From: Oscillospiraceae bacterium
Lineage (GTDB): Bacteria; Bacillota; Clostridia; Oscillospirales; Oscillospiraceae
DNA: 52,306 nt
Direction: 5' to 3'
Assembly (NCBI GenBank): GCA_022800665.1
Contig: JAAWQS010000012.1
Coordinates: forward strand, 1 to 52,306
Position numbers and translations under genes: made by a program. Below the pieces are notes generated by a model, which was not told where the DNA came from, did no database searches, and saw only the letters and a list, made by a program, of their open reading frames with translations. Positions 1 to 52,306 of the stretch are shown here, piece after piece (the stretch's first letter is position 1; every line of letters begins with the position of its first letter).

Positions 1-78
1 ATGTTGCCAAATCGTTGCCACAGAGGGGTTCAAGCCTTGCAAAACCCAGTCATATCAAGGCTTTTCCACCCTCTGAAA
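1..78. other. Non-coding edge downstream of guaA
   Basis: No convincing gene lies in these 78 bases beyond the 3' end of guaA. The heptamer GTTGCCA occurs twice as a direct repeat (3-9 and 14-20). AAGCCTTG and CAAGGCTT form an inverted pair around a loop of about 17 nt. The 3' end of guaA is a known integration site for genomic islands in many bacteria, so an element junction to the left is possible but cannot be seen here. Confidence 0.3.
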
Positions 79-1620
79 TCATTCCCACTCAATCGTCGCC
101 GGAGGCTTACTGGTCACATCATAAACAATCCGGTTAATCCCCGGCACTTCATTCACGATCCTGGTACTAATTCGATCCAGCGCCTCATACGGCAGTCTAG
201 CCCAATCAGCGGTCATAAAATCGGTAGTTGTCACAGCCCGCAGGGCCAGCGTATAATCGTAAGAGCGTCCATCCCCCATCACGCCAACGCTCCGGGTGTT
301 CGTCAGCACGGCAAAATACTGCCCAACCTCCCGATCCAACCCTGCCGCCGCAATTTCCTGCCGGTAAATCGCATCAGCATCCCGCAAGGTATCCAGCTTC
401 TCCTTTGTCAGCTCACCAATCACCCGGATCGCCAGTCCCGGTCCTGGGAAGGGCTGACGGGCCACAAGATACTCCGGCAATCCCAACTCCCGGCCCAGCT
501 GGCGCACTTCGTCCTTAAACAGCAGTCTCAGGGGCTCAATAATCTCCTTAAAATCCACATAATCCGGCAGTCCGCCCACGTTGTGGTGGCTTTTGATCAC
601 TGCGGCATCGCCTGCGCCGGACTCAATCACATCCGGATAAATGGTACCCTGGGCCAAAAAGTCCACTGCACCGATTTTTTTTGCTTCCTCCTCAAAGACC
701 CGGATAAACTCCTCACCGATAATTTTCCGTTTCCGTTCCGGGTCTGTGACACCGGACAGTTTCTGTAAAAACCGCGCCTCGGCATCCACCCGCACAAAAT
801 TCATTGCCCAGGGCTGGAAAGCGGCCTGCACCTCGTCGCCCTCATTTTTTCGCATCAAACCGTGATCGACAAACACGCAAGTCAGCTGCCGGCCCACGGC
901 CTCCGCCAACAGCGCGGCGCATACCGAGCTGTCCACGCCGCCGGAGAGGGCGAGCAGAACCTTGCCGCCGCCTACTTTTTCACGGATGGCCTCAACTGCG
1001 GTGCGCTTATAATCGCCCATCGTCCAGTCGCCCGCCGCGCCGCAGACCTCGTACAGAAAATTGCGGATCATCGCAACACCGTTTTCTGTGTGGTTGACCT
1101 CCGGGTGGTACTGCACCCCATAAAAGCCCCGTTTTTCGTCTGCGATGGCCACATTGGGGCAGGCCTCGGAGTGAGCGGCCAAAACAAAACCGTCCGGCAC
1201 TTTTTCCATATAATCGCCGTGGCTCATCCAGCTCACGCCCTGCTCCGGCAAATTCTTGAAAAGTTTGCAGGAGGTATCAAAGAACGTCGCTGTTTTCCCG
1301 TATTCTCTGGCGGTATCGTCCTGAGCGGCTGTAACCTGGCCTCCCAGGGCCTGGGCCATCAGCTGACAGCCGTAGCAGATACCCAACACTGGTACGCCCA
1401 GCTCAAATACAGCCGGGTCCACATGGGGCGCGTCCTCCTGGTAGACGGAATTCGGCCCGCCGGTGAAGATAAAGCCGATGGGCTCCAGCCCTTTCAGCTC
1501 TTCCAGGGGGACGGTATAGGGTTTGACCTCGCAGTACACGCCGCATTCCCGCACCCGCCGGGCGATGAGCTGGTTGTACTGGCCGCCAAAGTCCAGAACA
1601 ATTACTGTCTGATGTTTCAT
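79..1620 (-). CDS. guaA: GMP synthase (glutamine-hydrolysing)
   Basis: Converts XMP to GMP using ATP and ammonia released from glutamine, the last step of guanine nucleotide synthesis in the cytoplasm. The 513-residue length is normal for the family. The N-terminal class I glutaminase domain shows the catalytic cysteine in GICYG (Cys82) and the partner His172/Glu174 in YHPE. The ATP-pyrophosphatase P-loop SGGVDSS lies at about 226-232. The C-terminal dimerisation domain ends in the conserved IEWE. It starts 15 nt downstream of xpt on the same strand, so the two form a purine operon driven from the xpt promoter. No truncation is visible. Confidence 0.97.
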
Positions 1621-1635
1621 AGCTCCGCCTTTCTC

Positions 1636-2214
1636 CTACTGGTCTTCCCGGAACACGATCCCATTTTCATCCGCCTGTTCGATCACGGCCAGGGCGTGGT
1701 AGGGGAACCCCTGGCTTCTCAGCCGGTCGCCGCCGCCCTGGAAGCCCTTTTCCACAGCGATGCCAATTCCCACCAGTTCAGCTCCGGCCTGATCCACCAG
1801 GTCGCACAGACCGCGCACCGCCTCGCCGTTGGCCATAAAGTCGTCCACAATCAGCACCCGGTCCCCGGCGGTCATCCACTCCTTGCTGAGAATCTGCGTC
1901 ACTTTTTTCTTATAGGTATAGGAATAGATTTCGCTCTGATACAGCCCGCCCTCAATGTTGTCGCTCTTCGCTTTCTTGGCGAACACCATCGGCACCTTGT
2001 ATTTTTCGGCGCAGATGGTGGCCAGAGCGATGCCGCTGGCCTCGGCGGTCAGTACCATGGTGATTTGTGACACGTCGAAAAATTTTGCAAATTCATCCGC
2101 GATATTTCCCATCAGCCTGGTGTCCACGCGGTGATTGAGAAAGCCGTCCACCTTAATAATATTGCCGGGCAGCACCTTTCCCTCTTTACGAATACGATCC
2201 TTCAGCTCCTGCAT
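1636..2214 (-). CDS. xpt: Xanthine phosphoribosyltransferase
   Basis: Salvages xanthine by joining it to PRPP to give XMP, the substrate of GuaA encoded just downstream. The protein is 192 residues and starts MQELKDRI, matching the usual start of the Bacillus enzyme. An ATG four codons upstream (2226) is also in frame, but GGAGG sits about 4 nt before the inner ATG, so I chose that one. The PRPP-binding loop VLIVDDFMANGEA lies at about 120-132. The leader between its promoter and the start is only about 50 nt, too short for the purine riboswitch that controls xpt in Bacillus. Confidence 0.94.
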   Translation of the reverse strand: MQELKDRIRKEGKVLPGNIIKVDGFLNHRVDTRLMGNIADEFAKFFDVSQITMVLTAEASGIALATICAEKYKVPMVFAKKAKSDNIEGGLYQSEIYSYTYKKKVTQILSKEWMTAGDRVLIVDDFMANGEAVRGLCDLVDQAGAELVGIGIAVEKGFQGGGDRLRSQGFPYHALAVIEQADENGIVFREDQ

Positions 2215-2277
2215 CGTCCTCCACATCCTCTCATCTCATCATCGTTTTATTTTTATGGTCGAGAATATGCTGCTCCT

Positions 2278-2306
2278 ATTATGACAAGTTTCTGCTCGTC
2301 TTGCAA
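2278..2306 (-). promoter_or_regulatory. Promoter of xpt-guaA
   Basis: On the minus strand, TTGCAA (2306-2301) and CATAAT (2283-2278) are separated by exactly 17 nt. Transcription would begin near 2270. This is read directly from sequence; no activity is known. Confidence 0.6.
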
Positions 2307-2398
2307 CTGTGGATTTCGACAAAAAACGTCTTCAGCGGCCCGTGCCGGAAAAAATTTTATAAATTTATAGTATTATTGCACACGCGGACGAAATTTTA

Positions 2399-2407
2399 TG
2401 CTATACT
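2399..2407 (+). promoter_or_regulatory. Extended -10 promoter of the PocR/AraC regulator
   Basis: TGCTATACT is an extended -10 element about 30 nt before the regulator start. No good -35 lies at the usual distance (TTGCAC at 2376 is 20 nt away), which suits a weak promoter that relies on the TGn motif. Confidence 0.45.
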
Positions 2408-2436
2408 GACGAAAAAGCGCAGGGAGGGGAAACGCT

Positions 2437-3285
2437 ATGAATGTACTTTTTGACCAGAAGCAGCTGCTCCAGCTGGTGACAAATCTTTATGTCCTCACCG
2501 GCATGACGGCCAACATCCTGGACCCGAAAGGTCAGGATATCAATCTGTTCCAGGATCACCCGCCCTTCTGCAAGGCAATTAACGCTCTGCCGGAGGGCCA
2601 TGCCCGCTGCGTGGCCTGCGACGCCTGGAAGGTAAAGAACTACACGGCGGACAAGGGGTTTCAGTTCTACCGCTGCCACGCCGGAATCTGTGAGGCGCTC
2701 ATGCCTCTGTACGACAAAAAGCGCCCGCTGGCCTACCTGATTTTCGGCTGCTTTTTGGACGGGAGCCCGATTGAGGAGCAGTGGGAACGCACCCGTCCAC
2801 TGGTGGAGTGGTATCCGGGCGGCGCGGACCGCCTGCGGGACGCCTTTTTCCAGTTCCGCCAGTACACAGCCCCGCAGCTGAACGCCTACGCCAAGACCCT
2901 GGAGGCTCTGGCGGCCTATATCCAGCTCAAGGGCATGATTCTCTCTACCGAACAGACCGACCTGCAGAAGCTGGAGCAGTATGTGGAGCAGCACTATATG
3001 GAAAAGCTGTCTTTGGAGAGCATTTCCGATGCCCTGCACATTGGACGGACCAAGCTGTGCCGTCTGGCAAAGGAGCTCTCCGGCGGACGCACCCTCTCCT
3101 TTCTCCTCTCCCAGCGGCGGATTGAGGCCGCAAAGGGACTGCTTGTGCAGAGCAGCCTGCCGGTGTACGCGGTGGCGGAATCGGTGGGAATCAGCGATTA
3201 TAATTACTTCTCCCGTGTCTTTCGCTCCTTCACCGGGGTCACTCCCAGGGATTTCCGGAAAAAAGGGCGGAATTTTGCCGGTTGA
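2437..3285 (+). CDS. PocR-sensor AraC-family transcriptional regulator
   Basis: A 282-residue DNA-binding regulator. The N-terminal part (about 5-165) resembles the PocR sensory domain, with its conserved cysteines at 45, 58, 61, 80 and 85 (for example RCVACDAWK). The C-terminal part (about 180-280) is an AraC-type double helix-turn-helix ending in YNYFSRVFRSFTGVTPRDFR. PocR-type sensors bind small molecules; the ligand here is unknown. The gene sits directly before the sugar ABC genes on the same strand, so it is the likely activator of that operon, whose promoter lacks a good -35. The start is backed by GGAGGGG six nt upstream. No terminator is seen after it. Confidence 0.88.
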   Translation: MNVLFDQKQLLQLVTNLYVLTGMTANILDPKGQDINLFQDHPPFCKAINALPEGHARCVACDAWKVKNYTADKGFQFYRCHAGICEALMPLYDKKRPLAYLIFGCFLDGSPIEEQWERTRPLVEWYPGGADRLRDAFFQFRQYTAPQLNAYAKTLEALAAYIQLKGMILSTEQTDLQKLEQYVEQHYMEKLSLESISDALHIGRTKLCRLAKELSGGRTLSFLLSQRRIEAAKGLLVQSSLPVYAVAESVGISDYNYFSRVFRSFTGVTPRDFRKKGRNFAG

Positions 3286-3328
3286 CTTGGTTATTTTGAC
3301 GAAAAATTTCCCCTGTTTTTTTGCTTTC

Positions 3329-3356
3329 CGTACAATTCTTCGGAATGCGTACGATT
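3329..3356 (+). promoter_or_regulatory. Direct repeat, candidate regulator half-sites
   Basis: CGTACAATT (3329-3337) and CGTACGATT (3348-3356) are near-identical 9-mers 19 nt apart, about two helical turns. They lie between the regulator gene and the ABC operon promoter. Spaced direct half-sites of this sort are typical of AraC-family operators. The binding claim is inference. Confidence 0.4.
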
Positions 3357-3400
3357 TTGCTATATTGGGAACGATGACCCCTATTTTTTCCAAATAGAAC

Positions 3401-3409
3401 TGGTACAAT
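3401..3409 (+). promoter_or_regulatory. Extended -10 promoter of the sugar ABC operon
   Basis: TGGTACAAT is a strong extended -10. The region 17 nt upstream (CTATTT) is not a -35 consensus, as expected for a promoter that needs an activator. A second extended -10, TGCTATATT (3358-3366), lies upstream beside the direct repeats and could be an alternative. The leader to the lipoprotein gene is about 100 nt. Confidence 0.5.
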
Positions 3410-3513
3410 AAGAGACAGGCAGTGTCCCGCTCCCGGCTGTGTCCTCAAGACCTTCCCTGTGCGCAGGACGCTGCTTTCTATTCCCAATCCATAATTTAAG
3501 GAGGATGTATTGA

Positions 3514-4818
3514 ATGAAGAAGAAGTTACTTGCGCTGCTGCTGGCCATGACCATGGTCATGGCCCTGGCTGCCTGCGGCAGCCAGGGCGGAAACGCTGGC
3601 GGTAATACCGGCGGCGACGCGCAGAACAACACAGGCGATACCGGCGGCTCCGATGCCCCTTCCGGTGATAAAATCGACATCAGCGTCATCGCCTCCCAGT
3701 ACGGCCAGAACACCACCAAGTGGTGGGCGGACTTTGCCGATGCGTTCAACGCTGAGCACGACAATATCAACCTGACCGTGGAAGTCGTCTCCTGGAACGA
3801 TATCTACACTGTGGTCAACACCCGCCTGTCCAACAACAGCGCCCCCGACATCCTGAACATCGATGTCTTCGCCGACTATCAGGCGGACGGCCTGCTCCTG
3901 CCTGCCAAGGACTATGTCTCCGATGAGACCTATGCCAAGCTGTACCCCGCATTCCTGGAGCAGTCCAACATTGACGGCACCATCTGGGCCATCCCTGACC
4001 TGGCTTCCGCCCGCGCCATGTACTACAACGTGGACATCCTGGAAGCTGCCGGCGTGGAAGTGCCCACCACCTGGGACGAACTGAAGGCCGCCTGCGAGAA
4101 GATCAAGGCATATGACTCCGAGATCTATCCCTGGGGCATTGACATGACCACCGACGAAGGCCAGGCCGCTTTTGCCTACTACATCTGGAACAACGGCGGC
4201 GACTTCGTGGACGGTGACGGCAACTGGACCCTCAACAGCCCGGAGAACGTGGAGGCGGTCAACTACGCCATTGATCTGGTTAACTCCGGCCTCACCAACA
4301 GCGCCCCCGCTACCGACACCCGCTATGACCTGCAGGATATGTTCGGTTCCGGTAAGGTTGCCATGATGATCGGGCCCAACAGCATCCCCACCTACATTGC
4401 CGATGGCGGCAGCACTATCAACTACGCTTTCGCGCCCATCCCCACCAACGGCGGCAACGCCTCCGTCTCTGCCGGCGTTATGGACCGCTTCATGTGCTTC
4501 GACAACGGTCACTCCCCTGAGAAGATCGAGGCCATCAAGACCTTCTTCGATTATTTCTATGACGATGCCCGGTACTCTGAATGGGTGCTGATGGAAGGCT
4601 TCCTGCCCGCCACCTCCGCCGGCGGCGAGATCGTGGCCAAGGAAGACCCCAGCATGGCTCCCTGGGTGGACATCGTTGGCAGCTGTAAGTTCTATCCCAC
4701 CGCCAAGGCTGAGTGGGCCGACGTGAAGCAGGGCGTCATCAACGTGGAGCAGCAGGCTCTGCTGGGCGGAGACGTGCAGTCTCTGCTGGATGAACTCCAG
4801 TCTCAGATCGCCGGATAA
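3514..4818 (+). CDS. Sugar ABC transporter substrate-binding lipoprotein
   Basis: Captures a carbohydrate outside the membrane and delivers it to the two permeases encoded next. The 434-residue protein begins with a lipoprotein signal peptide ending in ALAAC (lipid-attachment Cys21). A Gly/Asn/Asp-rich tether (about 22-52) and a family 1 solute-binding fold follow. GGAGG sits close before the ATG. Codon use is strongly biased, as expected for an abundant protein. Substrate cannot be read from the sequence. The neighbouring nagB makes amino sugars such as N-acetylglucosamine oligomers or sialic acid reasonable guesses, but other sugars are possible. Confidence 0.93.
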   Translation: MKKKLLALLLAMTMVMALAACGSQGGNAGGNTGGDAQNNTGDTGGSDAPSGDKIDISVIASQYGQNTTKWWADFADAFNAEHDNINLTVEVVSWNDIYTVVNTRLSNNSAPDILNIDVFADYQADGLLLPAKDYVSDETYAKLYPAFLEQSNIDGTIWAIPDLASARAMYYNVDILEAAGVEVPTTWDELKAACEKIKAYDSEIYPWGIDMTTDEGQAAFAYYIWNNGGDFVDGDGNWTLNSPENVEAVNYAIDLVNSGLTNSAPATDTRYDLQDMFGSGKVAMMIGPNSIPTYIADGGSTINYAFAPIPTNGGNASVSAGVMDRFMCFDNGHSPEKIEAIKTFFDYFYDDARYSEWVLMEGFLPATSAGGEIVAKEDPSMAPWVDIVGSCKFYPTAKAEWADVKQGVINVEQQALLGGDVQSLLDELQSQIAG

Positions 4819-4837
4819 CGCCGACTATAACTGCCGC

Positions 4838-4869
4838 GGGCCGGGCCGTTTGGCTCGGCCCTCTTGTTT
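4838..4869 (+). terminator. Intercistronic hairpin after the binding-protein gene
   Basis: GGGCCGGGCC (4838-4847) pairs with GGCTCGGCCC (4852-4861) around a GTTT loop with one G-U pair. TCTTGTTTC follows. This is a leaky terminator or processing hairpin that would raise binding-protein mRNA above permease mRNA. Confidence 0.7.
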
Positions 4870-4902
4870 CAGTGTATTGTAAGAGAGGGAGGGAGGTACC
4901 CC

Positions 4903-5787
4903 GTGAAAAAAAATTCCTTACGCAAAATTGAGCCGTATGTCTGGATTGCCCCCAGCTTAATTCTGATGTCAGTTTTCATCCTGGTACCCATTGTGTTTGT
5001 GTTTCGTATGGCTCTGAGCGACGTGAGCAAGGCGGGACTGATCAAAGGCTTCAACGGCGCGGCCAACTTCGCAAAGGTTCTCAAAAGCAACGCTTTCGGC
5101 ATCGTGCTGAAGAACACCCTGGTCTGGACGGTGGCCGTGGTGGCGCTGTCCACCATCCTGGGCTTCATCCTGGCCCTGGCGCTGAACAACCAGTTCCGCG
5201 GGCGCAAGATTGCACGGGCCATCGTGGTTTTCCCCTGGGCCACCACGCTGGTCATCCAGGCCAGCGTCTGGAACTTCATCATCAACACGGACTACGGCAC
5301 CCTGAACACCCTGCTTATCAAACTGGGTATTCTCGACCACGCGGTGAACTGGACGTCCACGCCCCAGATCTACTTCAACTGGGAGATCGCCTGCGGCATC
5401 TTTGTCACCATCCCCTTTGTCACCTTCTGCGTCCTCTCCGGACTGCAGAGCATCGACACCACCTACTATGAAGCCGCTACGGTGGACGGAGCCAACTACT
5501 GGCAGAAGCTGTTCAAAATCACCCTGCCCCTGGTCCGCTCGTCCCTGACGGTGAGCACAGTGCTGAACATCATCTACGTGTTCAACTCCTTCCCCATCGT
5601 CTGGACCATGACCAAAGGCGACCCGGCCAACTTCACGGACACGCTGGTTACATACCTCTACAAGCTGGCCTTCTACAATGGCCGGCAGGGAGAGGCCGCG
5701 GCGGTTTCGGTCATTGGCTTTATCATCCTGCTGGTTTGTGCCAGCGTGTACATGATCTATACGCTGCGGAAGGGAGATGACTACTGA
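4903..5787 (+). CDS. Sugar ABC transporter permease (MalF-like)
   Basis: One of two membrane subunits of a CUT1-family sugar importer. The 294-residue protein has about six hydrophobic segments. The cytoplasmic EAA loop reads YEAATVDGANYWQKLFKITL, the contact site for the ATPase. I chose the GTG start at 4903 because GGGAGG lies six nt before it and the protein then begins KKNSLRKIEPYVW as in relatives; an upstream in-frame ATG (4864) has no such site and overlaps the hairpin. Its stop overlaps the next permease start by 1 nt. No ATPase gene is nearby, so a shared MsiK/MalK-type ATPase encoded elsewhere is expected. Confidence 0.92.
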   Translation: MKKNSLRKIEPYVWIAPSLILMSVFILVPIVFVFRMALSDVSKAGLIKGFNGAANFAKVLKSNAFGIVLKNTLVWTVAVVALSTILGFILALALNNQFRGRKIARAIVVFPWATTLVIQASVWNFIINTDYGTLNTLLIKLGILDHAVNWTSTPQIYFNWEIACGIFVTIPFVTFCVLSGLQSIDTTYYEAATVDGANYWQKLFKITLPLVRSSLTVSTVLNIIYVFNSFPIVWTMTKGDPANFTDTLVTYLYKLAFYNGRQGEAAAVSVIGFIILLVCASVYMIYTLRKGDDY

Positions 5788-6644
5788 TGAATGAAACTGC
5801 AAGAAAGCCGGTCCCGGCAAAGAAAGTGATTCTGCGGACGCTTCTGTATCTGGTCGTGATCGCGGTGTGCGTGATTACTCTGTACCCCTACTTTGCCATG
5901 TTCTGCACCGCCCTGAAGAGCCGTGCGGAAATCTTCAGCCCCCACGGCACCATCCTGCCGGTCACGGCGTTGTGGACCAACTTCATTGACATCTGGGACC
6001 GTGCGCCTATGGCCCGGTATCTGCTCAACTCCATTCTGGTGGCCAGCGGCTCCACCGTCATTGCCATGCTCTGCGGCATTCCCGCCGCCTATGCCCTGGC
6101 CCGTATGCGCTTCAAGGGTCAGACCGCTTTCCTGGGCTTTGTCATTGTCTCCCAGATGTTCGCCCCGGTGGTGCTGCTCATCGGCATCTATAAGGTCATG
6201 CTGACCCTGGGCCTGACGGACAGCGTCCTGGGACTGGTCTTCATCAACGCCGCCTTTAACCAGGCCTTCACCATCTGGCTCCTGCGGGGGACTTTCATGG
6301 GCATCTCCTCGGAGATGGAGCAGGCGGCCACCATTGACGGGTGTACCCGGCTGCAGTCCATGCTGCGGGTGCTGCTGCCGGTGGCCGCGCCGGGCATCGT
6401 CACCACGCTGATTTTTATTTTCATCAACGCCTGGAACGAGTACACCGTGGCCCTGTGCCTGATCTCCACCGACACCAACAAGCCGCTGACCGTGGGCATC
6501 AACATTTTCAACGGCTACAACATGATTGAATGGCAGTACCTCTTTGCCGCCTCCATTTTCGCCATTATTCCCGTGGTTATCCTGTTCATGGGAATCGAAA
6601 AGAATCTGGTCAGCGGTCTGGCTTCCGGCGGCGTGAAGGGATAA
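5787..6644 (+). CDS. Sugar ABC transporter permease (MalG-like)
   Basis: The second membrane subunit of the CUT1 sugar importer, 285 residues with six predicted membrane helices. The EAA loop EQAATIDGCTRLQSMLRVLL lies in the second half. It is translationally coupled to the preceding permease through a TGATG overlap. The C-terminus GVKG is typical of MalG-like subunits. No obvious terminator follows it. nagB, 161 nt downstream, has its own promoter but may also receive read-through. Confidence 0.93.
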   Translation: MNETARKPVPAKKVILRTLLYLVVIAVCVITLYPYFAMFCTALKSRAEIFSPHGTILPVTALWTNFIDIWDRAPMARYLLNSILVASGSTVIAMLCGIPAAYALARMRFKGQTAFLGFVIVSQMFAPVVLLIGIYKVMLTLGLTDSVLGLVFINAAFNQAFTIWLLRGTFMGISSEMEQAATIDGCTRLQSMLRVLLPVAAPGIVTTLIFIFINAWNEYTVALCLISTDTNKPLTVGINIFNGYNMIEWQYLFAASIFAIIPVVILFMGIEKNLVSGLASGGVKG

Positions 6645-6719
6645 AACCTGCCGGAGCCGCCGCAGGCGGTACCGAGCGGGCTTCCACAGAGCTGCCGTGC
6701 GCTCCCATCTAACCGGGGG

Positions 6720-6748
6720 TTGCAAATTACTTCCCCAAATGTTACAAT
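6720..6748 (+). promoter_or_regulatory. Promoter of nagB
   Basis: TTGCAA (6720-6725), 17 nt, TACAAT (6743-6748), about 57 nt before the nagB start. It allows nagB to be expressed apart from the upstream ABC genes. Confidence 0.65.
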
Positions 6749-6755
6749 AAAAATA

Positions 6756-6771
6756 CCCCTGATACCAGGGG
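6756..6771 (+). promoter_or_regulatory. Inverted repeat at the nagB transcription start
   Basis: CCCCTG and CAGGGG form a 6-bp dyad around ATAC, placed where transcription should begin. It could be a repressor operator (NagR-type regulators bind dyads near nag promoters) or a small 5' hairpin. The sequence does not decide. Confidence 0.35.
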
Positions 6772-6805
6772 AGGAAAATGATACACCGTCATAGGAGGCA
6801 GACAA

Positions 6806-7537
6806 ATGAAAATTTATGTGACCGAGGACTATCAAAGCATGAGCCGCAAGGCGGCGAACATTCTTTCCGCCCAAGTGATTCTCAATCCCACCTGCGTGCT
6901 TGGCCTGGCCACAGGCTCCTCGCCTGTTGGAATGTACAAGCAGCTGATTGAGTGGTATAAGAGGGGGGACGTGGACTTCAGCGAGGTGCGCACCGTCAAC
7001 CTGGACGAGTATGTTGGCCTTGCGCCGGACCACGACCAGAGCTACCGCTACTTCATGCAGAGCAACTTCTTTGACCACATCAACATTAAACCCGAAAACA
7101 CCAACCTGCCCAATGGACAGGCGGCGGACCTGGCGGCGGAGTGCAAACGCTACAACCAGGTAATCCACAGCCAGGGCGGCATTGATATGCAGCTGCTGGG
7201 CATGGGCCACAACGGCCATATCGGCTTTAACGAGCCAGGCGACACCTTTGATCTGGAAACCCATGTGGTGGACCTGACAGAGCGCACCATCGAGGCCAAC
7301 GCCCGCTTCTTCGCCACCCCCAACGAGGTACCCCGTCAGGCTCTGACCATGGGTATCAAGACCATCATGCAGGCTCGGAGAATTCTGGTGGTGGTCAGCG
7401 GCGAGGACAAGGCGGACGCCGTCAAGGCGGCTCTGACCGGCCCCGTCACCCCCAAGGTTCCCGCCTCGATTCTCCAGCTGCATCCCAATGTCATGCTGGT
7501 TGCCGACAAGGCGGCGATGAGCAAGGTCCAGGGATAA
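6806..7537 (+). CDS. nagB: Glucosamine-6-phosphate deaminase
   Basis: Converts glucosamine-6-phosphate to fructose-6-phosphate and ammonia, feeding amino sugars into glycolysis. The 243-residue length matches Bacillus NagB, which lacks the C-terminal allosteric extension of the E. coli enzyme. Visible catalytic features are NLDEY (Asp67) and GHNGHIGFNEP (His138, Glu143). ATGSSP (35-40) is the phosphate-binding segment. GGAGG lies 9 nt before the ATG. nagA is not in the window. Its place after a sugar importer is the main clue to that transporter's substrate class. Confidence 0.96.
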   Translation: MKIYVTEDYQSMSRKAANILSAQVILNPTCVLGLATGSSPVGMYKQLIEWYKRGDVDFSEVRTVNLDEYVGLAPDHDQSYRYFMQSNFFDHINIKPENTNLPNGQAADLAAECKRYNQVIHSQGGIDMQLLGMGHNGHIGFNEPGDTFDLETHVVDLTERTIEANARFFATPNEVPRQALTMGIKTIMQARRILVVVSGEDKADAVKAALTGPVTPKVPASILQLHPNVMLVADKAAMSKVQG

Positions 7538-7559
7538 CGCGAGAATACCCGAAAACAGC

Positions 7560-7594
7560 AAGCCGGTGGAGCATTCAAACTCCACCGGCTTTGT
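7560..7594. terminator. Bidirectional terminator between nagB and the EndoQ-helicase gene
   Basis: AAGCCGGTGGAG (7560-7571) pairs perfectly with CTCCACCGGCTT (7580-7591) around an 8-nt loop. TTTGTCC follows on the plus strand. It lies between convergent genes. Confidence 0.85.
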
Positions 7595-7600
7595 CCATGT

Positions 7601-10600
7601 TCAAAACAGGCTGAACTGCTGCGCGGGCCGCTCCCGCTGCTTTAACGTTTCTCTCACAACGCCGCCCGGCAGATCCACCAGAAACGGCGACGGCTCCCCG
7701 CCTGTGGTCAGGATCAGCTCCTCCCGCGCCCGGGTCATGCCCACAAACAGCAGCCGCCGCTCCTCCTCCCCGTCCGCCGGACGGCTCTGGGTCTCCAGCG
7801 GCAGCGTCCCGCTGTTCACCCCGGCCACAAACACCGCCGGGAACTCCAGTCCCTTTGCGGCGTGGAGGGTCATCAGCCGCACCGCGCCGGACTCCCACCG
7901 CTTTCCAGACGCCCGCCGCAGGTCGCCCTCCTCCCCGGCGGCCAGCACGTTCCAGAACTCCTCGAAGGTACTGTGGAAGACCGCCATATTCCGCAGCCGG
8001 TCCAGAGCGTCCGTCTTTCCATATTTTGCCTCCCACTGCTCCGCCAGCTTCCACGGCTTCTCCTTTGCGGCGGAGAGGCGCCATTCCTCCGCCCGCTTCT
8101 GCCACACATCCGGCGGGCCGAACTGCCGGACCGTCTCCGCAAGGGCGGCGGTGTCCTCCGGCTTTGCCAGCGTCCGGAAAAAGGCCAGGAAGCCCCGGAC
8201 CTCCTCCGCCTCCAGACAGCCGTCCCGTCCGCTGACAACACAGGGAATGCCGTCATGGCGCAGGCAGTTTTCCAGCAGACGCAGCTGGCGGTTGGTGCGG
8301 CAGAGCACGGCGATGTCGGAAAACGCCCTGGCCTCCCGGTCCCGGCCCATGTCCTGGGCCTGCAGCATGTCCACGCCGCCGGTCATGCGGATGATTTCCT
8401 TGGAAATAAACACCGCCTCGCTGAAGTCGTCCGAAGCGCGGACCAACCGTACCGCCGGGCCGGAGGGCCTCTGGGGAACCAGCGTCCGGGGACCGCCCGG
8501 ATTCTTCTCAATGACCGGTAGGGCGGCGCGGAGGACCTCCGGTGTGGAGCGGTAGTTCTCCGCCAGCCGGATTACCCGCGTGTCCGGCCTGTCTGCCGTC
8601 AAACGGCGGAAGCACTGTCCCGATGCCCCCCGGAAGCCGTAGATAGATTGGTCCGGATCACCGATGACAAAGAGGCTCTTTCCGTTCCGGCTCCAGGACT
8701 GCACCAGAGCATACTGCATATCGTTGATATCCTGGAATTCATCCACCAGCAGGTGGGAAAATCCCGCCTGTCCCGCTGTATCCACCTCCAGGGCCTTAGC
8801 CAGCAGGTCGTCAAAATCCAGCAGGCCCAATGCCTGTACCCGGTCGCAGTAGGCGGTATACAGCTCCTCCTCCAGTCCGGCTTCCTCCAGGGACAGGCCG
8901 TTTTTGACCTTGGACACGGCCTGGAGCAGCTTTTCTCCGGAGCCGTCCGGCAGGACCTCCGCCGCAAGCCGCAGGGCCTCGCTCCGTCCCAGGAGCGCAA
9001 CATCTCCCAGCAGGCCCAGGCAGATGGCGTGGAACGTGCCAATCCGCATCCGGGACACCGCCCGCTTGCCGCCCAGACGGGCCTCCAGCCTCTGGCGCAT
9101 CTCCGCCGCCGCCTGGTTGGTGAAGGTCACGGCGGTGATCTCCCCGGCCTTCACCCCCTTCTCCTCTATGAGGTAGGCAATCCGGGAAACCAGGGTCTTG
9201 GTTTTCCCGGTACCCGGTCCCGCCGCCACAGCTGTGCAGGGCTCCGCCGCCGTCACAGCAGCCTCCTGTTCCGGATTGAGCCGGGCGGGCGCGGCGGCGG
9301 GGACCTCTGCCGGGACGGGGGCCGATTTTTTCAGCGTCCGCTTCCGCACCGGTTTTTTTCCTGGGACCTCCAGCCCAAAGAGAGACAGCTGTCCGCCGAA
9401 CCGCTCGATTTCCGCCGGAGCCAGCAGGGAGATGATGCCGTACTGCCCGTCAAATCCCGGTCTGCGCTCTACCTGCCCCAGCCGCAGGCGGCGGACGCCC
9501 TCGGCCACACAGGGACCGGCAATCCGCTCAATATCCGGGATAGACGCCTCCCGCAGAATCCGGAATTCCGGACCCATCTCCTCCAGCATTTTTTCGTACA
9601 GCGCGGCAGTGCGCTTCCCGGCGGCGGACAGGCCGGTGGACGCGGCAATCACCTCCGGCAGAGGGGCCAGGCTCTGGAAGGGCTTGGCGTTCTCAGGCCG
9701 GAACCCCTCCGGACGGTCCGCCAGAACCTCCACCCGGTGCTCCACGCCGATGGTCAGCTTTTTACCGCACACAGGGCAGATGCCGTCCCGCGCCTGGGTC
9801 TCCACCGGGGTGAGGCAGACGCCGCAGTTCCGGTGTCCATCCAGGTGGTATTTACCCTCCTCCGGGAAAAATTCCACCGTGCCGCAGAATCCATCCCCGG
9901 TGCGGATGGCCCGGACCAGCTCCGGATAGGACAGTCCCGTATCCAGCAGGTCCGCCTCCCGGCCCAGCTTGCCGGGGGAGTGGGCGTCGGAGTGGGAGAC
10001 CAGAGTGAGCCGGTCCAGGGCGGAGAGCCGCCAGTTCATGGGCGGGTCGGAGGAGAGTCCGGTCTCCACGGCGTGGATCTGGCCGGCAAGGCTGCCAAAG
10101 CATTCCTCCATGGTGTCAAAGCCGGAGAATGCGCCGAACAGGGAGAAGTGGGGCGTCCAGATGTGGGCGGGAATCAGCTCCGCGTCCGGACAGGCCTCCA
10201 AGGTCAGCTCCAGCAGGTCCCGGCTGTCCAGACCCAGGATGGGACGGCCATCCGAGCGGATATTGCCCACCGCCTCCAGCCGGGCCGACACCTCGTCCGC
10301 CGCCTCCAGGCTGGGGAGGAGTATCAGATGGTGGACTTTCCGGGTCTTGCCGTCCCGCTTGTAAATGCAGCTGATCTCCCCGGTGACGAGAAACCGGGTG
10401 GGTTCCCCGGATCCCGCCAGCCGCAGCTCTTCCCGCAGGGTATACAGCCCATCTTCCGCGGGGGCCAGCTGCTCCCGCATTTCCGCCCGCCAGGCGGGAT
10501 GGGTAAAGTCGCCGGTACCGGTGACGGCAATGCCTTTTTTCCGCGCCCACCAGTCCAGATGGGGCAGGTCGCAGTCCCGGCTGGTGGCGCGGGAGTAACG

Positions 10601-10630
10601 GGAGTGAATGTGCAGGTCGGCTATGTACAT
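7601..10630 (-). CDS. Endonuclease Q-like PHP nuclease fused to UvrD-type helicase
   Basis: A 1009-residue two-part DNA repair protein. Residues 1 to about 410 resemble the endonuclease Q family: PHP metal motifs DLHIHS (5-10) and SHSDAH (212-217), and a zinc module with CxxC pairs at 269/272 and 285/288. EndoQ enzymes nick DNA 5' of deaminated bases and abasic sites. After a Pro/Ala linker, residues about 450-1009 form an SF1A helicase: Walker A GPGTGKT (471-477), DEFQD, GDPDQSIYGFRG, LAENYRST, TLHAAKGLEF and VGMTRAREE. Two peptides, QLSLF (414-418, end of the nuclease part) and QFSLF (1005-1009, extreme C-terminus), fit the beta-clamp-binding consensus. The joint role in repair of deaminated DNA is inferred. 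AAAGGAG precedes the ATG. Confidence 0.9.
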   Translation of the reverse strand: MYIADLHIHSRYSRATSRDCDLPHLDWWARKKGIAVTGTGDFTHPAWRAEMREQLAPAEDGLYTLREELRLAGSGEPTRFLVTGEISCIYKRDGKTRKVHHLILLPSLEAADEVSARLEAVGNIRSDGRPILGLDSRDLLELTLEACPDAELIPAHIWTPHFSLFGAFSGFDTMEECFGSLAGQIHAVETGLSSDPPMNWRLSALDRLTLVSHSDAHSPGKLGREADLLDTGLSYPELVRAIRTGDGFCGTVEFFPEEGKYHLDGHRNCGVCLTPVETQARDGICPVCGKKLTIGVEHRVEVLADRPEGFRPENAKPFQSLAPLPEVIAASTGLSAAGKRTAALYEKMLEEMGPEFRILREASIPDIERIAGPCVAEGVRRLRLGQVERRPGFDGQYGIISLLAPAEIERFGGQLSLFGLEVPGKKPVRKRTLKKSAPVPAEVPAAAPARLNPEQEAAVTAAEPCTAVAAGPGTGKTKTLVSRIAYLIEEKGVKAGEITAVTFTNQAAAEMRQRLEARLGGKRAVSRMRIGTFHAICLGLLGDVALLGRSEALRLAAEVLPDGSGEKLLQAVSKVKNGLSLEEAGLEEELYTAYCDRVQALGLLDFDDLLAKALEVDTAGQAGFSHLLVDEFQDINDMQYALVQSWSRNGKSLFVIGDPDQSIYGFRGASGQCFRRLTADRPDTRVIRLAENYRSTPEVLRAALPVIEKNPGGPRTLVPQRPSGPAVRLVRASDDFSEAVFISKEIIRMTGGVDMLQAQDMGRDREARAFSDIAVLCRTNRQLRLLENCLRHDGIPCVVSGRDGCLEAEEVRGFLAFFRTLAKPEDTAALAETVRQFGPPDVWQKRAEEWRLSAAKEKPWKLAEQWEAKYGKTDALDRLRNMAVFHSTFEEFWNVLAAGEEGDLRRASGKRWESGAVRLMTLHAAKGLEFPAVFVAGVNSGTLPLETQSRPADGEEERRLLFVGMTRAREELILTTGGEPSPFLVDLPGGVVRETLKQRERPAQQFSLF

Positions 10631-10662
10631 GGGGCGTACGCTCCTTTGTCTAAGATAGGGAT

Positions 10663-10691
10663 AGTATACGGCATTTTCCGCCCGGTGGCAA
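10663..10691 (-). promoter_or_regulatory. Promoter of the EndoQ-helicase gene
   Basis: Minus strand TTGCCA (10691-10686), 17 nt, TATACT (10668-10663), about 33 nt before the start codon. It is divergent from the aldolase-operon promoter. Confidence 0.6.
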
Positions 10692-10708
10692 GAGGCGCAA
10701 TCTCCTTC

Positions 10709-10738
10709 TGGACAAACCTGCCGCCGGGGCGCTATAAT
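10709..10738 (+). promoter_or_regulatory. Promoter of the aldolase/alpha-galactosidase operon
   Basis: TGGACA (10709-10714), 18 nt, consensus TATAAT (10733-10738), about 56 nt before the first start codon. Confidence 0.65.
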
Positions 10739-10794
10739 AGGCGGGAATCAGCCTGCCGTGGGAAGGCGGCAAGCCATAATAGGAGGAACAGAAA

Positions 10795-12087
10795 ATGAAC
10801 ATGCAATACATCCATCCCGCAGACCAGCTGGTCATGTTTATGCAGCGGATTTACGACAAGGGTCTGACCACTACCTCCGGCGGCAACCTGTCCATCATGG
10901 ACAGCGATGGCAATATTTGGATCACTCCCGCCAGCGTGGACAAGGGGACGCTGACCCGCCGGGATATCATCTGCGTCCATCCCGACGGCTCCTGCGAAGG
11001 TCCCCACAAGCCCTCCTCCGAGCTGCCCTTCCACGCTTCGGTGTACAAAATGCGCCCCGACCTGAAAGCCGTGCTCCACGCCCATCCCCCTGCGCTGGTG
11101 GCCTTCTCCATCATCCGCAGGGTCCCCAATCTGGACCTGATCCCCTCTGTACGAAAAATCTGTCCCGACGTGCAGACCGCCGTCTACGGCGTCCCCGGCA
11201 GCGAGGACCTGGGGGACAAGATCGGGCAGGTCTTCGCCGGGGGCTGCGACATTGCCATGCTGGAAAATCACGGCGTATGCATCGGCGCGCCGGATATGTT
11301 CGCCGCTTTCCAGCGGTTTGAGACCCTCAATTACACCGCCGAGCTGGAGATTCTGGCCGGAAAGCTGGGGCCGGTGAAGGCCCTGTCCCCCCAGGACAAC
11401 CGCATGGCGGAGAGCTCCTACCACACCAAAATGGACGACTTTATCCCCCACACCTTCACCTCCGAGGAGCTGTCCGCCCGGCGGGACATGATTACCCTCA
11501 TCCGCCGCTCCTACCGCATGAACCTTTTCACCGCCACCCACGGCACCTACTCCGTCCGCCTCTCCGACGGCAGCTTTCTCATTACCCCCTTTGGCATGGA
11601 CCGGGCCTATCTGGAGGAGGACGACCTGGTGCGGGTCAAGGCGGGCATGAAGGAGGTGGGGAAAATCCCCTCCCGTGCGGTCCGCTTCCACGAGGAGGTA
11701 TACCGCAATAACCCGGACGTACGGGCGGTGTTGCAGGCCCACCCGGTCCACGCCGTGGCCTTTGCGGTGACGGACGCCGCTTTCGACCCCCGGACCATTC
11801 CGGAGAGTTACATACTTCTGCGGGATATCAAAAAAATGCCCTACCGGGAGATGTACGCCAACCCGGCGGAGGCGTCCCGCGCCTTCGGCCCTGCCAACCC
11901 CGCCGTCATGGTGGAAAACGACAGCGTTATTGTCACCGGAAACAGTCTGCTCCAGGCATTTGACCGTCTGGAGGTGCTGGAATCCACCGCCCACTCCATC
12001 ATCAACAGCAGTACGCTGGGGGAGATTGTCCACATTACCGGCCAGGAAATCGAGGACCTGAAGACCGCCTTCCGCCTGGAGGACTGA
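10795..12087 (+). CDS. Tandem class II aldolase/adducin-family protein
   Basis: A 430-residue protein made of two class II aldolase/adducin domains in a row, twice the usual length of about 210-230. The first half (about 1-215) has the substrate loop TSGGNLS, the putative catalytic Glu76 in SSELPFH, and zinc ligands His95/His97 (LHAHP) and His159 (ENHG). It is probably an active metal-dependent aldolase or epimerase on a sugar phosphate. In the second half (about 225-430) the matching positions read TATHGTY, SRAVRFH, LQAHP and ENDS. The Glu and two of three zinc histidines are lost there, so that half is probably structural. It heads an operon with alpha-galactosidase. The exact substrate is unknown. 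Confidence 0.85.
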   Translation: MNMQYIHPADQLVMFMQRIYDKGLTTTSGGNLSIMDSDGNIWITPASVDKGTLTRRDIICVHPDGSCEGPHKPSSELPFHASVYKMRPDLKAVLHAHPPALVAFSIIRRVPNLDLIPSVRKICPDVQTAVYGVPGSEDLGDKIGQVFAGGCDIAMLENHGVCIGAPDMFAAFQRFETLNYTAELEILAGKLGPVKALSPQDNRMAESSYHTKMDDFIPHTFTSEELSARRDMITLIRRSYRMNLFTATHGTYSVRLSDGSFLITPFGMDRAYLEEDDLVRVKAGMKEVGKIPSRAVRFHEEVYRNNPDVRAVLQAHPVHAVAFAVTDAAFDPRTIPESYILLRDIKKMPYREMYANPAEASRAFGPANPAVMVENDSVIVTGNSLLQAFDRLEVLESTAHSIINSSTLGEIVHITGQEIEDLKTAFRLED

Positions 12088-12090
12088 GAG

Positions 12091-12720
12091 ATGAAACGGT
12101 TCAAACGAAGCCTGATGATGGTTACAGGGATTCTGTTTATCGGCATCTGCGTGGGCGCCTACCGCCTCAGCGCCTTCGGCGTGGACGCCTTTACGTGTAT
12201 GAATCTGGGCATCAGCGGCTTTCTCGGCATGTCCTTCGGCGCCTGGCAGCTGCTTATGAACGCGGCAATTCTGGCGGTGGTCTTCCTCAAGGCCCGCAAG
12301 TGCATCGGGGCGGGGACCATTGTGAATATGGTGGGCGTGGGGTATCTGGCGGACTTCATCTGCTGGCTGTTCCGGGGCGTGGAGATGACGCTCCCCATGC
12401 GAATCGGGGCGTTGGCCCTGGGAAGCGTCTTCGCGGGGCTGGGCGTGGCCTTTTACATGGTGGCGGAGATGGGCGTCGCGCCCTATGACAGCGTGGCCAT
12501 TATGCTGGAAAACGCCTCCAAGGGGCGTATTCCCTTCCAGCGGGCGCGGGTACTCAGCGACGTGGCGGTGGTGATTGTGGGCGTGGTATTCTGCCTGCTC
12601 TCCGGAGGCGAGCTGCGCCTGATTATCGGCATCGGCACCATCTGCAACGCCCTGTTCAACGGACCGCTGATCCAATTTTTCAAAACACACGCGGCGGAAC
12701 CTATTATGTCCCGCGGCTAG
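12091..12720 (+). CDS. YczE/YitT-type membrane protein (first copy)
   Basis: A 209-residue integral membrane protein with about five or six hydrophobic segments, resembling the Bacillus YczE/YyaS/YitT group of uncharacterised membrane proteins. Shared marks include the early SAFGVDAF segment and the later AEMGVAPYDSVAIML segment. It starts 3 nt after the aldolase stop; GGAGG inside the end of that gene serves as its binding site. A related protein lies on the other side of the alpha-galactosidase gene. A transport or export function is often assumed for the family but is not established. Confidence 0.8.
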   Translation: MKRFKRSLMMVTGILFIGICVGAYRLSAFGVDAFTCMNLGISGFLGMSFGAWQLLMNAAILAVVFLKARKCIGAGTIVNMVGVGYLADFICWLFRGVEMTLPMRIGALALGSVFAGLGVAFYMVAEMGVAPYDSVAIMLENASKGRIPFQRARVLSDVAVVIVGVVFCLLSGGELRLIIGIGTICNALFNGPLIQFFKTHAAEPIMSRG

Positions 12721-12737
12721 ATACAGGAGGACTCTGC

Positions 12738-14957
12738 ATGAGCATTTTTTACCACGAATCGACCCAAACCTTCCATCTGACCAACGGAGAGATCAGTTAT
12801 CTGATGAAGGTACTGCCCAACGGCGCGCTGGGCCAGCTGTACTGCGGCCAGGCGGTCCGGGACCGGGAGAGCTTTGACCACCTGCTGGAGCTGCGCTCCC
12901 GGCCCATGAGCTCCTGCGTGTTTGAGGGGAACCGCTATTTCTCCCTGGAACACTGCAAGCAGGAGTACCCCGCCTATGGCTCCACAGACTTCCGCCACCC
13001 TGCGGTGGAGCTGTGCCAGCCTAACGGCAGCCGGATCACAGATTTTGTCTACCACTCCCACACCGTCATGCCGGGCAAGCCCGCCCTGCCGGGCCTGCCC
13101 GCCACGTACTGCGAGGCGGACGGGGAGGCGGAGACTCTCACGGTCTGCCTGCGGGACCCGCTGCTGGAGGTCGAGCTGTACCTCAACTACACCATCTTTG
13201 CCGGACAGCCCGCGCTGGCCCGCTCCGCCTGTCTGAAAAACCGGGGCGGGCAGGACCTGCATCTCACTGCGGCTATGAGCCTGAGCCTGGACCTGCCGGA
13301 CAGCGGGTATGAGTTCGTCCATTTCTCCGGCGCCTGGTCCCGTGAGCGGTTCATGAAGGTCCGGCAGCTGGAGCAGGGCATCCAGTCGGTGGAATCCACA
13401 CGGGGCCACTCCTCCCACAACCACAATCCTTTTATTATGCTGCGCCGTCCCGGCACAGACGAGGACAAGGGCGAGGTCATGGGCTTCTCCCTGGTCTACT
13501 CCGGAAACTTTCTGGCCCAGGTGGAGGTGGACAACTGGGATACCGCGCGGGTGACAATGGGCATCAACCCCTTCGGCTTTGACTGGAAGCTGTCCCCCGG
13601 CGGGGAGTTCCAGACGCCGGAGGCGGTGATGGTCTACTCCAGCCAGGGCATGGGGGCCATGAGCCGCGCTTTCCACAAGCTCTACCGTACCCGTCTGGCC
13701 CGCGGGTACTGGCGGGACCGTCCCCGGCCCGTCCTGCTCAACAACTGGGAGGCCACCTATTTTGATTTCACCGAGGATAAGCTGGTGTCCATTGCTGAGG
13801 CGGCCCGGAAGGACGGCGTGGAGCTGTTTGTTCTGGACGACGGCTGGTTCGGCGCACGGACCCACGAAAGCGCGGGCCTGGGGGACTGGGCAGCCAATCC
13901 AGACCGTCTCCCCGGCGGCATCACCCGGCTGGCAGAGCGGGTGGAGCGGCTGGGCTTGCGGTTCGGCCTGTGGTTTGAGCCGGAAATGGCGAACAAGGAC
14001 TCGGACCTCTACCGCACCCACCCGGATTGGATCATCCAGACGCCGGGACGCCGGTCCTCCCCCGGACGGAACCAGTACGTGCTGGACTTCTCCCGCCCGG
14101 AGGTGGTGGACCATATCTATGGCATGATGGCAAAAATTCTCTCTGAGGCGAAGGTCTCTTACATCAAGTGGGACATGAACCGCAGCATCACGGAGGCGTT
14201 CTCCGCCGCCCTGCCGCCGGACCGCCAGGGGGAACTGTTCCACCGGTATATCCTGGGTGTGTACGACCTCTACGAGCGGCTGACCACAGCTTTCCCTCAT
14301 GTGCTGTTTGAGTCCTGCGCTTCCGGCGGCGGACGATTCGATCCGGGTCTGCTGTACTATGCGCCCCAGGGCTGGGCCTCCGACGACTCCGACGCGGTGG
14401 AGCGGCTGAAGATTCAGTACGGCACCTCCTTCTGCTATCCCATCAGCTCCATCGGCGCCCACGTCTCGGCGGTACCCAACCACCAGCTGGGCCGGATCAC
14501 GCCGCTGTCCACCAGGGGCAACGCGGCCTGCTTCGGGGCCTTTGGCTATGAGCTGGACCTGAACCGTCTGACCGGAGAGGAGAGGGAGCTGGTGCGGGAA
14601 CAGATCGCCTTTGTGAAGGAGTACCGGCAGACGCTCCAGTTCGGAGACTTCTACCGCCTGCTGTCCCCCTTTGAGGGCAATTTCACCGCCTGGATGGCAG
14701 TCAGTCCGGACAGGCGGACCGCGCTGGTGGGCTGGTACAAGACGCTCAACGAGGTCAACGGCCCCTACCGCCGGGTCAAGCTGCGGGGTCTGGACCCGGA
14801 CCTGGCCTACACCGTGGACGGCGGGGCGGAACACTATGGCGACGAGCTGATGCGGGTGGGGCTGACGGTCTCGGACGCTGCCGCCGGAGAGTCGGAGCAG
14901 CGCAGCGGCATTACCGGCGACTTTGCTTCCCATATCTTTGTGGTAAAGAGCGTATGA
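12738..14957 (+). CDS. Alpha-galactosidase, glycoside hydrolase family 36
   Basis: Hydrolyses terminal alpha-galactosides such as raffinose or melibiose. The 739-residue length and motifs fit the cytoplasmic GH36 group of Bacillota. The nucleophile aspartate lies in KWDMNR (about Asp479). The acid/base region is WASDDSDAVERL (about 546-557). ESCASGGGR and GAHVSAVPN are further family marks. No signal peptide is present, so substrate must be imported by a transporter that is not obvious in this operon. GGAGG precedes the ATG. The stop overlaps the next gene by 4 nt. Confidence 0.95.
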   Translation: MSIFYHESTQTFHLTNGEISYLMKVLPNGALGQLYCGQAVRDRESFDHLLELRSRPMSSCVFEGNRYFSLEHCKQEYPAYGSTDFRHPAVELCQPNGSRITDFVYHSHTVMPGKPALPGLPATYCEADGEAETLTVCLRDPLLEVELYLNYTIFAGQPALARSACLKNRGGQDLHLTAAMSLSLDLPDSGYEFVHFSGAWSRERFMKVRQLEQGIQSVESTRGHSSHNHNPFIMLRRPGTDEDKGEVMGFSLVYSGNFLAQVEVDNWDTARVTMGINPFGFDWKLSPGGEFQTPEAVMVYSSQGMGAMSRAFHKLYRTRLARGYWRDRPRPVLLNNWEATYFDFTEDKLVSIAEAARKDGVELFVLDDGWFGARTHESAGLGDWAANPDRLPGGITRLAERVERLGLRFGLWFEPEMANKDSDLYRTHPDWIIQTPGRRSSPGRNQYVLDFSRPEVVDHIYGMMAKILSEAKVSYIKWDMNRSITEAFSAALPPDRQGELFHRYILGVYDLYERLTTAFPHVLFESCASGGGRFDPGLLYYAPQGWASDDSDAVERLKIQYGTSFCYPISSIGAHVSAVPNHQLGRITPLSTRGNAACFGAFGYELDLNRLTGEERELVREQIAFVKEYRQTLQFGDFYRLLSPFEGNFTAWMAVSPDRRTALVGWYKTLNEVNGPYRRVKLRGLDPDLAYTVDGGAEHYGDELMRVGLTVSDAAAGESEQRSGITGDFASHIFVVKSV

Positions 14958-15613
14958 CAAGAGGAAGACTGCCGGCCGTACGGACCGCGCTGCTGCTGGC
15001 GGGCCTGACGGTAGCCCATCTGGGCGTCACCCTGTTTCTGGAATCGGACTTGGGGTCCGACCCCTTTAATGTGCTGGTGCAGGGATTGTACCGGAGCATC
15101 CCCTGGCCGGAGCGGATGAGCCACGGGCGGGTCCATCTGCTGGTGTGCCTGCTGATTGTGCTGGTCCTGCTGGGGATTGCCCGCAGCTATGTGCGCATCG
15201 GGACCGTGCTCTGCATGGCCTTGGGCGGCCCGATTATCGACCTGTGGACCATCCCCCTGGCCCCCCTCTTTCACGACGGCATGGCTATGGGCTGGCGTCT
15301 GCTGGCGTTGGTACTGGGGTGCGTGATTCTGGCTTTCGGCATGACCATCGTTATCCGCTCAGAGGCGGGAACGGGGCCGAATGATCTGGTGGCGGTCATT
15401 ATCAGCGATTTTTCTAAAAAACCTTTCGGCGTGGTCCGTGTGGCTGTGGACGCGGCCTTTGCCCTTGCAGGCTGGCTGCTGGGCGGCGTGGTGGGTCTGG
15501 GGACCCTGGTGTGCGCCGGACTGGTGGGGCCGTGCGCACAGGTGTTTCTCCCCGTCAGCGGGCGGCTCTGTGATGCGTGCCTGCGGCGGGCCGGAGAGAA
15601 AAATCCCCGCTGA
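14954..15613 (+). CDS. YczE/YitT-type membrane protein (second copy)
   Basis: A 219-residue membrane protein of the same loose family as the gene before alpha-galactosidase, with about five or six hydrophobic segments. The marks are ESDLGSDPFNVLVQGL early and RSEAGTGPNDLVAVIIS later, the counterparts of the GVDAF and GVAPYDSV segments of the first copy. It is coupled to the alpha-galactosidase by an ATGA overlap. The two copies are divergent in sequence, so they may form a heteromer or handle different substrates. Function is unknown. A strong terminator follows. Confidence 0.78.
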   Translation: MTRGRLPAVRTALLLAGLTVAHLGVTLFLESDLGSDPFNVLVQGLYRSIPWPERMSHGRVHLLVCLLIVLVLLGIARSYVRIGTVLCMALGGPIIDLWTIPLAPLFHDGMAMGWRLLALVLGCVILAFGMTIVIRSEAGTGPNDLVAVIISDFSKKPFGVVRVAVDAAFALAGWLLGGVVGLGTLVCAGLVGPCAQVFLPVSGRLCDACLRRAGEKNPR

Positions 15614-15636
15614 ATGTCTGCGGCGTACAGTATTTG

Positions 15637-15690
15637 ACTGAAAAGCCCTCTCAGCCGCCGCTTCTGCGGTGACTGAGAGGGCTTTTCAGT
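15637..15690. terminator. Bidirectional terminator between the galactosidase operon and dapF
   Basis: ACTGAAAAGCCCTCTCAG (15637-15654) pairs perfectly with CTGAGAGGGCTTTTCAGT (15673-15690), an 18-bp stem with an inner CCGC/GCGG hairpin. It separates two convergent genes. Confidence 0.88.
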
Positions 15691-15697
15691 GCGCCGT

Positions 15698-16543
15698 CTA
15701 CCGGTACTCCTCCAGCTCGTCGTCTGTGGCATTCCCCTCGCAGACCAGATTTGTCGGCCCTGTGAGCCAGATATTCTCCACCGCAGAGCCGCTGCGGTCA
15801 ACGGTCACATACAGCGTGCCGCCGGAGCTGTTCACCTCCACGTTCTCCCCGCTCGCCACACCCAGCAGGGTCAACGCCAGTACCGTGGACCCGGTGCCGG
15901 TGCCGCAGGCGTAGGTAAAGTCCTCCACGCCCCGCTCGTAGGTCAGCAGCTTGATGCGGTCGGGAGCGAGCAGGTCGTAAAAGTCCACGTTAGCGCCCTT
16001 GGGAAACGCCTCGTGCCACCGCAGCTCCTTCCCCAGCTCCCGCAGCTCCTCCGCGTTCTTCTCCGCCAGCCCCGGATACCGCACCACCGCATGGGGCAGT
16101 CCTGGGTCGCCCAGCTCTATATAGGAGCACGGCCAGACCGCGCCCCCCGCCTGTACTGGGCAGTCCAGCCGGACCACGCTGGGGTCGGTCAGGCGGATGC
16201 GGTAATTGCGCTTGTCGATCCGCCGCCCGGTCACCAGGCCGGAGGGGGTCTCGATCCGCTGCGTCTCCCCCGCCAGACCGTGCTCGTAGCCGTAGCGGCA
16301 GATGCACCGGGCGCCGTTGCCGCACATCTCGCCGGCAGAGCCGTCGGAGTTAAAAAACAGCATCCGGAAATCTCCCCCCTGCAGGGCCGGTTCCACCACC
16401 ATCAGGCCGTCGGCCCCCACAGACATCCGGCGGCGGCATAAAATACGGGCAAGCTCCGGGAAAGAGCTGGACGGGAGCCAGGTATCCAGGTTATCGAGAA
16501 TGATAAAATCATTTCCTGCGCCATTCATTTTGGTAAATTGCAC
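15698..16543 (-). CDS. dapF: Diaminopimelate epimerase
   Basis: Converts LL- to meso-diaminopimelate for lysine and peptidoglycan synthesis. The protein is 281 residues. The two catalytic cysteines are Cys74 in EMCGNGARC and Cys213 in YACGTGTGST. I chose the GTG start at 16543: AAGGAGGG lies 7 nt upstream and the protein then begins MQFTKMNGAGNDF as in the family. Longer in-frame starts run through the promoter. The gene stands alone, facing the galactosidase operon across a terminator. Its promoter contains a perfect palindrome, which suggests control by a repressor. Confidence 0.95.
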   Translation of the reverse strand: MQFTKMNGAGNDFIILDNLDTWLPSSSFPELARILCRRRMSVGADGLMVVEPALQGGDFRMLFFNSDGSAGEMCGNGARCICRYGYEHGLAGETQRIETPSGLVTGRRIDKRNYRIRLTDPSVVRLDCPVQAGGAVWPCSYIELGDPGLPHAVVRYPGLAEKNAEELRELGKELRWHEAFPKGANVDFYDLLAPDRIKLLTYERGVEDFTYACGTGTGSTVLALTLLGVASGENVEVNSSGGTLYVTVDRSGSAVENIWLTGPTNLVCEGNATDDELEEYR

Positions 16544-16586
16544 GGAACATCCCTCCTTAAAGATACAATCAGCAGTTGATACTCCC

Positions 16587-16614
16587 AGTATACAGGAAAA
16601 TTTTCCTATGTAAA
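16587..16614 (-). promoter_or_regulatory. dapF promoter with palindromic operator
   Basis: Minus strand TTTACA (16614-16609), 16 nt, TATACT (16592-16587). The spacer is filled by the perfect 14-bp palindrome AGGAAAATTTTCCT (16594-16607), placed where a repressor would block polymerase. The regulator is unknown. Confidence 0.5.
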
Positions 16615-16730
16615 TACCGTCCGCTGTCAAAAACCATGCAAATCGTGCGGCTGAAAATCAATCTTTTGAGCAAACGCCGGGGATTTCCGGTTATACTACT
16701 TCCATCCCAACAAAGGAAAGGAAGAAGCTC

Positions 16731-17336
16731 ATGGACGAACAAACCCTGACAAAAATCAGCTACGGTCTTTTTCTGCTGTCGGTGCGGGAGGACGGCAGGG
16801 ACAACGCCAACATCATCAACACACTCTCCCAGATTGCCAACAAGCCCAACTGCGTCTCCGTATCGGTCAGCAAAAAGTCGCTGACCCACGCAATGCTCCT
16901 GCGCACCGGCCTTTTTTCTGCCTCCATCCTCACGGCGGACACCCCCTTTTCCCTCTTTCAGCACTTTGGAATGCAGAGCGGGCGGGAGAAGGACAAGTTT
17001 AACGCCTACCTCCACCAGACCGAACGGGACCCGGCGGGCCTGCTGCATCTGACAGTGCACAGCTGCGCCTATGTCACCGGACAGGTCCTGCACACCCTGG
17101 ATTTTCAATCCCACACCCTGTTCATCGCGGACCCCATCCACGCCGAAATCCTCTCCCAGCAGCCGCCCCTCACCTACGACGATTACTACCGCCATGTCAA
17201 GCCCAAGGCGGAGGCGTCGGATAAAACGGGCTGGCGGTGCCGGGTCTGCGGGTATGTCTACGAGGGCACGGAGCTACCGGACGATTTCATCTGTCCCTGG
17301 TGCAAGCATGGAACCGTGGATTTTGAGCGGGTATAA
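16731..17336 (+). CDS. Flavin reductase-rubredoxin fusion (high-molecular-weight rubredoxin)
   Basis: A 201-residue electron-transfer protein. Residues about 1-155 form an FMN-binding flavin reductase-like domain (the Asn-Pro-rich NKPNCVSVSV strand and SFSLFQHFG region). Residues 167-201 form a rubredoxin with iron ligands CRVC (170/173) and CPWC (188/191). This architecture matches the Hrb proteins of acetogens and clostridia, which pass electrons from NAD(P)H systems to flavodiiron proteins for oxygen or NO removal. No flavodiiron partner is in the window. It is monocistronic with its own terminator. Confident on architecture, less so on partners. Confidence 0.9.
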   Translation: MDEQTLTKISYGLFLLSVREDGRDNANIINTLSQIANKPNCVSVSVSKKSLTHAMLLRTGLFSASILTADTPFSLFQHFGMQSGREKDKFNAYLHQTERDPAGLLHLTVHSCAYVTGQVLHTLDFQSHTLFIADPIHAEILSQQPPLTYDDYYRHVKPKAEASDKTGWRCRVCGYVYEGTELPDDFICPWCKHGTVDFERV

Positions 17337-17352
17337 CCGCTGACAGGAGCGT

Positions 17353-17387
17353 ACAAAAAAATCGGAGCCGGACTCCGGTTTTTTTGT
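17353..17387 (+). terminator. Terminator after the rubredoxin fusion gene
   Basis: An A-rich left arm ending TCGGAG pairs with CTCCGG and a run of seven T around loop CCGGA. The stem is about 15 bp with one G-U pair. Confidence 0.85.
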
Positions 17388-17522
17388 GCGCTGGTTTTCC
17401 CTGACTGTCTGGTGTGGACGCTTTTGTCTTTCAATCAGAGACATTCCCTGAAAAGACGGTTCCTCCCCCTGTTTTCCCCACAAAAGCTGACAGATTTTTT
17501 GCTCCCTGAAAAAAATTCATGC

Positions 17523-17551
17523 TTGACAAATGGGCCGCCAGGGGGTAAGAT
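17523..17551 (+). promoter_or_regulatory. Promoter of the asnB-glnN T-box operon
   Basis: Consensus TTGACA (17523-17528), 17 nt, TAAGAT (17546-17551). Transcription would start about 10 nt before the T-box leader. The stretch 17388-17522 upstream holds nothing else I can identify. Confidence 0.75.
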
Positions 17552-17564
17552 ACGCCCATATTTC

Positions 17565-17820
17565 AAAAACGACAGCGGCGATGATGGAGAGAAGTAATCA
17601 GGAGAAAACCTTCAGTGAGCGGGAGACAGTGGGAACCCCGCGGCGGCATCCTGGCGAATAACACCCCGGAGCCTCGACCCCAAAAGCGTACGGAGCCCAG
17701 TAGGGAAGACGGGACGGCCCGTTACAGCCGTCAGGCTTGTTTGAGCTGAAGTGACTGCGAAAGCGGTAAATTAGGTGGCACCACGGATTCCGGCGATTCG
17801 TCCTAAAATTTTTATTTTAG
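17565..17820 (+). ncRNA. T-box leader, asparagine specifier
   Basis: A tRNA-sensing riboswitch. The T-box sequence AGGTGGCACCACGG lies at 17773-17786. The stem I specifier loop reads GAATAACACC with codon AAC (17660-17662) before the usual CCGGAG, so it should sense uncharged tRNA-Asn. GAAGTAATC (about 17590) fits the AGTA-type bulge of stem I. After the T-box, ACGGATT pairs with GATTCGT around CCGGC, followed by TCCTAAAA and a T-rich run: the terminator alternative. A further TCCGGCG/CGCCGGA pairing across 17788-17829 is possible. It accounts for most of the gene-free stretch 17337-17849. Confidence 0.88.
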
Positions 17821-17849
17821 TGACGCCGGATATGACGGAGGTGCTTTTT

Positions 17850-19433
17850 ATGTGCGCAATTATGGGATATACAGCCAAGGATATTCCGGTTTCCCAGCTG
17901 CAGCAGGGCTTTGCAGCCACCAAGTCCAGAGGTCCCGACGACAGCCGTTTTCTGGAGACCAGAGCCGGGACACTCCTCTTTCACCGCCTGGCGATTATGG
18001 GGCCGGAACCCGCCGGGATGCAGCCCTTTTCCAGTCCGGACGGCAGCGCGGTGGTCTGCAACGGCGAGCTGTACGGCTTCCGCAGGCTGAAAAAGACGCT
18101 GGAGGCCAAGGGCTATGTTTTCCGGAGCGGCTCCGACTGCGAGCTGATCCTCCCCCTGTGGCGGGAGTACGGCGCGGAGATGTTCCGGATGCTGGACGCG
18201 GAGTTTGCCATGATCCTCTATGACGCGCCCAGCGGCGGGTTCATCGCCGCCCGCGACCCCATCGGCATCCGCCCCCTGTACTACGGCTACAGCAGGTCCG
18301 GGCACATTCTCTTTGCCAGCGAGCCGAGAAACCTGACCATGCTGACAGACCAGGCGAGGCCCTTCCCTCCGGGACACTATTACAAGGACGGAAAATTTAT
18401 CTGTTACCGGGATATGTCCAAGGTGGCGGCGGTGTGCGGGGACGATCTGGAGACGGTGTGCGCCAACATCCATGAAAAATTGATTCTGGGTGTGGAGAAG
18501 CGTCTGGACGCCGATGTGCCGGTGGGGTTTCTGCTCTCCGGCGGGCTGGACAGCTCCCTGGTGTGCGCCATTGCGTCGAAGCTGCTCAGCAAGCCCATTG
18601 AAACCTATGCCGTGGGCATGTCAAAGGACGCCATCGACCTGAAATACGCCAGACAGACCGCGGACTTTATCGGCAGCAATCACCACGAAATTTACATGAC
18701 GGAGCAAGATGTACTGGACACGCTGGAAGAATTAATATATACTCTCGGTACCTACGATATTACCACCATCCGGGCCGGCATGGGAATGTACCTCGTCTGC
18801 AGGGCCATCCATGCCCAGAGCGATATCCGGGTCCTGCTGACGGGGGAGATCAGCGACGAACTGTTTGGGTACAAGTATACGGACTTTGCGCCCTCCCCGG
18901 AGGCGTTCCAGCGGGAGAGCGAGAAGCGGATCCGGGAACTGCATATGTACGACGTCCTGCGGGCGGACCGGTGCATCTCCGCCAACAGTCTGGAGGCGCG
19001 GGTACCCTTTGGCGATCTGGATTTTGTGGAGTATGTGATGAGCGTGGACCCCGCCAAAAAGGTCAACGTCTACCACAAGGGCAAATATCTGCTCCGCCAT
19101 GCCTTCGAGGGCGGGTATCTGCCGGAGTCCATCCTCCAGCGGGAGAAGGCGGCGTTTTCCGACGCCGTGGGCCACAGCCTGGCCGACGGCCTGCGGGTCT
19201 ATGCCGGGGAGCGGTACGGCGGCGACTGGAAAACCATTGCGGAGAAGTACGCCTACCACGCCAAGCCTTTTACAAAGGAGTCCCTGCTCTACCGGGAAAT
19301 TTTTGAAAAATACTATCCCGGCCAGGCGGGCATGGTGACAGATTTCTGGATGCCCAACCGGGCGTGGGAGGGCTGTAACGTAGACGACCCCAGCGCCAGG
19401 GTGTTGAGCAACTACGGCGCGTCTGGGACCTAG
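17850..19433 (+). CDS. asnB: Asparagine synthase (glutamine-hydrolysing)
   Basis: Makes asparagine from aspartate, glutamine and ATP. The 527-residue protein has an N-terminal class II glutaminase domain whose nucleophile is the cysteine right after the initiator Met (MCAIMGY), and an ATP-pyrophosphatase domain with LLSGGLDSS at about 227-235 and LLTGEISDELFGY later. I took the ATG at 17850 because the catalytic Cys must be residue 2 and GGAGG lies before it; in-frame codons upstream would disable the enzyme. The Asn-specific T-box leader confirms the product. glnN follows after 62 nt with no terminator, so both likely respond to uncharged tRNA-Asn. Confidence 0.96.
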   Translation: MCAIMGYTAKDIPVSQLQQGFAATKSRGPDDSRFLETRAGTLLFHRLAIMGPEPAGMQPFSSPDGSAVVCNGELYGFRRLKKTLEAKGYVFRSGSDCELILPLWREYGAEMFRMLDAEFAMILYDAPSGGFIAARDPIGIRPLYYGYSRSGHILFASEPRNLTMLTDQARPFPPGHYYKDGKFICYRDMSKVAAVCGDDLETVCANIHEKLILGVEKRLDADVPVGFLLSGGLDSSLVCAIASKLLSKPIETYAVGMSKDAIDLKYARQTADFIGSNHHEIYMTEQDVLDTLEELIYTLGTYDITTIRAGMGMYLVCRAIHAQSDIRVLLTGEISDELFGYKYTDFAPSPEAFQRESEKRIRELHMYDVLRADRCISANSLEARVPFGDLDFVEYVMSVDPAKKVNVYHKGKYLLRHAFEGGYLPESILQREKAAFSDAVGHSLADGLRVYAGERYGGDWKTIAEKYAYHAKPFTKESLLYREIFEKYYPGQAGMVTDFWMPNRAWEGCNVDDPSARVLSNYGASGT

Positions 19434-19495
19434 CCGGGTCCTGGCCCACAACACAAAAATACCACCTGCATGCAGCAGAGAAGGAGAATATAATT

Positions 19496-21592
19496 ATGAG
19501 CAAGAAAAAAGTAACGGAACTGTTTGGCAGCATGGTCTTCAACGAGGAGGTCATGAAGCAGCGTCTGTCCAGCCAGAGCTATAAGGCGTGGAAAAAGTGC
19601 GTGACCGACAGTACGCCCCTGGAGCTGACCACCGCCCAGGAAATTGCCAACGCCATGAAGGACTGGGCCATCGAAAAAGGCGCGACCCACTTCACCCACT
19701 GGTTCCAGCCCATGACCGGCGTCACCGCCGAGAAGCACGACAGCTTCATTACCCCAGAGGACTCCAGCCGGGTGCTGATGCAGTTCTCCGGCAAGGAACT
19801 GGTCAAGGGCGAGCCGGACGCTTCCTCCTTCCCCTCCGGCGGTCTGCGGGCTACCTTCGAGGCCAGGGGCTACACCGCCTGGGACCCCACCGCCTTTGCC
19901 TTTATCAAGGACGGCAGCCTCTGCATCCCCACCATCTTCTGCTCCTACAGCGGACAGGCCCTGGATAAGAAGACGCCTCTCCTCCGCTCTCTGGACGAGC
20001 TGAGCCGGCAGGCGGTCCGGGTGCTGAAGCTGTTCGGCAATCACGATGTAAAGCGGGTCATCAGCCAGGTGGGGCCGGAACAGGAATATTTCCTCATCGA
20101 CAAGGATGTGTTCAACCAGCGGGAGGACCTGATCCTCACAGGCCGCACGCTCTTCGGCGCAAAGCCCCCCAAGGGCCAGGAGCTGGAGGACCACTATTTC
20201 GGCACCATCAAGCCCCGCATCGCCGCCTATATGCGGGAGCTGGACGAGGAACTGTGGAAGCTGGGCATTCTGGCGAAGACCAAGCACAACGAGGTGGCTC
20301 CCGCCCAGCATGAGCTGGCCCCCATCTATACCGATGCCAACACCGCCTGCGACCACAACCAGCTGACAATGGAGATCATGAAAAAGGTCGCCGGACGGCA
20401 CAACATGGTCTGCCTGCTCCATGAAAAGCCCTTTGCCGGCGTCAACGGCTCCGGCAAGCACAACAACTTTTCCCTGAGCACCGACACCGGGATGAACCTC
20501 TTCCGTCCCGGCTCCACCCCCAGCCAGAACGCCCGGTTCCTGCTCTTCCTGGCGGCGTTTATCAAGGGTGTGGACGACTATCAGGAACTGCTGCGCTGCT
20601 CCGTGGCCAATCCGGGCAACGACCACCGCCTAGGCGCACAGGAGGCGCCCCCGGCCATTCTCTCCATCTTCCTGGGCGATGAGCTGACCGAGATTATGGA
20701 GGCCATTATCAACGAAACCGAGTATGTGGACCACGGCAAAAACATCCTCTCCATCGGCGTGGACTCCCTGCCCCCCATTCCCCAGGACACCACCGACCGC
20801 AACCGCACCTCCCCCCTGGCCTTTACCGGCAATAAATTTGAGTTCCGCTCCCTGGGAGCCAGCCAGTCCATCACCGGCCCCAACGTGGCTCTGAACACCA
20901 TCATGGCCGAGGAGCTGCAGCAATTTGCCGACAAGCTGGAACAGGCGGAGGACTTCAACGCCGCCCTCCATGACCTCATCCGCGACACACTGCGGGAGCA
21001 TCAGCGGATCATCTTTAACGGCAACGGCTATGAGGACGCCTGGGTGGAGGAGGCCGGACGGCGGGGCCTGAGCAATCTCTCCTGCACCGCCGACGCCCTG
21101 AAGACCTATTTGCAGCCGAAGCATATCGAACTGTTTGGCAAGCACGGCGTGTTTACCCAGGAGGAGCTGTCCGCCCGGAATGAAATCCATTTGGAGAACT
21201 ACTGCGAAGTCGTGGGAATTGAGGCCCGGACCATGGTTGACATGGTGAAACGGGATATCTTCCCCGCCGTGTCCGGCTTCTCCGGCAGTTTGGCCGCGGC
21301 GATTGCGGCGAAAAAGTCCGTACTGCCGGATTTGGATTGTTCCGCTGAGGAGGACCTGCTGCGGCGGGTGTCCGGACTGATGAGCCGGATGGCACAGGAG
21401 CGGGAGGCCCTGGAAGACGCTATGGCCGGGAAGGATTTCCCGGACGCTTATGAGGCCGCCCACTATTATAAGTATACCATTTTTACTGCAATGGAGACGC
21501 TGCGCGGGACGGTGGATGCGCTGGAGACCATGACCGCCGCTTCCTACTGGCCCTATCCGTCCTATATGGACCTGCTGTTCTCTATTAAATAG
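19496..21592 (+). CDS. glnN: Glutamine synthetase type III
   Basis: Assimilates ammonia into glutamine with ATP. The 698-residue length and the N-terminal segment VTELFGSMVFNEEVM identify the large GSIII family rather than GlnA types I or II. Active-site marks include GPEQEYFLID, EVAPAQHELAPIY, GSGKHNNFSL and NRTSPLAFTGNKFEFR. AAGGAG lies before the ATG. Lying 62 nt after asnB without a terminator, it can supply that enzyme's glutamine and share its T-box control, an unusual arrangement for a glutamine synthetase. A strong hairpin ends the transcript. Confidence 0.96.
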   Translation: MSKKKVTELFGSMVFNEEVMKQRLSSQSYKAWKKCVTDSTPLELTTAQEIANAMKDWAIEKGATHFTHWFQPMTGVTAEKHDSFITPEDSSRVLMQFSGKELVKGEPDASSFPSGGLRATFEARGYTAWDPTAFAFIKDGSLCIPTIFCSYSGQALDKKTPLLRSLDELSRQAVRVLKLFGNHDVKRVISQVGPEQEYFLIDKDVFNQREDLILTGRTLFGAKPPKGQELEDHYFGTIKPRIAAYMRELDEELWKLGILAKTKHNEVAPAQHELAPIYTDANTACDHNQLTMEIMKKVAGRHNMVCLLHEKPFAGVNGSGKHNNFSLSTDTGMNLFRPGSTPSQNARFLLFLAAFIKGVDDYQELLRCSVANPGNDHRLGAQEAPPAILSIFLGDELTEIMEAIINETEYVDHGKNILSIGVDSLPPIPQDTTDRNRTSPLAFTGNKFEFRSLGASQSITGPNVALNTIMAEELQQFADKLEQAEDFNAALHDLIRDTLREHQRIIFNGNGYEDAWVEEAGRRGLSNLSCTADALKTYLQPKHIELFGKHGVFTQEELSARNEIHLENYCEVVGIEARTMVDMVKRDIFPAVSGFSGSLAAAIAAKKSVLPDLDCSAEEDLLRRVSGLMSRMAQEREALEDAMAGKDFPDAYEAAHYYKYTIFTAMETLRGTVDALETMTAASYWPYPSYMDLLFSIK

Positions 21593-21600
21593 AAACGCGC

Positions 21601-21652
21601 ATGTGCGTATCCCCGCCCGTCTGCCGGCAGGGATGCGCACATCTTCTTTCTG
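21601..21652 (+). terminator. Terminator after glnN
   Basis: ATGTGCGTATCCC (21601-21613) pairs with GGGATGCGCACAT (21630-21642) with one G-U pair. CTTCTTTCT follows. Confidence 0.8.
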
Positions 21653-21714
21653 CATGTTTCCCCGTTCTTTCGCATATACATGGACCATAAACGGGATAGG
21701 GAGCGTGTTGAACC

Positions 21715-21969
21715 TTGAAGGGAAATATTGAGGAGCGGGCCTGTGAGCTGGCCGCTTATATTATTGAGAACCGCACGACCGTGCGGGAGGCCGCTAAACG
21801 GTTCGGGATCAGCAAAAGCACCGTACATAAGGATATCCAGGAGCGTTTACCCCTCTACAACCGGAGCCTCTACCTTCAGGTGAAGGAGGTATTGGAAGAA
21901 AACAAAGCGGAGCGTCACATCCGCGGCGGCATAGCCACCCGCCGGAAGTACCGCGGAGAAAAAGAATAG
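21715..21969 (+). CDS. spoIIID: Sporulation transcription factor SpoIIID
   Basis: A small DNA-binding regulator of mother-cell genes during sporulation, 84 residues. It carries a single helix-turn-helix (VREAAKRFGISKSTVHKDI, about 23-41), then ERLP, and a basic C-terminal region with RHIRGGIATRRKYRG, the second DNA contact of the family. The start is a TTG (21715). A weak GGGAG lies about 12 nt upstream and no better in-frame codon exists. It shows that the organism belongs to a spore-forming lineage. I found no convincing sigma-E promoter by eye. Confidence 0.93.
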   Translation: MKGNIEERACELAAYIIENRTTVREAAKRFGISKSTVHKDIQERLPLYNRSLYLQVKEVLEENKAERHIRGGIATRRKYRGEKE

Positions 21970-22019
21970 AGCCGCATAGAGCGTAAAAAAGAATCCAGCT
22001 ATTGGGAGGATGAAATTTC

Positions 22020-22250
22020 ATGAAACCATGCCGCAATACGCCCCAACCGCACCGCGCCGCCGGGACTGCCGGCCCGCCGCCATCTTCCACGGTCAACCGC
22101 TACAGCCACCCCATCCTGGTCAAAGGGAGCCGGCGGCCCAGCAGTACGGAGGAGCTGTTGTCCTATATTTTGGAGACGCTGTCCCACCAGGGGGATCTGC
22201 TGGAGGAGCTGCTGCGCCGTTCGGCGGAAGCGGAAAAAGATACAATATAG
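22020..22250 (+). CDS. Small hypothetical protein downstream of spoIIID
   Basis: A 76-residue protein that I do not recognise. The N-terminal half is Pro/Thr/Ser-rich and probably disordered. The C-terminal half (about 42-76: STEELLSYILETLSHQGDLL and following) looks like an amphipathic helix suited to pairing. GGGAGGA ends 9 nt before this ATG, which favours this frame over an overlapping frame that starts at 22010 inside the binding site. It lies 50 nt after spoIIID and may be cotranscribed. Confidence 0.55.
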   Translation: MKPCRNTPQPHRAAGTAGPPPSSTVNRYSHPILVKGSRRPSSTEELLSYILETLSHQGDLLEELLRRSAEAEKDTI

Positions 22251-22289
22251 ATACAACATAAACAAATGGTGACAATTTTTCTTTGACAC

Positions 22290-22318
22290 TTGTGTTATAC
22301 TGGGTTCTCCGTTATAAT
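22290..22318 (+). promoter_or_regulatory. Candidate promoter of the LCP gene
   Basis: Consensus TATAAT (22313-22318) lies 17 nt after TTGTGT (22290-22295). A better -35, TTGACA at 22283, is 24 nt away. The leader (to 22434) also has GCTGCCG/CGGCAGC (22325-22352), a hairpin with no T run. Confidence 0.5.
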
Positions 22319-22434
22319 AGCAAAGCTGCCGGTTTCTTTCTCATGCGGCAGCGCGGCTCTTTCTGCCGTGGCGCAGTCACGGTACAGAGCGCTATTACTG
22401 CGGGCCCGGCCCGCCAAGGAGCGAGAGAAAAACA

Positions 22435-23445
22435 ATGAACCGCCACAAAAGACATACGTCGCCGCTGCAAGCCGTTGCGGTGGTTGCCGTCAGCGCACTT
22501 TTTGTCCTCACAGCTCTGGTGGGGCTGTATAAATGCTTTTCCGAGGAGCCTCTGGTCCCCGCCGGACCGGACCCCTCGGCGGATACGCCTGACGCCTCCC
22601 AGGAGCCCGGCGGCAGCGGCGAACGCGCCGCCCCCGTCCTCGGCTCCAGAAAGGAGCACTTCCATACCATCCTGCTGGGGGGCTTGGACGACGAAAACGG
22701 CGGCAGCGACACCAACCTCCTCCTGGCTGTGGACAGCGACAATGGGGTGATGAATGTTGTGAGCCTGCCCCGTGATACGCTGCTGAATGTATCCTGGTCT
22801 GTGAAAAAGCTGAACAACGCCTATCACCACGGCGGCTTCACCCAGACCATGGAGGAGGTCTCCAAGCTGCTGGGCATCCCCATCGACCACTATGTGACGG
22901 TGGACCTGCGGGCCTTTGTGGAGCTGGTGGACGCCATTGGCGGCGTGGATTTTGATATTCCGGTGAATATGGACTACGACGACGATTACCAGGACCTGCA
23001 CATCCATTTTGACGCGGGTCCCCGCCACCTGAGCGGGCAGGAGGCCCTGGAGGTGGTCCGCTGGCGGCAGAACAACGACGGCGCCGGCTACGCCACAGCG
23101 GATATTGGCCGCATCGACACCCAGCAGGCGTTCCTGAAGGCGGTTGCCAAGCAGACCCTGCAGCTCTCCAACATGGACAAGGTGGGGGATATGGCGGCTA
23201 TTTTCCAGGAGTGGGTGAAGACGGATTTGAAGCTGTCCAATCTCATCTGGGTTGGGGAACAGGCCCTGAAAATGGGGCCGGACAACATCTTCTTCCACAC
23301 CCTGCCCGGCGATGGCGCAGGTTTTTACAAGGGCGGGTCCTATTACATCCTGGACCCGGAGGGAACGCTGGAGCTGATCAATACGCATTTTAACCCATAC
23401 CGGGAGGACTTGACTTTAGATGACATGTATATCCTTGTGCCGTAA
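22435..23445 (+). CDS. LytR-CpsA-Psr family cell-wall ligase
   Basis: LCP proteins attach secondary polymers such as teichoic acids or capsule to peptidoglycan on the outer face of the membrane. The 336-residue protein has a short basic N-terminus, one membrane helix (about 13-35), a low-complexity Pro/Gly/Ser spacer, and an LCP domain. The domain shows GGLDDENGGSDTNLLL, SLPRDTLLNV, the YVTVDLRAFVELVDAIGGV stretch and a late GRIDTQQAFL with conserved Arg. It is followed after 19 nt by an SLH surface protein on the same strand, so the two may serve the cell envelope together. Confidence 0.92.
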   Translation: MNRHKRHTSPLQAVAVVAVSALFVLTALVGLYKCFSEEPLVPAGPDPSADTPDASQEPGGSGERAAPVLGSRKEHFHTILLGGLDDENGGSDTNLLLAVDSDNGVMNVVSLPRDTLLNVSWSVKKLNNAYHHGGFTQTMEEVSKLLGIPIDHYVTVDLRAFVELVDAIGGVDFDIPVNMDYDDDYQDLHIHFDAGPRHLSGQEALEVVRWRQNNDGAGYATADIGRIDTQQAFLKAVAKQTLQLSNMDKVGDMAAIFQEWVKTDLKLSNLIWVGEQALKMGPDNIFFHTLPGDGAGFYKGGSYYILDPEGTLELINTHFNPYREDLTLDDMYILVP

Positions 23446-23464
23446 CAGGGAAAGGAGCGCACCC

Positions 23465-24919
23465 ATGAAACGCCGGATTTTAACGCTTTTTCTGGCAGCA
23501 GCGCTGCTGGCGTCCTGCCTGCCGGGGGAGCGGGCCGCAGCGGTAGACATCCCGGAACCATTTGCCCCCACCCGCACCTATGCCGGACAATTTCCCGATT
23601 TGGACGCCGGCGCGTGGTACTATGAAAACGCTGTGACCCTCTATGAGCTGGGCCTCATCAACGGCCAGGGCGGGCTGTTCGCGCCGGACAGCGAGATGAC
23701 CGTGGCCGAGGCGCTGACCATGGCGGCCCGCCTGCGCAGCCTCTATGAGCACGGCGGCAGCGAGACCGGTCCCGGCCAGCACAGCGGCGGGGAGTGGTAT
23801 ACGCCCTATGCGGCGTATCTTCAGGAACTCCAGGTCATCGGCCAGGAGTTCGAGGGCGTGTACCAGCAGCCCGCCACACGGGCGCAGATGGCCCATATTC
23901 TGGCAAACGTTCTGCCCCAGACGCTGTTTGAACCGGTGAACGAGGCGGCGGTGTCAGCGGGCTATGCAAACAAGAATTATATCCAGGACGTCAACCCCGG
24001 TATGCCCTATGAGCAGGAGATCCTGACTCTGTACAAATGGGGCATCCTGGGCGGCGCGGATAGGACAGGCTCCTTCCGTCCGGACGGACATATCTCCCGC
24101 AGCGAGGCGGCGGCGATGGTCACGCGCCTGGTGGACAGCTCCCTGCGCATCCGTCTGGACTGGGAGAACCCCTACAGCCGGGCCGGAACCACAATGGCAG
24201 AGCTGGTGGACAGCGACGGCGCGTTCTACCCCGCCCCCGCGCTGGAGAACGGTGGGGAGATCGATGCGGACGTGCGGTATATGCTCTCGCGGGGAGAGCG
24301 GTCCATCACCCTCGGCTATCCGGCGGGGGCTCTCACCAGCGCAATGGTCAACCAGCTGCTCCAAAATTTCCTGAATACCGTGCGGGGCTATGTGGAGCAG
24401 ACGTATAATGCCGTCCGCTGTGTGTACTCCCTCAAATCCGGCAGCGTTACCTTTCACTTCTCCAGCAGCCTCTATGGGGACGATGAACTGGACCGGTACC
24501 GGGAGGAGACCATGGCTCAGGCCATTGCGGTCCATGACCAGCTGTGGGCGGATGGGACAATCACTGCGGATATGAGCCAGCTGGACAAGGCGCGGGTCTA
24601 CTTCACCTGGGTCTGCGACAACTGCCAGTATGATTTTTCCACCACCGACACCTCCATGAGCCACACCGGATACAGCCTGTTTGTCAACGGGACGGCGGTG
24701 TGCGACGGCTATACGGCGGCGTACAACCTGCTGCTGAAGCTGGAGGGGATTGACTGCACCACCGTTTCCCGCGGGGACCACATCTGGACCGCCGCGGAGC
24801 TGGACGGAACGGTCTATCACATTGATACCACCTGGGGCGACCAGACCGGCGCGATTGCCTATCAGTTTTTCGCCATGACGGAGGCGGATGCTTTGGCGCG
24901 GTTTGGAGAGCAGACATAG
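23465..24919 (+). CDS. SLH-domain surface protein with transglutaminase-like domain
   Basis: A 484-residue exported protein. The signal peptide ends near residue 20-26; LASC at its end could also be a lipobox. Two or three S-layer homology repeats follow (FPDLDAGAWYYENAVTLYELGLINGQGG first, then VNPGMPYEQEILTLYKWGILGG and DGHISRSEAAAMVTRLV), which bind cell-wall polymers. The C-terminal transglutaminase/protease-like domain holds the triad Cys (VCDGYTAAYNLLL), His (DHIWTAAEL) and Asp (YHIDTTWGD). The ATG at 23465 has AAAGGAG upstream. The target is unknown; family members include wall-associated peptidases and cross-linkers. The end lies shortly after the catalytic Asp, so the domain is compact. 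Confidence 0.88.
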   Translation: MKRRILTLFLAAALLASCLPGERAAAVDIPEPFAPTRTYAGQFPDLDAGAWYYENAVTLYELGLINGQGGLFAPDSEMTVAEALTMAARLRSLYEHGGSETGPGQHSGGEWYTPYAAYLQELQVIGQEFEGVYQQPATRAQMAHILANVLPQTLFEPVNEAAVSAGYANKNYIQDVNPGMPYEQEILTLYKWGILGGADRTGSFRPDGHISRSEAAAMVTRLVDSSLRIRLDWENPYSRAGTTMAELVDSDGAFYPAPALENGGEIDADVRYMLSRGERSITLGYPAGALTSAMVNQLLQNFLNTVRGYVEQTYNAVRCVYSLKSGSVTFHFSSSLYGDDELDRYREETMAQAIAVHDQLWADGTITADMSQLDKARVYFTWVCDNCQYDFSTTDTSMSHTGYSLFVNGTAVCDGYTAAYNLLLKLEGIDCTTVSRGDHIWTAAELDGTVYHIDTTWGDQTGAIAYQFFAMTEADALARFGEQT

Positions 24920-24986
24920 GAGAGGAAATTACTGGAAATTATCGGATTTGTACAACTTTGGGCCTAAAAATCGGCATTTTGCCGGG

Positions 24987-25015
24987 TTGACATTTCCGCC
25001 CCAAAATCATATAAT
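24987..25015 (+). promoter_or_regulatory. Promoter of the licT-PTS operon
   Basis: Perfect TTGACA (24987-24992), 17 nt, perfect TATAAT (25010-25015). Transcription would start near 25022, so the RAT element lies about 15 nt into the RNA. Confidence 0.85.
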
Positions 25016-25035
25016 GACGCATATAACTGAATAGC

Positions 25036-25065
25036 GACGTGTAACTGTTCAATCAGGCATAAGTT
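25036..25065 (+). promoter_or_regulatory. RAT antiterminator for the LicT-type regulator
   Basis: TGTAACTG and CAGGCATAA flank a 6-nt loop, the layout of ribonucleic antiterminators bound by BglG/LicT proteins (Bacillus licS: TGTTACTG and CAGGCAAAA). Its 3' part overlaps the left arm of the terminator stem by 10 nt, so protein binding and termination exclude each other. The regulator gene directly follows. Confidence 0.85.
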
Positions 25066-25109
25066 CTATAGCAGGAGACTGCTTTAGAATTTGTGCCTTT
25101 TTGTTTTGC
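25056..25109 (+). terminator. Leader terminator controlled by the RAT element
   Basis: GGCATAAGTTCTATAGCAG pairs with CTGCTTTAGAATTTGTGCC around GAGA: 19 positions with one mismatch and two G-U pairs. TTTTTGTTTT follows. The stem runs 25056-25097. Without induction it should stop transcription before licT. Confidence 0.88.
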
Positions 25110-25138
25110 TAATTTTGTGTTTATCGGGGGGATCAGAT

Positions 25139-25954
25139 TTGCGTTCCACTAAAATCTTCAACAACAGCGCAGTCGCTGTGATCACTCCCAGCGGCCAGGA
25201 AGCTATTGCGCTGGGGAATGGCATCGGCTTCCGCAAGCGTCCCGGAGATGAAATTGACGACAGCAAAATTCAAAAGGTCTACTATGTGCAGGACGTGATG
25301 CAGCGGAAATTTTTGCAGATGCTCAAGGACGTCCAGCCCCGCGTCATGGACGCGGCGGAGCGGATTATCGCCATGGCCGAGGAAAACGGCTGTACCATGA
25401 GCAGTCAGGCGACCATCTCCCTCATCGACCACATCAGCTTTGCCATTGAGCGGCAGAACAACGGCCTCGCCCTCCCCAATCTGCTGCTCCATGAGACGAA
25501 ACTGCTGTACCGCAAGGAGTATGAGCTGGGCCGCCGGTCCCTCGCCATGATTCGGGACTGTTGCGGCGTGACGTTGCCGGAGGATGAGGCGGGGTACATC
25601 GCCATGCATATCATCTCTATCTCGGTGGATCAGAATGCCGCCTATGACGTGCTGAAATTTGTCAAAGCCGCCCTGGACATCATCAAACAGACCTATGGCA
25701 TTGCGCTGGATCATGAGAGCATCGACGCCATGCGCCTGATTACCCACCTGAAATTTCTGGCCCAGCGCATGTTCCAGAACCACAGCTGGGAGGACGAGGG
25801 GATGGAGAACATGTATGAAATGCTGCTAGACCGACATCCCCAGAACCGCCTCTGCCTGGAACGCCTGGACGGATACTGCCGGAACACCTTCGGATACACC
25901 CTGAATCTCCAGGAAAAATTTTATCTCCTGGTCCATCTGACCAAGATTTTCTGA
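25139..25954 (+). CDS. LicT/BglG-type transcriptional antiterminator
   Basis: An RNA-binding antiterminator controlled by PTS phosphorylation, 271 residues. The CAT RNA-binding domain (about 1-55: STKIFNNSAVAVITPSG, then ALGNGIGFRKRPGD) is followed by two PRD domains. Likely phosphorylation histidines sit in LIDHISFAI and IAMHIISI (PRD1), and in LITHLKFLA and DRHPQN (PRD2). I chose the TTG start at 25139: a G-rich binding site lies 7 nt upstream and the CAT domain then begins as in LicT, whereas an upstream ATG would lie inside the terminator arm. It sits behind its own RAT, so it is autoregulated and should induce the PTS genes. Confidence 0.93.
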   Translation: MRSTKIFNNSAVAVITPSGQEAIALGNGIGFRKRPGDEIDDSKIQKVYYVQDVMQRKFLQMLKDVQPRVMDAAERIIAMAEENGCTMSSQATISLIDHISFAIERQNNGLALPNLLLHETKLLYRKEYELGRRSLAMIRDCCGVTLPEDEAGYIAMHIISISVDQNAAYDVLKFVKAALDIIKQTYGIALDHESIDAMRLITHLKFLAQRMFQNHSWEDEGMENMYEMLLDRHPQNRLCLERLDGYCRNTFGYTLNLQEKFYLLVHLTKIF

Positions 25955-26037
25955 CGCCCTGTCCGGAAAAATTCCACGGGTAATGCCGTGTTGAACATAG
26001 AGCCGTAACTTAATCGAAAACGGAAGGAGCATTCAAA

Positions 26038-27648
26038 ATGAAGGAAAAAGTCATGGGAACCCTGGAGAAATTCGCCAAAGCAATGGTGCAGCCGCTGATG
26101 TATCTGTCTGCGGCGGGTATTCTGATCGTTGTCGGTGTGCTGCTGACCAACACCACCATCACCGGTCTGCTGCCCTTCCTCCAGTGGGGACCCATCCAGA
26201 CCCTGGGCCAGACGCTCTACAACGCCGTGATGGGGATTATCAACAACCTCAGCGTGATCTTCGTCATCGGCCTGCCCGCTGCGCTGGCAAAAAACGAGAA
26301 GCACAAGGCCGCCCTGGTGGGCTTTATGACCTACCTGATGTACCTGTTCAGCTCCAACACCCTGCTCAACTTGACGGGCAAGGTGGCGGAACCCCAGCCC
26401 ATGCTGGGTCTCTTCGGCACCGGTCAGGCGCAGATTCTGGGCATCCAGTGCGTGGATATGAGCGTGTTCGGCGGCATCATCCTGGGCTGCATTGTGGGCT
26501 TTGTGTTCAACAAGACCTTTGAAAAGCGATTCAAGGGCGCTATGCAGATCTATTCCGGCGCAAACTTCTCTTTCATGTGCCTGGTGCTGGTCGCCATCGT
26601 CTTTGCCCTTGTCAGCAATACGGTCTGGCCCTGGGTTCAGACGGGAATCAGCGCGTTGGGCGGCATCATCAAGAACAGCGGAGCCTTCGGCCTGTTCCTC
26701 TATGGCTTCCTGGAGCGGTTCCTCCTGCCCACCGGCCTCCACCACCTGGTCTACACCCCCTTCCAGTTCTCTGACCTGGGCGGCGTGCTCCAGATGGGCG
26801 ACACCGTGATTGCCGGCGCGTATCCCATTGTTATGGCTGAGATGAATATGCCCGTGGAGCAGTTCTCCGACAGCATCTATTACATGGCCATCGGCTTTAC
26901 CAAGATGTTCGGCTATATCGGTATCGGCGGCGCGTTCATCTACACCGCCTACCCGGAAAACCGGAAAAAGGTTACATCCACCATCGTTCCTCTGGTCATC
27001 ACGTCGGTCCTGGCCGGAATCACCGAGCCTATTGACTTCATGTTCATCTTCGCCGCGCCCCTGCTCTACGCCATCCACGCGGTAATCGCGGGCCTGTTCA
27101 TCGCTCTGCTGAAGGTGTTCGGCATCGTGGCCCTCTGGAACGGCAACCTGCTGGCCAGCATTGTCACCAATATTGCCAACGCGGACAAGGGCAGCCGTGT
27201 CCCCCTGATGTTTGTGATGGGCGCACTGGAGATTCTGGTCTACTTCCTTGTCTTCACCTTCCTCATTAAGAAGTTCAACTATCACACGCCGGGCCGCGAG
27301 GGAGACCCCGTCCCCGCCGGTTCCGCGCCTCTGGCGAGGACCGCCGCCGCAAAGACGGCTAAGGCGCCGGCAGCCGCTGCGCCCGCAGGCGCCATTGCCC
27401 TGGAGGGCGGCGGCACGGCTCTGGATATCATTGAGGGCCTGGGCGGAAAGGGCAACATCAACACCGTGGAGAACTGCATCACCCGCCTGCGGGTCAACCT
27501 GAAGGACCCCTCCCTCATCAACGAGGACCTGATCAACCGCACGGAAAACCGGGGCATTGTCAGGAAAAAGAACGACATCCAGATTATCTACGGCCTCCAG
27601 GTGGCGGATGTGCGCCGCGCTGTGGAGGAACAGCTGGCAAAGCTCTGA
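26038..27648 (+). CDS. PTS EIICB, alpha-glucoside type
   Basis: Imports and phosphorylates a sugar, probably maltose or another alpha-glucoside. The 536-residue protein has an N-terminal EIIC membrane domain (about 1-420, around ten helices, with GLPAALAKNEKHKAALVGF and ITEPIDFMFIFAAP), an Ala/Pro linker (about 430-460) and a C-terminal EIIB domain with the phosphorylated Cys480 in NCITRLRV. It lacks EIIA, which is encoded two genes downstream. The alpha-glucoside assignment rests on the GH4 neighbour with its CDMP signature and on overall likeness to MalX/GlvC/AglA. AAGGAG lies 8 nt before the ATG. Confidence 0.92.
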   Translation: MKEKVMGTLEKFAKAMVQPLMYLSAAGILIVVGVLLTNTTITGLLPFLQWGPIQTLGQTLYNAVMGIINNLSVIFVIGLPAALAKNEKHKAALVGFMTYLMYLFSSNTLLNLTGKVAEPQPMLGLFGTGQAQILGIQCVDMSVFGGIILGCIVGFVFNKTFEKRFKGAMQIYSGANFSFMCLVLVAIVFALVSNTVWPWVQTGISALGGIIKNSGAFGLFLYGFLERFLLPTGLHHLVYTPFQFSDLGGVLQMGDTVIAGAYPIVMAEMNMPVEQFSDSIYYMAIGFTKMFGYIGIGGAFIYTAYPENRKKVTSTIVPLVITSVLAGITEPIDFMFIFAAPLLYAIHAVIAGLFIALLKVFGIVALWNGNLLASIVTNIANADKGSRVPLMFVMGALEILVYFLVFTFLIKKFNYHTPGREGDPVPAGSAPLARTAAAKTAKAPAAAAPAGAIALEGGGTALDIIEGLGGKGNINTVENCITRLRVNLKDPSLINEDLINRTENRGIVRKKNDIQIIYGLQVADVRRAVEEQLAKL

Positions 27649-27700
27649 TCCCTTACCTGTCCAAACAAAAAACCAATAATAGAAGAAAGGAAGTAACACT

Positions 27701-29062
27701 ATGATTATCACACTGGTTGGCGGAGGCAGCACCTTTACCCCCGGCATCGTTAAATCCATCGCCCTGCGGCGGGAAGACCTGGACGTAACGGAAGTGCGCC
27801 TGTTTGACATCGACAAGGAGCGGCAGGACAAAGTCGCCGTGGTTGTGGACTGGATTCTCCACGAGGAGCTCAAGTGCGGCATCAAGCTGACAGTCACCAA
27901 CGACCCGGAGACCGCTTATACCGGCGCTTCCTTCATCTTCGCCCAGATGCGGGTGGGGAAATACGCCATGCGGGAGCAGGATGAGAAAATCCCCCTGCGC
28001 CACGGCTGCGTGGGCCAGGAGACCTGCGGCTGCGGCGGCATGGCCTACGGAATGCGCACCATCTTCCCCATGATGCAGGTCATCGACGACGCGGAGAAGT
28101 ATGCCGCGCCGGACCACTGGATTCTCAATTACTCCAACCCCGCCTCCATCGTTTCTGAGGCGTGCCGCCGCCTGCGGCCCAACGCCCGGATCATCAATAT
28201 CTGCGACATGCCCATTGCCATCATCGACATGGCTGCGGCGGCTATGGGCATCAAGAACAAGAAGGAAATCGTCTACGACTACTACGGCCTGAACCACTTC
28301 GGCTGGTTCACCTCCATTGAGCACAACGGCAAGGACATCCTGCCCGCCCTGCGGGAGTATATCCTGGAGCATGAGATTTTCCTGCCCGCCGCCTACATGC
28401 AGGACAAAGCCGCCCTGGCCGCCAACAGCAATAAGGGCAACCGCCACGCCAAAGGCAGCTGGTACTATGTGTGGAAGGGCGTATATGAGATCATGCAGAA
28501 CTTCCCCGACACCCTGCCCAACACCTATCTGAACTACTATCTCCAGCAGAAGGAGTTCGTAGAGCACTCCGACCCCACCCATACCCGCGCTAACGAGGTT
28601 ATGGAGACCAGAGAGAAGAATCTCTTCGAGGGCATTGACCGCTATCTGGAGACCGGCAAGGTGGAGGAGAACGTGTTCTATGCGGGCAGCCACGGCGACT
28701 GGATTGCCGACCTGGCTGTGGCGTTGAAGAACGACACCAAGGCCCGCTTCCTGGTCATCACCGAGAACCGCGGCGCACTGCCCAACATGCCCTATGACGC
28801 CATGGTGGAGGTACCCGCCTACATCGGCAGGAACGGACCGGAAGTCATTGCCCAGAACCCCGTCCCCCTGTTCCAGCAGGGTCTGATGATGCAGCAGCTC
28901 AACTGCGAGAAGCTGCTGGTAGAGGGCTGCATCGAGGGCAGTTATGAGAAGGTTCTCCAGGCGTTCACCCTCAACAAGACGGTTCCCAGCATGAAAGTCG
29001 CCAAGGAGGTCCTGGACGAGATGATCGAGGCCAACAAGTCGTTCTGGCCGGAACTGAAGTAA
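27701..29062 (+). CDS. 6-phospho-alpha-glucosidase, glycoside hydrolase family 4
   Basis: Cleaves 6-phospho-alpha-glucosides such as maltose-6-phosphate into glucose-6-phosphate and sugar, using NAD+ and a divalent metal in an unusual oxidation/elimination mechanism. The 453-residue protein starts with the Rossmann motif ITLVGGGSTFTPG. It carries CDMPI at about 168-172, the signature that marks alpha-type phosphoglucosidases (GlvA, MalH) rather than beta-types or MelA. The metal-binding His lies in YGLNHFGWF. It sits 52 nt after the EIICB gene in the same operon and acts on that transporter's product. Confidence 0.95.
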   Translation: MIITLVGGGSTFTPGIVKSIALRREDLDVTEVRLFDIDKERQDKVAVVVDWILHEELKCGIKLTVTNDPETAYTGASFIFAQMRVGKYAMREQDEKIPLRHGCVGQETCGCGGMAYGMRTIFPMMQVIDDAEKYAAPDHWILNYSNPASIVSEACRRLRPNARIINICDMPIAIIDMAAAAMGIKNKKEIVYDYYGLNHFGWFTSIEHNGKDILPALREYILEHEIFLPAAYMQDKAALAANSNKGNRHAKGSWYYVWKGVYEIMQNFPDTLPNTYLNYYLQQKEFVEHSDPTHTRANEVMETREKNLFEGIDRYLETGKVEENVFYAGSHGDWIADLAVALKNDTKARFLVITENRGALPNMPYDAMVEVPAYIGRNGPEVIAQNPVPLFQQGLMMQQLNCEKLLVEGCIEGSYEKVLQAFTLNKTVPSMKVAKEVLDEMIEANKSFWPELK

Positions 29063-29086
29063 TCCGAAAAAGGGAGGTAAATGACA

Positions 29087-29590
29087 ATGGGCCTGTTTCA
29101 ATTATTCAAGGGCAAGGACGCCGGGAAATCGGCGGATACGAAAATTGTCCTGGGCGCTCCGGCCAAAGGGGAATTTGTCCCCATGGCGCAGGTTCCCGAC
29201 GAGGTGTTCTCCCAGGGGATCATGGGCGTTTGCTGCGGCGTCGCGCCCAGCGAGGGCTCCGTTTACGCGCCGGTGGACGGAACCGTCAGCCAGCTGACCG
29301 ATACCTTACATGCGGTTGGTTTGGAGGCCGCCGGTATGGAGCTTCTTATTCACGTCGGCGTGGACACCGTGGAGATGGGCGGAGACGGCTTCTCCAATGC
29401 GGTCCAGGTTGGACAGCAGGTCAAAAAGGGCGATTTGCTGCTGACCATGGACCTGGAGAAAATACGCGCCGCCGGTCATGCAGACACGGTTATTATGGCC
29501 GTTACCAACTCCGACAGTTTCAGCACCGTGGAGCCGGCGGCCTCCGGCGCAGTAGAGGCTGGCGAACCTGTCCTGCAGGTCAGCAAATAA
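29087..29590 (+). CDS. PTS EIIA, glucose type
   Basis: Passes phosphate from HPr to the EIIB domain of the alpha-glucoside transporter. The 167-residue protein is a stand-alone EIIA(Glc) domain with the active histidine in LLIHVGVDTVEMGGDGF (about His89) and VYAPVDGTV upstream. Two ATGs lie 6 nt apart. I prefer the second because GGGAGG then sits 9 nt away; the first leaves only 3 nt. It completes the operon antiterminator, EIICB, GH4, EIIA, and may also report sugar flux to the LicT-type regulator through phosphate transfer. Confidence 0.92.
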   Translation: MGLFQLFKGKDAGKSADTKIVLGAPAKGEFVPMAQVPDEVFSQGIMGVCCGVAPSEGSVYAPVDGTVSQLTDTLHAVGLEAAGMELLIHVGVDTVEMGGDGFSNAVQVGQQVKKGDLLLTMDLEKIRAAGHADTVIMAVTNSDSFSTVEPAASGAVEAGEPVLQVSK

Positions 29591-29644
29591 GGAAACCGGC
29601 ATAGTAAACCGCTCCCCGTACAGAGAAAAAATATAAAAATTATT

Positions 29645-29726
29645 CACAGCACGGCGGATATGCCGTGCTGTGGCAGTGGAAGATTCAGGCTGTCTGTGCA
29701 GCAGACAGCCTGAATCTTCCGTTTTT
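29645..29726 (+). terminator. Double hairpin terminator of the PTS operon
   Basis: CACAGCACGGC/GCCGTGCTGTG (29645-29672) is followed directly by a perfect 19-bp stem, GGAAGATTCAGGCTGTCTG with its complement (29678-29720), and GTTTTT. The second is one of the strongest terminators in the window. Confidence 0.9.
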
Positions 29727-29780
29727 ATCAGAGAGCAGGAGCAGAACACCGCGTTTTTGCCGGCGAAATGACAGTGCCAA

Positions 29781-29809
29781 TTGTTTTCGGCGGGGAGAAG
29801 CGCTATACT
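29781..29809 (+). promoter_or_regulatory. Orphan promoter
   Basis: TTGTTT (29781-29786), 17 nt, TATACT (29804-29809). It points toward the 3' end of recq on the opposite strand and has no intact gene downstream. Confidence 0.5.
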
Positions 29810-29842
29810 TCGGTCAGCAAACTAATTGACAGAGCGAAATTT

Positions 29843-29934
29843 GAGGAGGGCAAATGATGAAGATGTGGAAAAGCTGATTGCATTTATTAAGAGCGGGCCG
29901 TCGAAAAAGCTGACAAATTCCCCATCCTTCTACT
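29843..29934 (+). other. Possible gene remnant or tiny open frame
   Basis: GAGGAGGG (29843-29850) is a good ribosome binding site. It precedes ATGATG (29854), but that frame stops after seven codons (MMKMWKS, TGA at 29875-29877). A second frame, from about 29856, stays open across the same bases and reads DEDVEKLIAFIKSGPSKKL, then enters antisense recq sequence. A promoter plus binding site leading nowhere suggests the left end of a decayed or deleted gene. A real short peptide cannot be excluded. The rest of 29591-29934 holds only the terminators and promoter listed. Confidence 0.3.
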
Positions 29935-31770
29935 CTATTTCCGGCTTTCCCAGGCGGCGACCGCATCCAAAAACTGACTGCCGTACCGCGCCGCCTTGAC
30001 GTAGCCCACGCCGGGTATTTCCAGAAACTCGCTCATATCCCGTGGCCGCCGGGCGGCAATCTCAGTCAGTACGGCGTTGGAAAAAACGATGTAGGCCGGG
30101 ACGTCCTCCTCGCGGGCCAGCTGGAGCCGCAGGACTTTCAGGACGTCCAGCAGGCTTGCGCACTCTGCCGGAAGCCGCGTTTCCAGTGTCCGCCGGGGCG
30201 CGGGCTTTTCCTTCTCCCGTTTCTCACGGAAGACCACCCGCTGGCCCTGAAACAGCACCCGCCCCGCTTCTCTGGTCAGCCGCAGTACCGGGTACTCGTC
30301 CCCTTCCAGCTCTAAAAAGCCCGCCTCCTTGAGAAAGCCGATATAGGTCTGAATCTGGGGGCGGGTCAGAGAATGCAGCGCGCCGTAGGTGGGGAGCTTG
30401 TGCAGCCCCAGCTGCAGCGCCCGCTGAGCGCGGCTGCCCTGTAAAAGCCCCACAATGGCCTGGATTCCCAGGCCATAGGGGTATTTTTTCTCCACCCGCG
30501 CCACGGCAGACAGGATTTTCTGCGCCTCAATGGTGATGTCCCGCTCCACATACTCCGCCGTACAGGCGCCGCAGCTGCCGCAGTCCCCGGCTACGGACTC
30601 CCCGAAGTAGTTCAGCAGATAGGCCCGCAGACAGCCGGTTGTGGTGCAGTAGCCCACCATCTTCTGCAGCCGTTCCAAATCCTGGTGGAAGACCGCCTCC
30701 CGGTCCGCAGGACACAGGTCCTCGTTTCCTTGGGAATTCTGGAGGAGAAACCGGGCTGTGCGCACATCGCCGGGGGTGTAGAGCAGGATGCACTCCGCCT
30801 TCTCGCCGTCCCGGCCCGCCCGTCCGGCCTCCTGGTAATAGCTCTCCAGATTTTTGGGCATGTTGTAATGGATGACAAAGCTGACGTTGGATTTGTCGAT
30901 TCCCATGCCGAAGGCGTTGGTAGCCACCATCAGCTGGGCGCGGTCAAAGACGAAGTCCTCCTGGTTCTGACGGCGTTCCGCATCGCTCAGACCCGCGTGG
31001 TAGCGGGTGACGGAGATAGATTTTTCCAGCAGGCTCCCGCAGACCTGCTCCACGGTTTTCCGGGTGGAGCAGTAGATGATGCCGCTCTGCCCCGCGTGGC
31101 GGGAGAGGTAGTCCGCCAGCCACTCGTCCTTCTTTTTGGTCTGGACCACTGCAAAATAGAGGTTCGGACGGTCAAAGCCGGTGGTCACGCAGAGAGGGTC
31201 ACGCAGCTGCAAAAGACGCTGGATGTCCTCCTTGACCTGCGCGGTGGCTGTGGCGGTAAACGCGCCCACCGTAGGGCGCACAGGGAGTTCTTCCACAAAC
31301 TGGGCAATCGCCAGGTAGCTGGGCCGGAAGTCCTGTCCCCACTGGGAGACGCAGTGGGCCTCGTCCACAGCCAGCAGGGAGATCCCATTGTGCTGGGCAA
31401 ACTCCAGAAAGCCGTCCGCCGGCAGACGCTCCGGAGCCACATAGATCAATTTGTACGCGCCCTTTTCCGCCCGGCGCAGCGCCTCCTGGCGCTGGGCGGA
31501 GGTGAGGGAGGAGTTGATAAAGGCGCCGGGAATTCCCGCCTGGTTCAAGGCGGCGACCTGGTCCTTCATCAGAGAGATAAGGGGGGAGACCACCACCGTC
31601 AGTCCGGGCAGCAGAAGGGCGGGCAGCTGGTAGCAGACGGATTTCCCCGCGCCGGTGGGCATCACGCCCAGCACGTCCCGGCCCGACAGCAGGGTCTCCA
31701 CCAGCGGTTCCTGCCCGGTCCGGAAACCGCTGTGGCCAAAGTATTGTTTGAGCGGCGTTAGTATGTCCAT
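29935..31770 (-). CDS. recQ: ATP-dependent DNA helicase RecQ
   Basis: A 3'-5' helicase acting on recombination and stalled-fork structures. The protein is 611 residues. Walker A PTGAGKS lies at about 38-44, the DEAH box at VDEAHCVSQWGQDFRPSY, and QEAGRAGRDG marks the second RecA domain. The RecQ zinc cluster shows the late cysteines GDCGSCGAC after CLRAYLLNYF. A winged helix and a C-terminal HRDC domain (IVFSNAVLTEIAARRP, EIPGVGYVKAARYG) complete the full-length bacterial form. The start at 31770 (MDILTPLKQYFG) follows a G-rich site; longer in-frame starts would overlap the divergent lipoprotein gene and the promoter. Confidence 0.95.
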   Translation of the reverse strand: MDILTPLKQYFGHSGFRTGQEPLVETLLSGRDVLGVMPTGAGKSVCYQLPALLLPGLTVVVSPLISLMKDQVAALNQAGIPGAFINSSLTSAQRQEALRRAEKGAYKLIYVAPERLPADGFLEFAQHNGISLLAVDEAHCVSQWGQDFRPSYLAIAQFVEELPVRPTVGAFTATATAQVKEDIQRLLQLRDPLCVTTGFDRPNLYFAVVQTKKKDEWLADYLSRHAGQSGIIYCSTRKTVEQVCGSLLEKSISVTRYHAGLSDAERRQNQEDFVFDRAQLMVATNAFGMGIDKSNVSFVIHYNMPKNLESYYQEAGRAGRDGEKAECILLYTPGDVRTARFLLQNSQGNEDLCPADREAVFHQDLERLQKMVGYCTTTGCLRAYLLNYFGESVAGDCGSCGACTAEYVERDITIEAQKILSAVARVEKKYPYGLGIQAIVGLLQGSRAQRALQLGLHKLPTYGALHSLTRPQIQTYIGFLKEAGFLELEGDEYPVLRLTREAGRVLFQGQRVVFREKREKEKPAPRRTLETRLPAECASLLDVLKVLRLQLAREEDVPAYIVFSNAVLTEIAARRPRDMSEFLEIPGVGYVKAARYGSQFLDAVAAWESRK

Positions 31771-31797
31771 CGTCCCGTTCCCCCTTTTTTCGCCTAG

Positions 31798-31826
31798 AGT
31801 ATAGCACAAAACCAGGAGTATCTCAA
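31798..31826 (-). promoter_or_regulatory. Promoter of recQ
   Basis: Minus strand TTGAGA (31826-31821), 17 nt ending TGC, TATACT (31803-31798): an extended -10 promoter about 28 nt before the start codon. Confidence 0.7.
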
Positions 31827-31930
31827 GTCCAATCGAATATTTCATCCCCCCTGGGGGCTTGCGGAGCGGGGAATTCTGTGAGAAGATAGAGCAGCCTGCT
31901 ACCCAGGTACGATTTACAGGAGGAATACCC

Positions 31931-33484
31931 ATGAAAAAATTTTTTGCTCTGCTTCTGGCCGCGGCGCTGACGCTGGCCCTGGCCGCCTGCGGCGGCGGTT
32001 CCGGGACCAATCCCGAACCCCCTGCCGATTCCGTCCCGTCCACCCTTGTCTATGGCAGCGGGGACTATACCCGCATCAATCCCGCCATGGACGAGCACTG
32101 TGAGATCAACGCCCTGCTCTTCAACGGCCTGACCGCCAGAGATGGCAATAATCAGGTGGTTCCCGGTCTGGCGGAGTCCTGGGAGTACGACGAGACGAGC
32201 TGTACCTACACCTTCCATATCCGCAGCGGCGTCCAGTGGCATGACGGACAGCCCCTGACCGCTGGTGATGTGAAGTTCACCATTGAAGCCATTATGGACC
32301 CGGAAAACGGCGCGGAAAACGCCCCCAACTATGAGGACGTGGAAGAAATCACCGTCATCGACGAACAGACAGTTGCCTTCCGGCTCTCCGCCCCCAACGC
32401 GGCGTTCCTGGACTATATGACCATGGCGGTCCTGCCGGAGCACCTGCTGGAGGGCGAGGATATGCAGTCCTCTGATTTCTTCCGCGCCCCTGTGGGAACC
32501 GGTCCCTATAAACTGGCGGAGTGGGATGTGGGTCAGGCCATTGTGCTGGAAAAGAACGAGGACTACTACCTGGGCTGTCCCAAGATTGACCAGATCATCT
32601 TCAAAATCGTGGGCGACGACAATGCCCAGGCCATTCAGCTGGAGTCCGGCGAGCTGGACCTGGTCCTGCTGGACCCGCGGAACGCACAAAATTATGTGGA
32701 CAGGGACGGCTTTACCTGCTATGATATGAAGACGGCTGATTACCGGGGCATTCTGTTCAATTTCTGGAACGAATATTGGACAGAAAACCGGGATCTCATC
32801 CCCGCCGTCTGTTGCGCCATTGACCGGCAGGCGATTATCGACTCCGTGCTTCTGGGCCAGGGTATGGCCGCGTACGGCCCTCTCCAGCGCAATGTTTACA
32901 ACAGCGAGGACGTGGAGCGGTACGAATATAACCCCGAACGGGCCAAAGAGATTCTGGAGTCCGCCGGCTGCACGATGGGGGATAACGGCTTCTATGAGCG
33001 GAACGGCGAGGAGATCGGTTTTGTCATCAGCGTCATGGCCGGAGAGCAGGACCGCATTGACATTGCCCAGGCTGCTGCCCAGCAGCTCCGGGAGGCGGGT
33101 ATCAACTGCACCGTCGATCTTCCCGCACAGATGGACTGGGGCGGACAGATGGCCTGTCTCATCGGCTGGGGCAGTCCCTTTGACGCCGACGACCACACCT
33201 ATAAGGTCTTCGGTACGGACAAGGGGGCCAACTACAGCGGTTACTCCAACGAGAAGGTGGACGAATATCTGACCCTGGCCCGGCAGTCCAGCGACCCGGC
33301 GGTCCGGCAGGAATATTACAGCAAATTCCAGACGGAACTGGCCGCCGATCCCCCCTATGCGTTCATCTGCTATATTGACGCCAACTATGTGGCAAAATCA
33401 ACCGTACAGGGCATCGACCCCGACACGGTTCTGGGACACCACGGCGTGGGGATTTTCTGGAACGTCCACCAGTGGACAATATAA
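31931..33484 (+). CDS. Peptide-type ABC transporter substrate-binding lipoprotein
   Basis: Binds the substrate of the five-gene importer that follows, outside the membrane. The 517-residue protein has a lipoprotein signal peptide with ALAAC (Cys20), a short Gly/Pro tether and a family 5 solute-binding fold (LAESWEYDETSCTYTFHIRS, VQWHDGQPLTAGDVKFTIE). Family 5 members bind di- or oligopeptides, nickel chelates or some sugars; the specificity cannot be read here. I chose the ATG at 31931 because AGGAGG precedes it and a signal peptide begins there. A stable hairpin after the gene probably protects its mRNA. Confidence 0.93.
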   Translation: MKKFFALLLAAALTLALAACGGGSGTNPEPPADSVPSTLVYGSGDYTRINPAMDEHCEINALLFNGLTARDGNNQVVPGLAESWEYDETSCTYTFHIRSGVQWHDGQPLTAGDVKFTIEAIMDPENGAENAPNYEDVEEITVIDEQTVAFRLSAPNAAFLDYMTMAVLPEHLLEGEDMQSSDFFRAPVGTGPYKLAEWDVGQAIVLEKNEDYYLGCPKIDQIIFKIVGDDNAQAIQLESGELDLVLLDPRNAQNYVDRDGFTCYDMKTADYRGILFNFWNEYWTENRDLIPAVCCAIDRQAIIDSVLLGQGMAAYGPLQRNVYNSEDVERYEYNPERAKEILESAGCTMGDNGFYERNGEEIGFVISVMAGEQDRIDIAQAAAQQLREAGINCTVDLPAQMDWGGQMACLIGWGSPFDADDHTYKVFGTDKGANYSGYSNEKVDEYLTLARQSSDPAVRQEYYSKFQTELAADPPYAFICYIDANYVAKSTVQGIDPDTVLGHHGVGIFWNVHQWTI

Positions 33485-33502
33485 AACAGAGAAAAAAGGA
33501 CC

Positions 33503-33528
33503 GCAGGGGGCTGGAGACAGCCCCTTGC
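33503..33528 (+). other. Intercistronic hairpin after the binding-protein gene
   Basis: GCAGGGGGCTG pairs with CAGCCCCTTGC around GAGA (11 bp, one G-U). No T run follows, so it is more likely an mRNA stabiliser for the binding-protein message than a terminator. Confidence 0.6.
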
Positions 33529-33546
33529 AGGCTATGAGGGCTATCT

Positions 33547-34560
33547 ATGTCAGAATTGTTGGAAGTCAAAAATCTGTCTGTCAGCTTCTTCACCCCGGCG
33601 GGAGAGGTGCAGGCGGTGCGGGACGTCAGCTTCTCCCTCCGGGCGGGGGAGGTACTGGCTGTCGTAGGGGAGTCCGGCTGCGGCAAGAGCGTGCTGTGCA
33701 AGAGCATTATGAAGCTGCTGCCCCAGACGTCAAAAATCAAATCCGGCAGTATTACCGTCAACGGCGCGGATATTACGGCGTACAGGGAGCGGGACATGCA
33801 CAAGCTCCGGGGAAAGCTCTTCTCCATGGTCTTTCAGGACCCCATGACCGCCCTCAACCCCACCATGTCCATCGGCGCGCAGATCGGGGAGGCCGTCCGG
33901 GTCCACCAGCCCCGGCTGTCCGGCCCCGCCCTGCGGGAGAGGGTGGCAGAGCTGATGACTCTGGTGGGCATCCAGAACCCAAAGGAGCGAATGGCGCTCT
34001 ATCCCTACAATTTTTCCGGCGGAATGCGCCAGCGCAGTGTGATGGCTATTGCCCTGGCCGGGAACCCCAGCATCCTCTTTGCAGACGAGCCGACGACGGC
34101 TCTGGACGTAACGGTTCAGGCCCAGATTCTTGACCTGCTGCGGGACCTCCAGCAGCGGCTGGGGACGGCTACGGTCTTTGTCACCCATGACCTGGGTGTG
34201 GTGGCCAGGGTAGCGGACCGGGTGGCGGTGATGTATGCCGGGAAGATCGTGGAGACCGGCACGGCGGAGGAGATTTTCTATGATCCCCGCCATCCCTACA
34301 CCTGGGGCCTCCTGCGTGCGCTGCCCGCCCTGAACCGGGGCCGGGACAGCCTGTATACCATCCCCGGAATGCCTCCCTCCCTGCTCCATCCCCCGGCGGG
34401 GGACGCCTTTGCCTGCCGCAATGCCTACGCCCTGGCCATCGACTACGAGGAGGAGCCGCCCATGTTCCCCATTACAGACACCCATTACGCAGCCACCTGG
34501 CTGCTGGACAAGCGCGCGCCTGCCATTGAGCCGCCGGTGGGAGGTGGGGGCTATGTCTGA
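33547..34560 (+). CDS. Peptide ABC transporter ATP-binding protein (DppD/OppD type)
   Basis: One of two ATPases powering the peptide-type importer, 337 residues. Walker A GESGCGKS lies at 41-48, the signature [10 protein letters not shown] at about 156-165 and Walker [15 protein letters not shown] after it. The C-terminal oligopeptide-transporter extension ([17 protein letters not shown], then a Cys-containing tail) is present but short. It overlaps the next ATPase gene by 8 nt. The ribosome binding site (TGAGGG) is weak, consistent with lower expression than the binding protein. Confidence 0.94.
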
Positions 34561-35449
34561 GGAAATTCTGCTGGACGTGCGGCATCTGACCCACGTGTTC
34601 CCCCTGACCAAAAAAATTGCAGTCAAGGCGGTGGACGACGTGTCCTTCCAGCTGCGGCGGGGGGAGATTTTCGGTCTGGTGGGGGAGTCCGGCTCCGGGA
34701 AATCCACCGCGGCCCGCTGCGTCATGAACATATACCGGCCCTATGGCGGCAGTATTCTGTATAAAGGAATCGACACCTGCGACCCCAGAGCTTTCCGGGC
34801 CAACCGGCGGATGCTCCAGACCACCCGCCAGCTGATTTTTCAGGACTCCAACTCCAGCCTGAACCAGCGCATGACGGTGTGCGATATCATTTCCGAGCCG
34901 CTGAAGCTCCAAAAAATCACCCCGCCCCGCGGTTCCCTGCGGGCGGAGGCGGAATTCCAGATGTACTATGTGGGATTGGACGCCGGATGCCTGGACAAAT
35001 ACCCGGCAGAGCTGTCCGGCGGGCAGCGGCAGCGGGTGGCGATTGCACGGGCGTTGGCGATGGAGCCGGAGCTGCTGGTGGCGGACGAGCCGGTGGCATC
35101 CCTGGACGTGTCCATCCAGGCGCAGATTGTAAATCTCTTCAAGCACTTGCAGCAGGAGCACGGCTTTTCGTTCCTGTTTATTGCCCACGACCTGGCGATG
35201 GTAGAGTTCCTCTGTGACCGGGTGGGGGTCATGTACCGGGGCCGTCTGGTGGAGACTGCGCCCACAGCGGAGCTGTTTGCCCACCCCCGGCACCCCTATA
35301 CCCAGGCGCTGCTCTCGGCCATCCCTGTCCCGGACCCCAGGCGGGAGCGGAACAGGCGGCTGCTGGAGTTCCACGGGGAGTCCCTCTCCCTGGCCGGGGC
35401 GCTGGCGGAGGTCAGCCCCCAGCACTTTGTTTTGCAGGAGGAGGCGTAA
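34553..35449 (+). CDS. Peptide ABC transporter ATP-binding protein (DppF/OppF type)
   Basis: The second ATPase of the importer, 298 residues from the ATG at 34553, chosen because GGGAGGTGG lies just before it and the protein begins [18 protein letters not shown] as in the family. Walker A GESGSGKS is at 44-51. ELSGGQRQRVAIARAL and LLVADEPVASLDVS are the signature and Walker B. A short OppF tail (HPRHPYTQALLSAIPVPDPR) follows. It is translationally coupled to the preceding ATPase and lies 3 nt before the permease gene. Confidence 0.94.
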   Translation: MSEEILLDVRHLTHVFPLTKKIAVKAVDDVSFQLRRGEIFGLVGESGSGKSTAARCVMNIYRPYGGSILYKGIDTCDPRAFRANRRMLQTTRQLIFQDSNSSLNQRMTVCDIISEPLKLQKITPPRGSLRAEAEFQMYYVGLDAGCLDKYPAELSGGQRQRVAIARALAMEPELLVADEPVASLDVSIQAQIVNLFKHLQQEHGFSFLFIAHDLAMVEFLCDRVGVMYRGRLVETAPTAELFAHPRHPYTQALLSAIPVPDPRRERNRRLLEFHGESLSLAGALAEVSPQHFVLQEEA

Positions 35450-35452
35450 GCG

Positions 35453-36454
35453 GTGATGAAACGAAACAGAATGGTTTACTATGGGGAAAAGATTCTTGTG
35501 TTTATCCTCAGCGTATTTCTGCTGTCCCTGGCGGTATTCTATGTCTCCCGGCTGGCCCCCGGCGACCCGTTGGTGTCCTATTACGGCGACCGGGTGGAGA
35601 AAATGAGTCCCCAGGAGCGGGCGTGGGCGGAGGACAGGCTGGGTCTGAACGCCCCCATCCATGTCCAGTACGCCCGCTGGCTGCGGGACGCTTTTCAGGG
35701 GGATTTCGGAATCTCCTACAAATATAAAATGGACGTGGTGGAGGTAATCAGCGGCAGAATCGGAAACACCCTGCTGCTGGGCGGAACCGGTTTTCTGCTG
35801 ATCTTTGCGCTCTCCCTGCTGCTGGGCGTCCTGTGCGCCTGGTACGAGGACCGGCCCCTGGACCGGATTGTCTGCAAAATCGGCACCGCCGTCAGCTGTA
35901 TCCCGGAATTCTGGCTGGCGTTGGTGTTCATTCTTCTGTTTGCCGTTTCCCTGGGCTGGCTGCCCAGCTCCGGGGCCTATTCCGTGGGAAAGAGCGGGGA
36001 TTGGGGGGACCGGCTCCACCACCTGATCCTCCCCCTGAGCATTGTCGTAATCAATCACCTCTGGTATTACGCCTACATGGTCCGCAACCGGATTCTGGAG
36101 GAGGTCCGGGCGGATTACGTCCTGCTGGCCAAGTCCAAGGGGCTGACAAAAAAGCGGATCATGTTCCGCCATTGCCTGCGCAGCGCAATCCCATCCTATC
36201 TGAGCATTATGGCGGTCTCCGTTCCCCATGTGCTGGGGGGGACCTACATTGTAGAGGCGGTTTTCTCCTATCCAGGTTTGGGGACACTCTCCTATGAGAG
36301 CGCGCGGTACAAGGACTACAACCTGCTGATGCTGCTGTGTATTTTGTCCGGCGTGCTGGTCATCCTGTGCAGCATGGCGGCTCAGATTATCAATGAGCGG
36401 ATCGACCCCCGCGTCAGGGGACAGGAGGAGACTTCGGAGGTGACAAAGCTGTGA
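35453..36454 (+). CDS. Peptide ABC transporter permease (DppB type)
   Basis: First membrane subunit of the importer, 333 residues with about six helices. The N-terminal family motif is partly visible as SRLAPGDPLVSYYGDR. The cytoplasmic loop reads ADYVLLAKSKGLTKKRIMFRHCLRSAIP, the ATPase contact. The start is GTG (35453) with GGAGG 8 nt upstream, or the ATG three bases on; the sequence does not decide. The stop overlaps the next gene. Confidence 0.93.
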   Translation: MMKRNRMVYYGEKILVFILSVFLLSLAVFYVSRLAPGDPLVSYYGDRVEKMSPQERAWAEDRLGLNAPIHVQYARWLRDAFQGDFGISYKYKMDVVEVISGRIGNTLLLGGTGFLLIFALSLLLGVLCAWYEDRPLDRIVCKIGTAVSCIPEFWLALVFILLFAVSLGWLPSSGAYSVGKSGDWGDRLHHLILPLSIVVINHLWYYAYMVRNRILEEVRADYVLLAKSKGLTKKRIMFRHCLRSAIPSYLSIMAVSVPHVLGGTYIVEAVFSYPGLGTLSYESARYKDYNLLMLLCILSGVLVILCSMAAQIINERIDPRVRGQEETSEVTKL

Positions 36455-37332
36455 GCAATAGGTTTGAAGTGGTTGGCATCCGGCCCCTGCCGGAACAGCC
36501 GGTCCAAAAAGAGAAGTGGTACCGGGGCAAGCCCCTGTTTTCCGCCGCCCTGCTGGCGTTGATCGTCCTCGGCTGTCTGGGCTGCCGCCTGCTGATAACT
36601 GTGGACCCCACATATATGGATTTGAGCCGCTGCAGCGTCCCGCCCAGCCGGCAGTTCCTCTTCGGTACGGACACGATGGGCCGGGATATCTTTTCCATGA
36701 TCTGGTACGGCGGACGGCTGTCCCTGTTCATTGGCCTGGCCGCCACGGCGATTTCCACAGCAATTGCCATTCTCTTCGGCGCGGCCAGCGGCTGTGCGCC
36801 CAACTGGCTGGATGCGCTGCTGATGCGCCTGACGGAAATTTTGCTCAGCATACCGGGACTGCTTCTGATTGTGCTGCTCCAGGCGATTCTGGGCAGGGCC
36901 AATGTGCTGAGTATTTCCCTGGTCATCGGCGTCACCGGCTGGACCGGTATGGCGAAGATTATCCGCACGGAGGTACGGCAGATTCGCAGCAGCGAGTATG
37001 TGCTGGCGTCGCGGTGTATGGGGGGCGGCTTCTTCCACATCCTCTGGCGGCATCTGACCCCCAACTTTGTCTCGTCCATCATGTTCATGGTGGTGATGAA
37101 CGTGCGCACAGCTATTGCGGCGGAATCCACCCTCAGCTTTATGGGTATCGGCCTGCCGCTGGAGGTGGTTACATGGGGGAGTATGCTCTCCCTGTCGGAA
37201 AAGGCCCTGCTGTCCAGGGCCTGGTGGATTATTTTGATACCGGGTTTGTTCCTGGTCGTGACGCTGCTGTGTATTACCAGCCTCGGCAATTATCTGCGCA
37301 AGACGGTGAACCGGAAGCAGAGCAATCTGTAA
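36451..37332 (+). CDS. Peptide ABC transporter permease (DppC type)
   Basis: Second membrane subunit of the importer, 293 residues. FGTDTMGRDIFSMIWYGGRLSLFIG is the typical DppC/OppC N-terminal region, and RSSEYVLASRCMGGGFFHILWRHL the ATPase-contact loop. The GTG start overlaps the previous stop (GTGA), with GGAGG 9 nt upstream. It ends the operon. The hairpin at 37337-37358 lies immediately beyond. Confidence 0.93.
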   Translation: MSNRFEVVGIRPLPEQPVQKEKWYRGKPLFSAALLALIVLGCLGCRLLITVDPTYMDLSRCSVPPSRQFLFGTDTMGRDIFSMIWYGGRLSLFIGLAATAISTAIAILFGAASGCAPNWLDALLMRLTEILLSIPGLLLIVLLQAILGRANVLSISLVIGVTGWTGMAKIIRTEVRQIRSSEYVLASRCMGGGFFHILWRHLTPNFVSSIMFMVVMNVRTAIAAESTLSFMGIGLPLEVVTWGSMLSLSEKALLSRAWWIILIPGLFLVVTLLCITSLGNYLRKTVNRKQSNL

Positions 37333-37358
37333 AAGAGGGGCGGATCAGAATCCGCCCC
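37328..37358 (-). terminator. Terminator of the DUF975 gene, shared with the peptide operon
   Basis: GGGGCGGAT (37337-37345) and ATCCGCCCC (37350-37358) pair perfectly around CAGA. Read on the minus strand TCTTTT follows, so it fits the leftward gene best. That gene's TGA lies inside the hairpin. The plus strand has no T run. Confidence 0.7.
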
Positions 37359-38124
37359 AGGGTTCCGGCTGGTTCATCCGCCGCTGTCCCTCCTCGAAAT
37401 AGGCCAGGTCGCACAGGGTCATGTAGGACATCACCCACACCTGGACGGCAATGGGCGTCAGAATAGCCAGGGGATACAGGCCCACCCAGCTGAGGAAATT
37501 GGACAGAATGTCCGGAAGCAGGACCCACCCCAGGAAGCTCAGATCCAGAACAAACAGCTGCCCCTTCATACCGCTGGTCTGCCGGCAGCTGAGCCGGATG
37601 GCTTCGCTGGCGGAGAGGCTGGGATTGACCAGAATGTTGTAATAGGCGAAGCGGTAGCGGTACATGGCGATTAGGCCGGGGACGAAGAACAGCAGCATCC
37701 AGAGGAATGTCTTCACGGTCATTTGAATGCCGCACCAGATCAGCTTTCCGGATGCCGTCAGGCCGTCCAGCAGGGTGGAGTACGGCATATGGATTCCCCG
37801 CCGGATGCCGATGCAGTAGCTGTAATAACCGCCGTAAAGGATGATGGTCAGAAGTTCGGTCAGTATGAGGAAAAAGCTGGACCATGGCGAGCCGGGGAGC
37901 TGGACCGCCTTTGGCAGAGCCTCCAGATTGCCCTGCATCAGTTCGGCCATATACGCGGCGTTGTACTCGTAGGTGTAGAACAGAGAGCCATACTCTACCA
38001 GGTCGGACACCCGGTCCAGCAGGAAGACAATCAGTATCACAATGGCCGTCATCACAAAAGGCGAGACGCGGGCGGTACCGAGCAGCTGCCGGGCGTCCGC
38101 TTTTATCGTTTTCCGGTTGAGCAT
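37345..38124 (-). CDS. DUF975-family membrane protein
   Basis: A 259-residue integral membrane protein with about five or six hydrophobic segments. It begins MLNRKTIKADARQLL, the N-terminal form of DUF975 proteins of Bacillota, and has the late stretch YYNILVNPSLSASEAIRLSCRQTSGMKGQLFVLDLSFLGW that typifies the family. Function is unknown. The ATG at 38124 follows GGAGG by 8 nt; an in-frame TTG at 38139 overlaps that site. It is divergent from the zinc-ribbon gene with touching -35 boxes. Confidence 0.85.
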   Translation of the reverse strand: MLNRKTIKADARQLLGTARVSPFVMTAIVILIVFLLDRVSDLVEYGSLFYTYEYNAAYMAELMQGNLEALPKAVQLPGSPWSSFFLILTELLTIILYGGYYSYCIGIRRGIHMPYSTLLDGLTASGKLIWCGIQMTVKTFLWMLLFFVPGLIAMYRYRFAYYNILVNPSLSASEAIRLSCRQTSGMKGQLFVLDLSFLGWVLLPDILSNFLSWVGLYPLAILTPIAVQVWVMSYMTLCDLAYFEEGQRRMNQPEPWGGF

Positions 38125-38168
38125 AGGGAGGACCTCCAAACATGTTATATTTTGTCATTCTTTTCCCT

Positions 38169-38197
38169 ATCATAGCACGGCGGCGGTCAAATTGCAA
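38169..38197 (-). promoter_or_regulatory. Promoter of the DUF975 gene
   Basis: Minus strand TTGCAA (38197-38192), 17 nt ending TGC, TATGAT (38174-38169). The -35 box abuts that of the divergent promoter. Confidence 0.65.
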
Positions 38198-38226
38198 TTG
38201 AAATATAGAGGGCGATGTGGTATAGT
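38198..38226 (+). promoter_or_regulatory. Promoter of the zinc-ribbon/NhaC/CDF operon
   Basis: TTGAAA (38198-38203), 17 nt ending TGG, TATAGT (38221-38226): an extended -10 promoter about 34 nt before the start. No space is left between the two -35 boxes, so the two promoters should compete for polymerase. Confidence 0.65.
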
Positions 38227-38259
38227 ACCGTTAAAATGTCTCCGAAAGGGAGGATGTCT

Positions 38260-38859
38260 ATGCCGGAGGAAAAGAGGGCGATTGGATATATCTGCCCGGA
38301 TTGTGGAAAACCCGTCTATGGGGAGCGGACCATATTTGCCCTGTGCGCAGCGGCGGCGGGGCTGGTGTGCGCGTGCGGACGCAGTGAGCTGACCATGGAG
38401 CCCTGTGGGGATGCGTACCGGATCACGGTACCCTGCGGCGTGTGCGGCGGAGAGCACCGGGCGGAGGTCCCTGCGTCCCGCGTGCTGGAGGGTCCGGGAA
38501 TCGGGCTGGCCTGCCCGGACAGCCGCCAGCTGTGCTGTTATATCGGCGATGCGTACCGGGTGCAGCAGGCAATGCGGGAGCTGGAAATCGCCGTGGAGAA
38601 ACGGAAGGAGCGTCCCGATGATCCGTTCACGGATCACACCATTATGTACGAAATTCTCTCCGAACTGCGGGACATCGCCGCCCGGAACGGCATATCCTGT
38701 ACCTGTGGAGCCAAAGGCTGCGCCATGGAGGTGCAGGGCGCAGCGGTAGAGCTGGTCTGCACCGGCTGCGGGGGCCGCCTGCGCCTCCCGGCGGCGACGG
38801 ACGAGGATCTGGACCGCCTGTGCTGTCAGTACACCCTGACCATTCATGGGAGGCGGTAG
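38260..38859 (+). CDS. Cysteine-rich zinc-ribbon-like hypothetical protein
   Basis: A 199-residue cytoplasmic protein that I do not recognise. Cysteine clusters recur: CPDC (N-terminus), CACG, CGVCGGEH, CTCGAKGC and CTGCGG, spaced like two or more zinc ribbons. Between them lies a charged helical stretch (MRELEIAVEKRKERPDDPF). The start at 38260 is set by GGGAGG 6 nt upstream. It heads an operon with a sodium/proton antiporter and a metal exporter, so binding or sensing of a metal is plausible but unproven. Confidence 0.7.
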   Translation: MPEEKRAIGYICPDCGKPVYGERTIFALCAAAAGLVCACGRSELTMEPCGDAYRITVPCGVCGGEHRAEVPASRVLEGPGIGLACPDSRQLCCYIGDAYRVQQAMRELEIAVEKRKERPDDPFTDHTIMYEILSELRDIAARNGISCTCGAKGCAMEVQGAAVELVCTGCGGRLRLPAATDEDLDRLCCQYTLTIHGRR

Positions 38860-38860
38860 C

Positions 38861-40189
38861 GTGTTGACGGCAAGTTTTATCCTGTTTTTTGTGATGGTTG
38901 TCGCCGCTCTGGCGTCGGGACTGTCGGTGGCCTGGGCGCTGCTGGGCGGGCTGGTTCTGTTCTGGCTGCTGGGACTGCGCCAGGGCTTCAGCAGCCGGAC
39001 GCTGTGGGAGATGGCCTGGAACAAGTGTAAAAAATCCCTGATTGTGGTGACGGTCATTGCCCTGATCGGCGTCATCACCGGCCTGTGGCGTATGAGCGGC
39101 GCCATTGCCTACTGCATTGTAAAGGGTGTGGAGCTGGTGACGCCCCGGCTGTTTCTGGTGGTTGCCTTTCTGTTGTGCGCCGCCCTCAGCTACGTGCTGG
39201 GTACATCCTACGGCGTGAGCAGCACCATGGGCGTGATTCTTATGGCTCTGGCCCGGTCCGGGGGCGTCAGCCCGGTGGTGACGGCAGGGGCGGTGCTCTC
39301 CGGCGTCTACTTCGGGGACCGGTGCAGTCCCGCCTCCTCTGCCGCCAGCCTGGTGGCCGCGGTGACGGAAACCGATCTGTACCGCAACGTGCGGCAGATG
39401 CTGCGCACGGGCCTGCTGCCCACGCTGCTGGCGCTGGCCCTGTACACGCTGCTGAGCTTCCTCCACCCCATTACGGGCCTGGACAGCGGGGCGCTGTCCG
39501 CGTTGACGGACAACTTCGTCATGAGCTGGACCGCCCTGCTGCCGGCGGTGGTGATGTTTGTGCTGCCGCTGTTCAAGGCCCCGATCAAGGCCGCTATGGG
39601 AGCCAGCATCGCCGTAGCGGCGGTTCTGGGCATAGCGGTGCAGGGATTCTCCCTGACGGAAGTGGCGCAGGCCGCGTGGAGCGGGTACCATCCCCAGGAC
39701 CCGAAGCTGGCGGCGGTACTGGACGGCGGCGGCGTGACCAGCATGGCGTCCAGCTATGTCATTGTTCTGCTGACGGGCCTGTATTCCGGCATCCTGGAGG
39801 GGACTGGGAACCTGCGCCCCCTCAGCGGCAGGGCGGAGGCTCTGGCGGCGCGGATTGGACGGTTTCCGGCTATGATTGCAGTATCCACCCTGTGCGCGGC
39901 GGCGCTGTGCAACCAGGCAGTGACCAGTATGATGGGCGAGCAGCTGCTGGGCCGCGCCTACGACAGCCGGGAGGAGCTGGCGATGGATATCGAGAACTCC
40001 GGCATCATGATTGCCGGACTGATTCCCTGGTCCATCGCGTGCAGTATCCCCCTGACTATGCTGGGCGCGGACATTCGGGCGCTGCCCTACGCGGCGCTGC
40101 TGTGGCTGACGCCGCTGTGCTACCTATTCACCAAGCGGCATTTTTATCCGGAAAAAGGGCTGCAAATATCAAATGAGGTAGAATCATGA
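38861..40189 (+). CDS. NhaC-type Na+/H+ antiporter
   Basis: A 442-residue membrane protein with about eleven or twelve helices. It resembles the NhaC branch of the ion transporter superfamily, which exchanges sodium (or organic acids and amines) for protons. Family marks include GTSYGVSSTMGVILMAL, SGVYFGDRCSPASSAASLVAA and NSGIMIAGLIPWSIACS. I chose the GTG at 38861 because GGGAGG (inside the end of the previous gene) lies 8 nt upstream. An upstream in-frame ATG overlaps the binding site. The actual ion is uncertain. Its end overlaps the CDF gene by ATGA. Confidence 0.85.
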   Translation: MLTASFILFFVMVVAALASGLSVAWALLGGLVLFWLLGLRQGFSSRTLWEMAWNKCKKSLIVVTVIALIGVITGLWRMSGAIAYCIVKGVELVTPRLFLVVAFLLCAALSYVLGTSYGVSSTMGVILMALARSGGVSPVVTAGAVLSGVYFGDRCSPASSAASLVAAVTETDLYRNVRQMLRTGLLPTLLALALYTLLSFLHPITGLDSGALSALTDNFVMSWTALLPAVVMFVLPLFKAPIKAAMGASIAVAAVLGIAVQGFSLTEVAQAAWSGYHPQDPKLAAVLDGGGVTSMASSYVIVLLTGLYSGILEGTGNLRPLSGRAEALAARIGRFPAMIAVSTLCAAALCNQAVTSMMGEQLLGRAYDSREELAMDIENSGIMIAGLIPWSIACSIPLTMLGADIRALPYAALLWLTPLCYLFTKRHFYPEKGLQISNEVES

Positions 40190-41352
40190 TCCAATTTTTG
40201 TCCCGGCTCTTGATTCGGGACCGCGACAATATCACAGACCCCGCTGTCCGGCGTGCGTATGGTATGCTGTGCGGCTGTGTGGGCGTTGCCCTGAATTGCC
40301 TGTTGTTTCTGGGGAAGCTGCTGGCGGGCCTGATCAGCGGCTCCATCGCCGTGACGGCGGATGCGCTGAACAATCTCTCCGACGCCGGCTCCTCCATTGT
40401 CACCCTGCTGGGGTTCAAGCTGGCCGCGCAAGCCCCCGACAAAAGCCATCCCTTTGGTCACGGGCGTTTGGAATACGTCTCCGGCCTTGTGGTGTCCATG
40501 CTGATTATTTTGATGGGTGTGGAGCTGGGCAAGTCCTCCATTGACAAAATTTTTCACCCCCAGGCGGTGGAGTTTACCCCCCTGGTGGGCGTGATTCTGG
40601 CGGCGTCCATCGGCGTGAAGGTCTATATGGCCTGCTACAACCGCTCCATCGGACGGCAGATTTCCTCCAGCGCCATGTCCGCCGCCGCCATGGACAGCCT
40701 CAGCGACTGTCTGGCGACAGCGGCGGTGCTGCTGGGCGGACTGGCGGGCCGGTTCTGGAACGTACCGGTGGACGGCTGGTGCGGTACGGCGGTGGCGGCG
40801 TTCATTCTCTGGTCCGGCGTCAGGGCGGCAAAGGAGACCATCGACCCCCTGCTGGGCCAGCCGCCCTCGGCATCGTTTGTCCAGGCAGTGGAGGATTTGG
40901 TGCTGTCCCATCCGGAGATTATTGGCGTCCATGACCTGATCGTCCACGACTACGGTCCCGGACGGCGGATGCTCTCCCTCCACGCAGAGGTCCCGGCAGG
41001 CGGCGACTTTGTGGAGCTCCACGACGTGGTGGACGAGGCGGAACGGGAGCTGAGCGCATCTATGGGATGCCTGGCAACCATCCACATGGACCCGGTGGTC
41101 AATGACGGCGGCGTGACTGCGGAGACCAGGGAGCGGGTATTGGCCCTGGTACGGCTGATTGACCCGGAGATTACCATTCACGACTTCCGGATTGTGCCGG
41201 GACCGGCCCGTACAAAGCTGCTGTTTGACGCGGTGGTGCCGTATCGGTGCGCACTGTCGGACCAGGAGGTCAGCAGCCGGATTGCGTCCGGCGTGCAGAC
41301 CCTGGACGCAGGCTGGTCGGCGGTGGTCCATGTGGAAAAAGGGTATGTGTAA
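40186..41352 (+). CDS. Cation diffusion facilitator, probably Mn2+-type
   Basis: A 388-residue proton-coupled divalent metal exporter with six helices and a long C-terminal cytoplasmic part. Helix 2 carries ADALNNLSDAGSS and helix 5 AMDSLSDC, so the membrane metal site reads Asn-Asp-Asp-Asp. That set is known from manganese-exporting CDF proteins such as MntE, whereas zinc exporters have His or a further Asp. HPFGHGRLEYVSG is the family loop after helix 2. The C-terminus is longer than usual and includes a second ferredoxin-like stretch (EITIHDFRIVPGPARTKLLF). Metal identity is inference. It is translationally coupled to the NhaC gene. Confidence 0.9.
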   Translation: MIQFLSRLLIRDRDNITDPAVRRAYGMLCGCVGVALNCLLFLGKLLAGLISGSIAVTADALNNLSDAGSSIVTLLGFKLAAQAPDKSHPFGHGRLEYVSGLVVSMLIILMGVELGKSSIDKIFHPQAVEFTPLVGVILAASIGVKVYMACYNRSIGRQISSSAMSAAAMDSLSDCLATAAVLLGGLAGRFWNVPVDGWCGTAVAAFILWSGVRAAKETIDPLLGQPPSASFVQAVEDLVLSHPEIIGVHDLIVHDYGPGRRMLSLHAEVPAGGDFVELHDVVDEAERELSASMGCLATIHMDPVVNDGGVTAETRERVLALVRLIDPEITIHDFRIVPGPARTKLLFDAVVPYRCALSDQEVSSRIASGVQTLDAGWSAVVHVEKGYV

Positions 41353-41369
41353 GACCGCGGAACATGCAG

Positions 41370-41400
41370 AAAAGCCTCCGGTTTGGCCGGAGGTTTTCCC
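41370..41400 (+). terminator. Terminator of the NhaC-CDF operon
   Basis: AAAGCCTCCGG (41371-41381) pairs with CCGGAGGTTTT (41387-41397) around TTTGG, with a G-U at the base of the GC stem. Confidence 0.85.
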
Positions 41401-41452
41401 TTTAAGGACCGCCGCCGGATATGGTCCGGGACAAATCAGCAGGATTTTACAC

Positions 41453-41481
41453 TTGCGCTATGCACAAAAATGCTGTAGAAT
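41453..41481 (+). promoter_or_regulatory. Promoter of mgtE
   Basis: TTGCGC (41453-41458), 17 nt, TAGAAT (41476-41481). The leader is only about 33 nt, so no magnesium riboswitch precedes mgtE. Confidence 0.6.
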
Positions 41482-41520
41482 GAAAGGATAGAATTCTGCG
41501 TACCGGGAGGAGGCTGCAGC

Positions 41521-42900
41521 ATGATTGAACTGGAAAACGGCGTATTTATGGAACAAGTGGAGGACCTCTCCCGGAAAAAGCTCTGGCCGGATGTGCGGGA
41601 TATGCTGCTGCTGCTGGAACCGGCGGATATTGCGGCTATTCTGGCGGAGGTATCTGTGGACCGGCTGCCCCTGCTCTACCGCCTGCTGCCGAAGGAGCTG
41701 GCGGCGGAGGTGTTCGTGGAGATGGAGGCCGAGGAGCAGGAGCTTCTGATTAAGGGGTTCTCCGACACGGAGCTGAAAGAGGTGCTGGACGAGCTGTATG
41801 TGGACGACACCGTGGACCTGATCGAAGAGATGCCCGCCACAGTGGTCAAGCGCATCCTCAAGCACACGGACCCGGAGACCCGCAAGAGCGTCAACGAAAT
41901 TCTCAACTATCCGGAGGACTCTGCGGGGTCCATTATGACCACCGAGTTTGTGGACCTGAAGCGGGACATGACTGTGGCGGACGCACTAAAGCGCATCCGC
42001 CGCACCGGCGTGGACAAGGAGACCATCAACATCTGCTATGTCACGGACCCCAGCCGCCATCTGCTGGGTCTGGTCTCGATCCGCACCCTGCTGCTGTCCG
42101 ATGAGGACGACGTCATTGAGGAGATCATGGAGACCAACTATATCTCCGCCTCCACCATGGACGACCGGGAGGATGTGGCCCAGGGGCTGAAGAAATACGA
42201 CTTTCTGGCCCTGCCGGTGGTGGACAAGGAGAGCCGTCTGGTGGGCATCGTCACCATTGACGACGCCATCGACGTCATGGAGGAGGAGGCTACGGAGGAC
42301 TTTGAGCTGATGGCCGGTATGTCGCCGTCGGACAAACCGTATCTGCGCACAGGCGTGGTGGAGACGGTGAAAAGCCGTATTCCGTGGCTGCTGCTGCTGA
42401 TGCTGTCGGCCACCTTCACAGGCATCGTGATTGCCAGTTTTGAGGACAAGCTGGCGGTGTGCTCGGTGCTGATCGGGTTTATCCCCATGCTGATGGGGAC
42501 CGGGGGCAACTGCGGCAACCAGAGCAGCGTGGCGGTCATCCGCGGGCTGAGCCTGGACGAGATTGATTTTGACGACATCTTCCGGGTGGCCTGGAAGGAG
42601 GCACGGGTGGCGGCGGTGTGCGGAGGACTGCTGTCCGGCGCCAATTTTGTCAAGCTGATCCTGGTGGACCGCTGGCTCATGGGCAACAGCGAGGTGACGG
42701 TCATGGTGGCCCTGGCTATCTGTCTGACCCTGGTGTGTACCGTGTTCTGCGCAAAGGTGGTGGGGGCGATGCTCCCCCTGCTGGCGGAGCGGGTGGGGCT
42801 GGACCCGGCGGTGCTGGCCGCGCCCTTTATCAGCACCATTGTGGATGTGCTGAGCCTGCTGATCTATTTCCGGTTTGCGTCGCTGCTGCTGGGATTGTAG
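41521..42900 (+). CDS. mgtE: Magnesium transporter MgtE
   Basis: A Mg2+-gated magnesium channel of 459 residues. The N domain (about 1-130) of helical repeats is followed by two CBS domains (starting PEDSAGSIMTTEF, then ETNYISASTMDDREDV) and a five-helix membrane domain with the signature GTGGNCGNQSSVAVIRG. Together these form the intracellular Mg2+ sensor and pore of the family. The binding site GGAGG lies 9 nt before the ATG. It is monocistronic between two terminators. A cobalt or other ion role is possible but less likely. Confidence 0.96.
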   Translation: MIELENGVFMEQVEDLSRKKLWPDVRDMLLLLEPADIAAILAEVSVDRLPLLYRLLPKELAAEVFVEMEAEEQELLIKGFSDTELKEVLDELYVDDTVDLIEEMPATVVKRILKHTDPETRKSVNEILNYPEDSAGSIMTTEFVDLKRDMTVADALKRIRRTGVDKETINICYVTDPSRHLLGLVSIRTLLLSDEDDVIEEIMETNYISASTMDDREDVAQGLKKYDFLALPVVDKESRLVGIVTIDDAIDVMEEEATEDFELMAGMSPSDKPYLRTGVVETVKSRIPWLLLLMLSATFTGIVIASFEDKLAVCSVLIGFIPMLMGTGGNCGNQSSVAVIRGLSLDEIDFDDIFRVAWKEARVAAVCGGLLSGANFVKLILVDRWLMGNSEVTVMVALAICLTLVCTVFCAKVVGAMLPLLAERVGLDPAVLAAPFISTIVDVLSLLIYFRFASLLLGL

Positions 42901-42914
42901 CGCGGAAAAGCAAA

Positions 42915-42951
42915 ACTGCCGGACTGGAAATGGTCCGGCAGTGGTTTTTTT
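42915..42951 (+). terminator. Terminator of mgtE
   Basis: ACTGCCGGAC (42915-42924) pairs with GTCCGGCAGT (42933-42942) around an 8-nt loop. GGTTTTTTTG follows. Confidence 0.9.
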
Positions 42952-42965
42952 GTGCCATATTATGT

Positions 42966-42994
42966 TTGTCAGACGCTGGAAAACGTGGTATACT
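42966..42994 (+). promoter_or_regulatory. Promoter of the activase-module operon
   Basis: TTGTCA (42966-42971), 17 nt ending TGG, TATACT (42989-42994): a strong extended -10 promoter about 50 nt before the first gene. Confidence 0.75.
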
Positions 42995-43044
42995 ACCTAG
43001 ACAACCATTTTTTCACTGCATCATGCATAAGAGGAGAATCATAC

Positions 43045-43977
43045 ATGGAGGCAAAAAAGAAGCCTGTCATTGGCCTGCCCAGAGCGATGCTCTATTACCG
43101 CTGCCGTACGCTCTGGCACGCCTTTTTTGATGAATTGGGTGTGCAGACCGTTGTCAGCGGCCCCACGGACCGGGTTGTGCTGGAGCGCGGGTCCAGCCGG
43201 GCCATCGACGAGGCCTGTCTCTCCCTGAAAATCTTCCTGGGCCATGTGGAGGCTCTGTGCGGCAAGTGCGACTATATTTTTATCCCGCGGGTCAGCAGCT
43301 TTGGCCGCCACCGGAATATGTGCACCCGCTTTGAGGCCCTGCCGGACCTGGCAATGAATGTCTTCCGGGATTCCGGACAGAGATTCCTCACCTGCGACCT
43401 GGACGTACTGCACAAAAAGGACGAGGCCGCCGCGTTTCTGGACCTGGGGCAAAAGCTGGGCTTCCCCCCGCGGGTGGTGCGGAAAGCCTATAAGACCGCA
43501 AAGAAGGCGGAGCAGACGCAATACAAACGCCTGGTCCGGGCGCAGGAACAGCTGTACAAGGCGGACGGCCTGAAAATTCTCATCGCCGCCCACAGCTATG
43601 TGGTGGAGGACCCCTACATCGGCAAAACCGTCACCGCCTATCTGAAGAAGGCGGGGGCCATCCCCATCCGCGCCGACCTGGTGGACCGGGAGGAAGCCAT
43701 CAAGCGCAGCGGCGAGCTGTCCTACACCTGCAAGTGGGAGATGAGCCGGGAAATTGTGGGCAGCATTGTTATGCACTATGATAAAGTGGACGGCATCATT
43801 CTGCTGAGTGCCTTTCCCTGCGGGCCGGACTCTATGGTCAACGAGCTGATTGCCCGCCGTGTAAAACGGGTGCCCATGCTGAATCTGGTGCTGGACAGCC
43901 AGAGCGGTACGGCGGGCATAGAGACCCGGCTGGAGAGCTTTATTGACATCATCCGTTTCAAGGGAGGACAGCTGTAA
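43045..43977 (+). CDS. Acyl-CoA dehydratase activase-associated protein, component 1 (DUF2229-like)
   Basis: A 310-residue cytoplasmic protein related to the DUF2229/COG3581-type part of large CoA-substrate enzyme activases. Marks are IGLPRAMLYYRC at the start, CLSLKIFLGHVEALCGKCDYIFIPR (cysteines suited to an iron-sulfur cluster) and LLSAFPCGPDSMVNELIARR near the end. In many clostridia this region is fused with an activase domain in one chain of well over 1000 residues; here it is separate. GGAG precedes the ATG. The stop overlaps the next gene by 1 nt. The reaction served is unknown. Confidence 0.82.
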   Translation: MEAKKKPVIGLPRAMLYYRCRTLWHAFFDELGVQTVVSGPTDRVVLERGSSRAIDEACLSLKIFLGHVEALCGKCDYIFIPRVSSFGRHRNMCTRFEALPDLAMNVFRDSGQRFLTCDLDVLHKKDEAAAFLDLGQKLGFPPRVVRKAYKTAKKAEQTQYKRLVRAQEQLYKADGLKILIAAHSYVVEDPYIGKTVTAYLKKAGAIPIRADLVDREEAIKRSGELSYTCKWEMSREIVGSIVMHYDKVDGIILLSAFPCGPDSMVNELIARRVKRVPMLNLVLDSQSGTAGIETRLESFIDIIRFKGGQL

Positions 43978-45053
43978 TGGAGGCAATGAGTGTGAGGAAG
44001 GTTGCCTTCCCCCGGTATGCGGAGTACAACTGCGCTTTCCGGTATATCTTTGAGGAGGCGATGGACGTCCGGTGCATCCAGCCTCCCGCCATCACCCGGC
44101 GGACCATGGAGCTGGGCGCAAAGCACAGTCCCGAATTTGTCTGCACCCCCTTCAAAATCACGCTGGGCAGCATGATCGAGGCTCTGGAAGCCGGGGCGGA
44201 TACCCTGCTCATGGTCCACGGCCTCTGCCGCCTGGGCTACTACGGGGAGCTGCAGGAACAGATCCTCCATGACCTGGGGTACCGCTTTGACTTCATCAAC
44301 CTGTCGGAGTACGACATGGGGAAGAAGAAGGAGTATATCAAGATTGTCAAACGGATCAATCCAAAAGTCCATCTGGCGAAATTCGCGGCAAAATTCATGG
44401 AGGGCATCCGGATGGTGGAATATCTGGACGAGGTGACGGCGGAATATTACCGCAGCTGCGGTTTCGACGCCACCGGCGGACAGTACAAGGCGGCCTACCG
44501 GCGGTTCCTGACCGCCCTGTACACCGCCCGCACCCGCGCCGATATCGAGGACGCTTACCGGGCGGTACGGCAGTCCTTCCAGACCATCCCCATCAACAAG
44601 CCCCTGCGCCCCCTGCGGGTGGGCATCGTGGGGGAGTTCTACACGGTTATGGACGCCTTTTCCAACCTGGAGCTAGAAGATAAGCTGTCCGGCATGGGCG
44701 TGGAGCTGTACCGCTGGATGAACGTCACCCACCAGTTCTTCCAGTACAGCGCGCAGAAAAACATGGGCGTGAAAATCCGGGACCTGTGTACCTACGAGAT
44801 GGGTCCCACTGCCACGGCCAATATTTGGTACGCCAAGGAGTGTGCGGAACGGGGCTTTGACGGCCTGATCCATGTCAAATCCGCCGGCTGTACGCCGGAA
44901 ATCGACGTGATGCCGGCGCTGCAGACTATCAGCGGGACCTATAAAGTCCCGGTACTGTATCTGACCTATGACTCCCAGACCAGCGACGTGGGCCTGATGA
45001 CCCGGCTGGAGGCGTTCTATGATATGATTGAAATGAGAAAGAAGGTACTCTGA
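43977..45053 (+). CDS. Acyl-CoA dehydratase activase-associated protein, component 2
   Basis: A 358-residue cytoplasmic partner, resembling the COG3580-like segment of large activase proteins. Visible marks are YAEYNCAFRYIFEEAM, FVCTPFKITLGSMIEAL, VHGLCRLGYYGELQEQIL, VGIVGEFYTVMDAFSNLELE and HVKSAGCTPEIDVMPALQ. The conserved cysteines in these motifs may ligate an iron-sulfur cluster as in the double-cubane and dehydratase D-component superfamily. It lies between component 1 (1-nt overlap) and the activase gene. GGAGG lies 9 nt before the ATG. Substrate unknown. Confidence 0.82.
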   Translation: MEAMSVRKVAFPRYAEYNCAFRYIFEEAMDVRCIQPPAITRRTMELGAKHSPEFVCTPFKITLGSMIEALEAGADTLLMVHGLCRLGYYGELQEQILHDLGYRFDFINLSEYDMGKKKEYIKIVKRINPKVHLAKFAAKFMEGIRMVEYLDEVTAEYYRSCGFDATGGQYKAAYRRFLTALYTARTRADIEDAYRAVRQSFQTIPINKPLRPLRVGIVGEFYTVMDAFSNLELEDKLSGMGVELYRWMNVTHQFFQYSAQKNMGVKIRDLCTYEMGPTATANIWYAKECAERGFDGLIHVKSAGCTPEIDVMPALQTISGTYKVPVLYLTYDSQTSDVGLMTRLEAFYDMIEMRKKVL

Positions 45054-45054
45054 T

Positions 45055-46005
45055 TTGGAACACGCATATCTCGGCATTGACGTGGGGTCCATCTCCACCA
45101 AAGGCGCGATTATTGATGAAAACAACCAGCTGCTGGCCAGCCAGTATATCTGGACCCAGGGGGACCCCATCGGCGCGGTAAAGGAGCTGACCGGCCTGCT
45201 GGAGAAACAGTTTGACAAAGAACATTATAAAATTGTCGCTACCGGCGCCACCGGAAGCGCACGGAAGCTGGTTGGGGCGATCATCGGGGCCACCATGGTC
45301 AAAAATGAGATTACTGCCCACGCGGTGGGTACCACTACCTTTTATCCCGATGTGCGCACCATCCTGGAGATTGGCGGACAGGATTCAAAAATCATTCTGG
45401 TGGAAAACGGCGTGGCGGTGGACTACGCCATGAATACCCTCTGCGCGGCAGGCACTGGGGCGTTCCTCTCCAGCCAGGCCAAGCGGCTGGGTATTGAGGT
45501 GGAGGACATCGGGGAATACGCCCTGCGCTCGACCCACCCCACCCAGATTGCCGCCCGATGTACCGTCTTCGCAGAGTCGGACCTGGTCCATAAAATCCAG
45601 ATGGGCCACCCGCGGGAGGACATCATCGCCGGCGTGTGCAACGCGGTGGTAGCCAACTACCTGAACAACGTGGGCAAGGGGAAAAAGATTATTTCGCCGG
45701 TGGTGTTTCAGGGCGGCGTGAGCAAAAACAAGGGCGTTGTGGCGGCTTTTGAGGATACGCTGGGCTGTCAGGTCATTGTGGACCCCAACGGGCATCTCAT
45801 GGGCGCGCTGGGCGTGGCGATCCTGGCGAAAAAGGGCAGCGTACGGCGTGACTTCGACTTTTCCGTGGAAAATATGGAGTTCCACACACGGGAGGCCGGG
45901 TGCGGCGGCTGCTCCAATAACTGCGAAATTATCTGCGTCTACCGGGGGGATGAGCTGATTGACTCCTGGGGCAACCGCTGTGAACGGGGCGCACGGGTGC
46001 ATTGA
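45055..46005 (+). CDS. Acyl-CoA dehydratase activase (HgdC/BadF-type ATPase)
   Basis: An ASKHA-fold ATPase that drives single low-potential electrons into a partner iron-sulfur protein, 316 residues. The nucleotide motifs are GIDVGSISTKGAI at the start and LEIGGQDSKII in the middle. The dimer-bridging [4Fe-4S] cysteines fit NTLCAAGTGAF and AARCTVFAES. Beyond the usual end, a CGGCSNNCEIIC cluster (about 283-294) adds a further possible iron-sulfur site, as in the large multi-domain activases. The start is TTG (45055), 1 nt after the previous stop, because the ATPase fold begins at once. It probably energises components 1 and 2. Confidence 0.9.
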   Translation: MEHAYLGIDVGSISTKGAIIDENNQLLASQYIWTQGDPIGAVKELTGLLEKQFDKEHYKIVATGATGSARKLVGAIIGATMVKNEITAHAVGTTTFYPDVRTILEIGGQDSKIILVENGVAVDYAMNTLCAAGTGAFLSSQAKRLGIEVEDIGEYALRSTHPTQIAARCTVFAESDLVHKIQMGHPREDIIAGVCNAVVANYLNNVGKGKKIISPVVFQGGVSKNKGVVAAFEDTLGCQVIVDPNGHLMGALGVAILAKKGSVRRDFDFSVENMEFHTREAGCGGCSNNCEIICVYRGDELIDSWGNRCERGARVH

Positions 46006-46030
46006 CGGAACCAATGGAGGAGGTGCGCTG

Positions 46031-46576
46031 ATGGGCGCGTTTATCAACGTATTAGTCGTACAGAACCGCAGCGGCGAGGCTGTGCGGAATGCTCTGGAAG
46101 CACTGGGGGACAATCCCGCCTGGAATCTGATCCCCGGACAGTGCCGGTATCAGGAGCGCGGCGGCGGCGTGTCGGTACTGCTCAGCGATATGTGCTCCGG
46201 CTACGACGCCATGACCCAGGAGCTGTCGAAGGAGCTGGCGTGTCCGGTCATGCTGTGCTACATCTACGACGGGGACTTCTGGGGCTACTTCTTCTTCGAC
46301 AGCGGCGAGCATTTGGATGCGTTTATGCCCATGCCCTACTATTTCGAGGAGATGCCGGAGGAGGAACAGCAGCGGGTAAAAGGGAACAGCCGTCTGATTG
46401 CGGAGCGTTTCAACGTGAAGGAGGAGGACGTCGCCCAGTACCTGCAGCTGTGGACCGAACAGGACCTGAACGGCAACGAGCCTGGGTATGCCTATCCGGA
46501 CGATGAATTCAGCATCGGCGAGGACTGGCAGATGGCGGATTTTATGCGGGCAATCGGACATCCCTATGACTGGTAA
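46031..46576 (+). CDS. Hypothetical protein downstream of the activase module
   Basis: A 181-residue acidic, soluble protein that I do not recognise. It has no membrane segment or signal peptide. The middle reads CPVMLCYIYDGDFWGYFFFD, then EHLDAFMPMPYYFEEMPEEE. This pattern (hydrophobic strand, Asp-Asp-Phe-Trp, then a proline-Tyr-Phe acidic turn) recalls small alpha/beta proteins of unknown role in other bacteria. The strong site GGAGGAGGTG sets the start. It lies 25 nt after the activase gene with no terminator between, so cotranscription is likely, though a shared function is not shown. Confidence 0.7.
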   Translation: MGAFINVLVVQNRSGEAVRNALEALGDNPAWNLIPGQCRYQERGGGVSVLLSDMCSGYDAMTQELSKELACPVMLCYIYDGDFWGYFFFDSGEHLDAFMPMPYYFEEMPEEEQQRVKGNSRLIAERFNVKEEDVAQYLQLWTEQDLNGNEPGYAYPDDEFSIGEDWQMADFMRAIGHPYDW

Positions 46577-46602
46577 GCCTTGCAGCATAGAAATATTTTA
46601 CG

Positions 46603-46640
46603 GGAACGCCCCCAATAGCAGCCGCTATTGGGGGCGTTCC
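46603..46640. terminator. Terminator hairpin between convergent genes
   Basis: GGAACGCCCCCAATAGC (46603-46619) pairs perfectly with GCTATTGGGGGCGTTCC (46624-46640) around AGCC. T runs are poor on both sides, but the 17-bp stem is strong. Confidence 0.75.
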
Positions 46641-46646
46641 TTGCTG

Positions 46647-47651
46647 TTACAGCGGGACAGAGACGCCGCTCTCCAGGGAACGGCGCACTGCGCAGGCCAG
46701 CTGCAATACCTCTCTGGACTGCTCCGGCGGGACCGGCAGGGGCGTTCCGTCCTCCAGCGCGGTCAGGAATGCGGCGATTTCCTCCTGAAACATATCTGTC
46801 TGCGGGACAGGCAGGACGGAGGGTTCCTGTGCGCCGCAGGGGTACCAGAGCAGACTGTCCCTGGCGGAGAATTCGTGGAGATTTTTGCTGGAGCCGGACT
46901 GGTAGGCAAGGGCGCCGCCGTCCCCGGCGGCCCGGCACTCCACGGAAAAGGGAAACGGTCCCGGCATCTCCATGGACGTCTCGCAGACGGCGCGGACGCC
47001 GCTGTCCCAGGCGAAGACCGCGGCAATGTGATTCCAGCAGCCGGAAGGGCTTTTCCACCCAACGGCATGGACCTGGCGGGGAAGTCCAAAGAGGCTGTAT
47101 AAGAAATCGTAGTCGTGGATTGCCAGGTCAAAAAGTGCGCCGCCGGAGCGGTTCGGGTCCCGATGCCAGTTGGACCATGCGGGGTGCTGGGACAGCCGCT
47201 TCAGGCTGAGCATATGGAGCCGCCCCAGCCGCCCCTGTTTGATCCACCCGGCGGCGGCGCGGTACTCCGGCCACCAGCGGAGAACCTGTGCGATCATCAG
47301 ACGGACACCGCCGTCCCGGCAGGCAGCGGTCATGCGGTCAAAGGACTCAACTGTAAGGGCGGCGGGCTTTTCGCACAGGACATGACAGCCCGCCTGGGCC
47401 GCTTCCAAAGTATATCGTTCGTGCAGGTCGCTTGGGGTGCAGATATCCACAATTTGCAGGGCGCGACCGGCCAAGGCTTCCTCCAACGACGGATACCAGC
47501 GGCAGTGGGGGCCAATCCTGCGGGCGGCGCCCTCCCCTCGCTCCCGGCTGCGGCAGATCAGCGCGGAAATCTGCGCGTTGGGAAGCCGGGCAAATGCGTC
47601 GATATGGTTTTGGGCGATATAGCCCGCTCCAATCAGGGCGGTGTTGAACAT
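46647..47651 (-). CDS. Gfo/Idh/MocA-family oxidoreductase
   Basis: An NAD(P)-dependent oxidoreductase probably acting on a sugar or inositol-like substrate, 334 residues from ATG 47651. The Rossmann motif is ALIGAGYIAQNH, the family stretch HVLCEKPAALTVESFDRM carries the EKP lysine, and the distal domain includes SGGALFDLAIHDYDFLYSLFG with the conserved DLAIHD (Asp/His). AAAGGAG lies before this ATG. The same frame stays open for 73 more codons upstream to an ATG at 47870 with an equally good site, so the true protein may be about 407 residues. Substrate unknown. Confidence 0.88.
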   Translation of the reverse strand: MFNTALIGAGYIAQNHIDAFARLPNAQISALICRSRERGEGAARRIGPHCRWYPSLEEALAGRALQIVDICTPSDLHERYTLEAAQAGCHVLCEKPAALTVESFDRMTAACRDGGVRLMIAQVLRWWPEYRAAAGWIKQGRLGRLHMLSLKRLSQHPAWSNWHRDPNRSGGALFDLAIHDYDFLYSLFGLPRQVHAVGWKSPSGCWNHIAAVFAWDSGVRAVCETSMEMPGPFPFSVECRAAGDGGALAYQSGSSKNLHEFSARDSLLWYPCGAQEPSVLPVPQTDMFQEEIAAFLTALEDGTPLPVPPEQSREVLQLACAVRRSLESGVSVPL

Positions 47652-47870
47652 ATTGCGCTCCTTTCTAAAGCAGCTTGTTGTATCCCGGAACAGCGGCGGG
47701 AAAATTCCAGCGGTACCCGCCAGGAAGTCTGACAGAATCTGCTGGACCTTGGGACGGTTCAGTCCGGTTACTTCCAGGCGTTCCGTTTCGCCCCCGGCGT
47801 CTGTCCGGACGGCGGAGCCGGGGTAGTCATAGAAGTAGCGGTTATCCCCGGCGATGCCGATGATTGCCAT
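47652..47870 (-). other. In-frame open leader upstream of the oxidoreductase
   Basis: From ATG 47870 (GGGGAGG 6 nt upstream) the frame runs without a stop into the oxidoreductase: MAIIGIAGDNRYFYDYPGSA and onward, 73 codons. The promoter at 47921-47949 places the RNA start only about 44 nt before this ATG, which favours use of the upstream start. It may be an N-terminal extension or a separate translated leader. I know no matching domain. Confidence 0.4.
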
Positions 47871-47920
47871 AGAAAGCCTCCCCGTTCCGCGGAGGCCCAG
47901 CTCCGGCAAAAGATGGCTCT

Positions 47921-47949
47921 ATTATAACGCTCCGGCGGGCTTTGGACAA
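47921..47949 (-). promoter_or_regulatory. Promoter of the oxidoreductase gene
   Basis: Minus strand TTGTCC (47949-47944), 17 nt, TATAAT (47926-47921). It is divergent from the GntR operon promoter, 19 nt away. Confidence 0.65.
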
Positions 47950-47968
47950 TCCTTTTTTTGACAACCCC

Positions 47969-47997
47969 TTGACAGGGAATCGTATTACTGCTATAAT
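47969..47997 (+). promoter_or_regulatory. Promoter of the GntR/ABC operon
   Basis: Perfect TTGACA (47969-47974), 17 nt ending TGC, perfect TATAAT (47992-47997). This is the best match to consensus in the window, as expected for a promoter held down by a repressor. Confidence 0.88.
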
Positions 47998-48013
47998 ACA
48001 GTTAAAACTGTAT
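47996..48013 (+). promoter_or_regulatory. Palindromic operator of the GntR/ABC operon
   Basis: ATACAGTT and AACTGTAT form a perfect 8-bp inverted repeat around AA, overlapping the -10 edge and the start of transcription. A wider pair, CGTATTA (47981-47987) and TAATACG (about 48021-48027), surrounds it. The GntR/YtrA-type protein encoded next is the likely repressor. Confidence 0.7.
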
Positions 48014-48051
48014 CACTCCAATAATACGGTTCCCGGAAAGGCGGTGATGCG

Positions 48052-48453
48052 ATGGTCTCCTTCGATACCTTCACCCGTACCGGCAGCGCCCCGATCTACA
48101 CGCAAATCGTCCTGTTCATCCAGCGGGGCATTGCCGCCGGGACCATCTGTTCCGGAGACGAACTGCCCTCCCGGCGGGTACTGTCCGCCCTGCTGGGGGT
48201 AAATCCCAACACCGTCCAGAAGGCATACCGCATTCTGGAGGACGGCGGACTCATCCAGTCCCACTCCGGCGCAAAGAGCTGCGTCTCCGCCACCCCGGAA
48301 CAGCGGGAGCAGATCCAAGCCCGGCTGCTGGCGGAGGACGTGCGGCAGCTGGTCCGCGCCCTGCGCCAGTCCGGGGTGGGGAAGACGGAAGCCCTCGCCC
48401 TGGTAGAACGGCTCTGGGAGGAGGACACAATGACGGAAGGAGATTTGCCATGA
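48052..48453 (+). CDS. GntR-family regulator, YtrA type
   Basis: A 133-residue transcriptional regulator. The winged helix at about 15-75 (PIYTQIVLFIQRGIAAGTI, ELPSRRVLSALLGVNPNTVQ, AYRILEDGGLI) is typical of GntR proteins. The short helical C-terminal part of about 50 residues lacks a ligand domain, as in the YtrA subfamily, whose members repress adjacent ABC transporter genes in response to cell-wall antibiotics or unknown signals. It is the first gene of such an operon and overlaps the next gene by 4 nt. Autorepression through the palindrome at 47996-48013 is inferred. Confidence 0.9.
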   Translation: MVSFDTFTRTGSAPIYTQIVLFIQRGIAAGTICSGDELPSRRVLSALLGVNPNTVQKAYRILEDGGLIQSHSGAKSCVSATPEQREQIQARLLAEDVRQLVRALRQSGVGKTEALALVERLWEEDTMTEGDLP

Positions 48454-49187
48454 ATAAACACCTGTCTGTCCTGGCGTTGTATGCCAGGAATAGTTTCCTG
48501 CGGCTCCTGTCCCTGATGGCCGCTATGGGCATCCTGGAGGCTGTTCTGTACGTTCTGCACTGGAACCGCGTGGACCGGGAGCAGCCCCCTCTTCCTGCAG
48601 CGGAGGACCTGCTGCAGGGCATACCGCTGATGAGTGCGGCGGCGTTGCTGCTGCTTCTGTTCCTGCTGTGCCGCAGTGACGAAGAGGCCCCGGCAATAGC
48701 CTATACCCTGCGGCGCCTGCGGATACCGGAGGAGACGACCGTGCTCTGGAAAGCCGTTTATAACGGGCTGTGCCTGCTGCTGTTCTGGGCGGTGCAGGCT
48801 GGAGCCGCCATGGGGCTGTGTCTCTGGTATGCGTCTGTCATCGGGCCGGACTACAGCAGTCCGCAGACGGTATTCCTGGCCTTCTACCGCAGTCATTTTT
48901 TCCACAACCTCCTGCCCCTGGACAACTGGACCCGGTATCTGCGCAACCTGGTTTTGCTGCTGTCGTTGGGCTTCTGCGCCGCCGTCAGGACCTACAAGCT
49001 CCGCCGGGGCAGCCGGTACGGCTGGGGGATGGTCACTTTTCTGTCGGGCGTTGTGTACGCCAGTTTTTCGGCGGGGATTTCCTCCTGCTTTATGGATATC
49101 GTGGTTATCGCCGTCTCGCTGATTGCGGCGGCGGCGGATGCGGCCTGTCTGCGGAGAGGATGGAGGGGTGAGCTGGATGAAGCGTAA
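48450..49187 (+). CDS. Membrane protein, putative ABC permease subunit 1
   Basis: A 245-residue integral membrane protein with about six hydrophobic segments. I see no named family motif. It overlaps the regulator gene (ATGA) and lies two genes before an ABC ATPase in a YtrA-type operon, so it is most likely one half of the transporter's membrane part, like the ABC-2 type permeases of such operons. Substrate unknown. Confidence 0.7.
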   Translation: MNKHLSVLALYARNSFLRLLSLMAAMGILEAVLYVLHWNRVDREQPPLPAAEDLLQGIPLMSAAALLLLLFLLCRSDEEAPAIAYTLRRLRIPEETTVLWKAVYNGLCLLLFWAVQAGAAMGLCLWYASVIGPDYSSPQTVFLAFYRSHFFHNLLPLDNWTRYLRNLVLLLSLGFCAAVRTYKLRRGSRYGWGMVTFLSGVVYASFSAGISSCFMDIVVIAVSLIAAAADAACLRRGWRGELDEA

Positions 49188-49692
49188 ACGCATTGACTGG
49201 GACCGTCTGGCCCCTGTGGGCCTGGGCGGACAGCTGACGGTGCGGCGGATCTGTGTTGGACTGCTGCTTGTGGATTTATATGAGTGGATTGCCTTTACCA
49301 CCAAGTTTTCCCACCATCAGCGCACGCTTTACCAGTACATTCCCAACGGCGGGAAAGAACTCCTGCCCGGCGCGGTCATGGCCCCGTTTTATCAGACGCT
49401 GAGCAATAATAGCTGGGGAACCGGTCTCGTTCTGCTGATGATTCCGCTGGCCCTGTGGTACTACTTTTACCACTACCAGGACAGCCGCAGCATCTACCTC
49501 ATGCGGCGGCTCCCCGACCGCCGGGAGCTGTGGCGGCGGTGCCTGACCATCCCGCTGCTGGGTCTGTCCGCCTGCATCCTGCTGTATGGGGGAAATCTGT
49601 TCATCTTCTACGCAATTTACGAATACTTCACCCCGCCCCAGTGCCTCCAGCCCGGACAGTGGCGCATGCTGTGGGAATACATGTTTCATTAA
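49177..49692 (+). CDS. Membrane protein, putative ABC permease subunit 2
   Basis: A 171-residue membrane protein with about three hydrophobic segments (CVGLLLVDLYEWIAF, VLLMIPLALWYYFYHY, IPLLGLSACILLYGGNLFIF). It overlaps the previous gene by 11 nt; GGAGGGGTGAG before the ATG at 49177 sets the start, though an in-frame GTG lies 9 nt upstream. SIYLMRRLPDRRELWRR resembles the cytoplasmic loop found in ABC-2 permeases of YtrB-linked systems, where subunits mention tilted Arg-rich turns. Probably a second half-permease. Function not established. Confidence 0.68.
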   Translation: MKRKRIDWDRLAPVGLGGQLTVRRICVGLLLVDLYEWIAFTTKFSHHQRTLYQYIPNGGKELLPGAVMAPFYQTLSNNSWGTGLVLLMIPLALWYYFYHYQDSRSIYLMRRLPDRRELWRRCLTIPLLGLSACILLYGGNLFIFYAIYEYFTPPQCLQPGQWRMLWEYMFH

Positions 49693-49706
49693 GGAGGGAA
49701 CCTGTT

Positions 49707-50453
49707 ATGCTGGAAATCAAGAATCTGGAAAAGACCTACCATGCCATCCGCTATCAAAAGGCCCTGGACGGCGTCAGCCTGACCGTAGCTCCCGGTGAGA
49801 TCGTGGGGCTGTTCGGAGAAAACGGCGCGGGCAAGACCACCTTCCTCAAGTGCATCTTACAGCTGCTCCAGTACACGGGGTCCGTCACCCTGGACGGCGT
49901 ACCCATCACCCACGCCAACATTGAGCGGCTCTCCTTCGCCACCTGCGAACACTCCTTTTTCCCCAACCTCACCGCCCAATCCCACCGGGACTTCTACAAA
50001 ATGCATTTCCCCCGCTGGCGGGAGAAACGGTTCCAGGCCCTGCTGGAGTTTTTTGAGCTGCCCGGCAATAAGGCTCTCCGACATTTCTCCACCGGGCAGA
50101 AAAATCAGTTCGAGGTCATACTGGCCCTCAGCCAAGGGGCGGACTATATCCTTATGGACGAGCCTTTCGCGGGCAACGACGTCTTCAATCGGGAGGATTT
50201 TTATAAAGTCCTGCTGGGCATTCTGGAACCCAACGAAACCATTATTCTCTCCACCCATCTGCTGGAGGAGGTGGAACACTTTGTCAGCCGCGCGGCGCTG
50301 CTGCGGCAGGGGAAGTTGGTAGGAGACGTCTGCACCCTGGATCTGGAGGAACAGGGCCGGAGCCTGCTGGACTATGTAAAGGAAACGTACCGCTACGAGC
50401 CGGACCGCGTCAGCCGTGCGCTGGAGCGGCTGACAGAGGAGGAGGAGCCGTGA
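49707..50453 (+). CDS. ABC transporter ATP-binding protein (YtrB-like)
   Basis: The ATPase of the operon's exporter-type system, 248 residues. Walker A GENGAGKT lies at about 37-44, Walker B YILMDEPFAGND in the second half, and the H-loop in LSTHLLEEVEHF. The signature is STGQK rather than the usual LSGGQ, a variant seen in YtrB/BcrA-like ATPases. AAGGAGGG lies 8-9 nt before the ATG. Its stop overlaps the GTG start of the next gene. It should pair with the two membrane proteins encoded before it. Confidence 0.93.
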   Translation: MLEIKNLEKTYHAIRYQKALDGVSLTVAPGEIVGLFGENGAGKTTFLKCILQLLQYTGSVTLDGVPITHANIERLSFATCEHSFFPNLTAQSHRDFYKMHFPRWREKRFQALLEFFELPGNKALRHFSTGQKNQFEVILALSQGADYILMDEPFAGNDVFNREDFYKVLLGILEPNETIILSTHLLEEVEHFVSRAALLRQGKLVGDVCTLDLEEQGRSLLDYVKETYRYEPDRVSRALERLTEEEEP

Positions 50454-51886
50454 AAAAATATCTCTGCATTCTGCTGCTTGCGCTGCTGTTCTCCCTGGGG
50501 ACGCTGGCGGGAGGACATCTCTGGGTCAACGGCGCACGGGATCGGATGGACATCCGTGAGACCGTCATCACAGGCGATCCCGCCGCCGCTGCTGGGCTGG
50601 CTGTCACTTACCGTACCAGGGATCAGGAGGGCCGCCTTCTCTGGGAAACCACCTACACCCCCGGCGGCGCGGAGCGGGCAGAGACAGACTTTCGCTTTTC
50701 AGCGGAGGGAGAGCAAAGATCCTATTACGGGCGCGACATCGTTTCTCTGGAGCAGGCCAGCGGCAATTTCTCTGCCGGTGGGGTCAGCATTCCCGGTCAA
50801 GAAGACGAACGGAATTACCAGCGGAATTATTACAGCGATTTACTGCTGCTGCCCGCATGGGACGTGGCCTCCCGCACGCCTGTCGGAGAGGAGCGAACGG
50901 AAACTATACGCCTGGCGGATTATTACGATTACTATCCCCTCTCCTTTAACATCCAGAGTGTGGATAATCCCGGCCTGAATGCCCACCTGAACAGTGACGA
51001 ATATGTACAGCTGAAAGAATACTTCCGGGTTGCGGTGGATGAGGCGGCGTTGAGAACGGTCACGGTAATCAGGGACAGCGAGAGTATGTCCGTGGAGATG
51101 ACAAGAGCGGACGATGATCCATCCCATGAGAGCGGGTATCTGTCCAGCGAGGGCGTTATCACGGAGGACGGCATCTTCCTGGTTGCAGAGTCCACCGATA
51201 GCAGCGGCGTACCGGACAACCGCCTCCAGTGTCCCGACGGACAGGGCATCCATTTCATCCCCCTCCAGGACCCGGACGCGCCGCAGGACCCAACTATGCC
51301 GGAAGGACTGGACCTGTCCGGACTGCGGCTCTTTTACCCCACCGGCGAGGCCTGGACGCTGCGGCTGAGCATCAGTCCGGACAAAAAGGAGCTGCTGCTG
51401 TATGCCCAGGAGGACGGAAAGCTGACGCTGTCCGTTATCGACGCCGCCACCGGCAAGCTGCTCCAGTGTTTGGATCTGCTGGAGGACACGGGGACACAAT
51501 ATATACAGCTGATAGAAATGGACGCTCTGCATCTGGCTGTCACAGAAGAGGACCGGTTCAGCCTGGTATCCAAGGAGGGGGGACGGTACGGCCAGGTCCT
51601 CAGCGGACAGCTGGGGATGATAGAGGAGGAAGAACGCGCCGTGCAGCTGGGCAGGGGACGCCAGATGCTGGCTTGGGACGGCAGGCGGATGGCCCTGGCG
51701 TCCGCCTGGCCGGACACTTTCTACCCCGGCGGTACCAGCGGCGTCTATCATAATTCTGTGGGCGTCTGGGACAGGGACGGACTGCAGTTTCTGGGCGGAT
51801 ATACCTTTGGCTTGAGCCGCGACCCCGCCGCCTCCTGCTACTCCGGCGGTCCGGACCCCCTCTCCCTGGCCTTTTCCGGAGAATAG
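50450..51886 (+). CDS. Large exported protein of unknown function in the YtrA-type operon
   Basis: A 478-residue protein with an N-terminal signal anchor (MKKYLCILLLALLFSLGTLA) and no further membrane segment. The outer part is acidic, rich in beta-strand-like repeats (LRLSISPDKKELLLYAQEDG, LTLSVIDAATGKLLQCLDLL, FSLVSKEGGRYGQVLSGQLG), compatible with a beta-propeller; I recognise no family. GTG start, coupled to the ATPase by GTGA; GGAGGAG precedes. A comparable large extracytoplasmic protein is common at the end of ytr-like operons in Oscillospiraceae, from general impression only. It may be an extracellular sensor or substrate-binding part of the ABC system. Confidence 0.75.
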   Translation: MKKYLCILLLALLFSLGTLAGGHLWVNGARDRMDIRETVITGDPAAAAGLAVTYRTRDQEGRLLWETTYTPGGAERAETDFRFSAEGEQRSYYGRDIVSLEQASGNFSAGGVSIPGQEDERNYQRNYYSDLLLLPAWDVASRTPVGEERTETIRLADYYDYYPLSFNIQSVDNPGLNAHLNSDEYVQLKEYFRVAVDEAALRTVTVIRDSESMSVEMTRADDDPSHESGYLSSEGVITEDGIFLVAESTDSSGVPDNRLQCPDGQGIHFIPLQDPDAPQDPTMPEGLDLSGLRLFYPTGEAWTLRLSISPDKKELLLYAQEDGKLTLSVIDAATGKLLQCLDLLEDTGTQYIQLIEMDALHLAVTEEDRFSLVSKEGGRYGQVLSGQLGMIEEEERAVQLGRGRQMLAWDGRRMALASAWPDTFYPGGTSGVYHNSVGVWDRDGLQFLGGYTFGLSRDPAASCYSGGPDPLSLAFSGE

Positions 51887-51920
51887 ACCAACAGGTTTTC
51901 AGCTTTTTTTACAAAAATTT

Positions 51921-51949
51921 TTGACGCCCTCTTTATTTGTTCATAATTA
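51921..51949 (+). promoter_or_regulatory. Promoter of the last small gene
   Basis: TTGACG (51921-51926), 17 nt, TAATTA (51944-51949). TATACT at 51955-51960 is an alternative -10 without a good -35. Confidence 0.45.
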
Positions 51950-51996
51950 GCCGCTATACTGAAAGAAAAACCTTTGGGAAGCGGAGGAACCTACCC

Positions 51997-52293
51997 ATGC
52001 GGAACTTCTTCTACCAACTCAGCAGCGCAACGGCGCGTTTCATGTATGGGCGCAACGGCGGCGACCAGCTCAATGTGGCTCTGCTGGTGGTTTATCTGGC
52101 CATGTGTCTTTTGCAGGCGGCCTTCACCCAGAACCACAGCGTATCCATGGCCCTGCATCTGCTGACGCTGGCGGTGGCGGCGGTGGTATTGTTCCGTATG
52201 TTCTCCCGCAATCTGGAGAAACGCCGGGGGTTTCGTCATACACCAAAGCATATACTTGCCCGTCCTTATCGCCGTTGTAGGGATCGAAAGTAG
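51997..52293 (+). CDS. Small two-helix membrane protein, possibly truncated
   Basis: A 98-residue protein from ATG 51997 (GGAGG 9 nt upstream). It starts MRNFFYQLSSATARFMYGRNGGDQLN, followed by two membrane helices (about 25-60) and the FSRNLEKRR junction. Clostridial proteins of this form that I recall continue into a C-terminal zinc ribbon. Here the frame instead ends in a basic tail (HILARPYRRCRDRK) with a stop at 52293, while another frame stays open to the window end (reading GGFVIHQSIYLPVLIAVVGI). A frameshift near 52225 is possible. Confidence 0.6.
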   Translation: MRNFFYQLSSATARFMYGRNGGDQLNVALLVVYLAMCLLQAAFTQNHSVSMALHLLTLAVAAVVLFRMFSRNLEKRRGFRHTPKHILARPYRRCRDRK

Positions 52294-52306
52294 GCGGATT
52301 AAACGT

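Follow-up and report, generated by a model that had tools for sequence, protein, structure and literature searches.

A putative clamp-tethered nick-and-unwind repair enzyme combining an EndoQ-type nuclease and a UvrD-type helicase in Clostridia-type bacteria

A gene of an Oscillospiraceae bacterium raises the question of what a nuclease of the endonuclease Q (EndoQ) type could gain from being joined to a UvrD-type helicase, and of whether two short peptides of the product could tether it to the beta sliding clamp. The gene lies in the window, by which we mean the whole 52,306-nucleotide stretch of DNA that was analysed (Table 1). Its frame is intact, with the ATG at 10630, the end of the last codon at 7604 and the stop codon at 7603-7601, and it is the sole full-length match in a search of its own genome. 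The initial annotation described one chain combining an EndoQ-type nuclease with an SF1A helicase, and the uninterrupted frame together with profile and structure matches confirms this description. The assembly is a draft of 194 contigs, which could point to an artefact, in which the gene would be chimaeric, the two pentapeptides a coincidence or the enzyme decayed. The probability of such an artefact is negligible, and it is refuted by the same architecture in records of the named strains Neglectibacter timonensis, Anaerotruncus massiliensis and Eisenbergiella tayi, and by the intact state of the active-site residues that were checked. The 13-pair hairpin sits between the fusion gene and a convergent gene of the glucosamine-6-phosphate isomerase family.

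Table 1 Features of the fusion locus in window coordinates.
Feature	Position	Strand	Details
endoQ-uvrD fusion gene	7601..10630	-	1009 aa, single uninterrupted frame
EndoQ-type PHP/zinc nuclease module	9392..10630	-	residues 1-413
Zinc-binding loop H266, C269, C285, C288	9767..9835	-	all four invariant, 61/61
Internal beta-clamp-like peptide QLSLF	9377..9391	-	residues 414-418
Disordered linker (predicted)	9290..9376	-	residues 419-447; low pLDDT, high column entropy
UvrD/PcrA-type SF1A helicase module	7619..9289	-	residues 448-1004
C-terminal beta-clamp-like peptide QFSLF	7604..7618	-	residues 1005-1009, extreme C terminus
Ribosome-binding site AAAGGAG	10641..10647	-	read from sequence
Promoter-like TTGCCA-17-TATACT	10663..10691	-	10/12 consensus matches; consensus only
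Terminator-like hairpin, 13 pairs	7560..7591	-	consensus match only

The nuclease module matches the profile TIGR00375 over residues 4-400 with an E-value of 5.7e-44. The score of 151 bits fails the curated cut-off of 326.6 bits, which is passed by only two of the 203 genomes of the phylum with a match and therefore draws a narrower group. Residues 4-405 match the structure of PfuEndoQ (5zb8, E 4.5e-46), and the predicted structure of the module has the overall EndoQ fold. PfuEndoQ residues are numbered here according to the rows of the 5zb8 alignment; the numbering of the SDAH motif in the accessible text of PMC4357722 is off by one. The equivalents of the PHP metal ligands D6, H8, H10, E76, H84, H139, E167, D193 and H195, named in the accessible parts of PMC4357722 and PMC8307549, are present in the window protein and invariant in the alignment of homologues (61/61). 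The same holds for H156, G191 and S193 (61/61), which correspond to H139, G169 and S171, assigned to the U/Hx pocket of EndoQ in the available portion of PMC8307549. The zinc ligands C252, C268 and C271 of PfuEndoQ are retained, whereas C249 is replaced by histidine, which is able to bind zinc. The catalytic residues, on which the initial annotation had made its reading depend, are thus conserved wherever they were checked, with a single His-for-Cys exchange among the zinc ligands. According to the accessible sections of the respective papers, EndoQ incises DNA on the 5' side of U, Hx and AP sites (PMC8307549), PCNA binds archaeal EndoQ and stimulates it (PMC4858679), and EndoQ of B. pumilus is active (PMC6202378). 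From the predicted fold and active site, we infer that the window protein is an EndoQ that would incise DNA 5' of dU, dI and AP sites. It differs from known EndoQ (PfuEndoQ 5zb8 and 7k30-7k33, TkoEndoQ and B. pumilus EndoQ) in its fusion to a helicase, in the histidine that serves as first zinc ligand in place of the cysteine of PfuEndoQ, in a second, C-terminal clamp-type peptide, and in its score under the TIGR00375 cut-off.

The helicase domain spans residues 448-997, with matches to the UvrD N and C domains (E 7.8e-54 and 1.6e-40). Invariant residues lie in G471-T477, D630-D634, G657/D658/Q661/R667, T921/H923/K926, E956-R959 and T966/R967, which we take to be motifs I, II, III, V and VI of SF1A helicases. 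The window protein shares the fold and motifs of UvrD, PcrA and Rep, and its helicase module would be expected to unwind DNA. However, it fails the NCBIfam equivalog cut-offs for PcrA (far under it, with 306 of 911 bits), UvrD (276 of 1144) and Rep (292 of 951), and therefore we file it as UvrD-like but as none of the three. The stretch of residues 811-917, in which the 2B region is expected, comprises 106 residues in the window protein, compared to a median of 138 across the 61 aligned sequences. Close relatives of the helicase module occur almost solely in long frames of fusion size; one genome (G099) has a 650-residue frame with a close match, which may be a standalone or broken copy. The genome of the window also encodes a third helicase-like frame of 1195 residues.

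Both clamp-like peptides were found where the initial annotation had placed them, QLSLF at residues 414-418 and QFSLF at residues 1005-1009 at the extreme C terminus. They follow the clamp-peptide consensus QL[S/D]LF / QxxLF given in the accessible part of PMC12309361. The pattern Q[LMIF][SD]LF occurs twice in the fusion frame and in no other of the 42 window frames taken longest first (16,817 residues), and from the amino-acid composition about 0.004 occurrences are expected by chance in a protein of 1009 residues. The conservation of the peptides in homologues, which the same annotation had proposed as a check, is high: Q414 and Q1005 are each invariant (61/61) and F1009 is found in 60 of the 61 aligned sequences. 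In a wider census, Q414 is conserved in all 83 fused rows, and 78 of 80 closed fused frames carry Qxx[LFM][FLM] within their last 20 residues. As judged by pattern, 18 of a further 19 loci with the helicase module, drawn from the phylum sample, have the C-terminal peptide, and 15 have an internal Qxx[LMF]. The mean column entropy is 1.23 bits at residues 414-418 compared to 3.10 in the linker (419-448), and 0.84 bits at residues 1005-1009 compared to 2.87 across the preceding 20 residues. The two peptides lie in low-confidence segments of the model that are predicted to be disordered and accessible, one on either side of the helicase. Such peptides also occur elsewhere in this genome: QITLF ends the PolC frame, the DinB frame contains QVSLF, and a second PolC-like frame, probably DnaE, contains QMDFF. 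In contrast to the window protein, two PcrA-like frames of this genome lack a terminal clamp-type peptide. We infer from the conservation and predicted accessibility that both peptides would bind the clamp.

Of the two peptides, the internal one varies more: 49 of the 83 fused rows have Qxx[LM][FL], 27 have phenylalanine at position 4 followed by phenylalanine or leucine, and seven have neither. The glycine preceding Q414 is invariant in the alignment (61/61), and a clamp peptide alone does not account for it. The internal GQxSLF could instead act within the molecule, as a hinge or docking element that links the nuclease to the helicase, with the clamp bound by the C-terminal peptide alone. 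The glycine, the degeneracy at positions 4 and 5, and the absence of the peptide from standalone nucleases, as expected for an interdomain element, speak for such a role. However, the model contains no docked structure, with pLDDT below 50 for residues 415-447, and in the wider sample the glycine is replaced by glutamate in one locus (L181) and by glutamine in another (L193). Furthermore, the four commonest forms of the peptide, QISLF, QTSLF, QMDFF and QLSLF, look like clamp peptides, and QMDFF is the form in the probable DnaE frame. We consider the hinge role rather unlikely; it is otherwise compatible with a clamp-tethered repair enzyme.

The same pattern that was used for fused proteins is found in the last 50 residues of none of the 54 standalone frames; a very loose pattern matches four of them, including QDEVF at the tail of L154. 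Therefore, QLSLF seems to have arrived together with the helicase fusion, and a simple relic of the PCNA-binding tail of standalone or archaeal EndoQ is unlikely. The internal peptide and the helicase appear to come and go together. Bacterial EndoQ homologues were reported to carry C-terminal clamp consensus sequences (accessible text of PMC4858679), in contrast to the 54 standalone frames analysed here. The fusion is a widespread family of many Clostridia-type bacteria, nearly all of them Bacillota among the loci examined, and it has an apparent single origin. Within the genus of the window, 10 of 25 genomes, many of them incomplete drafts, contain a match, two of which are standalone nucleases. 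A literature search that reached few subscription papers found no published description of an EndoQ-helicase fusion. In the accessible text of papers mentioning both EndoQ and UvrD, the two are treated separately, or UvrD is merely a table entry.

Based on the predicted activities and the peptides, the fusion is probably a one-chain nick-and-unwind enzyme for deaminated or abasic DNA that is tethered to the beta sliding clamp. This model, put forward in the initial annotation, withstood the analysis of residue and peptide conservation, with clamp binding, lesion specificity and unwinding as its predicted elements. The enzyme would be positioned by a clamp that either remained on nascent DNA or was loaded at a primer end, using one of the two clamp pockets or both. 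The nuclease would flip out a dU, dI, xanthine or abasic residue and cut 5' of the lesion, which would give a 3'-OH and, downstream, a strand starting with the lesion. The UvrD-type motor would travel 3' to 5' along the intact strand, and thus the lesion-bearing strand would be peeled off from its 5' end. A polymerase could then extend the exposed primer end beside the clamp, after which the flap would be trimmed and the nick sealed. In a more tentative reading, one enzyme with clamp peptides on both sides of its helicase could fill both pockets of the beta ring, or one of them with a polymerase in the other. The affinity of the B. subtilis clamp for a QLSLF peptide, with a KD only in the micromolar range (accessible part of PMC12309361), speaks against the model, as do the degeneracy of the internal peptide, the glycine preceding it, the patchy presence of the gene in the genus, and the lack of a conserved neighbourhood and of SOS-box enrichment.

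In the phylum sample, EndoV was found in 7 of 398 genomes and TIGR00375 proteins in 203, and none of the genomes has both, in raw counts that ignore kinship. The scarcity of EndoV fits a deoxyinosine role taken by EndoQ-type enzymes, and the fusion offers a repair route in this phylum. We tentatively put forward the broader possibility that the fusion represents an undescribed and widespread bacterial long-patch nucleotide incision repair by one polypeptide, in which the lesion would be nicked and the damaged strand stripped ahead of clamp-bound synthesis, and that EndoQ-type enzymes including the fusion perform deoxyinosine repair in a lineage nearly devoid of EndoV. The genome of the window also encodes UDG and endonuclease IV, and therefore the fusion is not its sole route for uracil. 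Of the 25 genomes of the genus, 18 have a UDG-family match, that of the window among them, and a replacement of UDG by the fusion was rejected. SOS regulation was dropped as well, since a 7-of-8 SOS-like box occurs in 5 of 85 upstream regions compared to 3 in one shuffle, which is no enrichment.

With UDG and endonuclease IV available for ordinary base repair, the fusion could alternatively be a strand-specific nickase-helicase for repair of the post-replication or mismatch type, with the strand direction given by the clamp. It would then act mainly on something other than deaminated bases, such as mismatches, misincorporated nucleotides or 3' ends. In its clamp peptides and UvrD motor it is similar to the MutL/UvrD part of methylation-independent mismatch repair (accessible text of PMC8744996). 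However, the invariant equivalents of H139, G169 and S171 are hard to explain unless deaminated bases are substrates, and we regard this alternative as improbable.

Gabija consists of the helicase GajB and the nuclease GajA, which is encoded by a separate adjoining gene. The helicase half of the fusion scores on GajB (the best match, E 1.2e-67) and on other PADLOC helicase models, and thus shares its family with UvrD-type defence helicases. Together with the patchy presence inside the genus and an antiviral role suggested for Bacillus EndoQ (accessible part of PMC8307549), this could indicate an anti-phage nuclease-helicase directed against uracil-containing or otherwise modified invading DNA. 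In contrast to Gabija, the fusion has no GajA-type neighbour, none of the ten flanking genes between 2437 and 16630 matches any PADLOC model at E 1e-5, and among the 25 of 54 PADLOC matches listed, the best stretch is always in the helicase half and the nuclease half is unmatched. Clustering of 599 flanking frames from 89 loci gave no family present in more than ten loci, which argues against an operon partner as well as against a defence role. The largest family occurs in ten loci, and its representative looks by eye like an ABC ATPase. The clusters represented by YaaA, Nth and RadC (4, 3 and 3 loci) are too small for an argument. No copy was found in phage, plasmid and viral-contig collections, which were searched with the nuclease part only and, for the viral contigs, with only two peptide patterns; the fusion as a mobile-element gene was rejected. 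A clamp-tethered enzyme would furthermore work on the replicating DNA of the cell itself. An anti-phage function is very unlikely.

The nuclease of RecBCD belongs to another family than that of the fusion. E. coli RecBCD likewise combines a UvrD-family helicase with a nuclease and engages the beta clamp, via RecB, by a short peptide, one of two candidates having been validated (accessible text of PMC13254535). In the same source, the contact follows Chi recognition, not base damage as proposed for the fusion. The accessible EndoQ literature centres on the nick and the contact with PCNA, and the fusion suggests what the subsequent repair steps in bacteria may be. Since nuclease, motor and two clamp-type peptides are combined in one protein, these steps are testable with a single purified protein.

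Both sliding-clamp-like peptides of the 1009-residue fusion protein, the internal QLSLF (residues 414–418) and the C-terminal QFSLF (residues 1005–1009), are islands of conservation. The consensus for clamp-binding peptides is reported as QL[S/D]LF, or more generally QxxLF (PMC12309361). In a 61-row alignment of the window protein with 60 of the 89 other homologous frames, Q414 and Q1005 occur in every row, F1009 in 60 rows, and F418 in 49. The mean entropy of the alignment columns is 1.23 bits in the internal peptide versus 3.10 in the neighbouring stretch, and 0.84 bits in the C-terminal peptide versus 2.87. The 29 frames outside the alignment were cut, broken, unfused, or omitted by choice to limit near-duplicates, and therefore a wider set, comprising the best 80 of at least 566 candidate loci and same-genus copies, was counted separately. 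Position 414 is glutamine in all 83 fused rows of this set, and the internal peptide fits Q-x-[SDNTC]-[LMF]-[FLIM] in 72 of them. The motif Qxx[LFM][FLM] occurs within the final 20 residues of 78 of the 80 closed fused frames; the exceptions are loci L042, with a broken frame, and L062. The two clamp motifs proposed in the initial annotation are thus conserved among the homologues.

Because the first loci were the best-scoring candidates and same-genus copies, we also read a second sample of 19 loci with the closest helicase matches among 398 genomes of the phylum. The C-terminal peptide is present in 18 of these, and the remaining one, L181, ends with EPTLF. The internal peptide was recognized by pattern in 15 loci; inspection by eye placed a glutamine at its position in the other four (GQIRFF in L180, QQATLF in L193, and GQ as the last residues read in L179 and L182). 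The internal peptide is more degenerate in this sample, for example GQLCFL, and the preceding glycine is replaced by E in L181 and Q in L193. In the predicted model of the window protein, pLDDT is below 50 for residues 415–447 and averages 51 in the last block, residues 1001–1009, as expected for peptides that depend on a partner. Other frames of the source genome served as a control: QITLF forms the end of the PolC frame, QVSLF lies in the DinB frame, and QMDFF lies in another PolC-like frame that is probably DnaE. Two PcrA-like frames of this genome (890 and 762 residues) have no such peptide at their ends.

A tree of 102 nuclease domains, calculated by a quick method, places the fused proteins, including that of the window, within an 88-row clade (SH-aLRT 98), and the closest named relatives of the source organism in this tree are Bacillota. 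Outside the clade are three relatives at 55–56% identity, nucleases L154, L155 and L161, which are standalone, that is, lack a fused helicase; 11 distant standalone proteins lie further out. Four standalone genes are located within the fused clade at two places: L051 with L038 and L039 (99), and L119 beside L084 (93). This topology is most simply read as a single fusion followed by two losses of the helicase. All four appear to have lost the helicase, and L119 and L051 end directly ahead of the GQxSLF position. No helicase module was detected by tblastn in the available DNA flanking the seven close standalone genes, a result that is weak for L051, since only about 450 bases of its contig follow the gene. 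The internal peptide is absent from all seven close standalone proteins and from all 54 standalone frames read. Therefore, judging from these sequences, it seems to come and go together with the helicase. A fused copy from outside Bacillota, L073 (Treponema sp. UBA4873 MAG), is nested in the fused clade and possibly reflects horizontal transfer or a binning error.

The closest matches to the helicase module in the 398 phylum genomes are almost only in frames of at least 980 residues, except for those in genomes G221 (847 residues, with the nuclease part) and G099 (650 residues). Matches with weaker E-values are mostly in frames of 700–800 residues, the size of PcrA. By eye, 42 genomes besides that of the window contain a frame of the longer size class, and each of these genomes, in a comparison genome by genome, also has a match to TIGR00375, the NCBIfam model of the nuclease part. 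A match at E 1e-60 was obtained for 10 of the 25 genomes of the genus: seven are fused over the nuclease and helicase parts, one is a helicase-side fragment (G024), and two are standalone. The fusion is a recurrent, conserved architecture joining known parts. TIGR00375 matches both a 415-residue and a 1127-residue frame of genome G206, so the two kinds can coexist.

The source genome encodes a UDG-family match and endonuclease IV, and no match to EndoV or exonuclease III was found in its draft assembly. A TIGR00375 protein is present in 203 of the 398 phylum genomes and EndoV in seven, one of them a partial match. The two lists, compared by eye, do not overlap (Fisher p 0.0064, uncorrected for kinship; the seven EndoV genomes belong to five families). 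None of the ten genes flanking the fusion gene matches PADLOC, and no copy was found in phage, plasmid and viral-contig collections; these data do not suggest a role in defence. At L095, L099 and L118, a yaaA-cluster gene (peroxide stress; the L095 copy is named) lies 3–11 bases upstream on the same strand, and nth- or radC-cluster genes occur near a few other fusion copies.

Based on the established parts of the protein, their predicted folds and intact active sites, the conserved and exposed peptides, and their linked history, a mechanism can be proposed. EndoQ is reported to incise 5' of uracil, hypoxanthine, xanthine and AP sites, and PCNA to stimulate archaeal EndoQ through a C-terminal peptide (PMC4858679, PMC8307549, PMC6202378); a clamp link for bacterial EndoQ was already pointed to in PMC4858679. 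The clamp would recruit the fusion enzyme to nascent or primed DNA, where the nuclease module would nick. The SF1A motor, presumably moving 3' to 5' on the intact strand, would then displace the strand beginning with the lesion, in the same direction as a polymerase moving from the new 3' end. The two peptides of one chain could occupy both pockets of one ring, or spare one for the polymerase. Two hooks would be useful, since the affinity of the Bacillus subtilis clamp for QLSLF is reported as only micromolar (PMC12309361). We consider it fairly probable that the fusion is a repair enzyme, as in the clamp-tethered nick-and-unwind scheme proposed initially. Each of the components, EndoQ, the UvrD helicases and the clamp peptides, is already known, and RecB provides a precedent for tethering a helicase-nuclease through a clamp peptide (PMC13254535). 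The literature searched yielded no description of an EndoQ-UvrD fusion, nor of the pathway that this architecture suggests.

The fusion gene stands alone, because its neighbours are convergent on the left and divergent on the right. It has a ribosome-binding site of its own and, as consensus-type matches, a promoter-like pair and a terminator-like hairpin. In the draft genome (3.33 Mb, 194 contigs, 95.4% complete), the only full-length match to the window protein is the fusion gene itself, and the remaining seven matches cover helicase parts only.

Features of the fusion gene locus
Feature	Position	Strand	Description
endoQ-uvrD fusion gene	7601-10630	minus	single uninterrupted frame, 1009 residues
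glucosamine-6-phosphate isomerase-family gene	left neighbour of fusion gene		convergent
class II aldolase gene	10795-12087, right neighbour of fusion gene	plus	divergent
small protein	12091-12720	plus	flanks GH36 gene
GH36 alpha-galactosidase gene	12738-14957
small protein	14954-15613	plus	flanks GH36 gene

The class II aldolase is a single chain of 430 residues with two Aldolase_II stretches. Both small proteins beside the alpha-galactosidase are, by eye, apparently membrane proteins, and the second is the only one of the two with a Pfam match (YitT_membrane).
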